A stretch of 55,584 bases of DNA from an uncultured Bacteroidales bacterium (lineage in GTDB: Bacteria; Bacteroidota; Bacteroidia; Bacteroidales; WCHB1-69): positions 1 through 55,584 of the forward strand of contig ONCM01000016.1 of assembly GCA_900316305.1 (NCBI GenBank), read 5' to 3'. Within the stretch, counting starts at the first letter, position 1, and every line of letters begins with the position of its first letter. Positions 1 through 55,584 of the stretch are shown here, piece after piece. Below the pieces are notes generated by a model, which worked only from the letters and a program-made list of their open reading frames with translations, ran no database searches and was not told where the DNA came from. The position numbers and the translations under genes were made by a program.

Positions 1-281
1 TCGATGGTATAACCGTTGCCATCGAAGGTGCCACTGAAAGCATGTGCCTCATCTCCCACACACGAGGTAATGCTGATATCAGCGGTCTGCTTGAAAAACT
101 CGCCGTTGTACGAGTTTCCGCCACCGACATTGCCAGCCAGATTGACCCAATCAGTCGCACTGGCAATCAGATATGGGTCGGTTTCTGTGCCGGTGCCGCT
201 ACTGAAAGAGTGTAATTGTCCCCAAACGGGATTCGTCGTCGCCAACGCCGCAACCAACACCAAAAACAATATCTTTTTCAT
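1..281 (-). CDS. Exported GLUG-like surface protein, N-terminal part only
   Basis: The first 93 residues of a secreted protein are present; the rest lies beyond the left edge. The start ATG is at 281-279. The product opens with a Sec signal peptide (MKKILFLVLVAALATTNPVW, cleavage probably after WG). The mature part carries SGTGTETDPYLIASATDW, then FSGTFDGNGYTI. This pattern is typical of the opening of GLUG-type repeat or beta-helix surface proteins of Bacteroidales. A TACTTTTG promoter box lies 50 nt upstream, so the gene is transcribed separately from the large gene upstream of it. Function is unknown; an adhesin or glycan-binding role is inference. Confidence 0.75.
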   Translation of the reverse strand, partial: MKKILFLVLVAALATTNPVWGQLHSFSSGTGTETDPYLIASATDWVNLAGNVGGGNSYNGEFFKQTADISITSCVGDEAHAFSGTFDGNGYTI

Positions 282-331
282 TGTATCCTAAATAGATTTT
301 ACACAAATATAAGGGTCAAATTTTAAAGGCG

Positions 332-339
332 CAAAAGTA
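332..339 (-). promoter_or_regulatory. Promoter -7 box for the left-edge exported gene
   Basis: On the minus strand this reads TACTTTTG, matching the Bacteroidota -7 consensus TAnnTTTG. It lies 50 nt before the start codon at 281. Confidence 0.55.
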
Positions 340-408
340 GCAAAAAAACCAAAATGAAAGGAACTTAGATACGAACAAAACACAAACAGGAGAAGGCGAA
401 AAATGAGC

Positions 409-436
409 GTAGAGACGCAAAATTTTGCGTCTCTAC
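409..436. repeat. 28-bp palindrome, copy 1
   Basis: Perfect inverted repeat with 14-bp arms: GTAGAGACGCAAAA followed by its reverse complement. The outer nine bases on each side are shared with six other copies in the window, while the centre differs. It lies between the terminator of the 2285-residue gene and the promoter of the left-edge gene. Confidence 0.9.
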
Positions 437-453
437 AACCCCCGACAAACGTT

Positions 454-481
454 ATTCATCATTCTACATTCTACATTAAAA
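454..481. repeat. 7-bp tandem array (ATTCTAC type)
   Basis: Four consecutive heptads: ATTCATC, ATTCTAC, ATTCTAC, ATTAAAA. On the minus strand, the direction of the upstream gene, it presents TAG every 7 bp. It runs into the T-tract side of the terminator at 477-517. Confidence 0.8.
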
Positions 482-517
482 AAGGTCCCGCACGCTCTCT
501 CAAGCACCAGGACCTTT
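477..517 (-). terminator. Intrinsic terminator of the 2285-residue surface protein gene
   Basis: Stem AAAGGTCC (481-488) pairs with GGACCTTT (510-517). Read on the minus strand the hairpin is followed by six T, ending transcription of the gene whose stop codon is at 562-564. Confidence 0.75.
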
Positions 518-537
518 GTGTGACATATTATCCGTCC

Positions 538-565
538 GTAGAGACGCGCTGAAGCACGTCTCTAC
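538..565. repeat. 28-bp palindrome, copy 2, containing a stop codon
   Basis: GTAGAGACG and CGTCTCTAC arms around the centre CGCTGAAGCA. The minus-strand stop codon TAG of the 2285-residue gene (562-564) lies inside the right arm, so the repeat itself terminates that reading frame. Confidence 0.9.
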
Positions 566-3500
566 TCCGCATCTCTCACCAAACGCACGGGGAAGCCTAA
601 ACGGCGTAGGGCAAGTTCATCGAGCTCAACATCTTGACTATAGAACTTGAGGGTATACGAAAACGTACTATTATCCGATGCATCGCTTGTCCAATAGTAG
701 CCCCATGTATTAATATCTCCAACCCTCGTGCAATCATCATTGTTGTCGTTGATTGCGCGCCAACCGGCGGCAGGCAGGAAGAGGCAGTTGGCAGCCTCTA
801 AGGCATTCCAGCCGGCAGAGGTGCAGGTGGTGGTATAGTTGCTATTCGCATTGATAGTACCCCACGTAACATCCTCGGTGTTGCTGCCGGCAAAGCCGTC
901 GGGGAAGATAATCATACCCTTCACTTCGGTGGCGTCAGTGTTGATGGTAGCCAGCGTGTAGCGGGCGTCGCTCGTGCTGTTCACCGTCACTCCCGTTGCG
1001 CGGGTGGAGAGCAGGTAGATCCATTCGTCCTTCGTCAGCGTGCGCCAGTCGTTATAACCGCCAAGGGGTACGCTGAAATCAGTGCTCCAGGTGTAGTTGG
1101 AGTTACTGTATGCGGTGAGGTTCGGTGTCTTGCCTTCGCCCCAGGTTCCCCAGCCAAAGAGACCCACGACAGTCTTGTCGCCGTAGTTTTCGGTGCAGTA
1201 GGAATTAGCTGCCGTCTCCACGGTGCTGTACTGGTGCGCCAGGAAACTCCATGTGCCTGTGCTCCAATCCACGGAGGTGCTGGTTCGGGTGTACTGCAGA
1301 TTGGCGGGCGAGAAGTACACCTTCTTCGTGCTGCTGACGGAGAATTTGCCGATAAGACTGACCGGTGAGGTACTATTCCCGTTGTCGATGAACTCACCAT
1401 GCTCCGTGAGACGCGGCGAACCGACAATCTTACCGTGCTCGTCCACAAACCGATTGCCTTGGACGGTCACCTCGCCCTCCGGGGTGAGGCCCGGGGTGGG
1501 AAGAGCGAATGTGGCGGTGAGAGTCACCTCGCTGTTGATGGTGGTGTCGAGCGGATTGTTGGTTTTGCCATCGTTCCACTGCACGAAAACGAAACCCGCA
1601 TCAGGCTTGGCCTTCACGGAGACCACCGTGCCGGGCACCACGTAGTACTCCTTGTCGGCGGCGCTCTTGAGGGTGACGTTGGCATTCGGACCCACAGTAT
1701 CCACCGTGCCGTTGCCGTCCGCCACGAGTTTCAGCGTCGGGTTGATGGCGAAGTTGGCGGTATAGTTGCCAGCAGCCTCAGCAGTGAAGTTATAAGTAGC
1801 AGTCGTACTGACAGGGTTGGTCTCACCCTCTTTGGTCCAATTCACGAAGTGAGTGCTGTCCGTCGCTGTGGCGGTGAGGGTCACCGTAACCCCATGGTTG
1901 TATGTGCCGCCGCCGCTAACGGTACCCAAAGTGCTATTGTTGGCAGCCGCCGTGATGACATAGGTGTCGATGGCGAAGGTGGCGGTGATGGTGCTGTCTT
2001 TGTTGACGGCAATGGTAGCGTGGTTATCAGAATAGTTGATCGGCTGGTTGGTTCCGCCGATGAGGCTGACGAGGTGGTAATGGGTAGCCGGGGCAATCAC
2101 GAGAGGCACATTGACACCTTCGTTGACGGTGTAGTTAGGATAAGTGCCCGTCACACCTGCAGGCAGTTCGCTATTGCTGTTGCGAGCCACATCGAGAGTG
2201 CCCAGTGAACCGTCCGTAGGATTGGTGCTGAGCGTCAACGTGTAGGTGTTGATGGCGAAATTGGCGATGTAGTCGCCAGCGGTTTCAGCGGTGGCGTTAA
2301 AGTTGTAGGTGGCGGTGGTGCTGACCACAACACCTGTTTTAGTCCAGTTCACAAAATGGTAGCCGGTGTTTGGTGTTGCGGTGAGGTTCACCTGGGCATC
2401 CTCATTGTAAGTGCCGCCGCCGCTGACGGTACCCATATTATTATCGTTGGCAGTCGCCGTGATGGTGTAGGTGTTGATGGCGAAGTTAGCGGTAAGGCTG
2501 GCGGCTTCGTAAGTGCCATTGGCAGGAGCCGTATAGCTGGTGGTAACAGCGACGTTGCTGTTGATGGCCTCTTCATCGTTCCATTTTACAAAATAGTAGG
2601 CGGCATTGGGCGTAGCTTTCACATCCACGCTTTTGCCGGGCTTCACGTAAGCATGGGTGGCATCGACAAACTCCACACCCTCAGGATTGCTGGGATTGCC
2701 GACATAAAGCTCGACCTTGGTGATACCGCAGCTGCTACAGACAAGATTGGTGTAGTTGGCATCGGAATAGACATTGTTATACTTAGGATAGACGTAGTAG
2801 AAATAAGCATTTGTGTTGCTGCCGGTCGATGCAGTAACAGTGTAGGTTTCATTGTTGGTGAGGGTGAAGACGACACGGGAAACTTCAGGACCATTGCTTT
2901 TGTAAATCATGTACCCCAACGAAGCGTCAATACCATCATTGTCGTAATACCACTTCGTATTGTCATTGTTGCAATTCTCGTATAAATCAACACCAGTGGG
3001 AGTTGGGACATAATCGGTAGAGGCAACTGCTTTTTCGTGGGCTTTCTGCTCGCTGGAAGCCATGACAAAAGCCACGTTGCCATATTCGGTATTGTTGCTG
3101 GCAATCGTCAGGTAAGCATCGCTGGCAAAAGCTGCGGTAACGGTGACGTTCTCGGTAACTTGGAGGGTGGCAGTGAGCGGATTATTGGCACTTACTGTAA
3201 CGTTAGTCCAACTCACGAAATGGTTATGATCATCCGGCGTGGCGGTGAGCTTCACTGCGGTACCGGGCGCCAACGTATAGACATTGGTCGTGTTGGCATC
3301 GGCAGTCAGCGGGGTTTCGACATTACCTATCTCGCTGGCCACGCTCACGCTACCGCTGCCGGTGGTGGTCACGGTCAGCGTCGGATAAGGCGCGAAATTA
3401 GCCGTAACGGTCGTGTCACTGATGAGGGTCACGGCAGCTTTAAGTGAGTCAACATCACCCTTTAGGGCGTTTGTCCATGAGACTAAGTAATTCTGCGGGT

Positions 3501-6500
3501 TCGGCGAAGCCACAAGATTGATATCGCCAGCGAGAACAGGATGGACGAGGTAGTGCTTATTGCCGTCAGTGTAAGTGGCCGTATCCTGAATCACGCCGTT
3601 AGGGAGTTCTCCGTCAATGCCCACCGTTCCGTTCCCATTAGCCACTAACGTCAGCTTCCACGATTCTTCAAGAGTCCTTAAGATGTACATGGCCGAGTCG
3701 GGCAGATAATCGTTGTTGCCGGCGAATCTGGCCTTGACGGTGTCAATACCAGTGCCGTGAATAGTGACAACGCCATTGTTGATGGTGTTGCCGCTGGAGG
3801 TGGTGCCGGCGTTAGGGGTGATGCTGTAGGTCACCTCCGATTCCGATATGCTGTGTGGTTTGGTGAGAGGATTCTGCACCGTGGAAGTGAACCCTCGATA
3901 GACCGTGGTGTCAGCCTTGGCGTACGCGAGACCGGCATCCTGCTTCCACGCCGTCCGCAGCATAAGGTCACTCGTGGGCATCTTGAAAGTCCATGAGTTG
4001 TCACTATTGCGTGCGGGTACGTATGGGTCAGTTTGGGCACTGGCACTCACCGTCGCCATTTTCACTAAGCGAACAGAGTGCCCATCGGAACGATAGGCGC
4101 TGCCATCAACGATAAAGTTGTCACCGGATCCGAAGAGCACTTGTTGTGCGTCATTTGTACTGTCGGTTGAGGACCAATAGCAGCCGGTGTTCCCGACATA
4201 CATAACGGTGTAGGCGTCTGTGGAGCTACCAACATTAGTAGGGCGTCTACCTGCAGCGGGCAGGAACACCGCACCGGCGGCCTCCATCTTGGCCCAGTCG
4301 GCGGAAGTATACGTGTTGGCATTCCAACTGGTGGCATCCTTCATATTGATGCCCGTAGGGGCGTCCACACCCTCGGGATGGGTGTAGTTGTCGGGAAAGA
4401 TGATGAGACCGTGGGTGGTACCGAAGAGATTGGCTTTGGCGAAGCGGGCGTTAGGGGTACCGCTAATTGTGGACGATGTGCGGCAGTTTGTGCCGGGGGT
4501 CGGACTACTGTTAGCGTATGTTGGTCCTAAGAGCCACACCCACTCCTTGTTGGTCAGTGTGCGCCAGCCGGAATTCTCGGTATTGCCACCATTGCTGATG
4601 GCGTTGTAGCCCCAGTCAGCTTTGCCGCTTTCATCGAACAAGCTTTTTTGGGAGTCACCGTAGGCATAGTAATATCCAGGGTTTTTGTTGGTGCTATTAG
4701 GTTGATAGTAGTCGGCACCATGATTGTAACCGCTGGTACCCCAGCCGAAGAGGCTCACGACATTCTGGTTTGCGTAGTCGGCGCCGACATTCTGGTCTGC
4801 GGTTTCGACCATTGAGTACTGGTGTTCCATGAAGCTAAAGGTCCAATTGGCCCAACCATTATCCGTGGTGGCCTGCAGGTTGCCCTTCGAAAAGTACACC
4901 TGCTTATTGCTGCCTACCGAGAACTTGCCGTTGATGGCACCTATGGGTATCAGATCCAGCTTGCTCACCAGCTCCTTCTGACCGTCGCTGGGAGTAATCA
5001 CCACATCAGCGTTTTTAGGAATCAGCACGTAACCCATGGTGTCAGCCGCGGTGGGATTCACAGTTACATAGGGTGTCGGAGAAATTGGATCGGCATCGCC
5101 AATCTGCACCTGCCATGTAAGACGCACGCTATCGAGGCGCACCGTGTCGATGGCGAAGTTGGCGGTAAGCGTAGTATCACCCGCAACCGTGAACGTCTTT
5201 GTCGCGCCACCATCTATCACGGCAGGATCCTCGTTGGTCCAGTTGACGAAGTGGCGATCTGTAGCCGGCGTAGCCACGACAGTAGCTTCACTGCCGGGAA
5301 TGAACCAGTAGCCACCGTCGGGGTTGGGAATGGCTTCCTTGTATGTAAAGGTACATAGTGGAAGGAAACTGGAAGTTTCGATGTAATTATCCTGAGGGAT
5401 ACCAAAGATACTGGAGGAGTCATTGTAGGAATTTTTACCGCGGAAATCAATAACGACATCAAAGTTGTAGGCACTACCAACGATCTCGTTGGACATGCTC
5501 ACCAGTAGGTTGCTGCCGCCGTAAGTGAAAGGATTACTGAAAGTGATGGTCATCTCGCCGTGATCACCGACACTTGTGGCAGAAAGGGTGCCGGTATAGA
5601 CCTCCGTACAGTTGTTCAGATCCTCGAGATTATTGTTGAATGAGGTGTAGTCAACCTCCGCCAGATAGACCGTGATATCCATAGGGGGTTCGTACGGAAG
5701 ATTCGTATTTTCTGTATAGTATTTGACACCGGTGATTACTTTGCCCGCCATCGCCGCCAGACTATCGGCGGGGATGATATGCTGGCTTGTTGACGGATAG
5801 TATCGAAGGTATCTGGTATTTAGTGGAAACCATTCGGACTGTGCGTTGACATCTTTGATGACTGTCAACTCGTCGGAGGTCAGATCGTTTTGGAGCGCCA
5901 CGGTACCCATCTGCTCATTGTTGCTGGCAATCTGGAGAGTGGCGTATGCGTTGAAGGTGGCGATGAGATTGGTGTCGCGGGTAACGGTGACAGTATGGGA
6001 AGTCTTGGTGCTTTCATCTTCCCACTCCACGAAATAATGGCCATCGTTGGGGGTAGCCTTGACGGTTACCTCAGTGCCGGGAATGACACTATAACTGCCA
6101 TCGTTGTTGGCCACCACCGGAGGGATGCTGGCGATTGTGTAGTAGAATTTACCGTAGATTGGGTTGAGATCTCTGTGAAGAAAATTGGTTTCCGCGTTAG
6201 TCGAATAAACGCCATCGTTGAATCGGACTAATTTTGTTGCCCCTGTAACATCATTGAAGCCGTAAATAAGGGTTACATATCCAGTGGTAGGCGCAGAAGA
6301 CCAAGCGCGTGCTTCTTCCAAGGTGGAGGGCACGAAGTCTGATGGCAAATCGTTGGCTGTCAAATTATTGAAATCGCCATTCCACTCGTTGGGGAAGCTG
6401 AACTCAGCAGCATTGGCAGGTAAACTGACGGGCTTAAGCACCACAGTACCCATAGCTGGGTCGTTGGCACCGAAAGTGAGCAGCGGGTTGTTGGCGAAGT

Positions 6501-7419
6501 TGCCTTGAATAGTGGTGTCGCTGTTGACAGTGACTTGTATTGGAGTACTTGTGCCGATTACGTTGTTGTTCGGGTCGGTCCAATTCACGAAGTGGTAACG
6601 CTCAGCCGCCATGGCAGTGATGGTGACAGTTGTACCAGGGACAATATTATAGGTGCCATCAAGGTTGTCCACCACAGGAGAGACACTGGCGGTTGTGTAA
6701 TAGTAATTTTGGTAGTAAATAGTTTGATGAGAAATGTTCCACGCATCGTTATAGCGATACTCGCCATCTAGGAAGACAACGTATTTTGGTGTTCCATTAT
6801 CATTGAAATCGTAGATAAGATATGCCCATCCAGAGGTAGGTGCGGACGACCAAGCACTGGCTTGAGCCAAGGTAGAGGCCACAAAGTCTGATGGCATCTC
6901 CTCTTCTGTCAGGTTATTGTTATCGTTCTCCCAATCGCTGAGAATATCATTAAATTCGGCGGTGTTGACAGGCACTTCGATGGGTTCGAGCGCCACGGTG
7001 CCCATCGTTGAATTATTAGTCCTAAGGGTCAGCACGGGGTTGTACTCCACCTCCAGCAGCTGGTCCGCGTCGGGCATGGTGAAGGTCCAGGTGCCGTTGG
7101 ACTGGCGGGCGGGAATATAGTCGTAAGTCATTGTGAGGGTGTAACTATTTCCTCCTGTGAAGCCCAACTGAAACAGCTGTTTACTGTCGTCCAACTCCTC
7201 ATCGTTGTAGAACAAGTGCTGGTATGCATCATCAAAGATTCCATTAGACCAATCCTCAATATTGCTCTTGATTACGGAAGGACTATCTCCGCTCTCGTAC
7301 TCTCGCGTCATCGTCTGACCATTAGGAGTATTGACATGAATGGTAATCTGTGCAGCCCACGCGCCCATCATCACAACCATGGCAAGAACCGTTAATATAA
7401 TATGTTTTATATATTTCAT
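562..7419 (-). CDS. Giant exported protein: ten InlB-B-like repeats and two FISUMP modules (2285 aa)
   Basis: Signal peptide at residues 1-22 (ending GAWA). Ten repeats of the divergent InlB B-repeat type follow, each ending in FVNW/FVxW and then a TVTANFA-like strand. Three lie before and seven after a FISUMP-type module (about 828-1120) opening GKFSVGSNKQVYFSKGNLQ. A second such module (about 2023-2285, GKFSVSSTKKVYFSPANLQ) closes the protein with GFPVRLVRDAE. Repeats 1 and 2 share an inserted LPSDFV...ARAWSSAPT segment. No type IX sorting domain was recognised at the C terminus. The family is widespread on Bacteroidales surfaces and is probably adhesive; the ligand is unknown. The stop codon is supplied by a palindromic repeat. 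Confidence 0.8.
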   Translation of the reverse strand: MKYIKHIILTVLAMVVMMGAWAAQITIHVNTPNGQTMTREYESGDSPSVIKSNIEDWSNGIFDDAYQHLFYNDEELDDSKQLFQLGFTGGNSYTLTMTYDYIPARQSNGTWTFTMPDADQLLEVEYNPVLTLRTNNSTMGTVALEPIEVPVNTAEFNDILSDWENDNNNLTEEEMPSDFVASTLAQASAWSSAPTSGWAYLIYDFNDNGTPKYVVFLDGEYRYNDAWNISHQTIYYQNYYYTTASVSPVVDNLDGTYNIVPGTTVTITAMAAERYHFVNWTDPNNNVIGTSTPIQVTVNSDTTIQGNFANNPLLTFGANDPAMGTVVLKPVSLPANAAEFSFPNEWNGDFNNLTANDLPSDFVPSTLEEARAWSSAPTTGYVTLIYGFNDVTGATKLVRFNDGVYSTNAETNFLHRDLNPIYGKFYYTIASIPPVVANNDGSYSVIPGTEVTVKATPNDGHYFVEWEDESTKTSHTVTVTRDTNLIATFNAYATLQIASNNEQMGTVALQNDLTSDELTVIKDVNAQSEWFPLNTRYLRYYPSTSQHIIPADSLAAMAGKVITGVKYYTENTNLPYEPPMDITVYLAEVDYTSFNNNLEDLNNCTEVYTGTLSATSVGDHGEMTITFSNPFTYGGSNLLVSMSNEIVGSAYNFDVVIDFRGKNSYNDSSSIFGIPQDNYIETSSFLPLCTFTYKEAIPNPDGGYWFIPGSEATVVATPATDRHFVNWTNEDPAVIDGGATKTFTVAGDTTLTANFAIDTVRLDSVRLTWQVQIGDADPISPTPYVTVNPTAADTMGYVLIPKNADVVITPSDGQKELVSKLDLIPIGAINGKFSVGSNKQVYFSKGNLQATTDNGWANWTFSFMEHQYSMVETADQNVGADYANQNVVSLFGWGTSGYNHGADYYQPNSTNKNPGYYYAYGDSQKSLFDESGKADWGYNAISNGGNTENSGWRTLTNKEWVWLLGPTYANSSPTPGTNCRTSSTISGTPNARFAKANLFGTTHGLIIFPDNYTHPEGVDAPTGINMKDATSWNANTYTSADWAKMEAAGAVFLPAAGRRPTNVGSSTDAYTVMYVGNTGCYWSSTDSTNDAQQVLFGSGDNFIVDGSAYRSDGHSVRLVKMATVSASAQTDPYVPARNSDNSWTFKMPTSDLMLRTAWKQDAGLAYAKADTTVYRGFTSTVQNPLTKPHSISESEVTYSITPNAGTTSSGNTINNGVVTIHGTGIDTVKARFAGNNDYLPDSAMYILRTLEESWKLTLVANGNGTVGIDGELPNGVIQDTATYTDGNKHYLVHPVLAGDINLVASPNPQNYLVSWTNALKGDVDSLKAAVTLISDTTVTANFAPYPTLTVTTTGSGSVSVASEIGNVETPLTADANTTNVYTLAPGTAVKLTATPDDHNHFVSWTNVTVSANNPLTATLQVTENVTVTAAFASDAYLTIASNNTEYGNVAFVMASSEQKAHEKAVASTDYVPTPTGVDLYENCNNDNTKWYYDNDGIDASLGYMIYKSNGPEVSRVVFTLTNNETYTVTASTGSNTNAYFYYVYPKYNNVYSDANYTNLVCSSCGITKVELYVGNPSNPEGVEFVDATHAYVKPGKSVDVKATPNAAYYFVKWNDEEAINSNVAVTTSYTAPANGTYEAASLTANFAINTYTITATANDNNMGTVSGGGTYNEDAQVNLTATPNTGYHFVNWTKTGVVVSTTATYNFNATAETAGDYIANFAINTYTLTLSTNPTDGSLGTLDVARNSNSELPAGVTGTYPNYTVNEGVNVPLVIAPATHYHLVSLIGGTNQPINYSDNHATIAVNKDSTITATFAIDTYVITAAANNSTLGTVSGGGTYNHGVTVTLTATATDSTHFVNWTKEGETNPVSTTATYNFTAEAAGNYTANFAINPTLKLVADGNGTVDTVGPNANVTLKSAADKEYYVVPGTVVSVKAKPDAGFVFVQWNDGKTNNPLDTTINSEVTLTATFALPTPGLTPEGEVTVQGNRFVDEHGKIVGSPRLTEHGEFIDNGNSTSPVSLIGKFSVSSTKKVYFSPANLQYTRTSTSVDWSTGTWSFLAHQYSTVETAANSYCTENYGDKTVVGLFGWGTWGEGKTPNLTAYSNSNYTWSTDFSVPLGGYNDWRTLTKDEWIYLLSTRATGVTVNSTSDARYTLATINTDATEVKGMIIFPDGFAGSNTEDVTWGTINANSNYTTTCTSAGWNALEAANCLFLPAAGWRAINDNNDDCTRVGDINTWGYYWTSDASDNSTFSYTLKFYSQDVELDELALRRLGFPVRLVRDAE

Positions 7420-7464
7420 TATTCCTAATTTTTTTCGTTAGTTGTTCACAATGGGTATCGTTGG

Positions 7465-9426
7465 TTAGTTGGCGTCCTTTACCAGGCGGACGGCACCGCC
7501 CTGGCTGCGTTGGAAGCTGTAATCCACTTTCAAATAGTTTGAGTAGAACTGCACACGATAGGCTTTATCTACCCCGTCGGGCGAACTCGACATGTAGTAG
7601 CCGTCAATATTACGATTATTGGGTCCACCGCTATCACGATTGCCGGCAGCCGGAAGGAACACCGCACCAGCAGCTTCCATCTGAGACCACTGCGCTGTGG
7701 AGTAATTATTGGTAAAATAACTAATGCCGGCAGTAAAGCTAAGACCATCGGGCAGCGTCCAACTGTCGGGAAGGATAATCATTCCTTTGACTTCGTTTAC
7801 AATTCCGTAACCATACTTCGAAGAGGCGTTGGTGCGGGTGTTGAACAGATAAACCCACTCGTCTTTGGTGAGAGTCTTCCAGCCGGTGCCAATGTTGGTG
7901 CCCCAGTCGACCACGTCAGATGCGGTGCCGCTCGAAGTGACACAACTTTGTGCTGAACCGTAATTGCCTGTCATCTCCCAATAGAAGAGGTCGCAACTGG
8001 TGCTGTTCCAAGTATCCCCCAGGCAGTCATACTGGTTGGTAAAGAATGACCAAGTATCGTTGACACGTTTCAGATTACCCTTAGAGAACTGCACTTTTCC
8101 GCCGTTTCCGTTGATAGTGAACTTGCCTCTGAGAAGGAGGGAGGGATAATCCAGCGGACTCTGGGTGAGATAAGTGCTACCAGTGCCCACATAAGCGTTG
8201 TCCTGATAATACACCGTGCCGCCGATGGTCACCGTGCCGCAAGTGCTTTCGCCGTAGCCTGCACCAATGCTGTTAGGAGCATTTTCGCCACCATCCTTGG
8301 CAGTCACCTGAGTTACGCCATCTGTAATGGTAATGGTACCACAGTTGGCACTCTCTCCACAACCGATACCTGCACTGGATTTTCCACCATTGGCAGTAAC
8401 TGTACCACCTGTAATCAGGATGTCACCGCATTCAGATAGGTGATAGTGGTGATTGATGTAATAATAATGACCATTACCAGAGCCTATACCAGCAGAATTC
8501 TCACCTCCGGAAGCAGTGACGTTGCCGCCAGCGATGGAAATATTACCGCAGTAACCATATTCTCCGCAACCGATGCCAGCAGCAGTAAAAATACCAGCAA
8601 TACTTTCGCCATTAGCTATGACCGTTCCGCCAGAGATGCTGATATTACCGCACCTGGATCCATAAGAACTACCGGCAGGGGCACCACCACTACCGATACT
8701 GGCAGCATAATAACCACCAATAGCCGTGATGTTACCGCCCTGGATGTCGATATTGCCACAATTGATACCATCATATCCTCCTCCAATACCGGCACCACGG
8801 CCATTGCTTTGGCTGCTAGCGTTGAGTGAGCCTGTGCCTGCGGTTTCGCCTTTGATGGTGAGCGTCTTGTCCACAGGTACGTAGATGCCAGGATAATACT
8901 TATGGAATCCCTTCACAGAGTTTGTTGAACCATCCTTCAGTATAATGGTAGCGTCGCCCTCGCAGGTGAGACCAGCCCAAGCAACTGTTGACTGCGATGC
9001 GGTTTCAACATTATCACTCCACCCATTGATAGTCACATTTTTCAGCGTCATAGTGGCGCCGTCGGCAATTGTAATCTTGTATTTCTGCGTCGAACCGTTG
9101 AGCGTTCCCGTCAGGGTGTCGCAGTCTTGGGCCACAAAATCATGATGGAGGGTGTCCAGACGAATGAGTCGGCATGCCGGTGCATCCACCAGCGTCACAC
9201 TCTTCACACGATCAGGATTCAGCGGGGTGAGCGTCACGTTGGCACCTGCGGGAATTTGAACCTCATGTTTAGCTTCGGTTGCAGTGAAATCCACGTTGCC
9301 GGCTTGCACCCTCCAGCCAGTGGGGATGTTGCCCAACGTGCGGTTCGTCTGTGTCGTCTGCCCCCACGCTGTTCCCGCCATCACCGTCAGCAACGCAACA
9401 AACATCAAATACAATATCTTTTTCAT
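7465..9426 (-). CDS. Exported beta-helix protein with C-terminal FISUMP module (653 aa)
   Basis: A signal peptide (residues 1-22, ending GTAWG) is followed by a beta-rich region. Residues about 222-397 then hold five or six glycine-rich repeats of the form CGNISISGGTVTANGG...AGIGCG, as expected for a right-handed parallel beta-helix with a cysteine at each turn. Residues 435-653 form a module opening GKFTINGNGGKVQFSKGNL and ending GGAVRLVKDAN, homologous to the two modules of the larger neighbour. It sits 45 nt upstream of that neighbour on the same strand and may be co-transcribed with it. Surface attachment or glycan contact is inference; no catalytic motif was seen. Confidence 0.75.
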   Translation of the reverse strand: MKKILYLMFVALLTVMAGTAWGQTTQTNRTLGNIPTGWRVQAGNVDFTATEAKHEVQIPAGANVTLTPLNPDRVKSVTLVDAPACRLIRLDTLHHDFVAQDCDTLTGTLNGSTQKYKITIADGATMTLKNVTINGWSDNVETASQSTVAWAGLTCEGDATIILKDGSTNSVKGFHKYYPGIYVPVDKTLTIKGETAGTGSLNASSQSNGRGAGIGGGYDGINCGNIDIQGGNITAIGGYYAASIGSGGAPAGSSYGSRCGNISISGGTVIANGESIAGIFTAAGIGCGEYGYCGNISIAGGNVTASGGENSAGIGSGNGHYYYINHHYHLSECGDILITGGTVTANGGKSSAGIGCGESANCGTITITDGVTQVTAKDGGENAPNSIGAGYGESTCGTVTIGGTVYYQDNAYVGTGSTYLTQSPLDYPSLLLRGKFTINGNGGKVQFSKGNLKRVNDTWSFFTNQYDCLGDTWNSTSCDLFYWEMTGNYGSAQSCVTSSGTASDVVDWGTNIGTGWKTLTKDEWVYLFNTRTNASSKYGYGIVNEVKGMIILPDSWTLPDGLSFTAGISYFTNNYSTAQWSQMEAAGAVFLPAAGNRDSGGPNNRNIDGYYMSSSPDGVDKAYRVQFYSNYLKVDYSFQRSQGGAVRLVKDAN

Positions 9427-9456
9427 TGTATTCGGTTTTTGTTTGAAAGGAAAAGG

Positions 9457-10887
9457 TTAGTCATTCGTAGATAAATGACAATAGACGATGGTCACTTTGT
9501 CGTTGGCCTTCAACAAGTAATCGCCGTTATTCGTGGCGTTGTAGGTCAACGTTTTGCCACCTGAAACGGTGCCGTTCACGTCAATCACGCCATTGTGATT
9601 GCCGCCCACCATCACACCGTTGATGTACATCCAGATAGCTGCATCTGGATTGGGTTTCAGATCATTGTCAAGCGTAATGTTGTATGTATTTCCAGTTTGA
9701 GCAGTTGCAGTTTGTATTTTGACCGTATATTGCGCAAGCGGCACGTACTGCGCCATTTCGCTAATCATGCTTTCCAAATCGTTGATTGTGGTTCCCATGT
9801 TTTTGGTCACATTGGCGAGAGAATCGGCACGGTTTTTCAGGGTGTCGATGCGTTTGTTCATAGTAACTTTATCATTTTTCAACTCGGTTATCTCATTATA
9901 GAGTTCGTTAAGCAATGTGCAAAGGTTTTGTGGGGTGTCGCCACAAGTAACGCTTACCGAGCTGGCACTGATAGTGATTTCGCCGGAGAAAGTGCTGTTG
10001 CCGGAGAAAGTGTTGTTTCCAATGAAAATATTGCTGGCATTGGTGTAAGCCACGTTCGTCGGGGTGTCTGTCAAATTTTTGTAGCTGCCGGAGGTGGCCA
10101 CGGTGGCGAGGTCGGCGCTGTTGGCCTTCAAGGACAATTTGTTGTCAATGATGGTTCTGGTATATACCTTGCCAGTGTCGGCTTTGCCACCTATCGCAGT
10201 GGTGTTCGCAGCTATCGCAGTGGCATTGGCTTCAATCTGCGCTCCCAATGCGAGGCTGTCACCATGCATCTTCGTATACACAGCGGCAAAATCATCAGCC
10301 ACACATTCTCTAATCTGCCCGCAATCCTGAATCTCGTAACTCTCAAGGGCACTTTGGATTGAATCGTGAATCTGCGCACTGATGTTGTCTGTGATGCTGT
10401 CGTGGATAGCACCGGCCACATCATTGCTCGTTATGTAGTGTTGGTCGGCTATGAAGTTAGCAATCACGTTCACGTTCACGCTGTCGGCATAGTGGGCATT
10501 GTCGGCATAGAACGCATACGGCACCGCCGTCAGCGGCATCGCTAACGTGCCAAGCGGGGCATCCGCACCGTCCAGCGTCACCGTGGTCTCAATGCGGGCA
10601 TTGTTCCAATGGATGCCGTTCCAAGCCTCATTGGACTGGGCAGGACCGATCTGCAGCGAGATCAGGCCGTTCAGGTTCGTGTGTACGTTCTCGTACGTCT
10701 GCGTGTAGGCGGGCTGCTGGGCATCACCATCGAAGATTTTGACCGTCACAGTCACGTCCTTGTTGGCCACCAGCCTGTTCTCGGTGTCACGCACCACGGC
10801 CTGGTAGCTGATCTTGTTGTTGTTTTGCGCGAACATCGTCATCGCGCAGCATAGCACTGTGGCTATGAGGAGTAAGGTTTTTTTCAT
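9457..10887 (-). CDS. Exported fibre-like protein with coiled coil (476 aa)
   Basis: The start at 10887 was chosen because a signal peptide (MKKTLLLIATVLCCAMTMFA) begins there; the longer frame to 10941 only reads into an upstream repeat. The N-terminal domain (KISYQAVVRDTENRLV ... VPYAFYADNAHYAD) is the common opening of Bacteroidota secreted fibre-like proteins. Residues around 345-400 form a heptad-rich helix (LNELYNEITELKNDKVTMNK and following) likely to trimerise. A beta-rich tip (INGVMVGGNHNGVIDVNG) closes it. The architecture resembles phage tail fibres or trimeric adhesins, but no phage genes are nearby. Function is unknown. Confidence 0.7.
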   Translation of the reverse strand: MKKTLLLIATVLCCAMTMFAQNNNKISYQAVVRDTENRLVANKDVTVTVKIFDGDAQQPAYTQTYENVHTNLNGLISLQIGPAQSNEAWNGIHWNNARIETTVTLDGADAPLGTLAMPLTAVPYAFYADNAHYADSVNVNVIANFIADQHYITSNDVAGAIHDSITDNISAQIHDSIQSALESYEIQDCGQIRECVADDFAAVYTKMHGDSLALGAQIEANATAIAANTTAIGGKADTGKVYTRTIIDNKLSLKANSADLATVATSGSYKNLTDTPTNVAYTNASNIFIGNNTFSGNSTFSGEITISASSVSVTCGDTPQNLCTLLNELYNEITELKNDKVTMNKRIDTLKNRADSLANVTKNMGTTINDLESMISEMAQYVPLAQYTVKIQTATAQTGNTYNITLDNDLKPNPDAAIWMYINGVMVGGNHNGVIDVNGTVSGGKTLTYNATNNGDYLLKANDKVTIVYCHLSTND

Positions 10888-10920
10888 TTTATTGTTGGTT
10901 TTTATTTTTTTCTTGATATA

Positions 10921-10985
10921 ACTACCCCGCCCTACGGGCACCCCTTCTTAAAAGAAGGGGAATGGTCCTTCGACCGAGGCATTCT
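10921..10985. repeat. Intergenic hairpin element (CCCCTTCTT/AAGAAGGGG)
   Basis: Inverted repeat CCCCTTCTT (10941-10949) and AAGAAGGGG (10952-10960), flanked by CCCGCCCTACGGGC on one side and GGTCCTTCGACCGAGG on the other, giving three adjacent small hairpins. It looks like a dispersed intergenic element rather than a simple terminator, since no T-tract follows on either strand. It could still slow transcription between the two exported-protein genes. Confidence 0.55.
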
Positions 10986-10990
10986 CGTTA

Positions 10991-11023
10991 ACTGCTAACT
11001 GCTAACTACTAACTGCTAACTAT
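10991..11023. repeat. 7-bp tandem array (ACTGCTA type), contains a stop codon
   Basis: Heptads ACTGCTA, ACTGCTA, ACTACTA, ACTGCTA, ACTATTC (last one partial). The TAG stop of the minus-strand gene ending at 11020 lies in the final unit. Both strands carry a stop triplet every 7 bp, so all three frames are closed within 21 bp. Confidence 0.85.
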
Positions 11024-11910
11024 TCGGGCCACACGTTCTCTTTTACGCACCGCACGCTCAATTTGTCGTTGGCGTTGCGGGTCACCAAGATTGGTGCGTC
11101 GCAATAATAGAGGATTTCGATAGCGTTGCCGGCGGTGGCGCCGTTTTCACCCGTCGTCCACCAATAGGTCTCCGAACCCAATCCCTCGAAACGCTGGGTG
11201 TTGGCGTTGTAGAAACCGGCAGGATAGGCCGTGAAGTCGGTGCTGTTGGTGTTGATGTCGCCGTTGACCCAACCCTCGGTGCTGCGCAACGTGATGGCTG
11301 GGTTAGTGGACAAAGCCGCAACTTCTTCAACCATAGGCAGATGCCAGCCATCGGGGCAGAGTGTCTGGGCAGCCGTTTGCGGGTAGAGCAGTCCGTAAAC
11401 ATCCGGTACAGTTGTGGTCAGCGGACTCTGATAAGTCACTGCGCCGTCAACTGCTTTGCGAAGGTTCTGCTTCGTCCAGCAATAGCCGGAAACAGCCAGC
11501 ACGTCATATTCGGGGTTGTTCTCCTCCAGGTACTGCGGACAGACAATCAGGTAGAGCGTCCTCCACAGGTCATAATTGTATATTCCGCCATTGACGAGAT
11601 AGACGCTGTCCACGTGCGAGCTATCTTGTGCGGGCAAGTCGAAGCCATTGGAGGTATAGGGGGTGTTGTAGGTGATCACGTCATACACCGTGTCGCGCAC
11701 CCACTGCGCCTGCGCCACGCCCATCGAGAGCTCGTAGTCGCTCTCAGCGGGACGAATCTGCTGGAAGAACGGCTGTCCCACCGCAGCGTAGAAATGGTCG
11801 GCATTGCCGCCGGCAGATACGGTGGCCTGCATGTTCTGCGCCTGCGCACTCATCGTCGCAGCGGCCATGCAGACAAGGAATAAAGTTAAAACGGTAAAAG
11901 ATTTTCTCAT
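11020..11910 (-). CDS. Exported FISUMP-domain protein (296 aa)
   Basis: Signal peptide MRKSFTVLTLFLVCMAAATM, cleavage near AQAQ. The N-terminal third (VSAGGNADHFYAAVGQPFFQ) is an unrecognised domain. From about residue 140, GYCWTKQNLRKAV ... CPDGWHLPMVEEVAAL ... SETYWWTTGENG ... LSVRCVKE is the classical layout of the Fibrobacter succinogenes major paralogous (FISUMP) domain. It is first in the run of minus-strand exported-protein genes and has its own promoter with a leader of about 200 nt. Likely a cell-surface or secreted protein; ligand unknown. Confidence 0.75.
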   Translation of the reverse strand: MRKSFTVLTLFLVCMAAATMSAQAQNMQATVSAGGNADHFYAAVGQPFFQQIRPAESDYELSMGVAQAQWVRDTVYDVITYNTPYTSNGFDLPAQDSSHVDSVYLVNGGIYNYDLWRTLYLIVCPQYLEENNPEYDVLAVSGYCWTKQNLRKAVDGAVTYQSPLTTTVPDVYGLLYPQTAAQTLCPDGWHLPMVEEVAALSTNPAITLRSTEGWVNGDINTNSTDFTAYPAGFYNANTQRFEGLGSETYWWTTGENGATAGNAIEILYYCDAPILVTRNANDKLSVRCVKENVWPE

Positions 11911-12113
11911 ATAGGTTTATTTTTTAATACACGACAAAACGCTTCCGTCCCTGTTTTTGAAAAAAAACGGGATGAAAACAACAAAAATGGAATGAAAAAT
12001 GTATGAAGACAGTGAACTAAACCAGCCTCCGAGAGAGAAGAGCGATAACAGATTGATTGTGAGATGGTTAGAAAATTTCTCCACTTATTTTTTACATGTT
12101 ATTTTTAAACGCG

Positions 12114-12121
12114 CAAAAATA
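12114..12121 (-). promoter_or_regulatory. Promoter -7 box for the 11020-11910 gene, long leader
   Basis: Minus-strand TATTTTTG. It is the only good box found upstream of the start at 11910, and implies a leader of about 203 nt, far longer than the 13-50 nt usual here. The 430-nt divergent gap 11911-12340 otherwise holds a palindrome copy, a 7-bp array and the ahcY promoter. Confidence 0.45.
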
Positions 12122-12206
12122 CGCAAAAAACAAAGGCTACAATAATCATTGTATTAACATTCTATCAACAACTTGTGTTTAATTTTTGTGGCGACGCACC
12201 GCGCCT

Positions 12207-12234
12207 GTAGAGACGCGCCATGGCACGTCTCCAC
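12207..12234. repeat. 28-bp palindrome, copy 3
   Basis: GTAGAGACG arm, centre CGCCATGGCA, arm CGTCTCCAC (one mismatch to the usual arm). The centre is identical to copy 6. It lies between divergent genes, upstream of ahcY. Confidence 0.85.
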
Positions 12235-12248
12235 AATTACCCTCCATC

Positions 12249-12290
12249 ATTCATAATTCATAATTCATAACTCATCATTCATCATTAAAA
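12249..12290. repeat. 7-bp tandem array (ATTCATA type)
   Basis: Six heptads: ATTCATA three times, ACTCATC, ATTCATC, ATTAAAA. It ends five bases before the ahcY -7 box, so it occupies the -35 region of that promoter. Both strands carry phased stop triplets (TAA forward, TGA reverse). Confidence 0.85.
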
Positions 12291-12294
12291 ATAG

Positions 12295-12302
12295 TATCTT
12301 TG
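12295..12302 (+). promoter_or_regulatory. Promoter -7 box of ahcY
   Basis: TATCTTTG, 38 nt before the ahcY start, directly after an ATTCATA heptad array. Confidence 0.6.
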
Positions 12303-12340
12303 CAGCCTCAAATTTTCGAACAAATAAAATTTATAACAAT

Positions 12341-13750
12341 ATGATAGACAATAATTTGAAATACAAAATCGCTGACATGGGGTTGGCGGAATGGGGACAC
12401 AAGGACATTGATGTCTCCCAAAAGGAGATGCCGGGTCTGTTGGCTATTCGCGAGAAGTACGGCGACAGCAAGCCGTTGAAGGGGGTCCGGATCATGGGTT
12501 CGCTGCACATGACCATCCAGACGGCGGTGTTGATCGAGACGCTGACGCACCTTGGCGCGGAGGTCCGCTGGTGCAGTTGCAACATTTTCTCCACGCAGGA
12601 CCACGCGGCCGCGGCCATCGCCGACAACGGGGTGAGCGTCTTTGCCTGGAAGGGCGAAAGCCTCGAAGACTACTGGTGGTGCACGGTGAACGCGCTCTCG
12701 TTCCCGGGCGGCAAAGGCCCGCAGCTCATCGTCGATGACGGCGGCGACGCCACCCTGCTCATCCACCTGGGCTGCAAGGCCGAGGACGACCCGACCGTGC
12801 TCGACGCGGAGCCGGAGTCACACGAGCAGGCCGTGATTTTCAACACCTTGAAGCAGGTGCTGAAAGAGGATCCGCGCCACTGGCACAACATGGTGAAGGA
12901 GATCAAGGGCGTTTCCGAGGAGACGACCACCGGCGTGCACCGTCTCTACCAGATGATGGAGCGCGGAGAGCTGCTCTTCCCCGCCATCAACGTCAACGAT
13001 TCCGTGACAAAATCGAAATTCGACAACAAATACGGCTGCCGCGAGTCCTTGGCCGACGGCATCAAGCGCGCCACCGACGTGATGGTGGCCGGCAAGGTGG
13101 TTGTGGTGTGCGGCTACGGCGACGTCGGCAAGGGCTGTGCGCAAGCGATGCGCTCCTACGGCGCCCGCGTCATCGTCACCGAGGTCGATCCCATCTGCGC
13201 GCTGCAGGCCGCGATGGAGGGCTTCGAGGTCAAAACCGTGGAGGACGCCCTCGACGAAGGCAACATCTACGTCACCTGCACCGGCAACTGCGACGTCATC
13301 ACCGTCGATCACCTCAACAAGATGAAAGACCAGTCCATCGTCTGCAACATCGGCCACTTCGACAACGAGATACAGGTCAGCGCGTTCGAGAGCCAGCCGA
13401 ACATCACCAAGCGCAACATCAAGCCGCAGGTCGATGAATACATCTTCCCCGACGGGCACTCCATCTTCATCCTCGCCGAAGGCCGTCTCGTGAACCTGGG
13501 CTGCGCCACCGGACACCCCTCCTTCGTGATGAGCAACTCCTTCACCAACCAGGTGATGGCGCAACTCGACTTGTGGCAGCACGAATACAAAGTGGGGGTC
13601 TATAACCTGCCCAAACACCTCGACGAAGAGGTCGCACGGCTGCATCTCGGCAAAATCGGCGTGAAACTGACCACGCTCACCCAGAAGCAGGCCGACTATA
13701 TCGGGGTGAAGGTTGAGGGACCGTATAAGACGGATGCCTATAGGTATTAA
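12341..13750 (+). CDS. ahcY: Adenosylhomocysteinase (S-adenosyl-L-homocysteine hydrolase)
   Basis: Cytosolic NAD-dependent enzyme that reversibly cleaves S-adenosylhomocysteine to adenosine and homocysteine, clearing the product of methyl transfer reactions. The 469-residue length fits the long bacterial form. Visible landmarks are GSLHMTIQT near residue 55, [10 protein letters not shown] near 85, the NAD-binding loop GYGDVGKG at 258-265, GHFDNEI, the [11 protein letters not shown] segment and the C-terminal PYKTDAYRY. Base composition is clearly more GC-rich than in the flanking genes, with codon use typical of a highly expressed gene. It has its own promoter and terminator and so is monocistronic. 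No SAH riboswitch was recognised in the leader. Confidence 0.97.
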
Positions 13751-13757
13751 TATCGTT

Positions 13758-13801
13758 GTAGAGTCGTTTCATGGTAGAGACGTTTCATGAAACGTCTCTA
13801 C
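13758..13801. repeat. 28-bp palindrome, copy 4, preceded by a half copy
   Basis: Bases 13774-13801 are a perfect palindrome with GTAGAGACG arms and centre TTTCATGAAA, identical to copy 5. Directly before it, 13758-13773 (GTAGAGTCGTTTCATG) repeats the left half with one change, so a partial element abuts a complete one. It follows the ahcY stop codon and precedes its terminator. Confidence 0.85.
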
Positions 13802-13824
13802 GGATAGGACAACATAATAATAAG

Positions 13825-13857
13825 ACGGGGTGATGAAAAATTCACCTCGTTTTTTTT
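13825..13857 (+). terminator. Intrinsic terminator of ahcY
   Basis: Stem ACGGGGTGA (13825-13833) pairs with TCACCTCGT (13842-13850) with one G-T pair, followed by eight T. Confidence 0.85.
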
Positions 13858-13880
13858 CGTCTTTGGTTCCAAAAAAATTG

Positions 13881-13888
13881 TATTTTTG
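13881..13888 (+). promoter_or_regulatory. Promoter -7 box of ackA
   Basis: TATTTTTG, 51 nt before the ackA start codon. Confidence 0.55.
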
Positions 13889-13939
13889 CCCTGCATTTTT
13901 GGAATTTATTATCAAAAACTATTAATCAAATAATTGAAT

Positions 13940-15136
13940 ATGAAAATATTAGTCCTCAACTGCGGTAGTTCCTCCATCAAATATCAACTGTTGGAGATGG
14001 AACCGCAACCCGAATTGTTAGCTAAAGGTCTTGTCGAGCGTGTCGGTTTGGAAATGGGTGAGTTTACCCACAAGCCGGTCGGCAAGGAGAAATGCTACGT
14101 CCAAACGCCCATCCCGACGCACGAAGAGGGTATCAAGCTGGTTTTGAATATGTTGACGGATCCCGAGCATGGTGTCATCAAGTCTTTGGACGAGATTGGC
14201 GCAGTGGGTCACCGTGTGGCTCACGGCGGCGAGTACTTCAAGGAAAGCTGCGTCATCGGCGACAAGGAGCGCGAGGAAATCGCCAAGCTGTGCGCTCTGG
14301 CTCCCCTGCACAACCCTGCCAGCCTCACCGGCATCGATGCTATGAAGAAGTTGCTCCCCAATGTGAAGCACGTCGGCGTGTTCGACACCTCCTTCCACCA
14401 GACCATGCCTTCCGAGGCATTTCTCTACGCACTGCCTTACGAGTATTACACCGAAAAGAAAATCCGCAGATACGGTTTCCACGGCACCAGCCACAAATAT
14501 GTGGGTCCGAAGGCCGCTGAAATTGCTGGCATTCCTTACGAAAAGGCGAAAATCGTCAGCTGCCACCTCGGCAACGGCGCCTCCATCTGCGCTATCAAGA
14601 ACGGTAAATCCATCGACACCTCCATGGGCTTCACCCCGGTCGAAGGTCTCGTGATGGGTACCCGCGTGGGCGACATCGACGCCGGCGCATTGCTCTACAT
14701 CATGGACACGGAAGGTCTGAATACCAAGGAGATGAACACCCTCATCAACAAGAAGAGCGGTCTGCTGGGCATCTCCGGCAAGAGCGTTGACATGCGCGAC
14801 ATCCGCGCAGGTCGCGACGCCGGCGACGAGCGCAGCACCGACGCCTTCAACATGTTCGCTTATCGCGTGCGCAAGTACATCGGCGCGTATGCGGCAGCCA
14901 TGGGCGGTGTAGATGTCATCCTCTTCACCGGTGGTATCGGCGAGAACGCCTGGTTCCAACGCGAGAAGATTTGTGAAAACCTCGAATGGATCGGCGCAAA
15001 ACTGGATCCCGAAGCCAATCAGAAATACTGCGGCGAAGACGGCATCATCTCCACGCCCGACTCCACCACAAAACTGGTGGTCGTCACGACCAACGAGGAG
15101 CTAGTGATTGCCACCGATACCTACAATTTGTTGTAA
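13940..15136 (+). CDS. ackA: Acetate kinase
   Basis: Cytosolic enzyme converting acetyl phosphate and ADP to acetate and ATP, the energy-yielding step of acetate fermentation. 398 residues, the usual family length. Motifs are NCGSSSIKYQ (residues 7-16), YGFHGTSHKYV (about 178), GTRVGDIDAG and FTGGIGENAW (about 330). The ATG at 13940 is preferred; an in-frame TTG two codons upstream is not needed. The phosphotransacetylase gene that often accompanies ackA is not adjacent. Transcription ends at a hairpin shared with the convergent galM gene. Confidence 0.97.
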   Translation: MKILVLNCGSSSIKYQLLEMEPQPELLAKGLVERVGLEMGEFTHKPVGKEKCYVQTPIPTHEEGIKLVLNMLTDPEHGVIKSLDEIGAVGHRVAHGGEYFKESCVIGDKEREEIAKLCALAPLHNPASLTGIDAMKKLLPNVKHVGVFDTSFHQTMPSEAFLYALPYEYYTEKKIRRYGFHGTSHKYVGPKAAEIAGIPYEKAKIVSCHLGNGASICAIKNGKSIDTSMGFTPVEGLVMGTRVGDIDAGALLYIMDTEGLNTKEMNTLINKKSGLLGISGKSVDMRDIRAGRDAGDERSTDAFNMFAYRVRKYIGAYAAAMGGVDVILFTGGIGENAWFQREKICENLEWIGAKLDPEANQKYCGEDGIISTPDSTTKLVVVTTNEELVIATDTYNLL

Positions 15137-15160
15137 AACAAGTTGTTATTCCGCAAAACA

Positions 15161-15195
15161 AAAATGGCTGCCCGTTTTGGACAGCCATTTTTTTA
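15161..15195. terminator. Bidirectional terminator between ackA and galM
   Basis: Stem AAAATGGCTG (15161-15170) pairs with CAGCCATTTT (15182-15191). T-runs follow on both strands. The galM stop codon (15193-15195) lies in the plus-strand T-run, so the hairpin begins immediately after the galM reading frame. Confidence 0.85.
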
Positions 15196-16215
15196 TATGA
15201 ACTTGAATCTCGTATGGCTACGATAAACCTCGCCCGGACGTAGGAAAGCGTTGGATTCCGGCCAATTTTGGTTAGGCGAATCGGGGAACTTTTGCGTTTC
15301 GAGACAAACGGCGGCACGCTGGTGATAGACCACCCCACCTTTCCCGACAAATGTTCCGTCGAGGAAATTGCCGGTATAGACCTGCATTCCTGGTTCGGTA
15401 GTGTAAACCTCTAACGCAATGCCCGTTACAGGACTATCCAATCGAGCGCAGGGACGGGAATCGACGCCCTTCGTGTTCAGTACCCAGTTGTGGTCGTAAC
15501 CGCGTCCGATGCGCAGCTGTTCGAAGTCGGTGGCGATGTCCCGTCCAATCGGCTTGGGTTGCCGGAAATCCATCGGCGTGCCCTCCACGGAAGCCAACTC
15601 GCCCGAGGGGATGAAAGTTTCCCCAATCGGGGTGTAGCGGTCGGCATCGATGGTCAGCAGATGGTTGAGGATGTCGGTGGAGGCATCGCCGTTGAGGTTG
15701 AAATAGCTGTGGTTGGTCATGTTGATGACCGTCGGTTCGTCCGTAACAGCCTCGTATTCAATGTCCATTGCGTTATCATCCGTCAACGTGTACATAACGC
15801 GGGCGCACACATTGCCCGGGAACCCGCTGTCGCCGTCCTCGCTGACCAAACTCAGCACCAAACGGTTTTCGCACACAGATTCCACATTGAACATTCGGTA
15901 CTGCCAGCCGTCGGGTCCACCGTGCAGACAATTTGCACCATCGTTTTGCGGGAGGTGATACGTATGACCGTCAACGGTTATCTGTCCGTTGTTCAGTCGG
16001 TTAGCGTACCGTCCAATCGCCGCCCCGAAGTCGGAGCGATGGTTTTCCGGAAGATAATCTTCCACGTTTTCGAACCCGAGTACAACATCGCGCAGCTGCC
16101 CGTCCTTATCGGGCACGAACAACGACACGACACGACCGCCAAGGTTGGTGATTTCCGCACGCAGGCCGTGGGCGTTGCGGAGAGTATGAAGGGTTACATT
16201 TTGTTCCATATGCAT
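15193..16215 (-). CDS. galM: Aldose 1-epimerase (mutarotase)
   Basis: Interconverts alpha and beta anomers of aldoses such as galactose and glucose before their phosphorylation. 340 residues, normal for the family. The catalytic His region INMTNHSYFNL is near residue 163. The ligand-binding YDHNWVL, the EPGMQVYTGN segment and the C-terminal CLETQKFPDSPNQ, which carries the catalytic glutamate, are all present. A second possible start lies two codons downstream. No signal peptide is apparent, so it is probably cytoplasmic. It follows an exported-protein gene by 22 nt on the same strand and probably shares its promoter. Confidence 0.95.
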   Translation of the reverse strand: MHMEQNVTLHTLRNAHGLRAEITNLGGRVVSLFVPDKDGQLRDVVLGFENVEDYLPENHRSDFGAAIGRYANRLNNGQITVDGHTYHLPQNDGANCLHGGPDGWQYRMFNVESVCENRLVLSLVSEDGDSGFPGNVCARVMYTLTDDNAMDIEYEAVTDEPTVINMTNHSYFNLNGDASTDILNHLLTIDADRYTPIGETFIPSGELASVEGTPMDFRQPKPIGRDIATDFEQLRIGRGYDHNWVLNTKGVDSRPCARLDSPVTGIALEVYTTEPGMQVYTGNFLDGTFVGKGGVVYHQRAAVCLETQKFPDSPNQNWPESNAFLRPGEVYRSHTRFKFI

Positions 16216-16237
16216 ATAACACTACTCAAAGACACTA

Positions 16238-17083
16238 TTATTCGATCCAATATTCATAAAAATGGTCAAATGTCCATTTATTTTTCACTTTCTTAAGCAC
16301 GACAGTTCCTCCTGAAATACATTGACGATAAACCACAACAGCATAATGAAGCGAACGGTCAAATACAATTTCGTGAATGGTAATAAGAGGAACAATAGTA
16401 GTTGGACCAAACATATGAGGGCAGTATATCGAACCAGCATAATCTCTCAAAAATAATATTCTCTCAAATTCTTCTTGCGATTTCGCCTCTTCATAGTCGT
16501 AAGGCTCCTTCTCATTGCCGGTTACAGTCCAAATACTGTCTGTTTCCGTTAGTTCCCTATCATCAAATTTTTCAATTTCCAACGGAGGAAGTATGAATGT
16601 TGTAAGATAATCGTTGACGATAGTTTTATAACCTTCAGTCAGATAAACTGCCGTAAGTCCTTCGATTTGGTATTTTGGTCGGAAATCTATGGCGGAATCA
16701 ACGGTGACATATACTGTTTTGTCCAAATCGCCTTTTTGGAAAGCCTTTGATTTCTTATTCACATAACCTACTTTATCCAACGTGCTTTGCACAACAAGCA
16801 CCGGTCCAAGAACCTCAACCCCAATCTCCGAGGAAATATCCGGACGCAGCATCGCGGCAAACACCTTATGTGCCTCCGCGACCCATTTGTCGGGTGCTTC
16901 CGCCTCATTATCAGCATATTCCTTCTGCCAGTTGTCGAAGAACTGTTCCAATAGGACGTACGATTTTGTGTCGTAGGCCCGCTCCAACAGCTCCCTTTGG
17001 CCATCGGACTGCGCGAGCCCTGCGAGCGGCGTGCCAGCGAGTAAGAGCAGACATAAGGCGTATAATAACAGTTTGGTTCTCAT
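16238..17083 (-). CDS. Exported protein of unknown function (281 aa)
   Basis: The start at 17083 was chosen because a good signal peptide (MRTKLLLYALCLLLLAGTPL, cleavage near GLAQ) begins there and a TACTTTTG promoter box lies 18 nt upstream; the longer frame to 17104 would leave no leader. The mature protein is mixed alpha/beta without recognised domains. Segments seen include DKVGYVNKKSKAFQKGDLDK, CPHMFGPTTIVPLITIHEI and a C-terminal HFYEYWIE. It resembles the many uncharacterised exported proteins of Bacteroidales. It precedes galM by 22 nt. No function can be assigned. Confidence 0.6.
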   Translation of the reverse strand: MRTKLLLYALCLLLLAGTPLAGLAQSDGQRELLERAYDTKSYVLLEQFFDNWQKEYADNEAEAPDKWVAEAHKVFAAMLRPDISSEIGVEVLGPVLVVQSTLDKVGYVNKKSKAFQKGDLDKTVYVTVDSAIDFRPKYQIEGLTAVYLTEGYKTIVNDYLTTFILPPLEIEKFDDRELTETDSIWTVTGNEKEPYDYEEAKSQEEFERILFLRDYAGSIYCPHMFGPTTIVPLITIHEIVFDRSLHYAVVVYRQCISGGTVVLKKVKNKWTFDHFYEYWIE

Positions 17084-17101
17084 AACATTCTTTTTGGATG
17101 G

Positions 17102-17109
17102 CAAAAGTA
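17102..17109 (-). promoter_or_regulatory. Promoter -7 box of the 16238-17083 gene and galM
   Basis: Minus-strand TACTTTTG, 18 nt before the start at 17083. Confidence 0.55.
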
Positions 17110-17174
17110 GTATTTTTTCTATTTCAAGTTTTAAGAAGGAAATCTCTTGAAATCTGAGATTTGAGACCGGCAGT

Positions 17175-17224
17175 GTTAAATTACGTTAACGCATCGTAGC
17201 ATAACAGAAAAAATAGTACTTTTG
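17175..17224 (+). promoter_or_regulatory. Toxin-antitoxin promoter with possible operator
   Basis: A TACTTTTG -7 box (17217-17224) lies 25 nt before the antitoxin start. An inverted repeat GTTAA-N6-TTAAC (17175-17190) sits about 27 bp upstream of that box and is a plausible site for autorepression by the antitoxin. The operator role is inference. Confidence 0.4.
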
Positions 17225-17249
17225 CGGTCTGAGAATAGATATAGAAACT

Positions 17250-17525
17250 ATGTGTACTGTAACAATAAATGTAGATGATGCCACCGTGAGGCGTATTAAT
17301 CCCGACCTCACCACTCGTGAAAGTATAGGCCAATGGCTCCAAGACAAGGTGAATCTGCTGATTTCGGAACTTGCCGCCAAACCTATCACATCCCCCAATG
17401 CACATACCGCCGAGGAGATGCAGGTCATTCTGCTTGACCGCATCCGCAAGGCTGAGGCTGGTGAAGAGTCTGTGGTCTCTCATCAGGAAGTTTCTGATTC
17501 AATCCGTTCGAAGTATGGTTTTTGA
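17250..17525 (+). CDS. Antitoxin of a type II toxin-antitoxin pair (91 aa)
   Basis: Small acidic protein encoded directly before, and overlapping by 11 nt, a RelE/ParE-type toxin. The N-terminal stretch TVTINVDDATVRRINPDL looks like a short DNA-binding or dimerisation strand, followed by helices (ESIGQWLQDKVNLLISEL). The C-terminal half (EEMQVILLDRIRKAEAGEES) is a charged, probably flexible toxin-binding tail. Family knowledge predicts that it neutralises the toxin and, with it, represses the operon. The exact antitoxin family was not identified; the assignment rests on size, order and overlap. Confidence 0.7.
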   Translation: MCTVTINVDDATVRRINPDLTTRESIGQWLQDKVNLLISELAAKPITSPNAHTAEEMQVILLDRIRKAEAGEESVVSHQEVSDSIRSKYGF

Positions 17526-17838
17526 AATAGAGTGGTTGCGAGGTGCTCAACATGAACTTGACGCCGAAATCGAGTATGTGCTTGGCAGGTTTGGATTTAG
17601 AGCCGCCCGGAAAACCTACAGAAGAATAATGGACGAGGTAGAGCGGTTGGCATCATTCCCCCATATCGGAGTGCAACATGAAAGTGCTACTTACAAAGGT
17701 TGTAAAGTTCGAAAAATTATCATTCGGCAAGTTACCGTTTTTTATTCACCCCAGCCTGACAAGGTAACGATTCTTGCTGTGTGGAACAACTACCAAGATC
17801 CCAACAGCATCCCATATCGTTTGTCTGAATTGGAATAG
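17515..17838 (+). CDS. RelE/ParE-family toxin (107 aa)
   Basis: The start ATG at 17515 lies inside the last codons of the antitoxin gene, in another frame, giving translational coupling. The product has the RelE/ParE layout: an N-terminal strand (FEIEWLRGAQHELD), two helices (EIEYVLGRFGFRAARKTYRR), then ASFPHIGVQHE, and C-terminal strands RKIIIRQVTVFYS and KVTILAVWNNYQDP. Such toxins are either ribosome-dependent mRNA nucleases (RelE) or gyrase poisons (ParE), and the sequence alone does not decide which. Convergent with the next gene, 15 nt apart. Confidence 0.8.
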   Translation: MVFEIEWLRGAQHELDAEIEYVLGRFGFRAARKTYRRIMDEVERLASFPHIGVQHESATYKGCKVRKIIIRQVTVFYSPQPDKVTILAVWNNYQDPNSIPYRLSELE

Positions 17839-17853
17839 ACCTATCGCCTATTA

Positions 17854-18432
17854 TTATTTTCCGAAACCCTCCACGCACAGCTCCTTAATGCGCTCTATGA
17901 CAATCTCCTGTTGGTCTTTATTAAGGAGCAGTCCAAACCGCACCTTTTTGGTCTTGTCTTTCGCGTTTTTATAGGTCAGACAGAGCGTTTCGTCCCCATC
18001 TCGCCCTTTAAATTTGTACCACGGATAAGAATATGCTTTCACTTCCAGGATGCAGTCCCACGGAATCCGCCACTCCTTGCTGAACAGACTTTGATGCTGG
18101 ATAAGCAAATCTTTGTCCGAATAGGTGACGAGCTCCTTCCCCTTGATCTGCCAAATCAGCAAGTCTAATACCATGAGCGTGTAAGCAACGGGGACACCAC
18201 AAATGATAAATGCCTGAATGAAAAGGTGTAAAAACGGCCAAAAACCGTCCAAACCCTGCCATCCGATTTCAATCATCTCGGAAATCACGAAATAAAACGC
18301 CATGAAGCAGAAAAATAACCCGATAAGCGTTGCTATACCGAACACCAAAATGTTATCCGGCTCCGGGCGGCTGCTCAGTAGTTTGGTACGGCCGTCAAGT
18401 TCATTAGTGTCTGATTCGTGGTTCGTTGACAT
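17854..18432 (-). CDS. Membrane protein of unknown function (192 aa)
   Basis: The start at 18432 gives MSTNHESDTNEL and leaves a TATTTTTG promoter box 19 nt upstream; the longer frame would run through the promoter. Two hydrophobic segments are clear: NILVFGIATLIGLFFCFMAF near residues 27-50 and FLHLFIQAFIICGVPVAYTL near 68-95. A cytoplasmic-looking C-terminal domain follows, with a PH-like strand pattern (LLIQHQSLFSKEWRIPWDCI, KVRFGLLLNKDQQ). It resembles short bacterial PH-domain membrane proteins, but this is a guess from layout only. It has no obvious partner gene. Confidence 0.55.
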   Translation of the reverse strand: MSTNHESDTNELDGRTKLLSSRPEPDNILVFGIATLIGLFFCFMAFYFVISEMIEIGWQGLDGFWPFLHLFIQAFIICGVPVAYTLMVLDLLIWQIKGKELVTYSDKDLLIQHQSLFSKEWRIPWDCILEVKAYSYPWYKFKGRDGDETLCLTYKNAKDKTKKVRFGLLLNKDQQEIVIERIKELCVEGFGK

Positions 18433-18451
18433 AGAAGTGTTTTTTCGACTA

Positions 18452-18459
18452 CAAAAATA
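18452..18459 (-). promoter_or_regulatory. Promoter -7 box of the 17854-18432 gene
   Basis: Minus-strand TATTTTTG, 19 nt before the start at 18432; it fixes the choice of start. Confidence 0.55.
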
Positions 18460-18528
18460 CAGTTTTTTATATCTTCGCAAAATTATATCTCCGCGTATCA
18501 CACGTATCTGCACGTAAAAAAAACGATT

Positions 18529-18897
18529 TCAGTCAATTGATAAATCTTCCAGCTTCAATCCTTTATCCAAAATCTGCATTGTGTTGAAATCCGGTCCCAG
18601 AAAATTGTATTTGATGGCCTCAACTAATTCTTCGTGTGTTATAGCAACACAAGAATCCTTCAAGATACCTTCGTTTATGTATCCCGCCAGCCAACCTGCA
18701 TGACATCCTGTGATCTGAACAATCTGGAACACTTTTCCTACTTCGTAACAATCTGCCAAGACAAAGGCTTCCCGTTCTGCAATCCCATCATGGTGATTCG
18801 TCAAAATAAAAACAGTCCCACCCCCGTAACAAGCATCAATTGGTTTCGCAGCTTCTGGAAATATCTTTTGTTTTGTATGATTTTTCATTCTATTCAT
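18529..18897 (-). CDS. Small protein of unknown function (122 aa)
   Basis: The start at 18897 (MNRMKNHTKQK) is preferred because a TACTTTTG box ends 13 nt upstream; a start three codons later is also possible. There is no signal peptide or membrane segment. Features include GGGTVFILTNHHDG, LADCYEVGKVFQIVQITGC, HAGWLAGYINEGIL and a C-terminal DKGLKLEDLSID. Three cysteines and two histidine sites are present, but no known metal site was recognised. It could be an immunity or stress protein; no function is assigned. Confidence 0.5.
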   Translation of the reverse strand: MNRMKNHTKQKIFPEAAKPIDACYGGGTVFILTNHHDGIAEREAFVLADCYEVGKVFQIVQITGCHAGWLAGYINEGILKDSCVAITHEELVEAIKYNFLGPDFNTMQILDKGLKLEDLSID

Positions 18898-18910
18898 ATT
18901 TTTCAAGCGG

Positions 18911-18918
18911 CAAAAGTA
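18911..18918 (-). promoter_or_regulatory. Promoter -7 box of the 18529-18897 gene
   Basis: Minus-strand TACTTTTG, 13 nt before the start at 18897. Confidence 0.5.
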
Positions 18919-18996
18919 CAACAAATACTCATAGCCTCACAATATTATAAATGATCATAGTAAATTCAACCAGGCAAAGGCAACCACTGCCACAAT

Positions 18997-19542
18997 TTAC
19001 TCGTTTGGAATCCACGGCAACGCATTTTCGTCTTCTTTAAATGCAGCGTAATACTCGTCTGGGGATACCATTTTGTTCAAAATTTCCTGTCCGGCACCCT
19101 TTGCGAACAATGCTTTAGAAGCATATTGTTTCGTCTGCAAGTTCTTGATTTCGACCACAATCCAGTTCTCAGGGTAATAATAATCGAAAGGAATTGTGTC
19201 ATGTCTCTCTTGAATATGGCAACACACAAACAGACTGTCGCCGTAGATCAGGTCAACGGGACCGTTATTCGCCACAGTCGAATCCCCTTTCAGGGCGTTG
19301 GTGGAACAAATATTCCAACCATCTTCAAGCTTCATTAGTTCCACAGGTTTTGCAACTGGCATTCGAGGAGCGTCGTCCGGACCGACAGCACATGTAAGGA
19401 AAGTGGTCCGAGGTTTACCATAGAGCTGTTCCATCTTCTTGCTATTCAACAACTTGTCAACCGCCTTGCCCCAGAAATGCTTGCACCCTACACACAGCAC
19501 CGTGCTTAAACAAAGCAGAACTATTACACCTATTTTTCGCAT
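18997..19542 (-). CDS. Lipoprotein of unknown function (181 aa)
   Basis: The N terminus MRKIGVIVLLCLSTVLCVGC is a type II signal peptide with the lipobox CVGC, so residue 20 should be lipidated and the protein membrane anchored. The mature part begins KHFWGKAVDKLLNSKKMEQ and continues with mixed strands (PVDLIYGDSLFVCCHIQ, YYPENWIVVEIKNLQTKQY) to a C-terminal ALPWIPNE. No domain was recognised. It lies 55 nt downstream of, and on the other side of a heptad repeat from, no related gene; it may be read through into from neither side. Confidence 0.55.
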   Translation of the reverse strand: MRKIGVIVLLCLSTVLCVGCKHFWGKAVDKLLNSKKMEQLYGKPRTTFLTCAVGPDDAPRMPVAKPVELMKLEDGWNICSTNALKGDSTVANNGPVDLIYGDSLFVCCHIQERHDTIPFDYYYPENWIVVEIKNLQTKQYASKALFAKGAGQEILNKMVSPDEYYAAFKEDENALPWIPNE

Positions 19543-19579
19543 AAGAATGTGATTACATACTATCTTATTTCCCCGCAGA

Positions 19580-19614
19580 ACTGCTAACTGCTAACTACTA
19601 ACTTCTAACTACTA
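19580..19614. repeat. 7-bp tandem array (ACTGCTA type) overlapping a gene end
   Basis: Heptads ACTGCTA, ACTGCTA, ACTACTA, ACTTCTA, ACTACTA. The TAG stop of the GH97 gene (19598-19600) is the end of the third unit, so the last residues of that protein (VVRS) are encoded by repeat sequence. Confidence 0.85.
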
Positions 19615-21685
19615 TCGCTGCTCCTCCACCCGGCGCCAATTCCACTTTTAGTTTGCCATCGGCGGGAACAACCATCGTTTTCTTCTGATAGTCAATGCCT
19701 TTGCGGTGGGCGTTGGGGCCATCGATGAACATCGTGACCGTGCCGGAGGTGATGCCCAAAGCCTTGAGGTCGATTTCGAAAGTGCGGCGCTCCCAGTCGG
19801 TGAGGGCGCCAATGTACCAGGTATCGCCTTTGCGTTTGGCGCTAATCACGAAGTCGCCAACCTGGCCGTCCAAAATGCGGGTCTCGTCCCACACGGTGGG
19901 TACGTTGGCGATGAACTCCGTGCATTCAGGTTCCTCCAAGTAAGCGGACGGTGCATCGCAAAGCATGGCGAAGGGTGCGTCAAAGACCACGTACTCAGCC
20001 AGTTGCCGGCAGCGTGTACCCTGACTCATCGGCTCGTTCCAGCTCGGATGGTAACACCACTTGGCAGCGTTGCGCATCGCGCCTTGGGTAAAGTCCATTG
20101 GACCGGCGAGCATCCGGATGAAGGGAATCGTGACCTCGTAGGTCACCATATCCACGTCAGAACCGACCCACTTGCACTGTTCCAGCCCGAAAACGCCCTC
20201 ATAGTTGAGCACGTTGGGGTAGGTGCGGCTCAGTCCCGTCGGCTTGTACGCCCCGTGGAAGTCGATGAAGAGGTGGTATTTGGCGGCAGTGGCGGCCATC
20301 CGCTCGTAGAAGTTGACCACAATCTGGTCGTCGCGGTCCATGAAATCGACCTTGAATCCCTTTACGCCCATCTCGGAATAGTGCTTGCAAACGCGCTCCA
20401 TCTCCTGGTCCATGGCGGCGTACCCAGCCCACAGCACGATGCCAACGCCTTTGGATTCACCATATTTCACTAACATCGGCAGGTCTATTTCGGGAATCAC
20501 CTGAAAGAGGTCGGCCTCGCCGTTCACGGCCCAGCCTTCATCCAAAATCACGTACTCGATGCCAAACTTAGCCGCGAAATCGATAAAGTATTTGTAGGTG
20601 TCGTTGTTGATGCCGGCCACGAAATCCACACCCCAGATGTTCCAGAAGTTCCACCAATCCCAAGCCACCTTGCCGGGCTTAATCCACGAGATGTCAGCCA
20701 CTTTCGATGGTTCAGCCAGCAGATAGACAAGGTCGTTATCCACTAATTCCTTGTCGTGTTCGGCGATGGCAATTACGCGCCACGGGAACGCCCGTGTGCC
20801 GGCGGTTTTGGCGATGTAGTTTTCCCTATCTTTCACCACATATTGCAGATTGTTGTGCCCGCCTTGCTCCCACTTCTTCGGCAGCGGCGCGAAGTGACCG
20901 ACCATCGAGTTGCCGCTCGTGTGCTTGAGGTACATGCCAGGATAGTCGCGCAGGTCGGCCTCGGTGATGACGGCCGTGCGGGGGTGCCAAACATTCAAAT
21001 TGCTTTCCCAAGAAGGAATATACTTTTGCGACACCAACAGCGGCAGGAAAGCCAGACGATGATTGTCCATACGGCTGAGCAGCGTATCGGTGTACTGATT
21101 CTCAAAAGAGGTACAATATTGCCCGGAAAAGTATCCGTTCTTCGCAGGTTCTCTATTGACGTATGGAATTAATACCCTTGTATTCTGATAGTTGCCCGTT
21201 GACCACATCAGTGGTGTCTCACCCGAAAAATTGAACTCCGCTATCTCCTGCTTGATGACGAGGGAGTCCTTCCGCTTCGTCACAAAACGGTAAGCAATGC
21301 CGGAATTGTAAGCGCGAAATATAACCTGAAAATCGCCCTTAAAACTGATTATCAGCTCATTGTAATTGTCTTCGATTGAACTTTTGCGATAGAAAGGCGA
21401 GGTGACCGTACGGTTTACCGACTGTCGTTCCGTCTTTAGCACATTCGGTTTCCGGCCAAGAAGGGTACCATCCGCCAACTCTAACCCGATATCGGAAGAG
21501 GCGATGAAAACACTTCCATTTTCGTCAAAATCACCCATAGTGTTGCGGACGGAATAGTTGAGCTGGCCCGTCGAGCAATTGACAACCACCAGAAGTTTCC
21601 CGTCAGGGGAATAAAGTCGCTCTTTTTGTGCGGAAAGGGTCACGAACAGGCCGCAAAACAGCAGCAGAAGGAGGTGTTCTTTCAT
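19598..21685 (-). CDS. Glycoside hydrolase family 97 (alpha-galactosidase or alpha-glucosidase)
   Basis: Exported glycosidase of 695 residues, the normal length for GH97. A signal peptide ends near SAQ (residue 19). Domain order is an N-terminal beta-sandwich, a (beta/alpha)8 barrel (about 290-570) and a C-terminal beta domain. Barrel landmarks are KVAWDWWNFWNIWGVDF, YVILDEGWAVNGEADLF, GFKVDFMDRDDQ near residue 447, and YEGVFGLEQ. In GH97, retaining members carry an aspartate nucleophile on this strand while SusB-like inverting members do not. The KVDFMDRD segment therefore favours the retaining alpha-galactosidase-like group; that is inference. It probably works in the periplasm on host or dietary glycans. 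No susC/susD pair is adjacent. Confidence 0.9.
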   Translation of the reverse strand: MKEHLLLLLFCGLFVTLSAQKERLYSPDGKLLVVVNCSTGQLNYSVRNTMGDFDENGSVFIASSDIGLELADGTLLGRKPNVLKTERQSVNRTVTSPFYRKSSIEDNYNELIISFKGDFQVIFRAYNSGIAYRFVTKRKDSLVIKQEIAEFNFSGETPLMWSTGNYQNTRVLIPYVNREPAKNGYFSGQYCTSFENQYTDTLLSRMDNHRLAFLPLLVSQKYIPSWESNLNVWHPRTAVITEADLRDYPGMYLKHTSGNSMVGHFAPLPKKWEQGGHNNLQYVVKDRENYIAKTAGTRAFPWRVIAIAEHDKELVDNDLVYLLAEPSKVADISWIKPGKVAWDWWNFWNIWGVDFVAGINNDTYKYFIDFAAKFGIEYVILDEGWAVNGEADLFQVIPEIDLPMLVKYGESKGVGIVLWAGYAAMDQEMERVCKHYSEMGVKGFKVDFMDRDDQIVVNFYERMAATAAKYHLFIDFHGAYKPTGLSRTYPNVLNYEGVFGLEQCKWVGSDVDMVTYEVTIPFIRMLAGPMDFTQGAMRNAAKWCYHPSWNEPMSQGTRCRQLAEYVVFDAPFAMLCDAPSAYLEEPECTEFIANVPTVWDETRILDGQVGDFVISAKRKGDTWYIGALTDWERRTFEIDLKALGITSGTVTMFIDGPNAHRKGIDYQKKTMVVPADGKLKVELAPGGGAAIVVRS

Positions 21686-21705
21686 AATTGTGAGGTTTTA
21701 GGCGG

Positions 21706-21713
21706 CAAAGATA
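21706..21713 (-). promoter_or_regulatory. Promoter -7 box of the GH97 gene
   Basis: Minus-strand TATCTTTG, 20 nt before the start at 21685. Confidence 0.55.
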
Positions 21714-21747
21714 CGGAAATTACGGATTCGAACGGATTTCCGTAACC

Positions 21748-21775
21748 GTAGAGACGTTTCATGAAACGTCTCTAC
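21748..21775. repeat. 28-bp palindrome, copy 5
   Basis: Perfect palindrome with GTAGAGACG arms and centre TTTCATGAAA, identical to copy 4. It lies 9 nt downstream of the rfbC stop codon. Confidence 0.9.
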
Positions 21776-21784
21776 AGACGGGGA

Positions 21785-22333
21785 TTAGTATTCAAATGGG
21801 GAATCGAAATCCGCAAAACGTTCTCCCATCATGTCCTTTTCCGATGTAATCGGGTTCTCCACCTGCCAGTCGATGTTCAAATCTTTGTCGTTGAAGAGGA
21901 TACAACCTTCGGAGGCCTTGTTGTAGAAGGCGGAGCACTTGTAGGCGAAAACGGTGTCGTCTTCCAACGCGGCGAAACCATGCGCGAAGCCGGTAGGCAG
22001 GTAAAACTGGCGGAAATTGTCGGCGGTGAGCAACGTGGAGACATACTGCCCATAGGTGGGACTGCCTTTGCGGATATCGACGGCAAAATCGAGGACCGCA
22101 CCGCGCAACACGCGCACGAGCTTGGCCTGCGCAAACGGCGGCTTCTGGAAATGCAATCCGCGCACCACGCCCTTCTGCGAACACGACTGGTTGTCCTGCA
22201 CGAAATCGTCCGTAATTCCTAACTCTTTGAATCTTTGTTCGTTATAACTCTCGAAAAAATACCCACGGTCATCCTTGAAAACCGTCGGCTCGATGATTAA
22301 TAATCCTTCTATTTTGGTTTTGATTATTTCCAT
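21785..22333 (-). CDS. rfbC: dTDP-4-dehydrorhamnose 3,5-epimerase
   Basis: Third enzyme of dTDP-L-rhamnose synthesis, epimerising C3 and C5 of dTDP-4-keto-6-deoxyglucose. The sugar feeds lipopolysaccharide or surface glycans. 182 residues, the usual length. Landmarks are DDRGYFFESYNEQRF, DNQSCSQKGVVRGLHFQ with the catalytic His, KLVRVLRGAVLDFAVDIRKG, FYLPTGFAHGFAAL and YNKASEGCILFNDKDL. The other rfb genes (rfbA, B, D) are not in the window, so the gene is isolated. A palindrome follows it and two heptad arrays precede it. Confidence 0.95.
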   Translation of the reverse strand: MEIIKTKIEGLLIIEPTVFKDDRGYFFESYNEQRFKELGITDDFVQDNQSCSQKGVVRGLHFQKPPFAQAKLVRVLRGAVLDFAVDIRKGSPTYGQYVSTLLTADNFRQFYLPTGFAHGFAALEDDTVFAYKCSAFYNKASEGCILFNDKDLNIDWQVENPITSEKDMMGERFADFDSPFEY

Positions 22334-22338
22334 TATAT

Positions 22339-22395
22339 GGTTTAAGGTTTAAGGTTTAAAGTTTAAGGGTTATAGGTTATAGGTTAGAAGGTTAG
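22339..22395. repeat. 7-bp tandem array (GGTTTAA / GGTTATA type)
   Basis: Eight heptad-spaced units: GGTTTAA three times, AGTTTAA, then, after one extra G, GGTTATA twice, GGTTAGA and AGGTTAG. It starts five bases before the rfbC start codon, so it forms the rfbC leader. Stops are phased on both strands in the first half. Confidence 0.85.
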
Positions 22396-22413
22396 TGCAT
22401 ATAGACGTTTTTT

Positions 22414-22447
22414 ATTCATAATTCAGCATTCATAATTCATAATTGTA
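22414..22447. repeat. 7-bp tandem array (ATTCATA type) at the ClC gene end
   Basis: Heptads ATTCATA, ATTCAGC, ATTCATA, ATTCATA, then ATTGTA. It abuts the TAA stop of the ClC gene (22448-22450). The unit sequence is the same as in the array before ahcY, 10 kb away. Confidence 0.85.
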
Positions 22448-24235
22448 TTAGTCTTCGGAGTTGTCCGCAATAAACGTCTGGTACTCCGACAAAAACTTCG
22501 CCTTCGAAACGAACCCGATGTATTTCCGTTCGCGGGTGATGACAGGCATGTTGAAATTGCCGGTGCGCTTGAACTTTTCGAGCACGGTAGCGGCCGTGTC
22601 ATCATCGTAGATAAATTCTTCGGGCTCAATCATCAGGTCCTCCACATGGATTTTGTCATAGAGTTCCTGCTTGAAGATGATGGCGCGGTGGTCGTCCATG
22701 ACCAAAAGACCGGAGAAATAGTCGTCCTCATCCACCACGACGAAGAGGTTGCGCTTGCATTGGGCGATGACTTCGGTGTAGGTGCGCAAAGTGCTGTGGA
22801 TGGGGATAGTGAGGATGTTAGTGTCAATAGTCTGATGCCAAGGCAATTTGCGAAGCGCGTACTTGTCTTTGTTGTGGGTACGGAGGTTGTCCTTCTCGGC
22901 CAGCGGCTGCGTATAAACGGAGTATTTCTCAAACGGGTTGACGCAGAGATAGGAGCAGGCAGCGGTGACCATCAACGGAATCAGCAGCGTGTAGCCTGTT
23001 GAGGATTCGGCGATTAGAAACATTGCCGTGAGCGGAGCCTGCATCACGCCGGTCATCACGCCGGCCATGCCCGCGAGGATAAAGTTGACGTAGGGCAGGT
23101 CTATGCCGAGGAAGACGTGCGAGACGTGCGCCACCAAAAATCCGGTGAACGCGCCGACGAAGAGGGTCGGGGCAAAAACGCCGCCCACACCGCCAGCCGT
23201 CGTGGTGAACGTGGTGGCGAAGACCTTCATGAGGATGATGCCGATGACAGCCAACACCAGCAGCCCTTCGTGGCCCATCAATTTCAGCAACGGAGAGTTG
23301 TTGAAGACAGAGAGCCAATCACCATGCAGCAAATCGTTGATATTATTGTAACCTTCACCGTAGAACGCGGGGAAGAGGTAGATGAGCAGACAGAGAGCCA
23401 GCGAACCGACCAGCGCCCGCACATAGACCTTCTTGATTTTGCGCATCTGCTTCTCAATCCAGCGGGAAGTGCGCAGGAAATAGACAGAGACGAACCCGCA
23501 AAGCGCACCCAAAATGATGTAAAACGGGATGTTGGCCACCGAGAAACCTTGCGTGCCTTTGATGGTAAACATCACATCCTGACCGAGGAAGAGGACGGAC
23601 ATCACCGTACCAGTCGCGGCGGAAAGCAACAGCGGCAGGAGGGCACTGCCGGTGAGGTCAAGCATCAGCACCTCGAAGGTGAAGACCAACGCGGCGATGG
23701 GTGCCTTAAAGATAGCAGCCATGGCAGCTGTGGAACCGCAGGCTAATAACAGCGTGGTCTGCCGTGTGTTAAGGTGAAAGAAGCGCGCCACGTTCGAACC
23801 GATGGCGCTGCCGGTGAGCACGATGGGAGCCTCCAATCCCACAGAACCGCCGAACCCGACGGTGATGGCACTCGCCACCATCGAGGAATAGACGTTGTGG
23901 AACCGCAGTTTGCCGTCGCTCTTACATATGGATTTTAGCACGATGCTCACGCCATGACTGAGGTTGTCGCGCACGACGCGCCGCACGAACAACAACGTGA
24001 GGAATATGCCGATAGGCGGGAAAATCAGGTAGAGGTAGTTGATATCTGTCACCGCGAACGCCTGGCTCAGCAACCGCGTGGTGAAGTGCAGCAGGTTCTT
24101 GATAATAATGGCTGCAGCCGCTCCCAGTACGCCAATCAACACACTGAGAATCAGCACAGTAGTCTTGTCCGCGAAATGCTTCTTCACGAACCGCCGGAAC
24201 CGGGCAACCGCATATAAAAACCGCCTGTTTTTCAT
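22448..24235 (-). CDS. ClC-family chloride channel/antiporter with CBS domains (595 aa)
   Basis: Inner-membrane ClC protein that moves chloride, often in exchange for protons. The start at 24235 (MKNRRFLYAVARFRRF) is preferred; the longer frame would enter the divergent gene and cross the promoter. About ten to twelve hydrophobic helices span residues 25-450. ClC signature segments are GFGGSVGLEAPIVLTGSAIG (about 130, gating glutamate present) and GGVFAPTLFVGAFTG (about 355). A pair of CBS domains (about 460-590, ending FNMPVITRERKYIGFVSKAK) probably binds adenine nucleotides and regulates transport. Confidence 0.93.
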   Translation of the reverse strand: MKNRRFLYAVARFRRFVKKHFADKTTVLILSVLIGVLGAAAAIIIKNLLHFTTRLLSQAFAVTDINYLYLIFPPIGIFLTLLFVRRVVRDNLSHGVSIVLKSICKSDGKLRFHNVYSSMVASAITVGFGGSVGLEAPIVLTGSAIGSNVARFFHLNTRQTTLLLACGSTAAMAAIFKAPIAALVFTFEVLMLDLTGSALLPLLLSAATGTVMSVLFLGQDVMFTIKGTQGFSVANIPFYIILGALCGFVSVYFLRTSRWIEKQMRKIKKVYVRALVGSLALCLLIYLFPAFYGEGYNNINDLLHGDWLSVFNNSPLLKLMGHEGLLVLAVIGIILMKVFATTFTTTAGGVGGVFAPTLFVGAFTGFLVAHVSHVFLGIDLPYVNFILAGMAGVMTGVMQAPLTAMFLIAESSTGYTLLIPLMVTAACSYLCVNPFEKYSVYTQPLAEKDNLRTHNKDKYALRKLPWHQTIDTNILTIPIHSTLRTYTEVIAQCKRNLFVVVDEDDYFSGLLVMDDHRAIIFKQELYDKIHVEDLMIEPEEFIYDDDTAATVLEKFKRTGNFNMPVITRERKYIGFVSKAKFLSEYQTFIADNSED

Positions 24236-24252
24236 AGGAAAACTCAAGGCGG

Positions 24253-24260
24253 CAAATGTA
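24253..24260 (-). promoter_or_regulatory. Promoter -7 box of the ClC gene
   Basis: Minus-strand TACATTTG, 17 nt before the start at 24235; it supports that start. Confidence 0.5.
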
Positions 24261-24291
24261 CATAATTTTCGATACGGTGCAATATATTTTG

Positions 24292-24299
24292 TATTTTTG
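24292..24299 (+). promoter_or_regulatory. Promoter -7 box of the 24314-25270 gene
   Basis: TATTTTTG, 14 nt before the start codon at 24314; divergent from the ClC promoter 32 bp away. Confidence 0.55.
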
Positions 24300-24313
24300 C
24301 CGTTTGTTTCAAG

Positions 24314-25270
24314 ATGTTCAAACGCGTTTTGGTCATATCGGCAATGGTCCTGCTCTGCTGGACGACGGCTTTCCCCCAAAAGAAGGCCGATTTCCGTATG
24401 TGGGAGGACAGCCTCTGCCACCTGCGCGACCGCGTGATGGCCGAATCCGATGAAACCACGAGACTGGCTCTGAATGAGGACTTTATGACGCTTCTAGAAG
24501 AGGTGCTGCAGATGCCCGATGCCTTCAAATTCACTTGGGATTCTGTCAAAAATTTCAGCGTTTTGGCCTCCCCCGACAACGTTTTCAAGATTTTTACGTG
24601 GTATGTGGTGAAAAACAACTACGACATCGAGAATTTCGGCTTCATCCACGTCTATAACGATGCTCGCAAGAAACACGTGCTCTATCCGCTCTATGACAAG
24701 CGGCAGAACATCGACTACCCCAAGACGCTGATCGGCAACCACAACCGCTGGTACGGCGCGGTCTATTACAAGTTGATTCCCGTGAAGGAGAAGAACACCA
24801 CCTACTACACACTGCTCGGCTGGAATGGCAACGATCTCTTCACCAACCAGAAACTAATTGAAATTCTGCACTTTAATAAAGATATGACCCCGATTTTCGG
24901 CGGGCGCGTCTTCAAAAACTACACCGAAAAGGTGGCACGGGTCATCTTCGAATATTCCAAAAACGCCACCATGTACCTCAACTACGAAAACCAGGAGTAC
25001 CTCGTCAGCACCGGTAAATATAACCCCAAGACCCGTGACTATGACTACAAACGGGTGCGTTGCGACATGATCATCTTCGAGGAGTTGATCCCAATGGATG
25101 AGTCGATGAAGAATGTGCCGGCCTACATGGTGCCGGAATCCAGTCTGAATCAAGGTTTTATCGAAGAAGACGGCAAATGGGTGTTCCAAAAGAACGTGCA
25201 CGGCTCGAACCCCGACAAGGTGCGACCCGACTACCAACATAAAAACCGAAACTACTATTCTGTACAATAA
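24314..25270 (+). CDS. Conserved exported protein of unknown function (318 aa)
   Basis: A signal peptide (MFKRVLVISAMVLLCWTTAF, cleavage near PQ) is followed by a helical part (RMWEDSLCHLRDRVMAESDE, LLEEVLQMPDAFKFTWDSVK). A beta-rich domain comes next (IFTWYVVKNNYDIENFGFIH, YYTLLGWNGNDLFTNQKLIE, TPIFGGRVFKNYTEKVARVI). It is recognisable as a type of exported protein seen repeatedly in Bacteroidales genomes but never assigned a function. It lies 6 nt before manA on the same strand, so the two are probably co-transcribed. A cell-envelope role is inference from export only. Confidence 0.65.
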   Translation: MFKRVLVISAMVLLCWTTAFPQKKADFRMWEDSLCHLRDRVMAESDETTRLALNEDFMTLLEEVLQMPDAFKFTWDSVKNFSVLASPDNVFKIFTWYVVKNNYDIENFGFIHVYNDARKKHVLYPLYDKRQNIDYPKTLIGNHNRWYGAVYYKLIPVKEKNTTYYTLLGWNGNDLFTNQKLIEILHFNKDMTPIFGGRVFKNYTEKVARVIFEYSKNATMYLNYENQEYLVSTGKYNPKTRDYDYKRVRCDMIIFEELIPMDESMKNVPAYMVPESSLNQGFIEEDGKWVFQKNVHGSNPDKVRPDYQHKNRNYYSVQ

Positions 25271-25276
25271 TATAAT

Positions 25277-26260
25277 ATGGCAACCTTATATCCGCTGAAA
25301 TTCACGCCCGTCCTAAAGGAAAAAATCTGGGGCGGCAACAAAATCGAAACCATTCTCAAACACCAAATCGGTCCGCTGAAGAACTGCGGCGAAAGCTGGG
25401 AGATTTCCGGCATCGTCGATGACGAGTCGGTGGTGGCTAACGGCTTCCTCGCCGAAAATAACCTCAACGAACTGATGGAAATCTACCTCACCGAACTCGT
25501 GGGCGAAAAAAACTACGAAAAGTACGGGTTAGGCTTCCCGCTGCTTATCAAGTTCATCGACGCACAAGACAATCTCTCCGTGCAGGTGCATCCCGACGAC
25601 GCACTCGCGCAGGAGAAGTACGGGCAGAACGGCAAGACCGAGATGTGGCATGTGATCCAGGCGGATGAAGACGCAGGTTTATATGTCGGTTTTAATCAGA
25701 AGGTTACGGAACAACAATACGTGGAAGCCGTAGAGGACGGCACGTTAGAGACCCTGCTGAAGTTCTATCCGGTGAAACCCGGCGACACCTTCATGATCCC
25801 AGCGGGAACGGTCCACGCCATCGGCAAGGGCGTGCTGCTGGCCGAAATCCAGCAACCTTCCGACATCACCTTCCGCATCTTCGACTGGAACCGCGTGGAC
25901 GATGAAGGCAACAGTCGCGAACTGCACACCGAAGAGGCTCTCGAAGCCATCCATTTCGAAGAAAATGTGGGCGATTTCAAGGTGAAATACACCCCGGTGA
26001 AGAACAAAACCGTAACACTTGTGCAATCGCCCTTCTTCAACACCAATTTGCTGGAGATGGACATGCAGGTGGAAAAATCGTTCGTCAACCTCGACTCTTT
26101 CGTCATCTATATGTGTCTGGAAGGCAGCGCGTTCCTCGTTTCCGATGACATTAAGGAACGACTGGAGACTGGCGAAGTGGTGCTGGTGCCCGCCGAAGTC
26201 GATCGCCTGACCATCATCCCCGACCCGAAAGCGAGATTGTTGGAGGTCTATTGTTCTTAG
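25277..26260 (+). CDS. manA: Mannose-6-phosphate isomerase, class I
   Basis: Zinc enzyme interconverting mannose 6-phosphate and fructose 6-phosphate, linking mannose use and GDP-mannose supply to glycolysis. 327 residues, the short class I form. The zinc site VQVHPDDALAQEKYG and the KTEMWHVI glutamate/histidine segment are visible near residues 95-120. The second histidine motif PAGTVHAIGKGVL is near 175. The typical opening YPLKFTPVLKEKIWGG and closing VLVPAEVDRLTI are present. It overlaps no gene, but a heptad-repeat hairpin fills the gap to the following methyltransferase gene. Confidence 0.95.
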   Translation: MATLYPLKFTPVLKEKIWGGNKIETILKHQIGPLKNCGESWEISGIVDDESVVANGFLAENNLNELMEIYLTELVGEKNYEKYGLGFPLLIKFIDAQDNLSVQVHPDDALAQEKYGQNGKTEMWHVIQADEDAGLYVGFNQKVTEQQYVEAVEDGTLETLLKFYPVKPGDTFMIPAGTVHAIGKGVLLAEIQQPSDITFRIFDWNRVDDEGNSRELHTEEALEAIHFEENVGDFKVKYTPVKNKTVTLVQSPFFNTNLLEMDMQVEKSFVNLDSFVIYMCLEGSAFLVSDDIKERLETGEVVLVPAEVDRLTIIPDPKARLLEVYCS

Positions 26261-26262
26261 TT

Positions 26263-26338
26263 ATTGGCTATTAGCTATTGGCCGTTGGCTTTTAGCAGCT
26301 AACAGCCAATAGCTAATAGCTAACAGCCAACAACCAAT
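26263..26338. repeat. 7-bp tandem arrays in inverted orientation, strong hairpin
   Basis: Four heptads of ATTGGCT type (26263-26290) are followed by six of AGCCAAT/AGCTAAC type (26297-26338), the reverse complement of the first set. Bases 26267-26282 pair perfectly with 26305-26320, a 16-bp stem. The array spans the whole gap from the manA stop to the first two bases of the trmN6 start codon. Confidence 0.85.
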
Positions 26339-27059
26339 GTTTCATTTCAAACAGTTTGACTTAGAGCATGAGCGTAGCACGCTGAAAATCGGGACCGATG
26401 CGGTGCTATTGGCCGCGCTCACGCAGACGGACACTGCCCAATCGGTGTTGGACATTGGTTGCGGTTGCGGGGTTATCGCCTTCTGCTTAGCACAGAAATT
26501 AGCAGAGAATCAGATTGTTCCGAACATTGTAGGCATAGACGTAGATGCGGACTCCATCGCGGAGGCGCGTAAGAACGCCGAACGTTTTCCATTGCTTCCA
26601 AACAACAGTTTCCATTTCGAGCAAATTAGTCTGCAAGAATTTGCTAATCAAAAAAATACGCACTCATTCGACCTCATTGTCAGTAATCCACCCTACTTCC
26701 ACGACAATCTTAAACCTCAGGACAAAAGCAGGTTACAAAGCAAGCACGGCGACGGTCAGCTGTCGTTTCAAGAGTTGGCAGATGGGGTTGACAGGCTGTT
26801 GTCGCCCGAGGGTCGCTTTGCGCTCATTCTGCCTCCGACAGAGATGGAAGAGTTCCATCAAATGGTAAATCAAAAATGGCATTGCGTAAAAACTGTATTT
26901 ATTCAACCAACAGAAAAAAAGCCAGTTTTCAGAATTGTTCGTGAATACTGCCATACAATTTTTCTAGAAACGAAGACTCATTTATCTATCCGAAATGCAA
27001 GTCTGCAATACACTTCCGAATATTTGGAACTGGTAAAACCTTATCTTACAATCCGTTAA
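26337..27059 (+). CDS. trmN6: tRNA1(Val) (adenine-37-N6)-methyltransferase type enzyme
   Basis: S-adenosylmethionine-dependent methyltransferase of the YfiC/TrmN6 family, which methylates A37 of tRNA-Val. 240 residues. Motif I is LDIGCGCGVIAFCLAQ (about 40-55), an acidic ribose-binding segment GIDVDADSIAEARKNAE follows, and the catalytic motif is SNPPYF (about 119-124), as in adenine N6 methylases. The C-terminal strands IFLETKTHLSIR fit the family. The start codon overlaps the end of a heptad repeat, so translation starts directly downstream of a large hairpin. The tRNA substrate is inferred from family membership. Confidence 0.88.
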   Translation: MFHFKQFDLEHERSTLKIGTDAVLLAALTQTDTAQSVLDIGCGCGVIAFCLAQKLAENQIVPNIVGIDVDADSIAEARKNAERFPLLPNNSFHFEQISLQEFANQKNTHSFDLIVSNPPYFHDNLKPQDKSRLQSKHGDGQLSFQELADGVDRLLSPEGRFALILPPTEMEEFHQMVNQKWHCVKTVFIQPTEKKPVFRIVREYCHTIFLETKTHLSIRNASLQYTSEYLELVKPYLTIR

Positions 27060-27122
27060 CTTATTTTGAGGACGAATCACATACGCCCCCACATCCACAA
27101 AATAATCTATCCAAAAAAATTC

Positions 27123-27130
27123 TATTTTTG
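27123..27130 (+). promoter_or_regulatory. Promoter -7 box of the acyl-ACP synthetase operon
   Basis: TATTTTTG, 19 nt before the start at 27150; it marks the start of the ligase-ACP-GNAT operon. Confidence 0.6.
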
Positions 27131-27149
27131 CCGAAAATTTGAAAAAATT

Positions 27150-28646
27150 ATGCAAGAGAACAATTATTTCCCATCCATGCTTCCTGCCGAGGAGCTCTCG
27201 CAGGTGAAGTACATTCCCACTCTTCCCGAATTTGTAACTTGGATCGAACAGAAATGGTCTGATCTTCCCTGTCTTTCCGACACGGTGAACACATATACAT
27301 ACAGACAAGTATGCGACCGTGTGGCACGCAAACGCGCCCTCCTCAACAGCTTTGGTCTGCAGAAAGGCGACAAAGTGGCCATTTTGGATAACTCCACCAC
27401 TGATGCTGTGGAGATGTTCCTCGCTGTCACTTCAGCAGGCTACATCGCCATCAACCTGCCCGCCATGCTTCCCGCTCAAGCCATTGTCGGCTGTTGCATG
27501 AAGTTCGGCGTCAAGGTGTTGGCTGCTGGAAAAGCTTTCATGGAAGCCGTAAATGGGGCTCCTTGTAAGGTTATCGCCATCACCGATTGTGCGGACCACA
27601 CCGCTCCTGTTGCCACGGTTGACAAGAACGACCCTGCCGCTATTTTCTTCACGGGCGGCACCACGGGTGCACCCAAAGGCGCTATCCTGCCTCACCGCGC
27701 CCTGATGCGCGGCGCCCTCAACGGTCTCTACGCCCCGGGACACCAGCTCGGTTGTCACCGCTATGCTTGTGTGCTGCCTCTTAGCCACGTTTTCGGTTTG
27801 ATTTTCAGCACTTTGTCTGTACTTTACAAGGGCGCATCCTGGTATTCTGTCGGCAACACCAAAGATACCATCGGCAAACTGCCCGTCATCAGACCCACCA
27901 TGATGGTGGCTGTCCCCGGCATCTGCGAAATCCTGCTGGGTCTCGTCAAGATGTACGGCAAGCCCTTCCTCGGTGGCGAACTGAAGGTTATCATTTCCGG
28001 TGCAGCTAACGTGCCCCCGAAACTCATCGGTGAATTCGACGAACTGGGTATCAACCTCTTCGGCGGCTACGGCATGACGGAAGGTGCCAACCTCACCACC
28101 GGCAACATCGATGTTAAAACCAGACCCACGTCCGTAGGTAAGCTCTATCCTGAACAAGAAGCTAAGGTTGTGGACGGCGAACTGTGGTTCCGCGGCGACA
28201 ACGTCTTCCTCGGCTACTACGGCGAACCCGAAAAGACTGCGGAGACCCTCACGCCCGACGGCTGGGTCAAAACCGGTGACCTTGTCCGCTTCGACGAAGA
28301 CGGTTTCATGTACATCGTAGGCCGCATCAAAAACCTCATCATCCTCTCCAACGGCGAAAATATCAGTCCCGAGAGCATCGAGGAACCTTTCTACAAGGAC
28401 AACAAGCTTCGCGACTGCTTGGTGAAGGAAGACGAAATGGATGGTCGTAAGGTGATCGCCATCGAAATCCTGCCACGCATAGACGATTTCGGCAACGCCC
28501 CTTGGGAAGAGGTGGAAGCTTACTTCAAAGAGCTCGTCGGCAAGGTCAACGCCACGTTGCCCAGCACACACCAAGTCAGTAAAATTACCGTGCGTAAGGA
28601 AGACTTCAAGCGCACTGGCGCCCTGAAAGTGTCACGTAATCAATAA
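27150..28646 (+). CDS. Fatty acyl-ACP/CoA synthetase (AMP-forming ligase)
   Basis: Member of the ANL adenylating family, activating a carboxylic acid as acyl-AMP and transferring it to a thiol. The start at 27150 (MQENNYFPSM) follows a promoter box by 19 nt. 498 residues. Motifs are the P-loop-like FFTGGTTGAPKGAILPH (about 166), GYGMTEGA (about 305), KTGDLVRFDEDGFMYIVGR (about 375) and the catalytic lysine region FKRTGALKVSRN at the C terminus. An acyl carrier protein gene follows 3 nt later, so the likely thiol acceptor is that ACP. In the ceramide pathway known from Caulobacter, such a ligase loads the fatty acid used downstream. The substrate is inferred. Confidence 0.85.
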   Translation: MQENNYFPSMLPAEELSQVKYIPTLPEFVTWIEQKWSDLPCLSDTVNTYTYRQVCDRVARKRALLNSFGLQKGDKVAILDNSTTDAVEMFLAVTSAGYIAINLPAMLPAQAIVGCCMKFGVKVLAAGKAFMEAVNGAPCKVIAITDCADHTAPVATVDKNDPAAIFFTGGTTGAPKGAILPHRALMRGALNGLYAPGHQLGCHRYACVLPLSHVFGLIFSTLSVLYKGASWYSVGNTKDTIGKLPVIRPTMMVAVPGICEILLGLVKMYGKPFLGGELKVIISGAANVPPKLIGEFDELGINLFGGYGMTEGANLTTGNIDVKTRPTSVGKLYPEQEAKVVDGELWFRGDNVFLGYYGEPEKTAETLTPDGWVKTGDLVRFDEDGFMYIVGRIKNLIILSNGENISPESIEEPFYKDNKLRDCLVKEDEMDGRKVIAIEILPRIDDFGNAPWEEVEAYFKELVGKVNATLPSTHQVSKITVRKEDFKRTGALKVSRNQ

Positions 28647-28649
28647 AAT

Positions 28650-28892
28650 ATGGAAAGAGAAGCTATTCTTAACGAATTAAAAGAGATCCTGATTCTGATC
28701 AAACCCTCCATGGACTTGTCCGCCGTGACCGAGGAATCGCAGCTAGTCCGCGATGTCGGCCTCGACTCCCTCACCATCCTGCTCCTCAGCCTCGCCGTTG
28801 AGAACAAGTTCGGATTCAAGTTCGAAGGTACGCCCAAGTTTGAAACCGTGGGCGAAGTGATTGATTACATCAGCTTGCATGCAATGAAATAG
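28650..28892 (+). CDS. Acyl carrier protein (specialised)
   Basis: 80-residue acidic helical protein. The phosphopantetheine attachment serine lies in VGLDSLTILLL (about residue 41), and the end is ETVGEVIDYI as in ACPs. It lies 3 nt after the acyl ligase and 19 nt before a GNAT-like acyltransferase gene and is not in a fatty acid synthase cluster. This suggests a dedicated carrier for the pathway rather than the housekeeping AcpP. A phosphopantetheinyl transferase that could activate it is encoded at 53722-54372. Confidence 0.92.
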   Translation: MEREAILNELKEILILIKPSMDLSAVTEESQLVRDVGLDSLTILLLSLAVENKFGFKFEGTPKFETVGEVIDYISLHAMK

Positions 28893-28911
28893 CGTTCAAT
28901 AGTTTACGTTT

Positions 28912-30027
28912 ATGAATACTAGAATTGTCAAGGTGGAAAGTCACAAGCAGCTGAAGCAGTTTGTGACTTTTCCCCTTCATCTTTATAAAAACTGCGAAAA
29001 TTGGGTGCCGGCCTTGGAAGGCGACGAGTACGACACTTTCAATCCCAAGAAAAACGGCGCCTACGATTTTTGCGAAGCCGATTGCTTCTTAGCCTTTCGG
29101 GGCGATGAGATTGTGGGACGCATAGCTGCCATCATCAACCACAAAGCTGATGGTGAAGAGAATGTCGTGCGTTTCGGTTGGCTTGATTTTATTGAGGACG
29201 AGGAAGTTCTCAAAACTCTGATCGACACTGTTGCCGACTGGGGAAAACAACGCGGGCGCACCGAGATGCGAGGTCCGTGGGGATTCACCGATATGGACAA
29301 GGAAGGCTTGCTGGTGGAAGGTTTCGAACATCTGAGCCCATTCACCTGCCTCTACAACTACCTCTATTACGGACCAATGTTGGAAAAACTCGGCTTTACC
29401 AAGGAGGTCGATTGGACTCAACGGACGTTGGATGTGAGTCCCGAGCTACCGTCCATGTTCCAGTTCGCCCATTTGATTGAAAAACGCTCCAATGTCCATG
29501 TTGTCCAGCCAACCAGCATGAAAGATATGTGCAGACGTTATGGCATGGAGATCTTCCACATGTATAATGAGGCATTCGCCCCCTTGAACGGTTTTTCTCC
29601 ATTGACAGACAAGCAGATAGAAAACTATTTGGATACATACGTGCCTATTTTGGACAAAGACTTCGTGGCGGTGGCCGTCAACGACAAAGACCAGCCCATC
29701 GGCTTCCTTTTCTGCGTGCCGTCGCTCTCCAAGGCGGTGAAAAAGTCCAATGGACGGCTGTTCCCCTTCGGTTTCATCCGCATCATGAATGCGCTGAAGA
29801 AAAACGACACTTTGGAGGCACTTATTATGGGTGTACTGCCTGATTATCAGCAATGTGGAATACCTGTTTTGCTATTCAAGTATCTGCACGAAAACTGCAT
29901 TAAACGAGGCATCGACACCATCATCATGAACCCGCAATTGGAGGAGAATTACAAGGTACAATCTTTGTTTGGGGAATATACCACCCATCCATTTATGCGT
30001 CGTAGGGCATATAAACGTCACGTGTAG
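28912..30027 (+). CDS. GNAT-like N-acyltransferase, candidate bacterial ceramide synthase
   Basis: 371 residues with weak GNAT features. Strands FLAFRGDEIVGRIAAIINHK lie near residues 60-78, and IMGVLPDYQQCGIPVLLFKY lies near 303-324, where GNATs bind the acyl donor pantetheine. It follows ACP and acyl-ligase genes and faces serine palmitoyltransferase and reductase genes. Bacterial ceramide synthase characterised in Caulobacter is also a GNAT-like protein encoded among such genes. The inferred reaction is N-acylation of sphinganine or its 3-keto form by acyl-ACP or acyl-CoA. The TAG stop lies in a palindromic repeat. An unrelated acetyltransferase role cannot be excluded. Confidence 0.6.
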   Translation: MNTRIVKVESHKQLKQFVTFPLHLYKNCENWVPALEGDEYDTFNPKKNGAYDFCEADCFLAFRGDEIVGRIAAIINHKADGEENVVRFGWLDFIEDEEVLKTLIDTVADWGKQRGRTEMRGPWGFTDMDKEGLLVEGFEHLSPFTCLYNYLYYGPMLEKLGFTKEVDWTQRTLDVSPELPSMFQFAHLIEKRSNVHVVQPTSMKDMCRRYGMEIFHMYNEAFAPLNGFSPLTDKQIENYLDTYVPILDKDFVAVAVNDKDQPIGFLFCVPSLSKAVKKSNGRLFPFGFIRIMNALKKNDTLEALIMGVLPDYQQCGIPVLLFKYLHENCIKRGIDTIIMNPQLEENYKVQSLFGEYTTHPFMRRRAYKRHV

Positions 30028-30051
30028 AGACGCGCCATGGCACGTCTCTAC
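30024..30051. repeat. 28-bp palindrome, copy 6, containing a stop codon
   Basis: Arms GTAGAGACG and CGTCTCTAC, centre CGCCATGGCA as in copy 3. Its second to fourth bases are the TAG stop of the GNAT-like gene. It lies between the two convergent halves of the ceramide cluster. Confidence 0.9.
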
Positions 30052-30055
30052 AACG

Positions 30056-30072
30056 GGAAATGTTGCATTTCC
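30056..30072. terminator. Small hairpin between convergent operons
   Basis: GGAAATG, loop TTG, CATTTCC. It follows the palindrome and ends 2 nt before the stop codon of the reductase gene. No T-run follows on either strand, so its role as a terminator is weak. Confidence 0.35.
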
Positions 30073-30074
30073 TG

Positions 30075-30869
30075 TTACAATTTATAGTAACTACCGAGGA
30101 TTTTTGCGAACCAACGGGCAGGCAAGATGCGCTTCAGAAGCACTGACAGGCGCTGCTCGAACGAGGCAACCACATAACCGTGGCAAGGTCTTCTTTTACT
30201 TATAATTTGGCTAATCTTGCGAGCTAACACTTGCGGTTTCAACCCACCAGTTTCGTCATGTTCCACCTTATTCATCGACTCGGCATAGGTCTGGTAAACC
30301 TGAATCGCTTCAGCATTAGGTGTCTTTTTGCGACTGGCAGTAAAACCCGTGGAGAAATCGCCTGGACGAACCACAACAACCTGGATACCAAATTGTTGAA
30401 TTTCCAGACGAAGAGCTTCGCAATAGCCTTCAATGGCAAATTTGCTGGCGGAATAGAAGCCTTGGAAAGGCAGACCCATCACACCGCCGATGGAGCTCAT
30501 CGCGATGATTTTGCCGGAACCTTGCTTGCGCATGGTGGGCAGCACAGCGGTCACGAAATTCACCAACCCCATGAAGTTGGCATCCATCTGCTCCCGAATT
30601 TCCTCCTCGGTAGCAAACTCAACAGGTCCGCCGATGCCCATGCCGGCGTTGTTGACCAACACATCAATGCGCCCTTCCTTGTCAACAACTTGTTGCACAG
30701 TACTTTTCACCGCATCGCGGTCGCGGACATCCACTTTCAGATAGTGCACCCCGGGGAGTTGTTCCACCTCACGACGCACCGTGCCATAAACAGTATGTCC
30801 TTCCTGTGCCAGCAGACGAGCGGTTTCCAAACCGAAACCGGACGAGATTCCTGTAATCAGTACAACCAT
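30075..30869 (-). CDS. Short-chain dehydrogenase, candidate 3-ketosphinganine/3-ketoceramide reductase
   Basis: Classical SDR of 264 residues. The NAD(P) motif TGISSGFG is at residues 6-13, NNAG near 82, the catalytic serine in AMSSIGGVMG, and the YSASK Tyr/Lys pair near 141-145. The C-terminal ~70 residues are longer than in simple SDRs and end SVLLKRILPARWFAKILGSY, possibly membrane associated. It starts 2 nt after the stop of the serine palmitoyltransferase-like gene, so the two are translationally coupled. This pairing is the basis for proposing reduction of the 3-keto sphingoid base or ketoceramide; SDR sequence alone does not give the substrate. Confidence 0.75.
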   Translation of the reverse strand: MVVLITGISSGFGLETARLLAQEGHTVYGTVRREVEQLPGVHYLKVDVRDRDAVKSTVQQVVDKEGRIDVLVNNAGMGIGGPVEFATEEEIREQMDANFMGLVNFVTAVLPTMRKQGSGKIIAMSSIGGVMGLPFQGFYSASKFAIEGYCEALRLEIQQFGIQVVVVRPGDFSTGFTASRKKTPNAEAIQVYQTYAESMNKVEHDETGGLKPQVLARKISQIISKRRPCHGYVVASFEQRLSVLLKRILPARWFAKILGSYYKL

Positions 30870-30871
30870 AA

Positions 30872-32062
30872 TTATATGATTCCGGCTTCTTTAAATGCCT
30901 TGGTGATTTTGTCAATAGCTTCATCCACCTGCTCGTAGGTGTGGGTGGCCATCAGGGCGAAACGGATCAATACATCGTTTTCGGGAACGGCGGGGGCGAT
31001 GACCGGCGTGACGAAAACACCATCTTCCAGCAGACGGGAGCAAAGCCAGAAAGCCTTCTCCGAATTACGCACAAACAGAGGGATGATGGGCGTTTCGCTA
31101 CGACCCGTGTCGAAGCCACGCTCCTTGAATTGGTTGCGGGCGTAGTTGCTCACGTCCCAAAGGTGCTGGATACGCTCCGGTTCGTCCAACATAATATCGA
31201 TAGCCCTGCTGACCGCAGCCACGTTGGACGGCGGCATACTGGCGCTGAAAATCAGCGAACGGGCGTTGTGTTTCAGGTAATTAATGGTGTCTGCATCGGA
31301 AGCGATGAAACCACCCAACGAACCAAATGACTTTGAGAAGGTGCCCATGATGAGATCCACCTTGTCGGTCAGTCCAAAGTGGTCGGCCGTACCCCTGCCC
31401 TGGTGACCCAAAACACCCAAGGAGTGGGCATCATCAAGCATGATGTCGGCATCGTATTTCTCCGCCAGAGCCACCATTTCGGGCAGCGGGACGATATCGC
31501 CTTCCATGGAGAAGACACCGTCAGCAACAATCAACTTGATGGCTTCCGGATCGCATTGCTGCAGACATTTTTCCAAACTCTCCATATCGTTGTGGGCATA
31601 TTTCAGCGATTTGCCGAACGCCAACCGGCTACCCTCGATGATGGAGGCGTGGTTGAGCCTGTCGAGCAGCAAGTAGTCGTTGCGGCCGCACAGCGCGGAG
31701 ACCACTCCCAAGTTCACTTGGAAGCCCGTACTGAAGCACAACGCTCCATCCTTGCCCACGAGTCGAGCGAGTTTCTCCTCAAGTTCAACATGAATGTCAA
31801 GAGTGCCATTGAGGAAACGCGAGCCAGAACAGCTTGTGCCGTATTTGTCGATGGCGGCCTTGGCGGCCTCTTTCAGGCGGGGATCGTTGGATAGACCCAG
31901 ATAGCTGTTCGAACTGAACATCAGCACATCCTTGCCCTGTATCTTCACCACCGTGCTCTGTTCCGACTCGATAGCCTTATAATATGGATAGATTCCTTTT
32001 GCTTTTGCAATTTGCGGCGCCCTATACTGCGCACATCTGTTTCGTAGAATATGGGATTTCAT
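30872..32062 (-). CDS. spt: Serine palmitoyltransferase (alpha-oxoamine synthase family)
   Basis: PLP enzyme of the alpha-oxoamine synthase family, condensing an amino acid with an acyl thioester and releasing CO2. 396 residues. Landmarks are GIYPYYKAIESEQSTVVKI, FSSNSYLGLSNDP, SGSRFLNGTLDIHVELEEKL, LDRLNHASI, DDAHSLGVLGHQGRG near 209, and the PLP lysine in GTFSKSFGSLGG near 242. The GIYPYY opening and overall pattern match the serine palmitoyltransferases of Bacteroidota more than glycine C-acetyltransferase or BioF, and no biotin or threonine-degradation gene is nearby. It makes 3-ketosphinganine, the first step of sphingolipid synthesis. 8-amino-7-oxononanoate synthase remains the main alternative. 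Confidence 0.8.
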   Translation of the reverse strand: MKSHILRNRCAQYRAPQIAKAKGIYPYYKAIESEQSTVVKIQGKDVLMFSSNSYLGLSNDPRLKEAAKAAIDKYGTSCSGSRFLNGTLDIHVELEEKLARLVGKDGALCFSTGFQVNLGVVSALCGRNDYLLLDRLNHASIIEGSRLAFGKSLKYAHNDMESLEKCLQQCDPEAIKLIVADGVFSMEGDIVPLPEMVALAEKYDADIMLDDAHSLGVLGHQGRGTADHFGLTDKVDLIMGTFSKSFGSLGGFIASDADTINYLKHNARSLIFSASMPPSNVAAVSRAIDIMLDEPERIQHLWDVSNYARNQFKERGFDTGRSETPIIPLFVRNSEKAFWLCSRLLEDGVFVTPVIAPAVPENDVLIRFALMATHTYEQVDEAIDKITKAFKEAGII

Positions 32063-32091
32063 AAAATTTCATCAATTCAAAAATGAGGCCG

Positions 32092-32099
32092 CAAAATTA
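32092..32099 (-). promoter_or_regulatory. Promoter -7 box of the spt-reductase operon
   Basis: Minus-strand TAATTTTG, 29 nt before the spt start at 32062. Confidence 0.5.
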
Positions 32100-32155
32100 A
32101 CATTTTTTTAGAGTTGATGCTCAAAAAATTATGTACAGCATATCGAAAAAAATCG

Positions 32156-32163
32156 TATCTTTG
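32156..32163 (+). promoter_or_regulatory. Promoter -7 box of tRNA-Ala
   Basis: TATCTTTG, 18 nt before the first base of the tRNA. Confidence 0.6.
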
Positions 32164-32181
32164 CCGCCGATTTCAAACGAT

Positions 32182-32255
32182 GGGGCGTTAGCTCAGTTGG
32201 CTAGAGCGTTTGACTGGCAGTCAAGAGGTCGTGAGTTCGATTCTCATACGCTCCA
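32182..32255 (+). tRNA. tRNA-Ala (anticodon GGC)
   Basis: A 74-nt cloverleaf. Acceptor stem GGGGCGT pairs with ACGCTCC and contains the G3-U70 pair that identifies alanine tRNA. D-arm AGCTCAGTTGGCTAGAGC; anticodon loop CTGGCAG with anticodon GGC at 34-36; T-arm GTGAG-TTCGATT-CTCAT; discriminator A. The 3' CCA is not encoded. It has its own promoter and terminator. Confidence 0.97.
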
Positions 32256-32260
32256 CACAA

Positions 32261-32293
32261 AAAAGCACCTGCGGTTTCGCAGGTGTTTTTTTT
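32261..32293. terminator. Bidirectional terminator of tRNA-Ala and merR
   Basis: Stem CACCTGCG (32266-32273), loop GTTT, CGCAGGTG (32278-32285). T-runs follow on both strands (eight T on plus, six on minus), so it can end the tRNA transcript and the convergent smpB-merR transcript. Confidence 0.88.
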
Positions 32294-32312
32294 ATTGCAT
32301 AAACACATAACT

Positions 32313-32681
32313 TCATTTCAATAACGCCTTCACTTCCAGTAATTTCTCTTTGATTTTAGTCAAGGTATCTACAATACTTGCCGCCTCTGCCTCCTTCACG
32401 AAATCGTTCTTGATGGCAGTCTTAGCTCCCTGTAAGGTGTAACCTTTCACCTTGGTAAGATATTGGATTGTACGCAGGATGCCGATGTCGTTTTTGGAGT
32501 AGAAACGGTCGCCTTTTTTGTTTTTACGGGGCTTGATCATGTCAAACTCTTTCTCCCAAAAACGCAAGGTGGAAGCCGGAAGATCTAGCGCTTCAGCAGT
32601 TTCGCCAATACTGAACCACAGTTTCTCCTGTTCGGCAATAGACTCAGGCAACGAGTCGGATATGGGCAGATTCTCTTCCAT
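32313..32681 (-). CDS. MerR-family transcriptional regulator (122 aa)
   Basis: Winged helix-turn-helix regulator. The N-terminal domain reads KLWFSIGETAEALDLPASTL then RFWEKEFDMIKPRKNKKGDR, the standard MerR recognition helix and wing (RFWExEF...RxYS). A short helix (IVDTLTKIKEKLLEVKALLK) follows for dimerisation; no effector-binding domain with cysteines is present. It starts 6 nt after the smpB stop and is probably co-transcribed with it. MerR proteins of this short form with a RFWEKEF motif are common and uncharacterised in Bacteroidota. Target genes are unknown. Confidence 0.88.
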   Translation of the reverse strand: MEENLPISDSLPESIAEQEKLWFSIGETAEALDLPASTLRFWEKEFDMIKPRKNKKGDRFYSKNDIGILRTIQYLTKVKGYTLQGAKTAIKNDFVKEAEAASIVDTLTKIKEKLLEVKALLK

Positions 32682-32687
32682 AGTCGG

Positions 32688-33143
32688 TTATTCTTCGTCG
32701 GTGCGGCGACGTTGGTCGCGTTCCTTGATGGTTTCGCGTTTGTCGTACATTTTCTTACCTTTAGCCAGACAGATATCCAGCTTGGCGTAGCCGTTCTCGT
32801 TGATCCATAACAATGTAGGGATGATGGTGAAGCCGCGCTCGTTGAGTTTGGTCATGAGTTTGCGCATCTCTTTGCGCTGGAGCAGCAACTTGCGGTCGCG
32901 CTTCGGCTGGTGGTTGTTGTAGCTGCCCTGCGCATACTCACTGATGTGCATGTTGTGCACCCATAACTCATTGTTAATGAATGTACAATACGCATCTGTG
33001 ATATTCGCGCGCCCCGCCCGGATGGATTTAATCTCCGTGCCGGTCAGCACAATACCCGCCGTGTAGGAAGTATGCAAGTAGTACAAAAACTCCGCCTTCC
33101 TGTTCTTGATCGCAATCTGAGTGTCCTGTTTTCTCTTTCCCAT
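32688..33143 (-). CDS. smpB: SsrA-binding protein (trans-translation)
   Basis: Binds tmRNA and delivers it to stalled ribosomes for rescue and tagging of incomplete proteins. 151 residues from the start at 33143 ([19 protein letters not shown]), which fits family length and leaves a TATTTTTG box 17 nt upstream. Landmarks are [40 protein letters not shown], the RKLLLHR-like [11 protein letters not shown], and the C-terminal basic tail [18 protein letters not shown]. tmRNA itself was not found in the window. Confidence 0.96.
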
Positions 33144-33160
33144 AATCTTAGAATCGGCCG

Positions 33161-33168
33161 CAAAAATA
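33161..33168 (-). promoter_or_regulatory. Promoter -7 box of smpB-merR
   Basis: Minus-strand TATTTTTG, 17 nt before the smpB start at 33143. Confidence 0.55.
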
Positions 33169-33180
33169 CGAATTTTTAAG

Positions 33181-33208
33181 CAACAGGCAATAGGCAACAG
33201 GCAATAGA
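33181..33208. repeat. 7-bp tandem array (CAACAGG/CAATAGG type)
   Basis: Four heptads: CAACAGG, CAATAGG, CAACAGG, CAATAGA, i.e. a 14-bp unit repeated twice. It sits between the divergent smpB and folA promoters, one of two arrays here that do not touch a stop codon. Confidence 0.8.
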
Positions 33209-33273
33209 TTTGTACGAACAACGAAACGTTGATATTTTTATCTGAAAGGGTCGGAGAATCCCTGCAACTATCG

Positions 33274-33281
33274 TATCTTTG
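33274..33281 (+). promoter_or_regulatory. Promoter -7 box of folA
   Basis: TATCTTTG, 16 nt before the folA start at 33298. Confidence 0.6.
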
Positions 33282-33297
33282 CCAAAAATATTGTAAT

Positions 33298-33786
33298 ATG
33301 AGTATTAGTATGATTGCGGCTGTGGGTCAGCGTTTGGAACTGGGGTACCAGAACCAGCTGCTGTGCCATCTGCCGGTGGATTTGAAGCATTTCAAGGAGA
33401 TCACCTCCGGACACACGGTGTTGATGGGCGACCGCACATGGGATTCCCTGCCCAAGAAACCCCTGCCGAACCGCCGGAATATCGTCATTACTCTCGATGA
33501 TGTCGAATTCGAGGGCGCTGAAACCGTACATTCTATCCCCGCTGCGCTCTCCCTCGTGGACGACGACGAAGAGGCCTTCGTGATGGGCGGTGCCACCATG
33601 TACCGACTTTTCCTGCCCCACGCCGATAAACTTTACCTCACCCGCATAGTCTCTGAATTTACAGCCGACGTCTGGTTCCCCGAAATTGACGAGAACGAAT
33701 GGAAGGTGGTGGAATCGGAGTTCGTGCCGAAAGACGAAAAGAACGTTTACGATTTGTATTTCCAAACCTTAATAAGACAAAAATGA
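33298..33786 (+). CDS. folA: Dihydrofolate reductase
   Basis: NADPH-dependent reduction of dihydrofolate to tetrahydrofolate for thymidylate, purine and methionine synthesis. 162 residues from ATG 33298 ([16 protein letters not shown]). Motifs are [14 protein letters not shown] with the catalytic aspartate, [30 protein letters not shown], and the glycine pair [20 protein letters not shown]. The usual Trp in LPWHLP is Cys here (LLCHLP), and MGRKTW is MGDRTW; both are uncommon but leave the catalytic residues intact. The stop overlaps the next start codon (ATGA). Confidence 0.95.
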
Positions 33787-34334
33787 AAAAGATAATCGTT
33801 TTCCTGGCTGCCGTCCTTGCATGTGTGGCAGCTCTCGCCCAAAAGACGGAGATTCCAGAAGCTCCCTATCTTCCCATTGACGAACGCACCGGCCTGGTCA
33901 CCTATCAGGATGTGGTGAAACAAGAGGGAACACCTAAAGTTCTGTACGACAGAGCGATGGACTGGGCAAAGAAATACTATAAGAACACCGCTGAAGTCAT
34001 CAAGAGCGCCGACCCCGAAAAGGGTGTCATCAACATGCGCTCCAGTGTCCGCATTTTTTACAAGGACAAAGACGGCACCATGCGCTTCAAAAACATCGTC
34101 TATTACAACTTCAAGCTCGAATGCCGCGACGGCCGTTACCGCTACACCATCACCGATTTCAAGGAGAAGGCCACCGGCTCCGCACCCATTGAGGTCTGGT
34201 TCAACACCTCCGCCTCCGGCTGGACCCCCAGCATGTACGGCTACCTCAGCCAAATCGACGAGGAGATGCACAAACTCATCGATTCCTTGGAAGAAGGCAT
34301 GCAACCGGCCGAAGAATTCGTGGACGAGTGGTAA
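33783..34334 (+). CDS. Exported DUF4468-type protein (183 aa)
   Basis: The start at 33783 overlaps the folA stop by 4 nt (ATGA), so it is translated by coupling with folA. Signal peptide [20 protein letters not shown]. The mature protein opens LPIDERTGLVTYQDVVKQEG, then LYDRAMDWAKKYYKNTAEVI, FKNIVYYNFKLECRDGRYRY and TITDFKEKATG. This is the layout of DUF4468 proteins (a TBP-like fold) of Bacteroidota. The molecular role of the family is unknown. Co-transcription of an exported protein with dihydrofolate reductase has no obvious metabolic reason. Confidence 0.75.
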   Translation: MKKIIVFLAAVLACVAALAQKTEIPEAPYLPIDERTGLVTYQDVVKQEGTPKVLYDRAMDWAKKYYKNTAEVIKSADPEKGVINMRSSVRIFYKDKDGTMRFKNIVYYNFKLECRDGRYRYTITDFKEKATGSAPIEVWFNTSASGWTPSMYGYLSQIDEEMHKLIDSLEEGMQPAEEFVDEW

Positions 34335-34338
34335 TCAA

Positions 34339-34366
34339 TAGTTAGTAGTTAGCAGTTAGTAGTTAG
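34339..34366. repeat. 7-bp tandem array (TAGTTAG type)
   Basis: Heptads TAGTTAG, TAGTTAG, CAGTTAG, TAGTTAG, the reverse complement of the ACTACTA/ACTGCTA arrays. It starts 4 nt after the stop codon of the DUF4468-type gene, again with stops in all frames. Confidence 0.85.
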
Positions 34367-34385
34367 ACGACCAAATTGTTGTTGC

Positions 34386-35138
34386 GTGAATAAAGCAAAG
34401 CACAGAAGACTATGGGTGTTCGTTATATTGGCTTTGTTATGCAGTGCCTGCACCAAGCCGACCGGCCATATCACATTGAATTTTTCTTTTGTCGTTGATA
34501 GTGATCCCCTGCAGTTAGATACTTGTATGTATCAGAACGCTGCAGGGAATCTTTTTGAGGTCAACGATGTACAGTTTTTCATATCGCACGTGATGTTGGA
34601 GACCGCATCTGGTGAAATGGTGGAAATCACGGATAACCAAGGTATTCACTACACTGACATCCGTATTCCGTCCACCCTTTCGTGGCCCGTTTCCGACGAG
34701 ATTCCCGTTGGCGGGTACAAATCCATCACCTTCGTGTTCGGATTGGAGGGGGCGCAGAACGTCACCGGCTATTTCCCAAACCCGCCGGAGAACAACATGA
34801 GCTGGCCCGACATGATTGGCGGCGGCTATCACTACATGAAGATCAACGGCCGCTGGCTCGATGAGGCTGGCGTGCGGCAGCCCTTCAACCTGCATACTGG
34901 TAAAATCACCACCGACAACGGTTTCGCCGACAACACCTTCACCGTGACCCTCCCATTAGAGCAGTTCACAGTCAACAAGAACAGCAACTCCTCTCTGACC
35001 TTGCAGATGAACGTGAACGCTTGGTTCACAAACCCTTACATCTTCGACTTCAACATCTTCGGCGGAAGCATCATGCAGAACCGCGAGGCGCAAGAGGTGC
35101 TGCGGGCGAATGGCGGGGATGTGTTTGGGGTGAAATAA
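34386..35138 (+). CDS. MbnP-like lipoprotein (250 aa)
   Basis: GTG start (34386); no ATG lies before the signal sequence ends. The N terminus (LWVFVILALLCSAC) is a lipoprotein signal with cysteine at about residue 22. The mature part begins GHITLNFSFVVDSDPL, then NLFEVNDVQFFISHVMLETA, GYKSITFVFGLEGAQN, GGGYHYMKINGRWLD and PFNLHTGK. This is the pattern of MbnP-like proteins, which elsewhere pair with a diheme MbnH enzyme that oxidises a tryptophan so that MbnP binds copper. No MbnH gene is present here. The domain call is by pattern; copper binding is inference. Confidence 0.7.
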   Translation: MNKAKHRRLWVFVILALLCSACTKPTGHITLNFSFVVDSDPLQLDTCMYQNAAGNLFEVNDVQFFISHVMLETASGEMVEITDNQGIHYTDIRIPSTLSWPVSDEIPVGGYKSITFVFGLEGAQNVTGYFPNPPENNMSWPDMIGGGYHYMKINGRWLDEAGVRQPFNLHTGKITTDNGFADNTFTVTLPLEQFTVNKNSNSSLTLQMNVNAWFTNPYIFDFNIFGGSIMQNREAQEVLRANGGDVFGVK

Positions 35139-35145
35139 TATCAAA

Positions 35146-35571
35146 TTAGTCCTCAAACTGAAACAACAGCTGACAATCTGCTGATTCCAGCGTGATATCC
35201 ACTGATGGGTTTCCTACGGTCTTCAACCGTTTCATCGGCTTCCAAAGATGGTTACCGCGTTCGTAGTAATCTGCACGTTGGCACACCAAAGTGGAGAGTT
35301 TGCCGCATAGGTCGCCTTTGATATGCAAAATCCACAAAGGCTGGCTGAGTTTCTCTTCGGAAACGCCATAACATGCGTGACGATAGTGTTCCACCGTCCA
35401 GTAGGCATCAACATCAGTGACATATATTGTATCCGTATATGAGATTAAGCGGCAGAGGGTGTCGTTGGTTTTCACGCAAATGGACGAGTTTATTTGAGAA
35501 TATGCGTTGGCAAAAAGTAATATGCAGCAACATACAAGTGTAATAATTCGGACTTGGGATTTCATTTTCAT
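35146..35571 (-). CDS. Exported small protein linked to an HTH regulator (141 aa)
   Basis: Signal peptide MKMKSQVRIITLVCCCILLF, cleavage near AYSQ. The mature part is about 115 residues: NSSICVKTNDTLCRLISYTD, AYWTVEHYRHACYGVSEEKL, LWILHIKGDLCGKLSTLVCQ, ending CQLLFQFED. Five or six cysteines suggest disulfides after export. It starts 2 nt after the stop of a HigA-like HTH gene and must be co-transcribed with it. No family was recognised. Convergent with the MbnP-like gene, 7 nt apart. Confidence 0.55.
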   Translation of the reverse strand: MKMKSQVRIITLVCCCILLFANAYSQINSSICVKTNDTLCRLISYTDTIYVTDVDAYWTVEHYRHACYGVSEEKLSQPLWILHIKGDLCGKLSTLVCQRADYYERGNHLWKPMKRLKTVGNPSVDITLESADCQLLFQFED

Positions 35572-35573
35572 AA

Positions 35574-35870
35574 TTATAACAATATTGCGGTTTTCCTATT
35601 CCTTTTTTTCGTTACTCTGACAATATCTGTACCCAAAGCCGATGAAATTTTAGCAAGTGTAGCCATGGTCATATTATGAGTACCTGACAACCACCTGCTT
35701 ACTTCGGTTTCTGTTTTCCCCAAAAGATGTGCAAGATCTTTTTGCGAAAGGCCTTTGTCCTCCATTATCTCATAAATACGATTGGCTATTTGAACTGACA
35801 AATCCATTTGCCGTTTCATTTCCGGTGTCATGGTTTGTCTAATCTCATCTAGCAATTTGTTGGTTTTCAT
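35574..35870 (-). CDS. XRE-family HTH protein, HigA-like (98 aa)
   Basis: DNA-binding protein with a canonical helix-turn-helix: IYEIMEDKGLSQKDLAHLLG then KTETEVSRWLSGTHNMTMAT, followed by LAKISSALGTDIV. The size and the N-terminal helical lead (LLDEIRQTMTPEMKRQMDLS) match HigA-type antitoxins. No HigB/RelE toxin gene lies upstream in the 184-nt gap or downstream; instead an exported protein gene follows 2 nt later. It may be an orphan antitoxin or an autorepressor controlling its neighbour. Promoter box TATTTTTG lies 97 nt upstream. Confidence 0.8.
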   Translation of the reverse strand: MKTNKLLDEIRQTMTPEMKRQMDLSVQIANRIYEIMEDKGLSQKDLAHLLGKTETEVSRWLSGTHNMTMATLAKISSALGTDIVRVTKKRNRKTAILL

Positions 35871-35967
35871 ATTATTGTTTTTTAATCCTCAATATCTATG
35901 ACAAACGATAGTTGTCCAAGTAATATTGTGCCAGAGACAGTCATTTAATAATAGTTGTTTGAGGCTG

Positions 35968-35975
35968 CAAAAATA
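35968..35975 (-). promoter_or_regulatory. Promoter -7 box of the HTH/exported-protein pair
   Basis: Minus-strand TATTTTTG, with a 97-nt leader before the start at 35870. The leader holds no recognised structure. Confidence 0.45.
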
Positions 35976-36054
35976 AACATAAATGTTGATTTATGCAAGC
36001 CTGTTGATATTTTTTATAAAAACTATAATAACATCTTTACACTTGAAGTCACCC

Positions 36055-37080
36055 TCACCCGTCCCGAAACACCACATACACCGGCAGGTGATCCGCAAAA
36101 CCTCCGATGTAGCGCGGACCGAGGAACGTGCGGTAGTTTTTCTTCCCACCGTACTTTTCGTCATCGACCAGCAAGATGTCTGCATCGAAAATGTATGCAC
36201 CACCCACCTGACGGGCACCACAAGTGTCTGTCAGCCAAGCATCCGACACGATGAACTGGTCCAGACAGCCCCAAAAGTCCTCGTGTTTGTGGGAGCCGAG
36301 CAAACTCTGCCGCGCAAAAGGCAGCATCAAGTTGTAGAGCGTGTCGCGGGGCAACCGAGGTCCATACTCCTTCACGCGCAGATAGTCGCGCATACTCTCG
36401 TCCGTGGCATAGTCGTTGAAGTCACCGGTAATCAGCACCTTGGCACGCGGATTCTCGGCCATCAGAGAATCCACAAAGCGGCGCACCACGGTGGCGTACC
36501 AGTTCCGTTTGGGCACGGTCGCAGCATACCCGCCGTAGCGCGAAGTCCAGTGGTTGACCAGCACGTGAAGCGAATCGCCCGACAGAAACTGCACTACCGC
36601 ATAGAGAATGTCGCGATTGCGGGCATGCGTGTCGAACGGGAAGACCACAGGTACCTTCCGGCTACGCAGAATCCGTACACAACTGTCGCGGTAAAGCATT
36701 GCCACATCCACGCCGCGGCGGTCCGGGGAGTCATAGTGCACATATCGATACCCGAATTTCCGCAGCGGCGAGTTGTAGCACAAGTCTTTCAACACCCGCT
36801 CGTTCTCAATCTCCGCCAAACCGACAAGCCACGGCGGGTCACCCATTCCCGCCGCCACAATCACCTTTCCAATCATGGATACCTTTCGCAAATACTTCTT
36901 GTAGGTCCAGTGATAGCTGCCTGTCGGTGTAAAATCGTCATCTGCTGTCAGACTGTCGTCCGATGGGTGAAACAGATTCTCCACATTATAAAACATTATC
37001 TTGTGCAGCGTGTCCGCCGGCTGTGCCCAACCATGCAGACACCAAATTATACCGCATATCAAACTATAATATCGTATCAT
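36055..37080 (-). CDS. Exported endonuclease/exonuclease/phosphatase-family protein (341 aa)
   Basis: Start 37080 gives a signal peptide (MIRYYSLICGIIWCLHGWA); a promoter box lies 21 nt upstream. The EEP (DNase I-like) fold is shown by KIMFYNVENLF (metal Asn), VGLAEIENERVL (metal Glu), YDSPDRRGVDVAML, LVNHWTSRYGG (catalytic His), LITGDFNDYA and the C-terminal FADHLPVYVVF. All catalytic motifs are intact, so it should be an active metal-dependent phosphodiesterase outside the cytoplasm, probably on DNA, RNA or phospholipid-like substrates. The exact substrate cannot be read from sequence. Confidence 0.88.
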   Translation of the reverse strand: MIRYYSLICGIIWCLHGWAQPADTLHKIMFYNVENLFHPSDDSLTADDDFTPTGSYHWTYKKYLRKVSMIGKVIVAAGMGDPPWLVGLAEIENERVLKDLCYNSPLRKFGYRYVHYDSPDRRGVDVAMLYRDSCVRILRSRKVPVVFPFDTHARNRDILYAVVQFLSGDSLHVLVNHWTSRYGGYAATVPKRNWYATVVRRFVDSLMAENPRAKVLITGDFNDYATDESMRDYLRVKEYGPRLPRDTLYNLMLPFARQSLLGSHKHEDFWGCLDQFIVSDAWLTDTCGARQVGGAYIFDADILLVDDEKYGGKKNYRTFLGPRYIGGFADHLPVYVVFRDG

Positions 37081-37101
37081 TTTGTCTTCAATTTGTTGCG
37101 A

Positions 37102-37109
37102 CAAAGATA
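37102..37109 (-). promoter_or_regulatory. Promoter -7 box of the EEP nuclease gene
   Basis: Minus-strand TATCTTTG, 21 nt before the start at 37080; it supports the shorter start. Confidence 0.55.
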
Positions 37110-37281
37110 CAATAAAATCTAACAAAAATCAAGTGATTTGAAAAATTTTTATATAATGCTATGCATAAACAAGTTACATCGGAAAATCACAATTTCTAGA
37201 ATTATTTTTAACTAATAATTGTTAAAATTAAAACTTGAAATGGAAAATTTTCGGCAAAAGAGCGCTAGAATCTCTCTACTA

Positions 37282-38052
37282 TCATTCCTCAATATCAATG
37301 ATTTTGAGCTCTTGTTTCGCCCGAATGGAGGGAATATGGTTGAAGTGCCACCACTCGGAAATGCAGGTGATAAAACCGCTTTCCGTCATCACACGGCGTA
37401 ATAATTTTCGATTTTCAAGCTCTTGACTGGTAATCAAACCGTTAGCAAGCAACGAATCCTCATGGTCAATGCGTGCTTCCGGACCGAAATAGTCGTGCTT
37501 CGAGCCCATCGGTAATGGTTCCCCAGCACTGTCCATCAAGGTGATATCCACAGCCGCGCCATAATTGTGCATTCCCCTGCCCTTCGCAGGATTGGCCACG
37601 AAGGAAACGTTGGGGGTTCCCTTCACCGACTCCCACATCTCGCGCTGCACACTGAGCGGCCGGGCGGCATCGTAAATCAGCAGCGACAAATCCGGACGGA
37701 TGGACTTCAACCGTTGTTGAGCTTTGGCCAACTTCTCCGCCATCGCAGGGATGGCAAAAGCATGGTGGATGTCCGGATAGAGAACGTGTCCGAGGAAATT
37801 GTCTGGTGTAGCATACACCATAAAAACGCCAATGGTGGAATCCACCTCTGCCACATCAACCAATCCGAAATCGATGAGCTTCAACTCCATTTCGGTGTAT
37901 TTGGGCGATTCCGGCTGGGAAATATCGATAGTATCAACTATTGTCCCTGATATAGATTCTTCGCCCTTCGTTGCCGAATGACAGGAAGGCAAAACTTCAC
38001 ACAAGAAGAGAATCAACACACTAACTATCAGCAGCTTACTCTGTCTAATCAT
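37282..38052 (-). CDS. D-alanyl-D-alanine dipeptidase (VanX-like) lipoprotein
   Basis: Zinc peptidase of the M15D group that splits D-Ala-D-Ala. 256 residues with a lipoprotein signal (VLILFLCEVLPSC, cysteine at 24), so it is probably anchored on the periplasmic side of a membrane. The zinc/catalytic set is complete: YDAARPLSVQREMWE, the SxHxxGxAxD-type GMHNYGAAVDITLMD, and SEWWHFNH with catalytic Glu and third zinc His. In Gram-negative bacteria such enzymes more plausibly recycle peptidoglycan dipeptide than confer vancomycin resistance, and no vanH/vanA genes are present. Confidence 0.88.
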   Translation of the reverse strand: MIRQSKLLIVSVLILFLCEVLPSCHSATKGEESISGTIVDTIDISQPESPKYTEMELKLIDFGLVDVAEVDSTIGVFMVYATPDNFLGHVLYPDIHHAFAIPAMAEKLAKAQQRLKSIRPDLSLLIYDAARPLSVQREMWESVKGTPNVSFVANPAKGRGMHNYGAAVDITLMDSAGEPLPMGSKHDYFGPEARIDHEDSLLANGLITSQELENRKLLRRVMTESGFITCISEWWHFNHIPSIRAKQELKIIDIEE

Positions 38053-38075
38053 TTTTTACTACATTATATCGTTCT

Positions 38076-38118
38076 TTCATCGCCTCATTCATCGCCTATT
38101 CATCGTCCCCTTCATCGC
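38076..38118. repeat. Four direct repeats of TTCATCGCCT at 11-12 bp spacing
   Basis: TTCATCGCCT at 38076, 38088, 38099 (as TTCATCGTCC) and 38111 (as TTCATCGCAA). It fills the gap between the GH29 stop (38122) and the VanX-like start (38052). The near-helical spacing would put all copies on one face of DNA; a regulator site or a decayed tandem repeat are both possible. Confidence 0.55.
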
Positions 38119-38121
38119 AAA

Positions 38122-39543
38122 CTACAGCACTACTACTACAGCAGCTTTTGCCTTCTGTCTCACCCCTTTCGGCAATGTAATCGTGTATTCGTCTCCCTTC
38201 TTGGTAATGGTCGCCTTTTCGGAAGTTCCCAAAATAGCGGCCTTGCCGGTCTTTACCGGTTTTTCCATGCCCGTGAAGGTGTATGTGTCGGGAACAGGCT
38301 CATTTTCAGGACACAACAGCAAAGCGTAACGTTGCCCTTCTTTACTTTGGGTGAAACGCACCTGACCGCAGCAGTAGGGCAGACAAGGACGGGTGTTGTA
38401 TATCGCTTTCCCGTTGACACTCAGCCATTTGCCCATATCCTGCAAACGCTCCACGGCCGTTTGCGGCAATGTGCCCTCCGGCGACGGACCCACGTTCAGC
38501 AGAAAGTTGCCGCCCTTGGCCACGATGTCAATCAACAGATGAATCAAACGATTGGTTGATTTATAGTTATCCGTAGCCACATACGACCAAGAGTCGCCCA
38601 TCGACATACAGGTTTCCCATGGATAAGGCAGCAATGTGTCAGGAACCTGCTGCTCGGGTGTGCGATAGTTTTCATACTTGCCGTGTACGCTGCGATCTAC
38701 GATGATAAGGTCGGGATTGTTGGCACGTACATCCTTGGCCACGCGCGGCATGTCAATGTCCTGAATCCAGCCCTGACAACCGAGCCAGTCACGGCACTCC
38801 TCATCCACACTCCAAGCGGGGCGCACCCAACCTCCATCAAGCCAGAGAATGTCGATGTCGCCGTAATTGTTGGCCAGTTCGTGCAGTTGCTTGCGGGTAA
38901 AGTCGCAATATTTCTCCCACCTTTCAGGATTTTTCGCCGGGTCATAGTTCACATTACGATCGGGCGTGGCCCACTCGGGAGCCCAATAATCGGGACAATG
39001 CCAATCGGGTTTGGAGAAATAAAGTCCGGTCCAAAGTCCTTGATTTCGAAAGGCATTCACAAGTGCACCCGTAACATCGGCATTCGGATTCCTCGAGAAC
39101 GGACAATCCTTACCCGTGACGGAGTAGTCCGTCTCTTTAGTGTCGTACATACAGAACCCATCGTGGTGCTTGGTAGTAAACACAAAATACTTCATTCCGC
39201 AATCTTTGGCCAGTTTCGCCCATGATTCAGGATCAAATTCTGTCGGATTAAAAGTCTTGTTAAGTGCCTGATACTTGGCTTTATACTCGGTATAGGGCGC
39301 TCCATCACGACTAATCCAAGGTTCGTTGCAGATGGACCACGACTCCACCACGCCCCATTGCGCGTAAATTCCCCAGTGCATCATTAGTCCGAATTTCAAA
39401 TCCTGCCACTGGTCAATGCGGTTCAGGATAACAGGGTCCGTTTCAAACTGCTGCTCACTTTGAGCATAAATATTTGACGTAAGGAATGTTACAAACAATG
39501 CTAATACAACGGTGCGAAAAAGGGTACGCTTTTTGAATGCCAT
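38122..39543 (-). CDS. Alpha-L-fucosidase, glycoside hydrolase family 29
   Basis: Exported retaining fucosidase, 473 residues, with a signal peptide ending near IYAQ (residue 28). GH29 landmarks are KFGLMMHWGIYAQWGVVESW (about 50-70), FVFTTKHHDGFCMYDT (about 125), GLYFSKPDWHCPDYW, and YGDIDILWLDGGW near 231 with the nucleophile Asp. GGNFLLNVGPSPEGTLP follows in the barrel. A C-terminal beta domain ends the protein. It removes fucose from host mucin or plant glycans; linkage preference is not readable. It lies 70 nt upstream of the VanX-like gene, and a promoter box lies 23 nt before its start. Confidence 0.95.
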   Translation of the reverse strand: MAFKKRTLFRTVVLALFVTFLTSNIYAQSEQQFETDPVILNRIDQWQDLKFGLMMHWGIYAQWGVVESWSICNEPWISRDGAPYTEYKAKYQALNKTFNPTEFDPESWAKLAKDCGMKYFVFTTKHHDGFCMYDTKETDYSVTGKDCPFSRNPNADVTGALVNAFRNQGLWTGLYFSKPDWHCPDYWAPEWATPDRNVNYDPAKNPERWEKYCDFTRKQLHELANNYGDIDILWLDGGWVRPAWSVDEECRDWLGCQGWIQDIDMPRVAKDVRANNPDLIIVDRSVHGKYENYRTPEQQVPDTLLPYPWETCMSMGDSWSYVATDNYKSTNRLIHLLIDIVAKGGNFLLNVGPSPEGTLPQTAVERLQDMGKWLSVNGKAIYNTRPCLPYCCGQVRFTQSKEGQRYALLLCPENEPVPDTYTFTGMEKPVKTGKAAILGTSEKATITKKGDEYTITLPKGVRQKAKAAVVVVL

Positions 39544-39566
39544 AATCTTTGCTTTTTTCGAAAGCG

Positions 39567-39574
39567 CAAAAATA
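39567..39574 (-). promoter_or_regulatory. Promoter -7 box of the GH29 gene
   Basis: Minus-strand TATTTTTG, 23 nt before the start at 39543. Confidence 0.55.
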
Positions 39575-39633
39575 GCAATATTTAGGATAGAAGAATGCTA
39601 TCCGTTCAAAAAAGAGGAGTCGTCAATGCTAAA

Positions 39634-42600
39634 TTATTGCGACAGCATCAACTGCAACTGGATACCCGTCTCGAAGTTCATGTTATTATATTGGTTCTGA
39701 ACTTTGGGGCGGTTGATAGCCTGATCGTAGTAGAACTTGATGCCCACCATACGGCTGAACTGGTAATCAGCAGCCAAGTTGATGGTCACGTTCAGCATAC
39801 CGGAAGTCACCTGCTCGTTATCCTCAGTAATACGTCGCAACATCGTCCGGTTGTCCTTCAAACCAAAACCTGCAGTCAGGTTCAAGTCGCTGACAAACTG
39901 ACGTTTCACACCAGAAAAGACGAGGCCGAGTTTGATATCCTTGAAGCGGTAACCAGCAGATACGGCCACCTCCTTACTGGTGGTCTCCGTGATTTGCGTA
40001 TTGGCGAAGCTGAGGGAGATACTCCGTGACTGTTTGTATTCAACCTTCAGCAACATACTGTTTTTCAAGGTCATATCAAAGCCTATCAACGGAGAGAACT
40101 GCTCGGTAAGAGCCATCTGGGTAAGTTCATTTGTCGAAATAAAGTCTCCAAGTGTGTTGTATGCTGACGGATAGCCGTTCTCGTCTTGCCTATAGGCGAG
40201 GTTCGTGGAATAGCTACCAACGTTGTAACTACACGTGTAATTGTGGTTCAGGGTGAACGACTGGAAGATTTGGTTCATACCCTTAATCTTTGTCAATCCA
40301 TTGTAATTAATACGCCAGTTAGGCAACGGAATCTTCAGGAACGGGGAGAAAATATCCGATTTTTCAGCATCTTTGCTGAGATAAGTCGTCATGAAAGCAC
40401 CCATCAACACATCCTGGGAGATAGCACTGTAACCGACCGGATATCCAGTTTCGGGATCGACTTCACCAGAATAGTTGGGGTTATTGTCCGCATAACGTTC
40501 TGCCAGTTGAGCACGCGCCTCACGGAACTCTTGGAAGAGGTCGTCGTGATTTTTGAAGAAGGTTGCCAGACCGCAATAGGTCATGCTGAACGTACCTGAG
40601 CGTTGCGGTGTGTAATGGGAAACATTGCCCAACTCATCCACATGGAAATATTCGGAGTAGTTCTCGGTAAAGTTCCGGTTGGCAGAGACCTCGATTCGGA
40701 AATCGCGGAAAGGCTCCACCGTAGCTCGGAAATTAAGCACCATGTTTCGTGTCCGCTGATAAGGCGTATTCAACAGCGAGTCGGTGGTCATCCAATTATT
40801 GCGTGCACCTATAGCCAATATGTCAGGCTGTCCACCAAACATAAAGAGGAAACCGGGACCGCTGCTCTCGCGAGTATGTCCGACCAAGCTAGCAGAATAC
40901 ATATAACCTGGCAAGACGGTACCGCGACCTTGTGTGTAGGTAGCGGAAACACTACGCACCATCATCAGGAAGCGCACGGTTCCATCCAAAATCATTCTGC
41001 CCACATCAGGTCTCTCCTGCAAAGAGTCATTCTGATTCTTGCCTTTCTTACCCTTCTTGCCAGCCTTTTCGGCCTCACTCTCCTTGCCGTCCTTGCCTTT
41101 TTTATCACCACCCTTCGAAGCATTCTTATTCTGCGTACCGCCTTGGTTAACTTTCTTCAAATACGGCACAGAATTATACAGCGTAACGAAGTTCAACTGA
41201 GCATTACCCTGCACATTCTGAGAGTTTTGGATAGTGTTACCCAAATAAGACAGAGAAAGAGCGGAGGCCGTGAACTGATACATGGAGCTGTAACGGACAT
41301 TGGCAGTGACGAACTTGAACAGCGGAATCTTGTTGATAGGAATCTGGTACGAAGCATTGAACGTCTGTCGATAGTCAGTAGTACGGCCACCACGACCAAG
41401 ACAGCGCCACACGGAATCCTTCTTCGTGCGGGTGTCAATGCGACCGTCAGGTTCGTCAATACGGGCAGAGGCGTCGGCCTTGAATTCCAGTCTCAAACTC
41501 TGGAAGATATCCCAGTTGATGCCGTAGTTACGCGTCCAGTCGAATGATTTCACGTAGTTGGTGTCAATAATGATATTACCCTTGCTCTTAGGACGATACT
41601 TAAACTCCTGCAAATCGCGATGCAGCGTGGTACGGAAGATAAGGTTCTTCGGCATGGGCGTGATATTGAAGTCACGGATCAGCTGCAACCATTTGCTTTT
41701 CGTCCACTTAGCTTTGGCAAACGGGCGGTAATTCTTCGGATTGGTGCTGAACGTGTAGCCAATTTCTCCATTATGGATATATTCATTGTTCATCTCCAAA
41801 TCCTCATCTCGTTGCACCAATTCAGAGTAAGAATAGGAAAGGTCGAAGTTTTCAATATCCCAAACGTGCATCTTATTGTTGCCTTTGGAGAAGTCACGTT
41901 CCTTACGCACATTCATCAAGTTGACATTCTGACGCCGTGTTACCCGATTAGTGAGATAGCGTAAAGAATCGCGGGACTCAACAGGAAGATCGGCCAACTC
42001 ATCTTTCATCTTCACATCGGGATTCAGCGGGTTGTATTCGGGTTGCACCACTGCTAACGAGTAGTCGTAGTGCACCGGAATTCGGACATTCCATTTCTCC
42101 GGGAAGAGCAACTTGCCGCCATCGATATTGGTGGCCAAATCGAAATTGATATTGGTTTCGTGCGAACGCTCTGTGATGGACTGCTCCAATCCACCGAAAC
42201 CAGGAGAGGAATAAGTACCTGAAATCGTCAAATCACCCACATCAGCCAACGTAGTACGAGCTCGCAGCAAAGCGGCTACGCCCTGGCGGTCATCGAAACC
42301 GCACAACCTCAACTCGTTAACCCACACCTCCACCGACTTGGGTTGCATGTCATCGTTGTCGTTCTGTGTTCGTTTTTTCGGGTTACGGACACCAATCATG
42401 ATGGTGGTCACATCTCCCAAATTCGGATTACCGACCACCGTGTAACGTGGGTCAGATTCGGTTTTGGGCAACGGAGAATAGGGCACCAGAATGCTCGGGT
42501 GAGTACCGTTCCGAATTTCTCGGTTACGACTCATCTTCATCGCAACCAAAGAATCCAGCGTAATATACACCATATTTTCCTTAGGCCAAATGGCGTTCGT

Positions 42601-45600
42601 GTCGCGTCCCACACCCCAAGGGGTGATGGTCAACGGGATCTCATATTCATAGTAGTTTTCCGTAAAGTCGGATCCCAAACGGATGAAAGCCTTCACATCG
42701 CCGGGACGCAAGTCACCAGATGAGAAAACATCCTCCGCATGGATATACATCTGCAAATTGTTGAACTGGCGCAAGTCGTAGGAAGTGCTCTTGTAGATAG
42801 CACGGGCATCACCGTCGGGCAGATCCACCACCTTCATGGTCACAGACTGCTCATTCTCCTCATACATCTGCGCGGTCATACCGTAAGCCGTCTCACGCAC
42901 GATTCCGGGAGGAAGCACGTATGGAATGGGGATACGGCTGGCATTTTCCTCATAGCTGACCGTTCCCACATAGAAAGAACTACCGCCATCGTCCTGGGCA
43001 GGAAGGTAGTCGCCGTCCTCTCGCAAGCTCATATTGTAAGTACGCCAATCGCAGCGAACCAACTCGAAAGTAGCCAGACGACAAACGATAGGTTCCTCGA
43101 ATTCACGCATGAAAATACGCATGAATCGGATGGAGTTGAAACCGGTCATGTTGTTCACCACCTTGTCGGGATTATGAATCGGTATTCTGAACTGATACCA
43201 TTTTGTGGGCGGACGATCACCATTCGGCAGCCGGTCAGGACGACCCTCGTAAATGTCATTAATATAGTTCTCACCGACCACCATCTTTTCTGGAGTCAAG
43301 TCAATCACATACTGGTAGTAACGCTCTTCTTCATTCAAGGTGTTGTCGTTATTCATATCCTCCATATTGGGGATATTGGTGGCCGCCGTAGGATAGTTTT
43401 CCGGACTCTGGCTATCAACGGGGGAGTTGCCTTCAGGGTTGTTGTAATACTTGTAACGTTCCACCACCTTCACGTCCGACTCATCATAATCGCTGCCTCT
43501 GAAATAGTGATAAAGGTCGGCAGAAGGATCCGCCACCGCGTTCATATAAGCTTGAGACCCAGGTCCAAACGCAGCAGCAATACGATCAATATAGGTTTCC
43601 TGGAAGAATTCCACCTCACGCGTGTTGGGCAGACCATCATAACCCACATCCTGATATTGACGAGCCTCCGCGCTGTTGTCGAAAGCGTTGACAATCAGCT
43701 GCTGCGTGGGTACACGACCCCAAGCCGTGAAGTCCACATCGCTATCCGTCCCATCAGTGGGAAGACCATTCTCGAAGAACTTCCGGCCATCGCGCAAAAT
43801 ATCCTCGGAGATATCACCCAAGTTGAAATAAATCTTACCGCCCTTATGATTTGGATTCTCGATGAAGGGGTCCATCATCCAGAATTCGATGTACTCATAG
43901 TTGGAAGATTCGAAATCCGTCTGGTCGAACTTCCTCATGATACCACCCCAACGGGTTTCGGGATCACGGAGGGTACCATCCTCGTTCAAACCTCTGGAAA
44001 AACCTTCCGAACCATCCACATCGTAGTTATAAGCACCTCTCTCCGAAGGATAATAGGCTAAGTTGAAAACGGTCATCAGCGTAGAAAGGTCTGTGGTAGG
44101 ACGGTCTTTATAGGGGAAGAGCTCAGGCTCATAAACGGCACGGGCGTATGGTGCCGACAGATCATCCTTAGTCAGGTTTGACGGCACTGCAGAGCCGCTG
44201 TTGTAGAACAACGGGTCAATGATGTACCAAGCCATACGGGCACGGTTATAACCGTACGCCAGCTGGCGGCGCGAAGAAGCCGTAATGCTCACCGGCATGG
44301 CCTCCGGGAAGAGGTCGGGCTGACCTTGCGGCGTGGAAGCCATCACCCAACTGGCCATCGACATCAGGTCGATAGTCGATTTCGCAGATTCGAAATTGTC
44401 GATGTAGGTGGTACCGCTCTTACCAATCTGACGGTTGTGGCCCGGAATAAAATGGGCGAACTCACCATCCAAATTCAAGAAGGATTTGGCGGTCGTATGA
44501 TGGAAACTCAACAGGTCGATGGCTTTCGTGACGAACGGCAATTCCGTCTTATAGGCGAAATTCATACCCCAAATCAGGTTGTTGATGGGTTCGTCACCAT
44601 AATTGACCTTGTTGGTGATGGGGCGCTCGCTCAAATTCAACAACGTGGCACCGACAGTGAAGTCGGGAGAAAACACATAATCCAAGTTCACACCGAACAT
44701 GCGCTTGTCGGTCTGGTAAGCGTCATCCACCTCAGGCGTGATCTGGATGGGCGTTCCGGAAGCCAAGATGCTCTGGTTGATGATGGTCACCACACCCATA
44801 TCGTAGTTGACCGTGTAATCGACATTTTCCGTCAACTGGACACCGCCGGCCGTCACTTTGACGGCCTTGGTCGCACCGCCGCCGGCGAAGTGGAACTCAG
44901 AACCGTACGACGAACGATAACTACCCTCGATGTAATACTTATTCTTGCTTGTCATCTGCTGCGCCATCGTTTTCGTCATAGTATATAGCGAGTCAAACGC
45001 ATATTTGTCCGCCAAAAGCGGATCGTCGAGAACTGCGCGCAAGTCCTTACCGAAAGGCTCCGTATGAGGGAAGTAAATGCGTCCGTTGGTAGAGTTGATG
45101 GTACCTCCATTAGTTTGTGCTCCGTCAATGAAGTCGAAAATACCATCAGGCGTGGGATCCTGTTGCTTGTTCAAACGGTCCATACCCATCAAACGGATCA
45201 ACGGGATGCCTTTTTGAGCTCCTTCGGTGAAAAATCCATTCGGCGTTCCCGCCGCATCGCCCGTGTAAAGGACATTCAAGCGGAATTTGTCGGGAGAAAT
45301 CTGGTACGCCGAAAGGCTATACACGTTCTTCATCATCAACTTCCACAATGGGGACTTGGTATTCAAGTTGGAACTCTTCAACAGCTTGACACGAATACAG
45401 TTAGGAGTTGCCACCTCGTTGGAGAACTCACCCACCTGATAGACGTGATCATCACCGATCACCGTGTATTGGTAGGCCACTGCGAGTACCTGGTCGGCTG
45501 CCAGTGCAGAATTCAACGAGATGAAACCCAACTTGGTATTCACCGTATATTCGCTGGGCGACAACAGACGTGCACTCTCCACTTTTTCATAATCCTTTCC

Positions 45601-46899
45601 TGCCTTGAAGCCCAATGACTGCATGTTGTTCGACACCGTGGAAATATTCCGGATGAGGGAGCTGTCTGCGTATAGGTTCAAGGTGTTGGTATAGTTATCT
45701 GGAAGTTGACCGCCAGGATAAGTAGGATTGTACGAAATGTAAGCAAAATCAGGATCATATTCACCCAAATCCGTGAATGCCACCACGTTACGGTTGTTAG
45801 TCGTAGCGGCACCGACCGTTGTGCGCCACACCTCAATTTTGGTAATGACGATAGGCGAACTCACCAACGGGAGCGTGCTAAGATATTCGTTATAATGCTC
45901 TTCGAAGAAATGAGCAAGGAAATAGTGCTTGTTTTCTTCGTATTCGTCAGCTCGGAAATAGAAGTCCGTCTCCTCTGCTCCGCCGGAAACCGTAATGGTC
46001 TGTGAAGAGCCTTTCTTACGGGAAGCAACTGCCGTCACGAACAGGTTACCGAACTTGAGCTGCGTCTTCACACCGAACAAGCTTTGACTACCTGTAATCA
46101 ACGTGCTGTTCAACGGGAAGGTGATGTCACCGAACTCTATCAACTGCAGAATGTCATCCTCCTTACCATTGTATTTGAGCTTTATCTGGTCCGTTTTGGT
46201 TGTCACCGAAAGCTCATCGGTGGAATAGTTCAAATTGAACTCAATCTTGTCACCAATTTTGGCCAGCAAGTTCAACTGGATGTCCTCGTCGAAATCAAGC
46301 TGCAATCTTCGCCGTTGTTTGACGGGCAACAGGTAATTATCTGTTTGCGTGTATTTTACACCTAATTTCAGGCCAACAGATCCGGACGGACGGATATCAA
46401 TGGTGTTACTACCGAAAATGCCTTCAAAGATTTCGCCACCAACGTGGAGTTGGGGAATCAGACCGCTACCGGTTCGGGAATTGCCTTTGCCGCCAATACT
46501 ACGGCTCTGATTCTGCCAATAGTCGTGAATGCTTTGTTGCAGGTCGTAGTCAATATATTCTTTAACATCCATATACGCACCGGCACCGAAAGGCGTGTTT
46601 CCGGTCATATATTGGAAATTATAGGTGTTAGTTTCCGGATCGTAAATGATGGATTGGCCGATGCCGGGAGGGTTGTTCAGGAAAAACGGATTGGAACTTC
46701 CAGGGTTCAGCGGATTGATGTCCGGCTGAGGAAGCACCGGCGGGTTGGTGTCCGGCGGACACAACGGGTAGGATATCTGCACCCGTGACGGCAAAGTCTT
46801 ACGCACACCCGACCAGTTGGAAGCCTTCAAACCCAGGCATCCAAAACCGGTAATGACGAGCGCTAAAACAGCAGCGTATATATATTGTTTTACTTTCAA
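39634..46899 (-). CDS. sprA: SprA, outer-membrane translocon of the type IX secretion system (2421 aa)
   Basis: Giant outer-membrane beta-barrel through which type IX substrates leave the cell (Sov in Porphyromonas). The 2421-residue length fits the family. A signal peptide (MKVKQYIYAAVLALVITGFG) is followed by a Pro-rich stretch (NPPVLPQPDINPLNPGSSNP). SprA-typical segments include GLKLGVKYTQTDNYLLPVKQ, DEDIQLNLLAKIGDKIEFNL, FLNLDGEFAHFIPGHNRQIG, YIDNFESAKSTIDLMS and ENYPTAATNIPNMEDMNNDN. A lysine-rich low-complexity insert (about 1920-1955, KKGKDGKESEAEKAGKKGKK) is probably a disordered loop. The gene starts 20 nt after ruvA and shares its promoter. Its presence implies that this organism exports proteins by type IX secretion. 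Confidence 0.95.
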   Translation of the reverse strand: MKVKQYIYAAVLALVITGFGCLGLKASNWSGVRKTLPSRVQISYPLCPPDTNPPVLPQPDINPLNPGSSNPFFLNNPPGIGQSIIYDPETNTYNFQYMTGNTPFGAGAYMDVKEYIDYDLQQSIHDYWQNQSRSIGGKGNSRTGSGLIPQLHVGGEIFEGIFGSNTIDIRPSGSVGLKLGVKYTQTDNYLLPVKQRRRLQLDFDEDIQLNLLAKIGDKIEFNLNYSTDELSVTTKTDQIKLKYNGKEDDILQLIEFGDITFPLNSTLITGSQSLFGVKTQLKFGNLFVTAVASRKKGSSQTITVSGGAEETDFYFRADEYEENKHYFLAHFFEEHYNEYLSTLPLVSSPIVITKIEVWRTTVGAATTNNRNVVAFTDLGEYDPDFAYISYNPTYPGGQLPDNYTNTLNLYADSSLIRNISTVSNNMQSLGFKAGKDYEKVESARLLSPSEYTVNTKLGFISLNSALAADQVLAVAYQYTVIGDDHVYQVGEFSNEVATPNCIRVKLLKSSNLNTKSPLWKLMMKNVYSLSAYQISPDKFRLNVLYTGDAAGTPNGFFTEGAQKGIPLIRLMGMDRLNKQQDPTPDGIFDFIDGAQTNGGTINSTNGRIYFPHTEPFGKDLRAVLDDPLLADKYAFDSLYTMTKTMAQQMTSKNKYYIEGSYRSSYGSEFHFAGGGATKAVKVTAGGVQLTENVDYTVNYDMGVVTIINQSILASGTPIQITPEVDDAYQTDKRMFGVNLDYVFSPDFTVGATLLNLSERPITNKVNYGDEPINNLIWGMNFAYKTELPFVTKAIDLLSFHHTTAKSFLNLDGEFAHFIPGHNRQIGKSGTTYIDNFESAKSTIDLMSMASWVMASTPQGQPDLFPEAMPVSITASSRRQLAYGYNRARMAWYIIDPLFYNSGSAVPSNLTKDDLSAPYARAVYEPELFPYKDRPTTDLSTLMTVFNLAYYPSERGAYNYDVDGSEGFSRGLNEDGTLRDPETRWGGIMRKFDQTDFESSNYEYIEFWMMDPFIENPNHKGGKIYFNLGDISEDILRDGRKFFENGLPTDGTDSDVDFTAWGRVPTQQLIVNAFDNSAEARQYQDVGYDGLPNTREVEFFQETYIDRIAAAFGPGSQAYMNAVADPSADLYHYFRGSDYDESDVKVVERYKYYNNPEGNSPVDSQSPENYPTAATNIPNMEDMNNDNTLNEEERYYQYVIDLTPEKMVVGENYINDIYEGRPDRLPNGDRPPTKWYQFRIPIHNPDKVVNNMTGFNSIRFMRIFMREFEEPIVCRLATFELVRCDWRTYNMSLREDGDYLPAQDDGGSSFYVGTVSYEENASRIPIPYVLPPGIVRETAYGMTAQMYEENEQSVTMKVVDLPDGDARAIYKSTSYDLRQFNNLQMYIHAEDVFSSGDLRPGDVKAFIRLGSDFTENYYEYEIPLTITPWGVGRDTNAIWPKENMVYITLDSLVAMKMSRNREIRNGTHPSILVPYSPLPKTESDPRYTVVGNPNLGDVTTIMIGVRNPKKRTQNDNDDMQPKSVEVWVNELRLCGFDDRQGVAALLRARTTLADVGDLTISGTYSSPGFGGLEQSITERSHETNINFDLATNIDGGKLLFPEKWNVRIPVHYDYSLAVVQPEYNPLNPDVKMKDELADLPVESRDSLRYLTNRVTRRQNVNLMNVRKERDFSKGNNKMHVWDIENFDLSYSYSELVQRDEDLEMNNEYIHNGEIGYTFSTNPKNYRPFAKAKWTKSKWLQLIRDFNITPMPKNLIFRTTLHRDLQEFKYRPKSKGNIIIDTNYVKSFDWTRNYGINWDIFQSLRLEFKADASARIDEPDGRIDTRTKKDSVWRCLGRGGRTTDYRQTFNASYQIPINKIPLFKFVTANVRYSSMYQFTASALSLSYLGNTIQNSQNVQGNAQLNFVTLYNSVPYLKKVNQGGTQNKNASKGGDKKGKDGKESEAEKAGKKGKKGKNQNDSLQERPDVGRMILDGTVRFLMMVRSVSATYTQGRGTVLPGYMYSASLVGHTRESSGPGFLFMFGGQPDILAIGARNNWMTTDSLLNTPYQRTRNMVLNFRATVEPFRDFRIEVSANRNFTENYSEYFHVDELGNVSHYTPQRSGTFSMTYCGLATFFKNHDDLFQEFREARAQLAERYADNNPNYSGEVDPETGYPVGYSAISQDVLMGAFMTTYLSKDAEKSDIFSPFLKIPLPNWRINYNGLTKIKGMNQIFQSFTLNHNYTCSYNVGSYSTNLAYRQDENGYPSAYNTLGDFISTNELTQMALTEQFSPLIGFDMTLKNSMLLKVEYKQSRSISLSFANTQITETTSKEVAVSAGYRFKDIKLGLVFSGVKRQFVSDLNLTAGFGLKDNRTMLRRITEDNEQVTSGMLNVTINLAADYQFSRMVGIKFYYDQAINRPKVQNQYNNMNFETGIQLQLMLSQ

Positions 46900-46919
46900 A
46901 CTTTTCTCTCTTTTCTTGT

Positions 46920-47510
46920 TTACAATAATTTCAAAGCCTTCTTAATTAGTTCTTCTACAGATAATTGTATTCCTTCTGCTTTAATTATCTTATCCAATAC
47001 CGCTTCTGCTCCCGATTTCGGGAAGCCTAGAGCGACAAGAGCAGATAACGCTTCATATTTATTATTATTGTATGCGACGTTAATTTTTGTTGCATCGGCC
47101 CAAGAAGCCTTCTTTGCCTTGTCTTTCAATTCGATAACCACACGCTGGGCAGTCTTCGTGCCAATGCCCTTCACCGACTGGATGGCCTTGACATCCTCGG
47201 TGGCAATGGCGTTCAGCACTTCGCCCACACTCATGGAGGAGAGGATCAGACGGGCGGTGTTCGGACCGATGCCGTTGACCGTAAGCAGCAGCTTGAACAG
47301 TTCGCGCTCCTCTTCGGTAGAAAAACCGTACAGAACCTGAGCATCCTCCTTCACGATGAAATGCGTGAGAAGTTTCACCTCCTGAAGATCCTTGATTTCG
47401 GAAAAAGTGGCCAACGAAATGTTGACATAGTAACCTACTCCACCTGCCGTTTCGATGACGACATACGCAGGATTTACTTCATCTATTCTACCTTTGATGT
47501 GGTTTATCAT
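46920..47510 (-). CDS. ruvA: Holliday junction branch migration protein RuvA
   Basis: Tetrameric Holliday-junction binding subunit of the RuvAB branch migration motor. 196 residues from start 47510 (MINHIKGRIDEVNPAYVVIE), the family norm; longer frames overlap comEC. An OB-fold N-terminal domain (about 1-65) precedes two helix-hairpin-helix motifs (LLTVNGIGPNTARLIL and IQSVKGIGTKTAQRVVIELK). A C-terminal RuvB-binding three-helix domain (NKYEALSALVALGFPKSGAE) follows. It has its own promoter box 20 nt upstream and is followed by sprA after 20 nt. RuvB and RuvC are not in the window. Confidence 0.96.
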   Translation of the reverse strand: MINHIKGRIDEVNPAYVVIETAGGVGYYVNISLATFSEIKDLQEVKLLTHFIVKEDAQVLYGFSTEEERELFKLLLTVNGIGPNTARLILSSMSVGEVLNAIATEDVKAIQSVKGIGTKTAQRVVIELKDKAKKASWADATKINVAYNNNKYEALSALVALGFPKSGAEAVLDKIIKAEGIQLSVEELIKKALKLL

Positions 47511-47530
47511 ACTGTTGAAAAAACAAGCCG

Positions 47531-47538
47531 CAAAAATA
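47531..47538 (-). promoter_or_regulatory. Promoter -7 box of ruvA-sprA
   Basis: Minus-strand TATTTTTG, 20 nt before the ruvA start, in the 40-nt gap after comEC. Confidence 0.55.
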
Positions 47539-47550
47539 CAAAATTTGACG

Positions 47551-49632
47551 CTATGTTCCACTTTCCAAATTTCGGTTTCCAGTGAACATGAACGGGATGC
47601 CATTTTCGACACAAAAAGCACGCCATCGCTCCACATAAAATGGAGTGTTGGTAGCGTCGGCCACCACCTCATAAAATGGAAGTACTACCATCACTTCGTC
47701 AGGAGGCTGCCTCGGATTTTGTCTGATTATCAGGCAGTCCGCATGCAGAATCATCCCTTTGGGCGGCGACAATACCCGCTCACTCCGATTCAGAAGATAA
47801 TAGGTCTTATCTCCAAATCGGATAAAGTTCCCCCGCTTGCAAAGGAACGGCGTGTCGTACTCCCCCGTGTCAATGGGCACGATGGTCGCATTCTGACATC
47901 GCTTCCGGACATGGTTCCGGATGTTGTATTGGTACAATTTGTCCTTCCCCGTTCGAATAGAGTCGGAAAAGAGTATCAATTGCCCGTGATAGCAAAATCC
48001 TAGGGCACTGCTCTTGCGGATGTGGTAGGCCAGAAACTCTGTCTCTTTAGTCAAAGCCAACTTCTTTATAGGGAAAGAGCCACAAAACAGTACGCCCAGC
48101 ACACATGCAGTCCAAAAAACTTTACGGTTTTTATGGTATAGCAGACTGCAAAAGCAACCGATAACACCATATAACAGAAGCACTTGCAAGAAATGGTAAT
48201 CAATGTTTTCGGTAACCGAATGCGGAAGTTGCTCAATGAAGACGATAATGCGGTTCATGACACGGATCTCCATCGTCAGCAGCCAGGACAAGTACTTGGG
48301 AATCACTGGAATTAAGGAGATTGGCAATAACACGACCCCAGTGATGATCACCACAAACGAAAGGGCGATCACGCTCAAGTTGGAGAGCATGAAGTAGTTA
48401 GGGAACTGGGTGAAATAGTAGATGGAGATGGGCGACGTGCCGAGTTGCGCCGCCACAGAAACCGTCAGCAATTCCCAAAAATAGTTCCCGACCTTTGTCC
48501 TGCAATGATAGATTGCCGCCAATTTCGGTTGGAACAGCACAATGCCTGACACTGCCAAATAGCTGAGCTGAAATCCCACCTCAAAGAGTAATAACGGATT
48601 AATTATCAACAGAATAAAAGCGGAAGCAAATAAACTGTGGAACACGTTGGTATTCCGGTGTAACAGCTGTCCCACGGCCACGAAACTGAACATCGTGGCC
48701 GAACGGGTTACGGACGGGGCCAAGCCGGTGATGTGCGCATAAAGCCATATCACCAGCATAACGAGTACCATTTTCACCGCCTTAGAGGTGGGGAAACAGT
48801 CCATCGGCTTCAACAAAAAATTGATAATCATGAAGATAACACCGACGTGCATTCCCGACACGCAGAGAATATGGCTTACGCCCGCCGAGGAATAGGAGGC
48901 CTTCAATTCCGGATCCAGCGTGTCGTCATCGCCCAACAGGATAGCTTTCAGGATGTCAAATTCATCCCCACTCATTCCAGCAGATGCATAAAGACTGGTC
49001 AAACGCTTCCGGGCATGTTGCGCAAACGACCTTAACGGATTTGCTGGCCGATGCCCAATTACCTCCCACGCACCCTCCCGCACAAAACCAGTATAATAGA
49101 TGCCCCGCCTTCGCATATATTGCTGATTGTCAAAAGCATCCGGATTACAAGGCGGCAAAATACGGGAGAGGTCCGTATGCACGAGTAGAAGATCACCATA
49201 TCGCAGCTGCGAAGCCTCTAGGGAGGGTTTCAGATAAAGCAGCACTTTAGCTTTAACATATTGATTATCTGCATTATGAAGAACTTCAACTGCCGTTTTC
49301 ACACTCTTCTCACGCATCGTAGGCTCTTCCGCCACGCGCACTACCCAATCGACATGTTCCTCCAGCATTTTATTTTCAAAAGCAGGATGAAATCGTATAT
49401 CCGTCAAGGAGATGCCTGCCAGCACGAAAGCGACATTCATCGTCACGGTCTGCACCCAACACCAACGGTAACCTTTGACGAAGGTCAGCAGCACAATCAT
49501 CGCTAAACAGCCCGCCGCTAACATCGAAAGCACACGGCATGCGCTCTCGGAGAAATCTCCAAAATAGGCGACCATAATACCGGCCACATACGGAAGCAGC
49601 ACCTTAACAAGAGGATAATTTTGTATTTTCAT
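47551..49632 (-). CDS. comEC: ComEC/Rec2-family DNA uptake channel (693 aa)
   Basis: Inner-membrane protein that carries single-stranded DNA into the cytoplasm during natural transformation. 693 residues. Helices begin at the N terminus (VLLPYVAGIMVAYFGDF), followed by the soluble DUF4131-type region (residues 60-200). The competence domain opens with SHILCVSGMHVGVIFMIINF near 250 and contains several helices (e.g. LVMLVIWLYAHITGLAPSVT). The C-terminal part lacks an obvious beta-lactamase-like nuclease domain, as in other short Bacteroidota forms. No other com genes are adjacent. Its leader is about 95 nt. Confidence 0.92.
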   Translation of the reverse strand: MKIQNYPLVKVLLPYVAGIMVAYFGDFSESACRVLSMLAAGCLAMIVLLTFVKGYRWCWVQTVTMNVAFVLAGISLTDIRFHPAFENKMLEEHVDWVVRVAEEPTMREKSVKTAVEVLHNADNQYVKAKVLLYLKPSLEASQLRYGDLLLVHTDLSRILPPCNPDAFDNQQYMRRRGIYYTGFVREGAWEVIGHRPANPLRSFAQHARKRLTSLYASAGMSGDEFDILKAILLGDDDTLDPELKASYSSAGVSHILCVSGMHVGVIFMIINFLLKPMDCFPTSKAVKMVLVMLVIWLYAHITGLAPSVTRSATMFSFVAVGQLLHRNTNVFHSLFASAFILLIINPLLLFEVGFQLSYLAVSGIVLFQPKLAAIYHCRTKVGNYFWELLTVSVAAQLGTSPISIYYFTQFPNYFMLSNLSVIALSFVVIITGVVLLPISLIPVIPKYLSWLLTMEIRVMNRIIVFIEQLPHSVTENIDYHFLQVLLLYGVIGCFCSLLYHKNRKVFWTACVLGVLFCGSFPIKKLALTKETEFLAYHIRKSSALGFCYHGQLILFSDSIRTGKDKLYQYNIRNHVRKRCQNATIVPIDTGEYDTPFLCKRGNFIRFGDKTYYLLNRSERVLSPPKGMILHADCLIIRQNPRQPPDEVMVVLPFYEVVADATNTPFYVERWRAFCVENGIPFMFTGNRNLESGT

Positions 49633-49776
49633 CGTTCATGGTTTTAATAAATTTTGTTTACAATAAATTGATTTATAATAATCTACAACATAATTTTTGT
49701 TTTAGGTTAATAAAATGTTTCACTCCGCAAATATACAATATTTTTTAATGGTTGAAAAAGATATGCAAAAAATTAT
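49633..49776. promoter_or_regulatory. Gap before comEC, with a -7 box at 49728-49735
   Basis: This 144-nt AT-rich gap holds the minus-strand box TATATTTG at 49728-49735, the best comEC promoter candidate (95-nt leader). No terminator was recognised for the DUF4249 gene ending at 49777. Confidence 0.4.
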
Positions 49777-50733
49777 TTATCGGCCAACTTCTCTCATGCT
49801 GAACGCACCGAACAAACCGAAACCATTCTCTATATTCGTGTATGCATGCACAGGTTCCAACAAAAGGAAACCCATGTCAAAACCAAATTCGTTGTCAGCA
49901 ACCGTCTTCTCGAACAAATAGCAGTTTCTGTCCAAGAAAAACAGATAATACTGCCCGTTGTCCTCTTCGTCATCATCGTAGTCATCATAATCGTCATAGT
50001 AGTCATCTACGAGGTCTTCGGCCACCATATAACGCATCAGGCTCCCATCATTGCCCTCGTCAGACACATATCGATAGTCGGCATTGTTCAAATACATCCA
50101 TTGCAATTCATATTGCCATGCACCATTTATAGTACTCCACGTACCATCAGGATTTTCAACATGCATGACATATTCACGATAGTTATACAACCCGTAGTAG
50201 TTCTCCTCGCCCGCCACATCACGCCACTCGGCATAGACATCCTTGTGCGGCCAATTGTAGATTTCGCCCAAATGGATATCCCCGTTAGCTGCAACAGTAT
50301 CGAAACGGAAACCCGTATCATGCGAATAAGGCACTGTGCATGAAGAAGATATGTTATCGTAACCAGGATAGGACGCGCGGATGTAGTATGTATGGCCCTC
50401 TTCGATCGGAAACTCCTGTTTCGTAAGGAAAAAACGCTCTTTCTCAGGCAAATACGCTGCCCGCATCCAATGAATACCATCAGCAGAAAGCTCCACCATA
50501 CCGTCCGCGGGCTTCAATGTCTCTTGAGGTGTACTTGTGTATAGTAATTCTGTATTGGTCAACAAGATAAAGGTAGTGTCCGTCTGCGGACACAGGCGAC
50601 TGTAAAGCACTAACTTCTGCGTCTCATCGAACTCCCGGTCAATGGGGACTTCATCCACACAAGCAGAAAAAAGAAAAGAAATGGTTGTGGTAAAAATCAC
50701 CACAAATAATCGGGATATCTTGATTGTATTCAT
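49777..50733 (-). CDS. DUF4249 lipoprotein partner of a TonB-dependent receptor
   Basis: About 318 residues. A lipoprotein signal ends FLFSAC; starts at 50733 and 50742 are both possible. The opening CVDEVPIDREFDETQKLVLY and the beta-rich first domain (LLTNTELLYTSTPQETLKP, VELSADGIHWMRAAYLPEKE, IEEGHTYYIRASYPGYDN) are typical of DUF4249. In Bacteroidota such proteins are encoded next to a TonB-dependent receptor, as here (32-41 nt downstream), and probably cap or assist it at the cell surface. Near residues 240-258 lies an unusual Asp/Tyr tract (VDDYYDDYDDYDDDEEDNG) encoded by a near-repeat of GTCATCATA-like units, perhaps a metal-binding or flexible loop. Confidence 0.85.
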   Translation of the reverse strand: MNTIKISRLFVVIFTTTISFLFSACVDEVPIDREFDETQKLVLYSRLCPQTDTTFILLTNTELLYTSTPQETLKPADGMVELSADGIHWMRAAYLPEKERFFLTKQEFPIEEGHTYYIRASYPGYDNISSSCTVPYSHDTGFRFDTVAANGDIHLGEIYNWPHKDVYAEWRDVAGEENYYGLYNYREYVMHVENPDGTWSTINGAWQYELQWMYLNNADYRYVSDEGNDGSLMRYMVAEDLVDDYYDDYDDYDDDEEDNGQYYLFFLDRNCYLFEKTVADNEFGFDMGFLLLEPVHAYTNIENGFGLFGAFSMREVGR

Positions 50734-50774
50734 TGTTAACATTTTTAGTTTGTATTATTCTTATGCCTATTGCC

Positions 50775-53198
50775 TTAAAACTTAAAATGATAGGTAAACG
50801 TAGGAATAATTGGGAAAATGCTGATTTGATTCAACTTATAGACGGACTGACCATTGACATAACTCTGTTCGGTGTAGTAGAAAAACGGGTTATGGTAGTT
50901 ATATACATTATAAATGCTGATTTCGAAAATACTCTGACCTTTGTTTTTAGTATGCGGTTTGATGAATTGTACACCGATATCCAAATGATGGAACGGTTTC
51001 ATGCGGAAATCGTTCTTTTTGCCGTAATTTTCAATATAATCATAATAGTAATAATAATCGTTGTTCCCAGAAGCCACAAGGTCAAGATAATTCTGGAGTG
51101 TTTCGGCAGTATAAAGAGAAGTAGGCAGCGTGACAGCGTTGCCAGTTGCGAAAACCCATGACAATGAGAGATTAATCCTCTTTGTCGGACTGTACATCAA
51201 CACAATAGAGACATCGTGGCGACGGTCGTAACGGGCGAAAAAGGGTTCGCCAAAGTTCAGCTCGTCGAACTGTTGTTTGGTCCAAGAAAGCGTGTATCCG
51301 ATCCAACCCGTAAACTTTCCAACTTCTTTACGCACCATGAATTCCACACCGTAAGACCAACCCTTGCCAGAGGTTACGTTTTTCTCCCATTGACTTTGTG
51401 AAGCGCCTTCAAAACTCTCTTCCAAAATCTGATCCATCAGACTCATAAAATAAGAAGATCCTTCTTTATAGGCCAAAATATTGTCCATTTTCTTGTAGTA
51501 ACCTTCAATGGAGAAGGAGAGTTGTGGCTTTTTCAGATCATAATGCAGACCTAAGGCCACTTGCTGTGAGCGTTGCGGACGAATATTCTCCGTAACAGGC
51601 ACCCACAAATCTGTTGGGAGTCCTATCGTACTGGTACTCAACAATATCATGCTCTGACTCATCATGGCGTATGAGGCCTTCAACGCCAAATTCGGCAAGA
51701 AATTATAGCTCATCGCCAGGCGAGGTTCAGGAGAGAACCATGTTTTGTGCGGCACCGAGAATGCTACTAACCGCACGCCCGGATTGATACGGAACTTGTT
51801 GCGAATATTGATTTCATCTTCCACATATACAGCATATTCCAGTCCCAACTCTTTATTCACCTGCTTCATGGTAAGCGTATCAGCTTTTACTGTCATGGCG
51901 TTGGGGCGCGCCTCGTGGTAGGTGACTGCCGCGCCTGCAAGGATATGATGGGTGGCGTTAGGACGGAAAGAGACATCGTATTTCAACGTGTAGTCGCGAA
52001 TACCGGAGTTGAAGTCGGAGCTGAACGTCTCATTGTCAGGATCGTTAGGACCATAATAATATTTATAATTCATGTAAGTGTTCATCGTATAGTCGCTGAA
52101 GACAAACGACATATTAGAGAATATCTTATTGGTAAACAAGTGATTCCATCGTGCAGTGGCCGTGGCATTCTGCCAGAAAAGACCCATTCTGTATCTGTCG
52201 GTAGTACCCATATAGCTATCGCTTTGGGAGACATGGAACTTGTCACGACCGAAGTAAGCACTCAAATACAGTTTGTCCTTTTTGCCCAAATCGAAGTTAA
52301 ATTTACCGTTCAAATCGAAAAAATAGTAACCAGCAGAGGTGCCGTCGGTCACAATTTTCATAAGGGGAACCATTAAAAGATCCATATAGGTGGTACGCCC
52401 CGACAGCATAAAAGAGGCCTTGTCTTTGACAATGGGACCCTCCACCACCAGATTGGACGAAATGACCCCGATACCGCCCTCCACATGGTAGCTCTCCTTG
52501 TTACCATCCTTCATGTTAATGTCAATGACGGAAGACAAACGACCACCGTAACGCGCTGGGAATCCACCTTTTATCAACTCCACTGACTTGATGGCATCGC
52601 CATTGAAGATGGAAAAAAAGCCTAAAAGATGGCTGGCGTTGTAGATAGTGGCTTCGTCTAAAATGACGAGGTTCTGGTCTGGACCGCCGCCACGCACATA
52701 GATGCCGGAAGTTCCTTCTGATGCCGACTGCACACCCGGCAACAACAGCAAAGTCTTGAAGACATCCTTCTCACCTAACAGCATGGGTATTTGCTGTATC
52801 TCCTTGGCCGATAGCTTAATAGAACTCATTTGCACCACTTCTGTGTTCGTCTTTTCCGCTGTGATACTCACTTCCTCCAAAGTCGTTACTTTCGACAGTC
52901 GCGCGTCATACTCAATATCCTCCGCTGTTTTAATCCACAACGTATCATTAAGAAAACCGAAACTGTTGAACACCAGATACATGCTATCACGATAGGGTAA
53001 GGTAAGCGTGTAGAAACCGTACGTGTTAGTCGTAGTGGCCTTTTGCGATATCGGCTCGTAAACGAGTCCTCCTGGCAGTGATTCCAAACTTCCACTCTCG
53101 TACAAGTGTCCGCTCACTGTGATGTTTTGACCGCAGACCGTTCCAATAGCCGTGCATATCCACAACAATAGAATCCATTTTAGTATCGGTATGTTCAT
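50775..53198 (-). CDS. TonB-dependent receptor with carboxypeptidase-like domain (807 aa)
   Basis: Outer-membrane active transporter. A signal peptide (ending GTVCGQ) precedes a carboxypeptidase-D regulatory-like domain (about 25-105: SGHLYESGSLESLPGGLVYE). The plug follows (LLLLPGVQSASEGTSGIYVR, GGGPDQNLVILDEATIYN, AIKSVELIKGGFPARYGGRL). Then comes a 22-strand barrel ending ISIFPIIPTFTYHFKF. It is not of the SusC type and no SusD is present. The downstream DUF4249 gene is in the same operon. The substrate is unknown. A promoter box (TATTTTTG) lies 28 nt upstream. Confidence 0.93.
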   Translation of the reverse strand: MNIPILKWILLLWICTAIGTVCGQNITVSGHLYESGSLESLPGGLVYEPISQKATTTNTYGFYTLTLPYRDSMYLVFNSFGFLNDTLWIKTAEDIEYDARLSKVTTLEEVSITAEKTNTEVVQMSSIKLSAKEIQQIPMLLGEKDVFKTLLLLPGVQSASEGTSGIYVRGGGPDQNLVILDEATIYNASHLLGFFSIFNGDAIKSVELIKGGFPARYGGRLSSVIDINMKDGNKESYHVEGGIGVISSNLVVEGPIVKDKASFMLSGRTTYMDLLMVPLMKIVTDGTSAGYYFFDLNGKFNFDLGKKDKLYLSAYFGRDKFHVSQSDSYMGTTDRYRMGLFWQNATATARWNHLFTNKIFSNMSFVFSDYTMNTYMNYKYYYGPNDPDNETFSSDFNSGIRDYTLKYDVSFRPNATHHILAGAAVTYHEARPNAMTVKADTLTMKQVNKELGLEYAVYVEDEINIRNKFRINPGVRLVAFSVPHKTWFSPEPRLAMSYNFLPNLALKASYAMMSQSMILLSTSTIGLPTDLWVPVTENIRPQRSQQVALGLHYDLKKPQLSFSIEGYYKKMDNILAYKEGSSYFMSLMDQILEESFEGASQSQWEKNVTSGKGWSYGVEFMVRKEVGKFTGWIGYTLSWTKQQFDELNFGEPFFARYDRRHDVSIVLMYSPTKRINLSLSWVFATGNAVTLPTSLYTAETLQNYLDLVASGNNDYYYYYDYIENYGKKNDFRMKPFHHLDIGVQFIKPHTKNKGQSIFEISIYNVYNYHNPFFYYTEQSYVNGQSVYKLNQISIFPIIPTFTYHFKF

Positions 53199-53226
53199 AT
53201 TTTAATTATTGCAAAATAACGGGCGG

Positions 53227-53234
53227 CAAAAATA
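53227..53234 (-). promoter_or_regulatory. Promoter -7 box of the TonB receptor/DUF4249 operon
   Basis: Minus-strand TATTTTTG, 28 nt before the receptor start at 53198. Confidence 0.55.
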
Positions 53235-53333
53235 CGTAAATTTCCCTTTTCTTAACTGCACACAATTCAATTTGTTGTTATTCAATACTTTAGAATAAAT
53301 ATCCCATTGATTTATGTCAACCATAATTTTCAT

Positions 53334-53341
53334 TAATTTTG
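53334..53341 (+). promoter_or_regulatory. Promoter -7 box of the small lipoprotein gene
   Basis: TAATTTTG, 20 nt before the start at 53362; it supports that start over the longer frame. Confidence 0.5.
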
Positions 53342-53361
53342 CCGCCAAAAATATAAACGTT

Positions 53362-53667
53362 ATGAAAAGATTCACAATGAAGAGAGTGCTCGCCACGATA
53401 TTTACTGTTTTGTTATTTTTGGGTTGCGCGACAGTGAAGGATCAAACGGAAGAAGTAAGAACCATCTCCAATATCCAAGATAATGGCAGCAAGTACTGTG
53501 TTTTCGACCAAAAAGGCAAGAAAGTGACTTGCGTGAATAGGAATATCGGTAAGTTGGTGGGCGAGGTGGCAAGCGTGGGTAGCGAGAGTTTTGTAACTCG
53601 AAAGAATGGCAAACTCATCACGTACGACAAGAATGGAAAAAAAATAAATAGTCGAAAAGAACGATAG
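53362..53667 (+). CDS. Small lipoprotein of unknown function (101 aa)
   Basis: MKRFTMKRVLATIFTVLLFL then GC gives a lipoprotein signal with the cysteine at residue 22. An alternative start is five codons later. The mature 80 residues are strongly basic (KKVTCVNRNIGKLVGEV, RKNGKLITYDKNGKKINSRK) with two short repeats of the type ...DQKGKKVT... and ...DKNGKKIN..., a beta-hairpin-like pattern. No family was recognised. The TAG stop shares its G with the first base of a palindromic repeat. Confidence 0.6.
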   Translation: MKRFTMKRVLATIFTVLLFLGCATVKDQTEEVRTISNIQDNGSKYCVFDQKGKKVTCVNRNIGKLVGEVASVGSESFVTRKNGKLITYDKNGKKINSRKER

Positions 53668-53694
53668 TTGAGACGCGATGAATCGTGCCTCTAC
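53667..53694. repeat. 28-bp palindrome, copy 7 (divergent)
   Basis: GTTGAGACGCGAT, GA, ATCGTGCCTCTAC: the most divergent copy, with arms that still pair over most of their length. It begins at the last base of the lipoprotein stop codon and ends 27 nt before the next gene. Confidence 0.75.
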
Positions 53695-53721
53695 ATAGTA
53701 TTAATTGCCTTCCTATTAACA

Positions 53722-54372
53722 ATGAACACCCTGTTTCAGAAAGGTTTTGTTTTGTTCGACGATATGTCGCAATGCACTGATGCTGAGGTGGAAAGACTGC
53801 TTCCGTTGGTGAGTGCACAACGTCGCGAGGTAGCCTTGCGCTACAGGTTCACCTTCGGACGTTTCACCTGCCTGAAATCCTACGTGATGCTGCAACAACT
53901 TGTGCAAGAAACACTTGCCGAAACCGATGAGCGTTGGTTACCCTTGCAGCAGCGATTAAAAGAATGGAACGGCAACTTCGAGTACACCGAGCACGACAAA
54001 CCCTTTATGCAGAGCCGGTTAGGGGGTCGCATCGAAGGGATCGATTTCAGCATCAGTCATTGCAAGAACGCCATCGCGGTAGTGCTGAGCGACCGACCTG
54101 TAGGTGTTGACGTGGAGAGTTTTCGTCATGCGGAGGAGCCGCTTCTGAAACGCACCATGAACCCCGAGGAACAGGCGGAAGTGCGCAATGCCGCCGACCC
54201 CGCCGAAGCCTTCACATGTTTGTGGACCCGCAAGGAAGCTGTCCTCAAACTCCGCGGCACCGGCTTAGTCGATAACCTCCACGATGTACTTACTAACATC
54301 GAAGATGTCCAACTAGAAACAGCCGTAAACAAAAACCGCCAATATGCCTACACACTGGCGGTTATTAGGTAA
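53722..54372 (+). CDS. 4'-phosphopantetheinyl transferase (Sfp type)
   Basis: Transfers phosphopantetheine from coenzyme A to a serine of carrier proteins. The start at 53722 (MNTLFQKGFVLFDDMSQ) gives 216 residues, the Sfp-type length. Motifs are the N-terminal RREVALRYRFTFGRFTCLKS, IDFSISHCKNAIAVVLSDRP, VGVDVESFRH with magnesium ligands, and CLWTRKEAVLKLRGTGL, the W-x-x-KEA signature. It could activate the specialised ACP at 28650-28892 or the fatty acid synthase ACP; which one is not decidable here. Its 3' end contains the terminator of the convergent parE gene. Confidence 0.93.
   Translation: MNTLFQKGFVLFDDMSQCTDAEVERLLPLVSAQRREVALRYRFTFGRFTCLKSYVMLQQLVQETLAETDERWLPLQQRLKEWNGNFEYTEHDKPFMQSRLGGRIEGIDFSISHCKNAIAVVLSDRPVGVDVESFRHAEEPLLKRTMNPEEQAEVRNAADPAEAFTCLWTRKEAVLKLRGTGLVDNLHDVLTNIEDVQLETAVNKNRQYAYTLAVIR
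54330..54363 (-). terminator. parE terminator embedded in the PPTase coding sequence
   Basis: Stem AACCGCCA (54334-54341) pairs with TGGCGGTT (54356-54363). On the minus strand the hairpin is followed by a run of five T, so it can end the parE transcript, about 100 nt past its stop, inside the convergent PPTase reading frame. Confidence 0.6.
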
Positions 54373-54429
54373 ACGTCGTAATAAGGGTTTATGATTCAAA
54401 AAATCCCAACTATTGCAATTCCCCCAAAA

Positions 54430-54464
54430 ACTGCTAACTGCTAACTACTAACTGCTAACTAATC
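54430..54464. repeat. 7-bp tandem array (ACTGCTA type) at the parE end
   Basis: ACTGCTA, ACTGCTA, ACTACTA, ACTGCTA, ACTAATC. Its first four units are the same as in the array at 10991, and it overlaps the parE stop codon (54463-54465). Confidence 0.85.
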
Positions 54465-55584
54465 AGGATTCCTCTGAGAAATTATCAATCTCCTCCCTCA
54501 AATTCTCCATAATGAAGTTCTGGCGTTGCGGGGTGTTCTTGCCCATGTAGTATTCGATGACCGCGTCGATGTTGCTCTTCGCGTCCAAAACCACCGGCTC
54601 CAAGCGGATGCTCTTGCCGATGAATCCCTTGAATTCCTTTGGTGAAATTTCACCCAAACCTTTGAATCGCGTGATTTCGGGCTTCTTTCCTAACGACTTG
54701 ATAGCCTGCAGCTTCTCTTCTTCCGAATAGCAATAGACCGTCTTCTGTTTGTTACGCACGCGGAAGAGCGGGGTCTGCAAGACATACACATGCCCCGTGC
54801 GGACCACGTCGGGGAAGTATTTCAGGAAGAAGGCCATCAGCAGCAGCCGGATGTGCATACCATCGACATCGGCATCGGTGGCGATGATGATGTTGTTGTA
54901 ACGCAACCCATCCACACCGTCCTCAATGTTGAGCGCGGCCTGCAGCAGACTCAACTCCTCATTGGAATAGATGGCGCTCTTCGACTTGATAATGTTCGCC
55001 GGCTTACCCTTCAGGCTGAAAACCGCCTGCGTGTTGGGATCGCGGGATTGCGTGATGGAGCCGGATGCCGAGTCGCCCTCGGTGATGAAAATCATCGTCT
55101 CCAACCCACGTTGGTCGTTGGTGTTGAAGTGGTATTTGCAATCGCGCAGTTTCTTGTTGTGCAAGCTCACCTTCTTCTGGATCTCCTTGGTCTGCTTTTT
55201 CAGATTGGAGATAGCAATACGCTCTTTTTCAGCCTCTTGTATCTTTTTCAGAATCACATCGGCCACATCGGGATGCTTGTGCAGGTAATTGTCTAACAAG
55301 CGGCCGATCATGTCGTTCACGTAGTTGCGGATGGTCTGTCCGCCCGGTTCCATGTGCTCGGAGCCAAGCTTGGTTTTGGTCTGGGAGTCGAAGATGGGGT
55401 CTTTGACCTTGATGGACATGTTGGCGACAACGGAATTGCGGACATCCGCGGGCTCGAAGTTCTTCTTGAAGAAGTCACGGAAGGTCTTGACAATGGCCTC
55501 GCGCATGGCCTGCTGGTGGGTGCCGCCGTGCTCCGTGTACTGGCTGTTGACGAACGTGTAGTACTCCTCGCCGTATTTCCGGTT
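54463..55584 (-). CDS. parE: DNA topoisomerase IV subunit B, C-terminal part
   Basis: The last 374 codons of ParE (or a GyrB-like paralogue) are present; the N-terminal ATPase part lies beyond the right edge. The frame is open across the whole segment to 55584, with no ATG needed. The TOPRIM domain shows IFITEGDSASGSITQSRDPN and IIATDADVDGMHIRLLLMAF, followed by TPLFRVRNKQKTVYCYSEEE and the C-terminal ITRFKGLGEISPKEFKGFIG. With ParC it decatenates daughter chromosomes. The short C terminus (ending NFIMENLREEIDNFSEES) and lack of a GyrB insert favour ParE over GyrB. A heptad array overlaps its stop codon. Confidence 0.88.
   Translation of the reverse strand, partial: NRKYGEEYYTFVNSQYTEHGGTHQQAMREAIVKTFRDFFKKNFEPADVRNSVVANMSIKVKDPIFDSQTKTKLGSEHMEPGGQTIRNYVNDMIGRLLDNYLHKHPDVADVILKKIQEAEKERIAISNLKKQTKEIQKKVSLHNKKLRDCKYHFNTNDQRGLETMIFITEGDSASGSITQSRDPNTQAVFSLKGKPANIIKSKSAIYSNEELSLLQAALNIEDGVDGLRYNNIIIATDADVDGMHIRLLLMAFFLKYFPDVVRTGHVYVLQTPLFRVRNKQKTVYCYSEEEKLQAIKSLGKKPEITRFKGLGEISPKEFKGFIGKSIRLEPVVLDAKSNIDAVIEYYMGKNTPQRQNFIMENLREEIDNFSEES

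Follow-up and report, generated by a model that had tools for sequence, protein, structure and literature searches.

Within the window, the whole stretch of 55,584 nucleotides that was analyzed from an uncultured Bacteroidales bacterium (contig ONCM01000016.1), five adjacent genes form two convergent units. The plus-strand unit encodes an AMP-forming acyl ligase (AAS; 27150-28646), an ACP (28650-28892; 80 amino acids) and a GNAT protein that we propose as the N-acyltransferase, or ceramide synthase (28912-30027; 371 amino acids). With the ATG at 27150 as its start codon, the AAS has 498 amino acids; the open reading frame called mechanically begins farther upstream, at a TTG (27066). On the minus strand lie the genes for a serine palmitoyltransferase (Spt; 30872-32062; 396 amino acids) and an SDR (30075-30869; 264 amino acids), the latter proposed as a cytosolic, KDSR-like 3-ketosphinganine reductase. 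Recomputed open reading frames left gaps of 3 nt (AAS-ACP), 19 nt (ACP-GNAT), 47 nt (GNAT-SDR), and 2 nt (SDR-Spt), in agreement with the layout given in the original prediction. The convergent units are separated by a 28-bp palindromic dispersed repeat (30024-30051, assigned to neither strand), which has five copies in the window at no more than 3 mismatches and none in 100 shuffles; it could possibly act as a two-way terminator.

Family assignment of the five products

The PLP enzyme passed the NCBIfam model for serine palmitoyltransferase (CFB), NF047600, at 657.7 bits (curated cut-off, 640), and its best solved relatives, 8guh and 3a2b, are both named serine palmitoyltransferase (E = 1e-160). 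Assignment as BioF or Kbl was rejected, as the protein scores under both of those curated cut-offs, and the earlier identification as Spt is upheld. The SDR matched PF00106 at 168.5 bits in Pfam, and its best NCBIfam model was NF049977, KdsR (3-ketodihydrosphingosine reductase), at 333.8 bits, below the curated cut-off of 400. In blastp it gave no match at E ≤ 0.01 to the reductases of Roseomonas, E. coli, Rubrobacter, Aureispira, or Sphingomonas. By these comparisons, the window reductase is KDSR-like and not an extended SDR of the CerR/epi type. Its translated N terminus begins directly at the nucleotide-binding motif; therefore, no signal peptide is evident.

The AAS matched PF00501 at 195.2 bits in Pfam. 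Among its best 25 NCBIfam models, none was matched above its cut-off; all scored below 204 bits, and the best-scoring were long-chain acyl-CoA ligase models, with a CoA-ligase model at the top (203.2 bits). Since NCBIfam places it nearest to acyl-CoA ligases, the AAS could make acyl-CoA and not acyl-ACP. We propose that it is an acyl-ACP synthetase that would charge the neighboring ACP, a protein that matched PF00550 at 23.9 bits (cut-off, 20.8) and whose translation contains a GLDSL attachment motif. In the Roseomonas and E. coli clusters, the ligase passes the fatty acyl-AMP ligase model NF006624 (789.2 and 871.2 bits, respectively; cut-off, 600), unlike the window AAS, for which this model is absent from the best 25. 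Similarity of the window AAS to these ligases is weak and mostly local (29 to 198 aligned residues by blastp), and some relatives align over almost their full length at about 24 to 26% identity. Judged from sequence, the window AAS is not of the AasR type of Caulobacter and E. coli. Of 159 genomes from the order, just 4 yielded the window AAS type at E ≤ 1e-90.

The GNAT is of the tandem-domain type, with two GNAT folds in one chain. It matched PF00583 at 23.2 bits overall (cut-off, 20.7), no one stretch reaching the cut-off by itself, and a phmmer search against PDB sequences returned four matches, none below E = 0.1. Pfam and NCBIfam say little about this protein. In blastp it is a full-length relative of YghO (27.7% across an alignment of 382 columns, E = 5e-42) and matches the GNAT of the Roseomonas cluster (E = 3e-40); a GNAT from Bacteroides finegoldii is 43% identical. 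In a figure legend of PMC9386255, the acyl-CoA N-acyltransferase gene of such ceramide clusters is listed as CC_1154 and as yghO. By homology, the window GNAT is a member of the YghO/bCerS family of Caulobacter-type N-acyltransferases, the connection to Caulobacter being drawn indirectly through YghO, and its best reading is as a putative ceramide synthase that N-acylates the sphingoid base. This membership and the Spt model match back the ceramide-pathway reading of the cluster. As to the suggestion that the arrangement could identify the Bacteroidota ceramide synthase by context, a Bacteroides candidate was published before: PMC10865984 assigned the Bacteroidota N-acyltransferase by homology with the candidate BF9343_4218 as CerS reference; PMC9278070 counts ceramide synthase among the identified enzymes, citing another paper.

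Presence across the genus and order

Across 36 genomes of the same genus, that of the window included, window-type AAS, GNAT, SDR, and Spt occurred together in 15 and were jointly absent from the other 21, with identities of at least 87% for GNAT and at least 84% for SDR; because species share ancestry, these are not 36 independent events. This on/off pattern marks the species expected to make sphingolipids. Each of the two groups also has a few members with weaker SDR relatives (37 to 43% identity). The genome-level E limits (1e-90, 1e-100, and 1e-85) would miss fragments at contig ends; when 20 Spt-less genomes were searched again under looser limits, no match exceeded 38% identity.

Within the order, a GNAT relative was present in all 51 Spt-bearing genomes and in 79 of 108 Spt-less ones (Fisher P = 4e-6, kinship ignored). 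The original prediction had named GNAT-family members in genomes without spt as refuting it; at the level of the family such members are common and count against it, and only among the window-type GNATs of the genus are they missing. For the GNAT as N-acyltransferase, the full-length family match counts in favor and these Spt-less relatives count against. In at least 13 of the 51 Spt-bearing genomes, a GNAT and Spt are same-strand neighbors, as they are in six further loci (L225, L231, L240, L250, L251, and L265) and in records from Rubrobacter and Aureispira.

A different explanation is that the GNAT acylates another amine, either the capnine of sulfonolipids or an amino acid, with Spt as a neighbor by chance; we regard this as very unlikely. 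The sulfonolipid pathway (SulA/CFAT, 3-ketocapnine reductase) resembles the window in its PLP condensing enzyme, SDR reductase, and N-acylation, but its amino acid is cysteate and its condensing enzyme is a separate gene (G000:C43) in the window's genome. That cysteate acyltransferase occurs in 31 of the 36 same-genus genomes, the window's among them, with some copies partial or carrying a stop, and the window's genome has a single GNAT of the YghO/bCerS family, which counts toward a role on another amine. However, the window-type GNAT tracks Spt (15 of 15 genomes with Spt, 0 of 21 without), whereas the cysteate enzyme is found in 18 of the 21 Spt-less members, and genomes with Spt and without the cysteate enzyme still carry the GNAT. 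A function as capnine acylase was rejected, as presence follows Spt and not the cysteate enzyme. Among the paper titles listed for this enzyme, none points to a capnine N-acyltransferase, and none is named in passages of two sulfonolipid papers.

The GNAT tree, built after removal of a fragment and of 11 same-genus rows that were nearly identical, contains a grade of 26 relatives that all come from genomes with the cysteate enzyme, and one of these (L104) adjoins that enzyme, both in line with acylation of another amine. Seven of the 26 come from Spt genomes, each of which has another GNAT. The idea that the family divides cleanly, with one clade for Spt and another for the cysteate enzyme, was only partly kept: the GNATs of L274-L276, from Spt-SDR operons, are placed in the cysteate-enzyme grade, and the split is therefore not strict.

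Gene modules in related Bacteroidales

Among loci found by GNAT alone (the best 80 of at least 591 confirmed), AAS and ACP lay near the GNAT in 26, and 40 of these 80 genomes were tested for Spt. Relative to the GNAT, the AAS-ACP pair was upstream on the same strand (8 loci), divergent (8), convergent (6), or downstream (4); one downstream case, L216, is an in-frame GNAT::AAS fusion of 886 amino acids. The pair lay within 174 nt of the GNAT at 24 of the 26 loci and at 1.4 kb in L217. Spt was present in 23 of the 26 AAS-ACP-GNAT genomes, with none seen in L205, L210, and L227, compared to 1 of 6 genomes whose GNAT locus had no linked AAS (L198, L202, L215, L221, L222, and L223; Fisher P = 0.0015). 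When L199, which is truncated, and L212, which is broken, were included, the unlinked group came to 3 of 8 (Fisher P = 0.0085).

Among 30 Spt loci from other genomes, 22 of which belong to genomes with a GNAT-linked AAS, SDR adjoined Spt in 17, and neither ACP nor AAS was seen in the flanks of about 1.5 kb around Spt. The five genes in related Bacteroidales fall into two modules, Spt-SDR and AAS-ACP-GNAT, and do not form the single conserved unit that had been suggested. In L301-L303, a second, different GNAT sits within the Spt-SDR operon and AAS-ACP-GNAT lies elsewhere, which makes the identity of the ceramide synthase ambiguous there.

Proposed pathway and comparison with known systems

On the strength of the gene families, their tight arrangement, their joint presence or absence in the genus, and the recurrence of AAS-ACP-GNAT and of Spt-SDR as modules, we consider it highly probable that the locus is a two-module cluster for dihydroceramide synthesis in which the GNAT would serve as N-acyltransferase; each catalytic activity is a prediction. 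Counting against this reading are the GNAT relatives in Spt-less genomes, the three AAS-ACP-GNAT genomes in which Spt was unseen, the second GNAT of L301-L303, the presence of AAS apart from Spt and this GNAT in G052 and G115, the SDR score under the KDSR cut-off, and the nearness of AAS to acyl-CoA ligase models. Spt would condense serine and an acyl thioester to 3-ketosphinganine, which the cytosolic SDR, coupled to Spt, would reduce to sphinganine. AAS would activate a free fatty acid and load the dedicated ACP, from which the tandem-GNAT would move the acyl chain onto the amine of sphinganine (or 3-ketosphinganine) to give (keto)dihydroceramide.

Because AAS-ACP lies near the GNAT in 26 of 80 loci and was unseen beside Spt in 30, the dedicated acyl-ACP probably feeds N-acylation and not Spt. 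Spt of Rhodobacteria prefers acyl-AcpR as its substrate (PMC9386255), and a Caulobacter-like wiring, in which AAS and ACP supply Spt with acyl-ACP for condensation while the GNAT draws on acyl-CoA or on housekeeping acyl-ACP, would fit the co-occurrence of Spt with AAS-ACP-GNAT. We consider it doubtful for the window: acpR usually precedes spt in Rhodobacteria (PMC9386255), unlike the placement seen here, the AAS is not AasR-like, and the one natural GNAT::AAS fusion speaks against AAS feeding Spt. So do G052 and G115, in which the same AAS type, with neither Spt nor this GNAT, lies beside a predicted phospholipid-type acyltransferase.

Reduction would precede N-acylation, because the reductase is KDSR-like and has no evident signal peptide. 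The order proposed for Caulobacter, N-acylation first and then reduction of the keto-ceramide, is backed there by localization work (PMC11087976) and seems unlikely here, as the KDSR-like gene is coupled to Spt by 2 nt. CerR is periplasmic (PMC11087976), whereas the nucleotide-binding motif of the window SDR stands right at its N terminus.

The cluster of Caulobacter and E. coli BL21 (spt, acpR, aasR, epi/cerR, and aca/bcerS) holds the same five functional classes within a few kilobases and shares with the window a homologous Spt, a bCerS-family N-acyltransferase, an ACP, and an AMP ligase. In contrast, the window has a KDSR-like SDR in place of the extended-SDR CerR, a ligase that is not of the AasR type, an ACP that adjoins the N-acyltransferase and not Spt, and two convergent operons. 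A broader interpretation, evenly balanced in our judgment, is that Bacteroidales arrived at a Caulobacter-like five-function cluster by using components that are in part unrelated, and with a different wiring: a self-contained, acyl-ACP-fed AAS-ACP-GNAT module (once fused) would provide the second chain, for which scavenged fatty acids are a possible source, with Spt and the reductase independent of it. If such an acyl-ACP-fed module is true, the N-acyl chain would be chosen by a dedicated acyl-ACP synthetase.

The overall ceramide pathway is already known; what differs here is that the fatty-acid carrier appears tied to the second-chain enzyme and not to the starting enzyme. The two-module pattern predicts acyl-ACP feeding N-acylation, in contrast to Caulobacter, and the cluster is compact and could be moved whole into E. 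coli, where the N-acyltransferase, the acyl donor, and the reaction order are directly testable. Sphingolipids of Bacteroidota are reported to reach animal hosts and to affect immunity and lipid metabolism.

Bacteroides (Spt BT_0870, KDSR BT_0972, and CerS candidate BF9343_4218) shares with the window the Bacteroidota-type Spt and the KDSR step, but its sphingolipid genes are dispersed, as originally stated and as PMC11334938 and PMC9278070 agree. The Bacteroides sequence compared was the B. finegoldii GNAT; BF9343_4218 is presumed, by way of YghO, to be related to the window GNAT. At the one B. finegoldii locus, which likewise fits dispersed genes, the GNAT adjoins coaD and a topoisomerase IV gene.

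Layout of the five-gene cluster

Open reading frames in the window place the five genes where the original prediction had put them. On the plus strand, genes for an AMP-forming acyl ligase (AAS, 27150–28646), an acyl carrier protein (ACP, 28650–28892) and the proposed N-acyltransferase, or ceramide synthase (GNAT, 28912–30027), follow one another; genes for a KDSR-like short-chain reductase (SDR, 30075–30869) and serine palmitoyltransferase (Spt, 30872–32062) lie on the minus strand, with intergenic gaps of 3, 19, 47 and 2 nt across the cluster. From this sequence evidence, ceramide synthesis is proposed as the activity of the cluster. The flanking genes look unrelated to it; one is predicted to encode a methyltransferase, another encodes a MerR-type regulator, and a third resembles SmpB by eye only. 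A repeat search located a 28-bp palindrome at 30024–30051, between the convergent ends of both units, which may act as a terminator for both transcripts. The repeat has five dispersed copies in the window, compared to 0 in 100 shuffles. It takes the form GTAGAGACG-N10-CGTCTCTAC, with copies at 409–436, 12207–12234, 13774–13801, 21748–21775 and 30024–30051, two of which carry 1–2 mismatches, and its core recurs in 11 of the 303 loci retrieved, with overlap between several.

Family of the acyltransferase and comparison with Caulobacter

The window GNAT is, as judged from alignment, a member of the bCerS/YghO family. A tblastn search of plasmid records returned 43 records, among them E. coli YghO and Roseomonas proteins, several of the latter annotated as "dATP pyrophosphohydrolase", and in 38 of the records a single place spanned at least 80% of the query. 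By blastp, GNAT and YghO share 27.7% identity across 382 alignment columns (E 5e-42). In PMC9386255, a figure legend calls the acyl-CoA N-acyltransferase gene of such clusters "aca" and assigns CC_1154 and yghO to it, and the text states that C. crescentus and E. coli BL21 are the only Rhodobacteria in that comparison with all five genes clustered. In sequence fetched from E. coli, Roseomonas and Sphingomonas, YghO-type, PLP and ACP genes are accompanied by a gene for an NAD(P)-binding reductase, apparently an extended SDR, and in E. coli and Roseomonas also by one for a fatty acyl-AMP ligase; in Rubrobacter and Aureispira records, Spt adjoins GNAT, with an extended-SDR-like reductase beyond. 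Ceramide synthesis in bacteria is already known, as is the bCerS family. According to two published articles, BF9343_4218 already serves as the Bacteroides CerS reference (PMC10865984), and ceramide synthase is counted among the identified enzymes, with BT_0972 not clustered with Spt (PMC9278070); the family is therefore not newly identified here. No description of a linkage between AAS-ACP and a bacterial ceramide synthase was found in titles, abstract openings and passages of the open-licence literature.

In Caulobacter, the Spt substrate is a dedicated acyl-ACP (PMC9386255), and the reductase is periplasmic CerR, which acts last (PMC11087976). In contrast, the window cluster has neither a CerR-type reductase nor the cluster-type fatty acyl-AMP ligase. 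Its SDR gave no blastp match at E ≤ 0.01 to five fetched CerR-like reductases, and its AAS is remote from NF006624, a fatty acyl-AMP ligase model whose cut-off is exceeded by the ligases of the Roseomonas and E. coli clusters. By NCBIfam the AAS is nearest to acyl-CoA ligases, a point against its proposed loading of ACP. Some AAS relatives can be aligned to the Roseomonas and E. coli ligases over nearly the full length, at about 24–26% identity, as expected within one superfamily. The window cluster would work like that of Caulobacter, yet in three defining features is not a member of that type.

Co-occurrence in the order and genus

Across 159 genomes of the order, Spt (E ≤ 1e-100) was present in 51, all of which carry a GNAT relative (E ≤ 1e-20). 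The original prediction had made the GNAT's link to ceramide synthesis depend on the absence of its family from genomes lacking spt. At the family level this did not hold, as relatives occur in 79 of the 108 Spt-less genomes, but it stood for the window's GNAT subgroup in the genus, where 0 of 21 Spt-less genomes have a window-type GNAT. A lenient Spt recheck of 20 Spt-less genomes returned only matches of ≤38% identity; in one of them, G156, a divergent Spt-like gene adjoins GNAT and SDR. At least 13 of the 51 Spt-bearing genomes have Spt and GNAT as direct neighbors on one strand, so the remark in PMC11334938 that the ceramide genes of Bacteroidota lie apart from one another is not valid throughout this order.

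Among 36 same-genus genomes, the window's own included, Spt, window-type GNAT (≥87% identical), AAS and SDR (≥84%) occur in the identical 15 and are all missing from 21, a pattern that, given shared kinship, represents fewer than 36 independent events. The 21 Spt-less members include 15 with a GNAT paralogue of 34–41% identity; thus, only the window-type GNAT tracks Spt. The window's own genome holds one bCerS/YghO-family GNAT only.

Cysteate acyltransferase, the condensing enzyme of the sulfonolipid pathway, was found in 31 of the 36 genomes and does not account for the genus pattern. In the window's own genome it lies on a different contig (C43:135863–137140, L300; best PDB match 7u7h). In genome G025 (L189) it accompanies an SDR, an AMP ligase and a threonine-synthase-like gene, assigned by eye, in what looks like a sulfonolipid cluster. 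Genome G024 holds two incomplete copies of the window cluster (L187 on C36, L188 on C42), one without SDR and the other left in pieces, with Spt-SDR and a GNAT split over two frames.

Two modules across named genomes

Scanning named genomes with an alignment of the GNAT gave at least 591 confirmed loci; the best 80 are mostly from Bacteroidales, and rumen and gut samples contributed many of the top-ranked ones. AAS and ACP lie near GNAT in 26 of these 80 (8 upstream on the same strand, 8 divergent, 6 convergent and 4 downstream), within 174 nt in 24 of the 26 and at 1.4 kb in L217. In L216, GNAT and AAS are joined in one intact 886-aa reading frame, although this comes from a single assembly and could be an error. 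Within the same best 80, Spt and a window-type SDR were seen near GNAT in the closest loci alone (L190, L191 and L196); in six further loci (L225, L231, L240, L250, L251 and L265) Spt adjoins GNAT without AAS, and five of these have a CerR-like reductase.

Spt presence was assessed in 40 of the 80 named genomes. It was found in 23 of 26 with AAS-ACP-GNAT, and its absence from the other three argues against a ceramide role; among genomes examined with unlinked GNATs, it was found in 1 of 6, or 3 of 8 with one truncated and one broken GNAT included. These genomes supplied 30 Spt loci, of which 22 are AAS-linked; SDR adjoins Spt in 17 of the 30, and neither ACP nor AAS was seen within 1.5-kb flanks at the scan's threshold. 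In G037, the Spt-SDR and AAS-ACP-GNAT modules are on separate contigs. G052 and G115 carry neither Spt nor this GNAT (E ≤ 1e-20), and there the window AAS type follows an acyltransferase predicted, from its motif by eye, to be of phospholipid type. AAS-ACP usually has an acyltransferase as its partner, and Spt a reductase; we therefore propose that AAS-ACP feeds N-acylation. AAS would load ACP for this step, while Spt and SDR would produce sphinganine.

Counter to this proposal, three related genomes have a second GNAT, of a clade different from the window's, in an Spt-SDR operon, with AAS-ACP-GNAT elsewhere. In these genomes the ceramide synthase may be either GNAT, or both may act as such with different acyl chains. 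The operons read GNAT-Spt-SDR in L301 (2946–6060) and L302 (3303–6557) and Spt-SDR-GNAT in L303 (2852–5961).

Other arrangements were also seen. In L185 (6985–9122) and L186 (6945–9365), from genomes with neither Spt nor this GNAT, the window AAS type, with ACP too in L186, adjoins an acyltransferase that is PlsC-like by eye. In L221 and L222 (both 6001–7647), from Spt-less genomes, GNAT is fused in frame to what resembles, by eye only, an MsrA-like peptide methionine sulfoxide reductase. The cluster or its parts occupy differing neighborhoods between species in L161, L167, L187 and L194. Relatives of one MMPL-type protein (Pfam-checked in L187) lie nearby in all four, and a LolA-like gene in three, neighbors that possibly serve lipid export.
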